Shown here: piece by piece, positions 1-6,432 of the stretch
Layout of the letters: every line of letters starts with the position of its first letter
How positions within the stretch are numbered: position 1 is the stretch's first letter
Origin: Candidatus Fermentibacterales bacterium
Lineage (GTDB): Bacteria; Fermentibacterota; Fermentibacteria; Fermentibacterales; JAFGKQ01
Length of the DNA stretch: 6,432 nt
Assembly: GCA_016928495.1 (NCBI GenBank)
Contig: JAFGKQ010000038.1
Coordinates: 1 to 6,432, forward strand
Direction: 5' to 3'
The notes under the pieces: model-generated
Databases searched by the model: none
The model's input: the letters and a program-made list of their open reading frames with translations, nothing else
Told to the model about the DNA's origin: nothing
Translations under genes and position numbers: made by a program

Positions 1-222
1 GAGGACCCGACCTGCTTCTTCGAGCCCGAGACGCCGAGAGACCGCTCACCCCACGAGGAGGAGATCAACGGGAACACCAGGGCATTCATCAGGTTCGTGG
101 CCTCCACCAGGCCCTGGCGCGACGTGTTTGCCGGCAGGCTGCGGGAGAAGATCGGGGCGTCCCTCCTCCGGTCGGCCATCAGGATCCGCGATACCCTGAG
201 TTCCTCTTCGGCGAAGCGCTGA
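1..222 (+). CDS. C-terminal 73 residues of an unidentified protein (5' end outside window)
   Basis: Frame 1 is open from the first base to a TGA at 220-222. The visible product begins EDPTCFFEPETP and ends in a basic, helix-prone tail (REKIGASLLRSAIRIRD, then a Ser-rich end). There is no membrane segment and no motif I can name. The next gene begins 2 nt after this stop, so the two are probably translationally coupled and functionally related. A basic helical tail of this kind occurs at the end of many radical SAM and glycan-cluster enzymes, but that is only a loose analogy. Reality as a coding region is supported by codon use like its neighbours (G/C third positions, AGG arginines) and by the tight junction. 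Function is unknown. Confidence 0.7.
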   Translation, partial: EDPTCFFEPETPRDRSPHEEEINGNTRAFIRFVASTRPWRDVFAGRLREKIGASLLRSAIRIRDTLSSSSAKR

Positions 223-224
223 GT

Positions 225-1523
225 GTGCGAATACTCCTGGTCAAACCGAAGTGGTTCGTCCACGGGGGCGTCTACCGCTTCCTGGAGGAGATAAAGTTCA
301 CGCCACTCCACATCGCCATTCTGGCAGCCCTCTCGGAAGGTCATGAGGTCAGGCTCTGCGACAATGACTGGGAGGAGATCCCCTACGACGAGTCGTTCGA
401 TCTGATCGGCATCACCACGGCCACGTTCACGTCCCGGCGAGCCTACGAGATCGCCCACCGGTGGCGCGAGAAGGGTGCGAAGGTCGTGCTGGGCGGCGTC
501 CACGCCTCCCTGCTCCCGCAGGAATGCCTGGAGCACGCCGATGCCGTGGTCGTAGGTGAAGCGGAGTACATCTGGCAGGACGTGCTCCGCGACGCGGAAC
601 AGGGCCTATTGGGCGGTGTTTACCAGCAGGAGCGCCTGACGGACATGAACGACGTGCCGCTGCCGAGGCGCGACCTGTTCAGGGAGGACTACTGGGTCGC
701 CACGGTGCAGACCAGCCGGGGCTGCCCGAACCGGTGCAGGTTCTGCTACCTTCCCAGCGTCCCCTGGCACGAGCACCGCCAGCGTGATGTCGAGCTGGTC
801 TACGAGGAGCTCGAGGCGCTGCCTCAGAACGTAGTCTTCTTCGTGGACGACAACATGTTCGCCGACGAGGCCTACGTGATGCGCCTGTGCGAGAGGATCG
901 AGCCGCTCAGGAAGATCTGGTCGGTCCAGGTCCCTACCAACGTCGCCCGGAACGAGCCTCTGCTCGCGGCAATGGCACGGGCGGGCTGCTTCCACGTCCA
1001 GGTGGGCTTCCAGACCGTCAACCCGGGATCGCTGGAGGACGCCGGCATCGCGCAGAACCGCGTCGAGGAGTACGCGGAGGTAGTGCGCGCCTTCCACCGC
1101 CACCGCATCCTGGTCCTGGGCTTCTTCATGTTCGGGTTCGATCGTGACGACAGTTCGATCTTCCGGTCCACCGAGCAGGTCATCCGGCGCATCGACCTCG
1201 ACGACGTATGCCTCTACATCCTCACACCCTATCCCGGCACTGCCATGTACGAGGAGCTAGAGAGGGAAGGACGGCTCATATCGAGCGACCGGCTCGACTA
1301 TGGGTGGGCTAACGCCGTCTTCGAGCCTGCCCTGATGAGCCCCGGGGAGCTCGAGCAGGGCGTGCAGGGGATCTACGAGAGCCTGCACAGGCACTTCCGG
1401 GCAACCGCATGGCGCAAGCTACTCAAGCGTCTTCCCATTCTCTGGAGGCACCCGCACATCCTGGGCATCATGACCAGGGCCCTCTTCCGCCGGATCGACA
1501 TCGCGCGCAAGCCTGCGGGATGA
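225..1523 (+). CDS. B12-binding-domain radical SAM protein
   Basis: The product is a 432-residue cytoplasmic iron-sulphur enzyme expected to cleave S-adenosylmethionine to a 5'-deoxyadenosyl radical; its substrate is not known. Residues 1-130 resemble the cobalamin-binding (Rossmann-like) domain of class B radical SAM proteins, with MRILLVKP at the start and the hallmark LGGVHASLLP...ADAVVVGEAE at about 89-114. I see no DxHxxG cobalamin-ligand motif, which is usual in this group. The radical SAM core follows, with the [4Fe-4S] ligands C167, C171 and C174 in GCPNRCRFCY, an acidic FFVDDNMF strand (205-212), VQVGFQT (258-264) and TPYPGTAMY (334-342). The tail (371-400, MSPGELEQGVQGIYESL) resembles the DUF4070-like end of such proteins. 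The start is GTG, 2 nt after the upstream stop, without a strong Shine-Dalgarno, fitting coupling to that gene. Length is normal for the family. Roles known for the family include methylation, cyclisation and lipid or cofactor tailoring; the neighbouring methyltransferases favour a tailoring role by inference. Confidence 0.92.
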   Translation: MRILLVKPKWFVHGGVYRFLEEIKFTPLHIAILAALSEGHEVRLCDNDWEEIPYDESFDLIGITTATFTSRRAYEIAHRWREKGAKVVLGGVHASLLPQECLEHADAVVVGEAEYIWQDVLRDAEQGLLGGVYQQERLTDMNDVPLPRRDLFREDYWVATVQTSRGCPNRCRFCYLPSVPWHEHRQRDVELVYEELEALPQNVVFFVDDNMFADEAYVMRLCERIEPLRKIWSVQVPTNVARNEPLLAAMARAGCFHVQVGFQTVNPGSLEDAGIAQNRVEEYAEVVRAFHRHRILVLGFFMFGFDRDDSSIFRSTEQVIRRIDLDDVCLYILTPYPGTAMYEELEREGRLISSDRLDYGWANAVFEPALMSPGELEQGVQGIYESLHRHFRATAWRKLLKRLPILWRHPHILGIMTRALFRRIDIARKPAG

Positions 1524-1530
1524 TGCGCCC

Positions 1531-1555
1531 GCTCGTCCGGCATGCACGGACGCGC
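1531..1555. terminator. Dyad between convergent genes, possible bidirectional terminator
   Basis: CGTCCG (1534-1539) pairs perfectly with CGGACG (1547-1552) around a 7-nt loop GCATGCA. Two further G-C pairs (1531-1532 with 1554-1555) form outside a T-C mismatch. It fills most of the 34-nt gap between the stops of the plus-strand radical SAM gene and the minus-strand methyltransferase gene, where a shared terminator is expected. No T-tract follows on either strand, so intrinsic termination would be weak; it could also simply protect 3' ends. Confidence 0.4.
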
Positions 1556-1557
1556 TG

Positions 1558-2349
1558 TCAGGCAACGGGTGGCGCGGGCGGCTTCCTGGCCAGGTAGATG
1601 TACTCGCGCTCCATGAGGGCGAGGCTCTCGCGCAGGCCCGGATCCAGCTCGTCGGCGTAGTGAAGCTCGGACGCCGCCCATTCCGCGCGGTTCAGCCTGT
1701 CTATGTAGTCCCGACCGTAGACCCGAACGTGGTCCGACTGGCCGAACAGCCTTCTCCTCTCCATGGGATCCCTGACTGAGGGGTCCTCCAGGGTCTCCGC
1801 CCTGTCATGATCGACGGGCGCCATGACCACGGCCCAGCCCCCCGGCGCGAGCACGCGGCAGAGCTCCCGGATCGCTGCCTCGTCGTCCGGAACGTGCTCC
1901 AGGACGTGGTTGCACACGATCGCGTCGAAACAGGCCTCCCGGAAGCCCAGTGAGGTCACGTCCACCCGCGCCGACACCCGGCTCATCTCGAGATCGACCG
2001 GGACGTAGAGGATGCCGGGCCGGCTCCTGAAGATGCGGGCGAGGAAGCGCTCCGGCGCGAAGTGGAGCAGCCTGACCTCCTGGCTGAAGAGGCCGGTCTC
2101 CCGTTCCAGGTAGGTCAGGAGCAGCCTGTGCCTGCTCTGGGAATGGCACCGCGGGCACATCCTGTTGTCGTCGTCGGGATCGGAAGGGTCCCAGCTGAGC
2201 ATCCTCGCGAAGCCGCCGCCACAGCAGGGGCACCGGTAGCGGGATCCGGCGTACCGCAGGCTCCTCAGGCGGCCGGCGACCCGATGCAGCAGGTCCTCGG
2301 CGCTTGCAGGAAGCAGAGCGGCGATGCGGCGCGCCAGACGTGCTAGCAT
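1558..2349 (-). CDS. Zinc-ribbon class I SAM-dependent methyltransferase (Methyltransf_11-like)
   Basis: The product, 263 residues from this start, is a predicted soluble methyltransferase that uses S-adenosylmethionine; the acceptor is unknown. A short basic helical N-terminus leads to a probable zinc ribbon with CPCC (C40-C43) and CPRC (C65-C68), followed by SQSRHRLLLTYL. The Rossmann core shows LLHFAPE (94-100) where most families have GxGxG, an acidic D119, DVTSLGF (130-136), FDAIVCNHVLEHVPDD (141-156) and RVLAPGGWAVVMAP (165-178). The distinctive tail FGQSDHVRVYGRDY (202-215) is characteristic of this zinc-ribbon subfamily, often met in polysaccharide and surface-glycan clusters. The ATG at 2349 has GGAAGGGG 8 nt upstream. 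An in-frame ATG at 2445 also has a good site (GGGAGGTG). I prefer 2349 because the 32-residue extension is Arg/Ala/Gly-rich, has many A-ending codons (CGA, GCA, GGA) unlike the body, and family members usually start about 40 residues before the first Cys. It lies downstream of, and in the same direction as, the Methyltransf_24 gene. Confidence 0.9.
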   Translation of the reverse strand: MLARLARRIAALLPASAEDLLHRVAGRLRSLRYAGSRYRCPCCGGGFARMLSWDPSDPDDDNRMCPRCHSQSRHRLLLTYLERETGLFSQEVRLLHFAPERFLARIFRSRPGILYVPVDLEMSRVSARVDVTSLGFREACFDAIVCNHVLEHVPDDEAAIRELCRVLAPGGWAVVMAPVDHDRAETLEDPSVRDPMERRRLFGQSDHVRVYGRDYIDRLNRAEWAASELHYADELDPGLRESLALMEREYIYLARKPPAPPVA

Positions 2350-2540
2350 CTGCGATGCCCCTTCCAGCCCTGGTCGGGCTGCGCGGGATGCCCGGAGCAG
2401 ACCTCCCGCGGCGCAGGCCGTCCGGGGCACCCGCTGTCGTCCCATGGGCCGGCACCTCCCACGCCACTCGAGAGGGTCCCGGCCGAGGGCGTCTCCCGGC
2501 AGGGCGCCCCGGAGAATACGGTGCGTGTCCCCATTCCTGA
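2350..2540. other. Intergenic stretch between the two minus-strand methyltransferase genes
   Basis: This 191-nt spacer holds the alternative start (2443-2445) and its Shine-Dalgarno for the downstream gene. On the minus strand it has a TATTCT that could be a -10 element, but no convincing -35 at 16-18 nt. An imperfect dyad (TCTCC at 2492-2496 with GGAGA at 2511-2515, one internal mismatch) lacks a T-run. Neither a terminator nor a promoter is established, so I treat the two genes as probably co-transcribed. Confidence 0.4.
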
Positions 2541-3317
2541 TCAGGCCTTGAGGGCTATGCCGACGAAGTCCCTGATCAGGCAGGCCGCGCCGGCCTCGCG
2601 GGCGAACTCGCTGAACGGGCTGTCCTCCTGGCCGACGTCATGCGAGATCAGCAGGCCGCCCTCGCGTATGTGGGGCCATGCGGTTCTGTACTCGAACAGC
2701 ATGTTCTCGTCGGTATGCTCGCTGTCATGGACGAAGATGTCTATCCGGCCCAGCCTGTCCAGAAGACCGGGCAGAGCCAGCGCGGATTCGCCGATCGTGA
2801 TGTCCCAGCGGCGCCTCAGCCTGTCCGGGATCGCGACCCCGGACTCGAGGCCGCGCGAGAGCAGGCGTTCGGGCGTAACGTCCAGGGAGTGGAGGCTGCC
2901 CCGGCCGTTCCGCTCGAGGGCGGCCAGGATGTGGATCGAGGAGTAGCCCCAGAAGACTCCCGTCTCGACGACCGTTCGGGGTGCTGCGAGCCGGCATATC
3001 GCGTAGAGGAGGCTGCACCACTTGACGACCGACCTGTCCTTGTAGCCGGGCCCGTGATCCCTCGCCAGGAGCTTCTCCAGGGCCTGCCGGTCGAGGCAGG
3101 TGATGCCGGAGCCTCCGCTCCTGAAGTCCAGCTCGCTGTATCTGAGGATGAGCCGCCCGCCCAGGCGGTAGTAGCGGAGAGGAAGGTCGCCCGAGTTGCG
3201 CCTGACAAGCCGGGCGAGCACCGATGGGCTCGCCGCGATCCTGAGCGCACTTGCCGCGAGGAACAAGGGGTCCCCCAGCAGGAGGGTCCTGAGAACTGTC
3301 ATGCCTGGCAGGGCCAT
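2541..3317 (-). CDS. Class I SAM-dependent methyltransferase, Methyltransf_24 type
   Basis: The product is a 258-residue predicted methyltransferase whose acceptor is not evident. An N-terminal helical region (1-60), possibly membrane-peripheral at TLLLGDPLFLAASALRI, precedes the Rossmann fold. Motif I is VVETGVFWGYSS (116-127), with the acidic residue after strand beta2 at D146 (HSLDV). The family-typical block at 193-228 contains IDIFVHDSEHTDENM and GGLLISHDV. The VHDSEH and ISHDV acidic/His residues are placed as in Methyltransf_24 and related O-methyltransferases, where they contribute to metal or substrate binding. The ATG at 3315-3317 is preceded by GGAAGGTGG with a 9-nt spacer; the later Met (residue 6) has no Shine-Dalgarno. 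It is the first gene of a minus-strand pair with the zinc-ribbon methyltransferase and has its own promoter candidate about 140 nt upstream. Genes of this type are common in polysaccharide and natural-product clusters, which fits the surroundings but does not prove a role. Confidence 0.9.
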   Translation of the reverse strand: MALPGMTVLRTLLLGDPLFLAASALRIAASPSVLARLVRRNSGDLPLRYYRLGGRLILRYSELDFRSGGSGITCLDRQALEKLLARDHGPGYKDRSVVKWCSLLYAICRLAAPRTVVETGVFWGYSSIHILAALERNGRGSLHSLDVTPERLLSRGLESGVAIPDRLRRRWDITIGESALALPGLLDRLGRIDIFVHDSEHTDENMLFEYRTAWPHIREGGLLISHDVGQEDSPFSEFAREAGAACLIRDFVGIALKA

Positions 3318-3334
3318 GGGCTTCGACCACCTTC

Positions 3335-3346
3335 CCGACCGGTCGG
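3335..3346. promoter_or_regulatory. 12-bp perfect palindrome next to the Methyltransf_24 Shine-Dalgarno
   Basis: CCGACCGGTCGG is a perfect 12-bp palindrome. On the minus strand it directly abuts the Shine-Dalgarno (GGAAGGTGG, 3327-3335) of the methyltransferase gene and lies about 100 nt downstream of its predicted transcription start. It could be an operator half-site pair; in GC-rich DNA chance is also plausible. Confidence 0.2.
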
Positions 3347-3455
3347 CCGTTCACTGCGAGCATGCCGTCACTCGGGACTTCAGGCAGCACACCCGGGACG
3401 CTACGGCACGCGGTGGGACGGAACCCTGGAACGCAGCGCAGTCGTGATAATGATG

Positions 3456-3485
3456 ATGATAGGTGGCTTCCGGGATCGTGGTCAA
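3456..3485 (-). promoter_or_regulatory. Sigma70-like promoter for the minus-strand methyltransferases
   Basis: Read on the minus strand, TTGACC (3485-3480, five of six to consensus) and TATCAT (3461-3456, five of six) are separated by 18 nt. The -10 lies in the only A/T-rich island of the divergent region. Transcription would start near 3449, giving a leader of roughly 130 nt before the methyltransferase start at 3317. The same -35 hexamer occurs upstream of 4716, which supports a common promoter form. No experimental support is visible. Confidence 0.5.
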
Positions 3486-3573
3486 CGAGATGGGGCCGGC
3501 CGGCGCGGCGCCCTGCTCCGCCGGAGCTTCGCGCGAGCTTGGAGTGGCGTCCTCCCGGGTCATCGCTTATCCC

Positions 3574-3579
3574 TATCAT
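3574..3579 (+). promoter_or_regulatory. Possible -10 element for the lipoprotein gene
   Basis: TATCAT in CCCTATCATGG matches five of six -10 positions and is the same hexamer as in the divergent minus-strand promoter. There is no good -35 at 16-18 nt; TTGGAG at 3539-3544 is too far upstream. If used, the leader before the gene would be about 65 nt, and the CGTTCG/CGAACG palindrome would fall within it. Confidence 0.25.
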
Positions 3580-3601
3580 GGTCCGGACGGAACGGACGGA
3601 G

Positions 3602-3614
3602 CGTTCGTCGAACG
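3602..3614. promoter_or_regulatory. CGTTCG-T-CGAACG perfect dyad upstream of the lipoprotein gene
   Basis: Two perfect 6-bp arms flank a single T, 21 nt before the Shine-Dalgarno of the lipoprotein gene. A one-base loop cannot form an RNA hairpin without opening pairs, so a DNA-binding operator is likelier than an RNA structure. The regulator is unknown and chance occurrence is possible. Confidence 0.25.
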
Positions 3615-3634
3615 GGCAGTACCAGAGCGTATCC

Positions 3635-3640
3635 GGGAGG
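3635..3640 (+). promoter_or_regulatory. Ribosome binding site that decides the lipoprotein start
   Basis: GGGAGG is followed by two in-frame ATG codons made by a tandem ATGATC: one 3 nt away (3644) and one 9 nt away (3650). Only the second has normal spacing, so 3650 is the preferred start. Confidence 0.6.
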
Positions 3641-3649
3641 AACATGATC

Positions 3650-4621
3650 ATGATCAAGCTCTCCAGCGTCGTTGCCGCGGCCTCTGTGCTGCTGGCCTCC
3701 TGTGGAGGCGAGCCCTCGGGTCCCTCGGAGAACCCCTTCCCCGACAGCGTGGTCGCAGGAGTGCCCCTCGGGACCTACCCGACCGGAGTCTGCTGCGACA
3801 TCCAGGGGAACAGGGCCTACGTCGCCGAGTCGGGCGACAACAGCGTGGGGGTGATAGACGCCACGAGCTGGACCTACCTCGAGAGCGTGGCGGTCGGGAG
3901 CCTTCCCAGGAAGGTCTGCGTGCTTCCTTCCGGGCAATACGTCTATGCCAGCAACCACGGATCGTCCACGGTGTCTGTGATCGACACGGGCAGCCTCGAG
4001 GTCGTCGCCACGGTACCGACGGGAGTGAAGACCGACGGGGTCTGCGCCCTGCCGTCAGGCGGCTTCGTGTACGTCACCAACGCCTGGGACGACAACGTGA
4101 TGGTGATCGAGACCGCCGGCAACACGGTTGTCGACACCATCGAGGTCGGCGCCTATCCCAGCTCGATATGCTGCTCTCCGGACGGGCAGAACGTATACGT
4201 GGCCTGCACCGAGGACCACGCTATCGACGTGATATCAACCGATGAGAACATTGTGACGAGCTCGATAGCGGTCGGCCGGAACCCCCACGAGATGTGCGTC
4301 CTCCCGTCGAACGACTACCTGTACAACGTGAACCACGGCGACCTGTCCGTGACCGTGACCGACCTCTCTCTCGGCCTGGTGATCGACACTCTGCGCGTAG
4401 AGCACGAGCCATTCTCCGTCTGCGCCCTGCCTTCCGGGGACTACGTCTACGTCGGCCTGAAATACTCGCAGGAGAACCTCCTGGTTGTGAGGACCTCGGA
4501 CAGGAGCGTGATGGCGGGGCTGAGCGTCGGGAACTATGCCCAGGTGATGACGGCCACTCCCGACGGGCAGAACGTGCTGGTCCCCAGTCTGGGCAACGCC
4601 CTGCTCCTCGTCCTGGAATAG
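3650..4621 (+). CDS. Lipoprotein, seven-bladed YVTN/YncE-like beta-propeller
   Basis: The product has 323 residues. Residues 1-18 form a lipoprotein signal peptide: MIKL, a hydrophobic core, then lipobox LASC with C18 as the lipidated residue. Gly at +2 is compatible with outer-membrane sorting in diderms. A Gly/Pro/Ser-rich tether (19-36) leads to seven blades of 42 residues (38 to the end) of the pattern VG-xxP-xxVC-xLPSG-xYVYVxN-xxxxVxVID. This is the YVTN/YncE beta-propeller class, which usually acts outside the cytoplasm in protein or ligand binding; no catalytic residues are apparent. Cysteines at 48, 90, 132, 174, 216 and 258 occupy the same place in six blades, Met300 in the seventh. 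The alternative start at 3644 would add only Met-Ile. It is divergent from the methyltransferase pair and about 95 nt before the unknown pair, which seems to have its own promoter. The binding partner is unknown. Confidence 0.9.
   Translation: MIKLSSVVAAASVLLASCGGEPSGPSENPFPDSVVAGVPLGTYPTGVCCDIQGNRAYVAESGDNSVGVIDATSWTYLESVAVGSLPRKVCVLPSGQYVYASNHGSSTVSVIDTGSLEVVATVPTGVKTDGVCALPSGGFVYVTNAWDDNVMVIETAGNTVVDTIEVGAYPSSICCSPDGQNVYVACTEDHAIDVISTDENIVTSSIAVGRNPHEMCVLPSNDYLYNVNHGDLSVTVTDLSLGLVIDTLRVEHEPFSVCALPSGDYVYVGLKYSQENLLVVRTSDRSVMAGLSVGNYAQVMTATPDGQNVLVPSLGNALLLVLE
3761..4618 (+). repeat. Seven 126-nt coding repeats (beta-propeller blades)
   Basis: The repeat unit is 42 codons. Equivalent positions read VCCDIQG, VCVLPSG, VCALPSG, ICCSPDG, MCVLPSN, VCALPSG and MTATPDG. 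At the nucleotide level copies have diverged, although blades 3 and 6 both retain GTCTGCGCCCTGCC, so this is an old duplication maintained at protein level and not a recent tandem array. Confidence 0.85.
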
Positions 4622-4635
4622 CCGGACCGCGCGCG

Positions 4636-4664
4636 TTGACCCCCGGCGGCACCTGGCCTATGGT
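4636..4664 (+). promoter_or_regulatory. Sigma70-like promoter for the unknown two-gene unit
   Basis: TTGACC (4636-4641) is separated by 17 nt from TATGGT (4659-4664), matching five of six and four of six consensus bases. It lies in the 94-nt gap after the lipoprotein stop. Predicted transcription start is about 4671, leaving a leader of about 45 nt before the ATG at 4716. It suggests the pair can be expressed independently of the lipoprotein; read-through is not excluded, as no terminator is visible in the gap. Confidence 0.5.
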
Positions 4665-4715
4665 CTTCTCCCGATCGTTGCGAGGATTCCGGGCACTTCA
4701 TGGAGAGGCGGCGGA

Positions 4716-5336
4716 ATGTCGGAAGACTTCGAAATGCAGAGGAGGTACTTCACCTCACGGCTGAAGCAGTTCTCGAGCCGGCCGGACCTTCACAGGGCTC
4801 AGATCGCGGACTGCAACCGGTACCTGGAGATGCTCGACGAGGCCGGCTCTCCGGAGGCCTTCTCGGAAGCGATACGCCGGACCGGCAACATGGTCTCGGC
4901 CGCCAGGGCAGAGGCCCACGACAGGTACCGCAATCGCGAGGCGGTCTATCGCGCCCTGGGCCATGAGAGGAAGGCGATGGAGGACAGGCAGCGGCTCGAG
5001 ATCATCGAGTCGGCGCAGACCCATGCCGACCTGGCCTCGAAGCTGGAGTCGTTCGAGGAGACCTCGCGCCTCGCGTTCGATGAGAACAAGGCCATGAACG
5101 CCCTGAGCTCCGTGATCGAGGCCCTCTTCCACCTCTGCACCGATCCCCCGGGCTCCGGAGCTGAGGAACGCTCACTGGCGAAGCTCCGGGCCTACTGGGA
5201 GCAGCTGAGGGAGGCGGACCCGGATGCCTGCTGGGAGAGGATCATGACCTATCCGGCCTACAGGGACCGACTGATCTTCACTGATGCACAGCTCGGCGTC
5301 CTGGGAGAGAAGCACGGGGAGCTCGTCCATGGATAG
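4716..5336 (+). CDS. Unknown, mostly alpha-helical protein; first gene of a coupled pair
   Basis: I do not recognise this 206-residue protein. It has no signal peptide or membrane segment and is rich in Glu, Arg and Ala, with long amphipathic stretches (about 48-120) that may form a coiled coil or helical bundle. A short loop with Pro/Gly (143-149) separates a C-terminal part. That part contains SRLAFDEN (117-124), VIEALFHLC (133-141), EERSLAKLR (150-158) and WERIMTYPAY (173-182), and each has a counterpart in the next gene's product in the same order. The ATG at 4716 is preceded by GGAG with a rather long 10-nt spacer; the next in-frame Met (residue 7) has no better site. Its end overlaps the following start by 8 nt, so the two are probably co-translated and may interact. 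Codon use matches the rest of the window. Coding status is secure; function is unknown. Confidence 0.8.
   Translation: MSEDFEMQRRYFTSRLKQFSSRPDLHRAQIADCNRYLEMLDEAGSPEAFSEAIRRTGNMVSAARAEAHDRYRNREAVYRALGHERKAMEDRQRLEIIESAQTHADLASKLESFEETSRLAFDENKAMNALSSVIEALFHLCTDPPGSGAEERSLAKLRAYWEQLREADPDACWERIMTYPAYRDRLIFTDAQLGVLGEKHGELVHG
5316..5321 (+). promoter_or_regulatory. Internal ribosome binding site deciding the start at 5329
   Basis: GGGGAG lies inside the end of the preceding coding region, 7 nt before ATG 5329. It favours 5329 over the in-frame ATG at 5284, which has no such site and would extend the overlap to 53 nt. Confidence 0.6.
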
Positions 5337-6384
5337 CACCCTGAAGCAGATGCTGGATGGCTTCCGCTTCTCCGTGGACAACTACACGGCGACCCTGGGC
5401 CCATCCAACACGAAGCTGGCACGGGCCAGGGAGCTGCTCGAGGCGCTCGCGTCGAGGGCGGAGGATGGGGCTGACATCGCCTCGATAAGCGTAGACCCCG
5501 CGTTCGCCGAACTGGGGGCCCTGATTGGCGAACTGGCTTCGGAGCAGCCCGCTACTGCGGGAAAGGCTCCGGCAGCTCCTCCAGCAGGAGCCCCGTCTGC
5601 TGCTTCCGTCCCGCCCGCCAGCGTTCCCGCCGCCGGGTATCACATGGCCTACGACACGATGTCCGGAGCGGCTCGCGAGAGCAACGCGCCCTACTACGAG
5701 CGGATCTTCGAGATCGAGTCCGCTGCCGAGAACGCCATCCACTTCAACACACTGCTGGTCGAGGACGGAGTTCTCCTGGAGATCAGCAGGCAACCCCTGA
5801 TGGAGGCCGCCCGGGAGACGCTGGAGAAGGCGGCGGAGGCACACTCCCCAACTGTGGATTACCAGCAGAACCTCGCACTGGAGGTCTACGGGAAGGTTGA
5901 GACTGTCCCGGAGCTCGAGTACGAGGGGACGAGGATGGCCGAGCTCTCCAACGTCGAGCACCCATGGGACGCCATGTACATCGAAGTGATAGGCCTTCTC
6001 CCGGCCTGCGCCCAGGCAATAGAGGCCTTCGGCCCGACCGAGGAGAACGTCGCCAAGCTGCGCAACAGCCACAGGTTCATGGCGGACTTCATGGGCGTGA
6101 CCTGGGACCGGGTCTTCGAGGACCCGAGGTACCTGCTGTTCTGGAACCGTGTGTTCTGGCCGAAGGTCCCTGCGGAGAAGCGGGCGAGATACGGGGTGAG
6201 CAGCGCGGAAGGCTGGCGGGACCTGCTGAAGGAGAAGTTCTACGACCCATTCGTGAGGGACCAGCCTCCGGTCCGCGAGGACCCCTCCAGGGCCGTTGTG
6301 AGGTTCTGGAGAAAGGAGTACCCGTCCCGGCGCACGCTGGAGCTGCTCGAGACCCCTCCCAGGCCGGAGGTGGAGACCGGGTAG
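5329..6384 (+). CDS. Unknown two-domain protein with Ala/Pro-rich linker; second gene of a coupled pair
   Basis: I do not recognise this 351-residue protein. It appears cytoplasmic, with no signal peptide or hydrophobic membrane helix. Residues 1-72 form a helical N-terminal domain (FRFSVDNYTATLG, then ARARELLEALASR). Residues 73-103 are a low-complexity Ala/Pro/Ser linker. The rest (104-351) is a larger domain, beginning YHMAYDTMSG, with helical segments and an aromatic-rich end (DPRYLLFWNRVFWPKV, 265-280). It carries TRMAELSN (201-208), VIGLLPAC (220-227), EENVAKLR (238-245) and WDRVFEDPRY (259-268), which parallel the preceding gene's product. The ATG at 5329 overlaps the upstream TAG by 8 nt and has GGGGAG at 7-nt spacing. 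An upstream in-frame ATG at 5284 is less likely. The pair is probably a paralogous duo that may form a hetero-oligomer; that is inference from sequence similarity and gene overlap. No catalytic motif is evident. Confidence 0.8.
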   Translation: MDSTLKQMLDGFRFSVDNYTATLGPSNTKLARARELLEALASRAEDGADIASISVDPAFAELGALIGELASEQPATAGKAPAAPPAGAPSAASVPPASVPAAGYHMAYDTMSGAARESNAPYYERIFEIESAAENAIHFNTLLVEDGVLLEISRQPLMEAARETLEKAAEAHSPTVDYQQNLALEVYGKVETVPELEYEGTRMAELSNVEHPWDAMYIEVIGLLPACAQAIEAFGPTEENVAKLRNSHRFMADFMGVTWDRVFEDPRYLLFWNRVFWPKVPAEKRARYGVSSAEGWRDLLKEKFYDPFVRDQPPVREDPSRAVVRFWRKEYPSRRTLELLETPPRPEVETG

Positions 6385-6393
6385 CCTGCGGGT

Positions 6394-6432
6394 CTAGGGG
6401 CTCACTACCTCCCCCGTGCCGATGTCGAAGCC
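6394..6432 (-). CDS. Possible C-terminus (12 codons) of a convergent gene
   Basis: On the minus strand the last 39 bases read GFDIGTGEVVSP followed by TAG (6396-6394), only 9 nt beyond the stop of the plus-strand gene. The codons end mostly in G or C, like the rest of the window, and the composition is plausible for a beta-rich protein's end. Twelve codons are too few to prove a gene; the flanking sequence would settle it. Confidence 0.3.
   Translation of the reverse strand, partial: GFDIGTGEVVSP

Follow-up and report, generated by a model that had tools for sequence, protein, structure and literature searches.

Adjacent genes A and B of Fermentibacterota code for divergent paralogues with a common helical core

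The locus described here raises the question of what two adjacent genes without recognizable database relatives code for, and whether their products are related to each other and act together. Genes A and B lie in a metagenome-assembled genome of Fermentibacterota (2.31 Mb, 337 contigs, 81% complete) whose named relatives are Candidatus Fermentibacteraceae, Aegiribacteria and Sabulitectum. In the window, which is the whole stretch of 6,432 nucleotides that was analysed, the pair is organized as follows.

4636..4664, + strand: sigma-70-like promoter site TTGACC-17-TATGGT 5' of the A/B pair, a consensus match only
4716..5336, + strand: gene A (open reading frame, 206 aa, all-helical product; coordinates include the stop)
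5329..6384, + strand: gene B (open reading frame, 351 aa; coordinates include the stop)
5329..5336, + strand: overlap of genes A and B, 8 nt, read from the sequence

The two open reading frames and their overlap are as reported in the preliminary description of this DNA. It proposed that they are a duplicated pair whose products share an undescribed carboxyl-terminal domain, carry four common motifs in the same order and begin with a similar helical segment (ending in LEML or LEAL).

The gene pair and its comparison with known families

A consensus scan for sigma-70-like sites identified one against 0.1 expected, which counts consensus matches only. Protein A shares 49-67% identity with its close relatives and protein B 62-71%. 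Their dN/dS ratios (~0.08-0.10 for A between close relatives; ~0.13 for B in one close pair) indicate that both genes are under purifying selection. A search of the same genome gave no second significant copy of A or B. The highest 19-residue hydropathy mean over all members of the two families is 1.79, with no strongly hydrophobic segment by this measure, and no catalytic residue set stood out among them.

Elsewhere in the window, a lipoprotein-like YNCE-type beta-propeller gene (3644-4621, + strand) adjoins the pair on its 5' side and was not found as a conserved neighbour in relatives. The window also codes for a B12-binding radical SAM protein (225-1523, + strand) and two SAM methyltransferases (1558-2445 and 2541-3317, both - strand), one of them with an amino-terminal zinc-ribbon-like stretch.

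The shared domain had been called undescribed, and the database searches agree with this. Pfam-A gave weak matches only, far from the gathering cut-offs, for A, B, 38 close relatives and the distant pairs A'/B', A''/B'' and A'''/B''' introduced below. Eight pair members had no significant match in NCBIfam, PHROGs and PADLOC (best E 0.025-0.084), the PADLOC defence models giving nothing better than E 0.025. In the PDB sequence-profile search one pair-family alignment (A9) reached E 0.0045 over 92 residues of a single unrelated-looking chain, and the best value for a second (A10) was 0.11. The AlphaFold2 single-chain model of A has a pLDDT of 87 and a pTM of 0.55; that of B is of moderate confidence only (pLDDT 74.5, pTM 0.41). 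Foldseek gave no PDB match with E below 0.1 (best values: A 0.16, B 2.4), and the fold searches (A and B in the PDB, A in a viral library) led to generic helical bundles only. The best structural neighbours in the PDB have Z scores of 6.9 (A) and 8.2 (B), which for helical bundles is too low to be informative. The literature found on these lineages consists of general studies, their gene-level content aside.

Distribution and genomic context of the pair

Pairs of the window type (type 1) are present in 20 of the 42 Fermentibacterota genomes examined, some of them cut by contig ends; in one further genome B lies at a contig edge and the position of A would fall off the contig. Two of the 42 genomes (G026 and G033; loci L051 and L052) code for a divergent type-2 pair, A'/B', in which A' is directly upstream of B' and B' matches B in profile comparison (90.6%, E 1.3e-6). 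When 385 genomes were searched with a profile of B and B', relatives turned up in two members of a second phylum, again with an A homologue directly upstream. These proteins, A'' and B'', match A over its full length (98.1%, E 7.6e-14) and B (95.6%, E 1.2e-8). B-type genes occur in 10 of the 14 genomes of the second phylum, one of which, G386, carries a type-2-like pair, A'''/B'''. Both G026 and G033 were assembled from metagenomes, and their pairs could be contaminants, though the type itself is supported by G386. Neither the B nor the A profile gave a convincing match in ~340 genomes from other phyla; three further genomes had weak matches to the A profile (E 0.002-0.008), which were taken as chance similarity of helical stretches.

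Decayed copies of type-1 A, interrupted by a stop codon, were found at L022 (G017:C130:16595-16915) and L023 (G033:C41:6847-7110), from which it follows that the pair can be lost. G033 combines such a remnant with an intact type-2 pair and could be a case of replacement of one type by the other. The pair is missing from about half of the Fermentibacterota genomes, incomplete assemblies included, and is therefore dispensable.

The surroundings of the pair are housekeeping genes, and no neighbour conserved across lineages would name a process. In six related Fermentibacterota genomes (loci L132, L133, L135, L138, L142 and L146) genes for the large and small subunits of an aconitase-like enzyme are found 5' of the pair. 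In three genomes of one family of the second phylum (G161, G298 and G396; loci L108, L107 and L121) the pair is preceded by genes for a formate-tetrahydrofolate ligase and a membrane protein of 254-256 aa. Neither the aconitase-like nor the ligase neighbourhood is general across lineages, and both were set aside as functional clues. The membrane protein scored, which has no Pfam match, was considered as a third paralogue and rejected (hhalign 1.0% and 0.5%).

An overlapping two-gene operon, patchy presence (20 of 42 genomes, and two with type 2) and decayed copies in G017 and G033 are features that would suit a toxin-antitoxin or defence module, in which one subunit is harmful or senses phages and the other neutralizes it. 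We regard this as improbable: PADLOC, Pfam and PHROGs yielded no match, the pair sits among housekeeping genes, no relatives of A or B were found in collections of viral contigs, phages and plasmids, where one profile had diverged too far for pattern scanning, and the two proteins are both large and have one fold in common.

The common core of A and B

Compared directly, A and B are at chance level (Smith-Waterman score 36, with shuffled sequences averaging 35.2, p ~0.40; best BLASTP E 0.19). Profiles built from close relatives, with 20 sequences for A and 20 for B, did no better (probability 0.2%, in a different register). Such results are what would be expected if A and B were unrelated helical proteins, their motifs due to chance and helical composition and their pairing to the operon alone. 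The shallow profiles have a Neff of ~2, too shallow to decide, and for this reason their result was not counted as a refutation.

Deeper profiles draw on the pairs A/B, A'/B', A''/B'' and A'''/B'''. The two alignments were built apart: B members were recruited for their similarity to B, whereas A members either resemble A or were taken for their position upstream of B. The profile of A, A' and A'' matches that of B, B' and B'' with 90.5%, E 1.4e-6 and a score of 50.8 (hhalign), or 43.3 if restricted to match columns. Reversed profiles reach 16-17 and the maximum of 450 shuffled profiles is 32.8. Four other alignment settings gave 71-90% in the same register. When every member of the window family was left out, A' and A'' still matched B' and B'' (91.3%, E 9.6e-7). 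The pair A'''/B''' was found after this comparison and serves as an independent test: A''' alone matches the three-type B profile with 79.5% (E 1.5e-5) and B''' alone the three-type A profile with 76.6% (E 2.1e-5). The four A types together match the four B types with 95.4% and E 1.8e-8, A residues 12-193 pairing with B residues 104-277. The similarity between A and B becomes significant because the distant relatives of the pair deepen the profiles. A profile comparison with no significant match had been named beforehand as the outcome that would speak against paralogy; this is what the shallow profiles gave, and the distant relatives reversed it.

Helix order in the two separately predicted models agrees with this match. 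Among 278 offsets, and on helix order only, the models agree best at offset 90, a few residues away from the 86-87 of the profile alignment. With one register obtained from independent subsets and from five settings, a matching helix order and failing shuffled and reversed controls, the view that A and B are unrelated is very improbable and appears largely refuted on these comparisons. A and B are best described as divergent paralogues beyond pairwise recognition, a relationship that is supported by the alignments of their families and in which the preliminary description is upheld.

The deep alignment also places the motifs. All four had been located correctly in both proteins, motifs 2 and 3 of B requiring the leeway with which they had been defined. 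The following three pair residue for residue.

5112..5138, + strand: A 133-141, VIEALFHLC, second motif, aligned with B 220-227 (deep-profile alignment)
5986..6009, + strand: B 220-227, VIGLLPAC, second motif (deep-profile alignment)
5163..5189, + strand: A 150-158, EERSLAKLR, third motif, aligned with B 237-245 (deep-profile alignment)
6040..6063, + strand: B 238-245, EENVAKLR, third motif (deep-profile alignment)
5232..5261, + strand: A 173-182, WERIMTYPAY, fourth motif, aligned with B 259-268 (deep-profile alignment)
6103..6132, + strand: B 259-268, WDRVFEDPRY, fourth motif (deep-profile alignment)

In this alignment V133/I134 correspond to V220/I221 and C141 to C227, E151 to E238 and AKLR 155-158 to AKLR 242-245, and A W173..Y182 to B W259..Y268. 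The first motif (A 117-124, B 201-208) is off by three residues, S117 aligning with A204 and not with T201, so that the proposed pairing holds for three motifs of the four. The letters are partly specific for the window: other A proteins have x-K-F in place of AKLR and TKLS in place of SRLA. The exact letters overstate conservation; the motif positions are right.

The common region is larger than the carboxyl-terminal domain first proposed, spanning A almost completely and the middle part of B. The layout of B is that of a half-copy, a linker, an A-like core and a carboxyl-terminal extension.

4749..5294, + strand: A 12-193, region common with the B core (hhalign 95.4%, E 1.8e-8)
5350..5538, + strand: B 8-70, amino-terminal half-copy with helices 3-23, 28-45, 50-54 and 57-70 (hhalign)
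5539..5619, + strand: B 71-97, Ala/Pro-rich linker, mostly low-confidence prediction (AlphaFold2 block pLDDT 30-69; residues 76-92 below 50)
5638..6159, + strand: B 104-277, A-like core (same hhalign match; helix order)
6172..6381, + strand: B 282-351, carboxyl-terminal extension (comparison of B relatives, AlphaFold2 model)

The amino-terminal unit of B matches both the amino terminus of A (71%, E 3.6e-5, score 34.2 against a shuffled maximum of 24.7) and the core of B (73%, E 3.2e-5, score 34.4 against 22.7) in hhalign, in support of the amino-terminal resemblance noticed earlier. In G041 (L050 / L141) the reading frame of gene B is broken into two that overlap near residue 290, either by a frameshift or by misassembly.

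The carboxyl end of B varies between lineages. Type-1 B of the second phylum (B'') has a different module of ~174 aa in place of the extension found in the window, without a Pfam or PDB sequence match. In L101 (2494-3015) and its relatives this module, in which numerous Pro, Gly and aromatic residues are invariant, looks beta-rich by eye. Such lineage-specific modules, confined to B in type 1, together with the smaller and simpler A, are consistent with A being a dedicated chaperone or assembly partner of B, which would be the active subunit by way of its carboxyl-terminal module; adjacent or overlapping genes also favour co-translational assembly. We consider this rather unlikely. Type-2 A has an extra carboxyl-terminal extension as well, and the common core is more simply explained by two halves of one complex.

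Co-inheritance and the proposed complex

Trees were built for 27 A/B pairs from the two phyla and the two pair types. A is directly upstream of B in all 27. The two trees have 14 of 24 splits in common and their distances correlate with 0.93, a value reached in none of 2000 permutations; type-1 pairs of Fermentibacterota, taken by themselves, give 0.93 as well. This mirroring partly reflects shared genome ancestry. Both trees join the type-2 pairs of the two phyla (support 100 and 82), which implies that the pair types predate the split of the phyla or that A and B were transferred together from one phylum to another. The duplication is ancient and predates the split of the two pair types: a duplicated gene pair had been rightly proposed, but it is not the product of a local event.

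For two homologous cores whose genes are neighbours and co-inherited, the simplest explanation is a complex in which each forms one half. From the constant adjacency and the mirrored trees we infer that A and B act together, and we think it probable that they are the subunits of one obligate cytoplasmic helical complex that serves as a scaffold or a regulator. An ancient gene duplication would have given A and B the same helical core, and the two would be made together from one operon. Their homologous cores would then pack against each other, most likely as a pseudo-symmetric heterodimer or a higher heteromer. A would be the simpler half; B would add its amino-terminal half-copy, a flexible linker and the lineage-dependent carboxyl-terminal module, and thus supply a variable end that probably binds a target. 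The lack of a strongly hydrophobic segment or a recognizable catalytic set suggests a scaffold or regulator in the cytoplasm and not an enzyme, though an unusual enzyme activity stays conceivable. Physical association, stoichiometry and a scaffold or regulatory role are all putative properties of the complex.

More tentatively, A and B may represent a family of helical complexes of two subunits that is new, has a fold of its own and two types, derives from one duplication before the two phyla diverged (or spread as a unit) and serves a process outside all described systems. The family can now be defined precisely by its shared helical core, fixed gene order, two pair types and known distribution. 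With a name for it, two hypothetical genes could be annotated in about half of the Fermentibacterota genomes and most of the second-phylum genomes examined, incomplete assemblies included. The family also lends itself to tests as an ancient duplication whose two products are past pairwise recognition and still adjacent and co-inherited, and illustrates that motifs noticed by eye can be right at a pairwise chance level, the proof being supplied by intermediate pair types.

The A and B models resemble BAR domains, ESCRT-III, chemoreceptor hairpins and three-helix bundles in local helix arrangement and in nothing more. EsxA and EsxB of the WXG100 family are divergent paralogous all-helical proteins, coded by adjacent co-expressed genes, that form a heterodimer. 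A and B share with them the adjacent genes and the paralogous helical products; a dimer is proposed for A and B, which would then work most like these helical heterodimers. However, a WXG100 protein is a hairpin of helices, ~100 aa long and with W-x-G at the turn, whereas A and B have 206 and 351 aa, W-x-G occurs in one of 27 A and two of 27 B members, and no secretion gene was seen near the pair. Membership in the WXG100 family was rejected on the lengths and on the motif being missing in nearly all members. With respect to paralogous subunit pairs in general, A and B differ in that no member of their families has been described and that their association is a putative one; they resemble these pseudo-symmetric heteromers, which arise from gene duplication, in their homologous cores, constant adjacency and mirrored trees.
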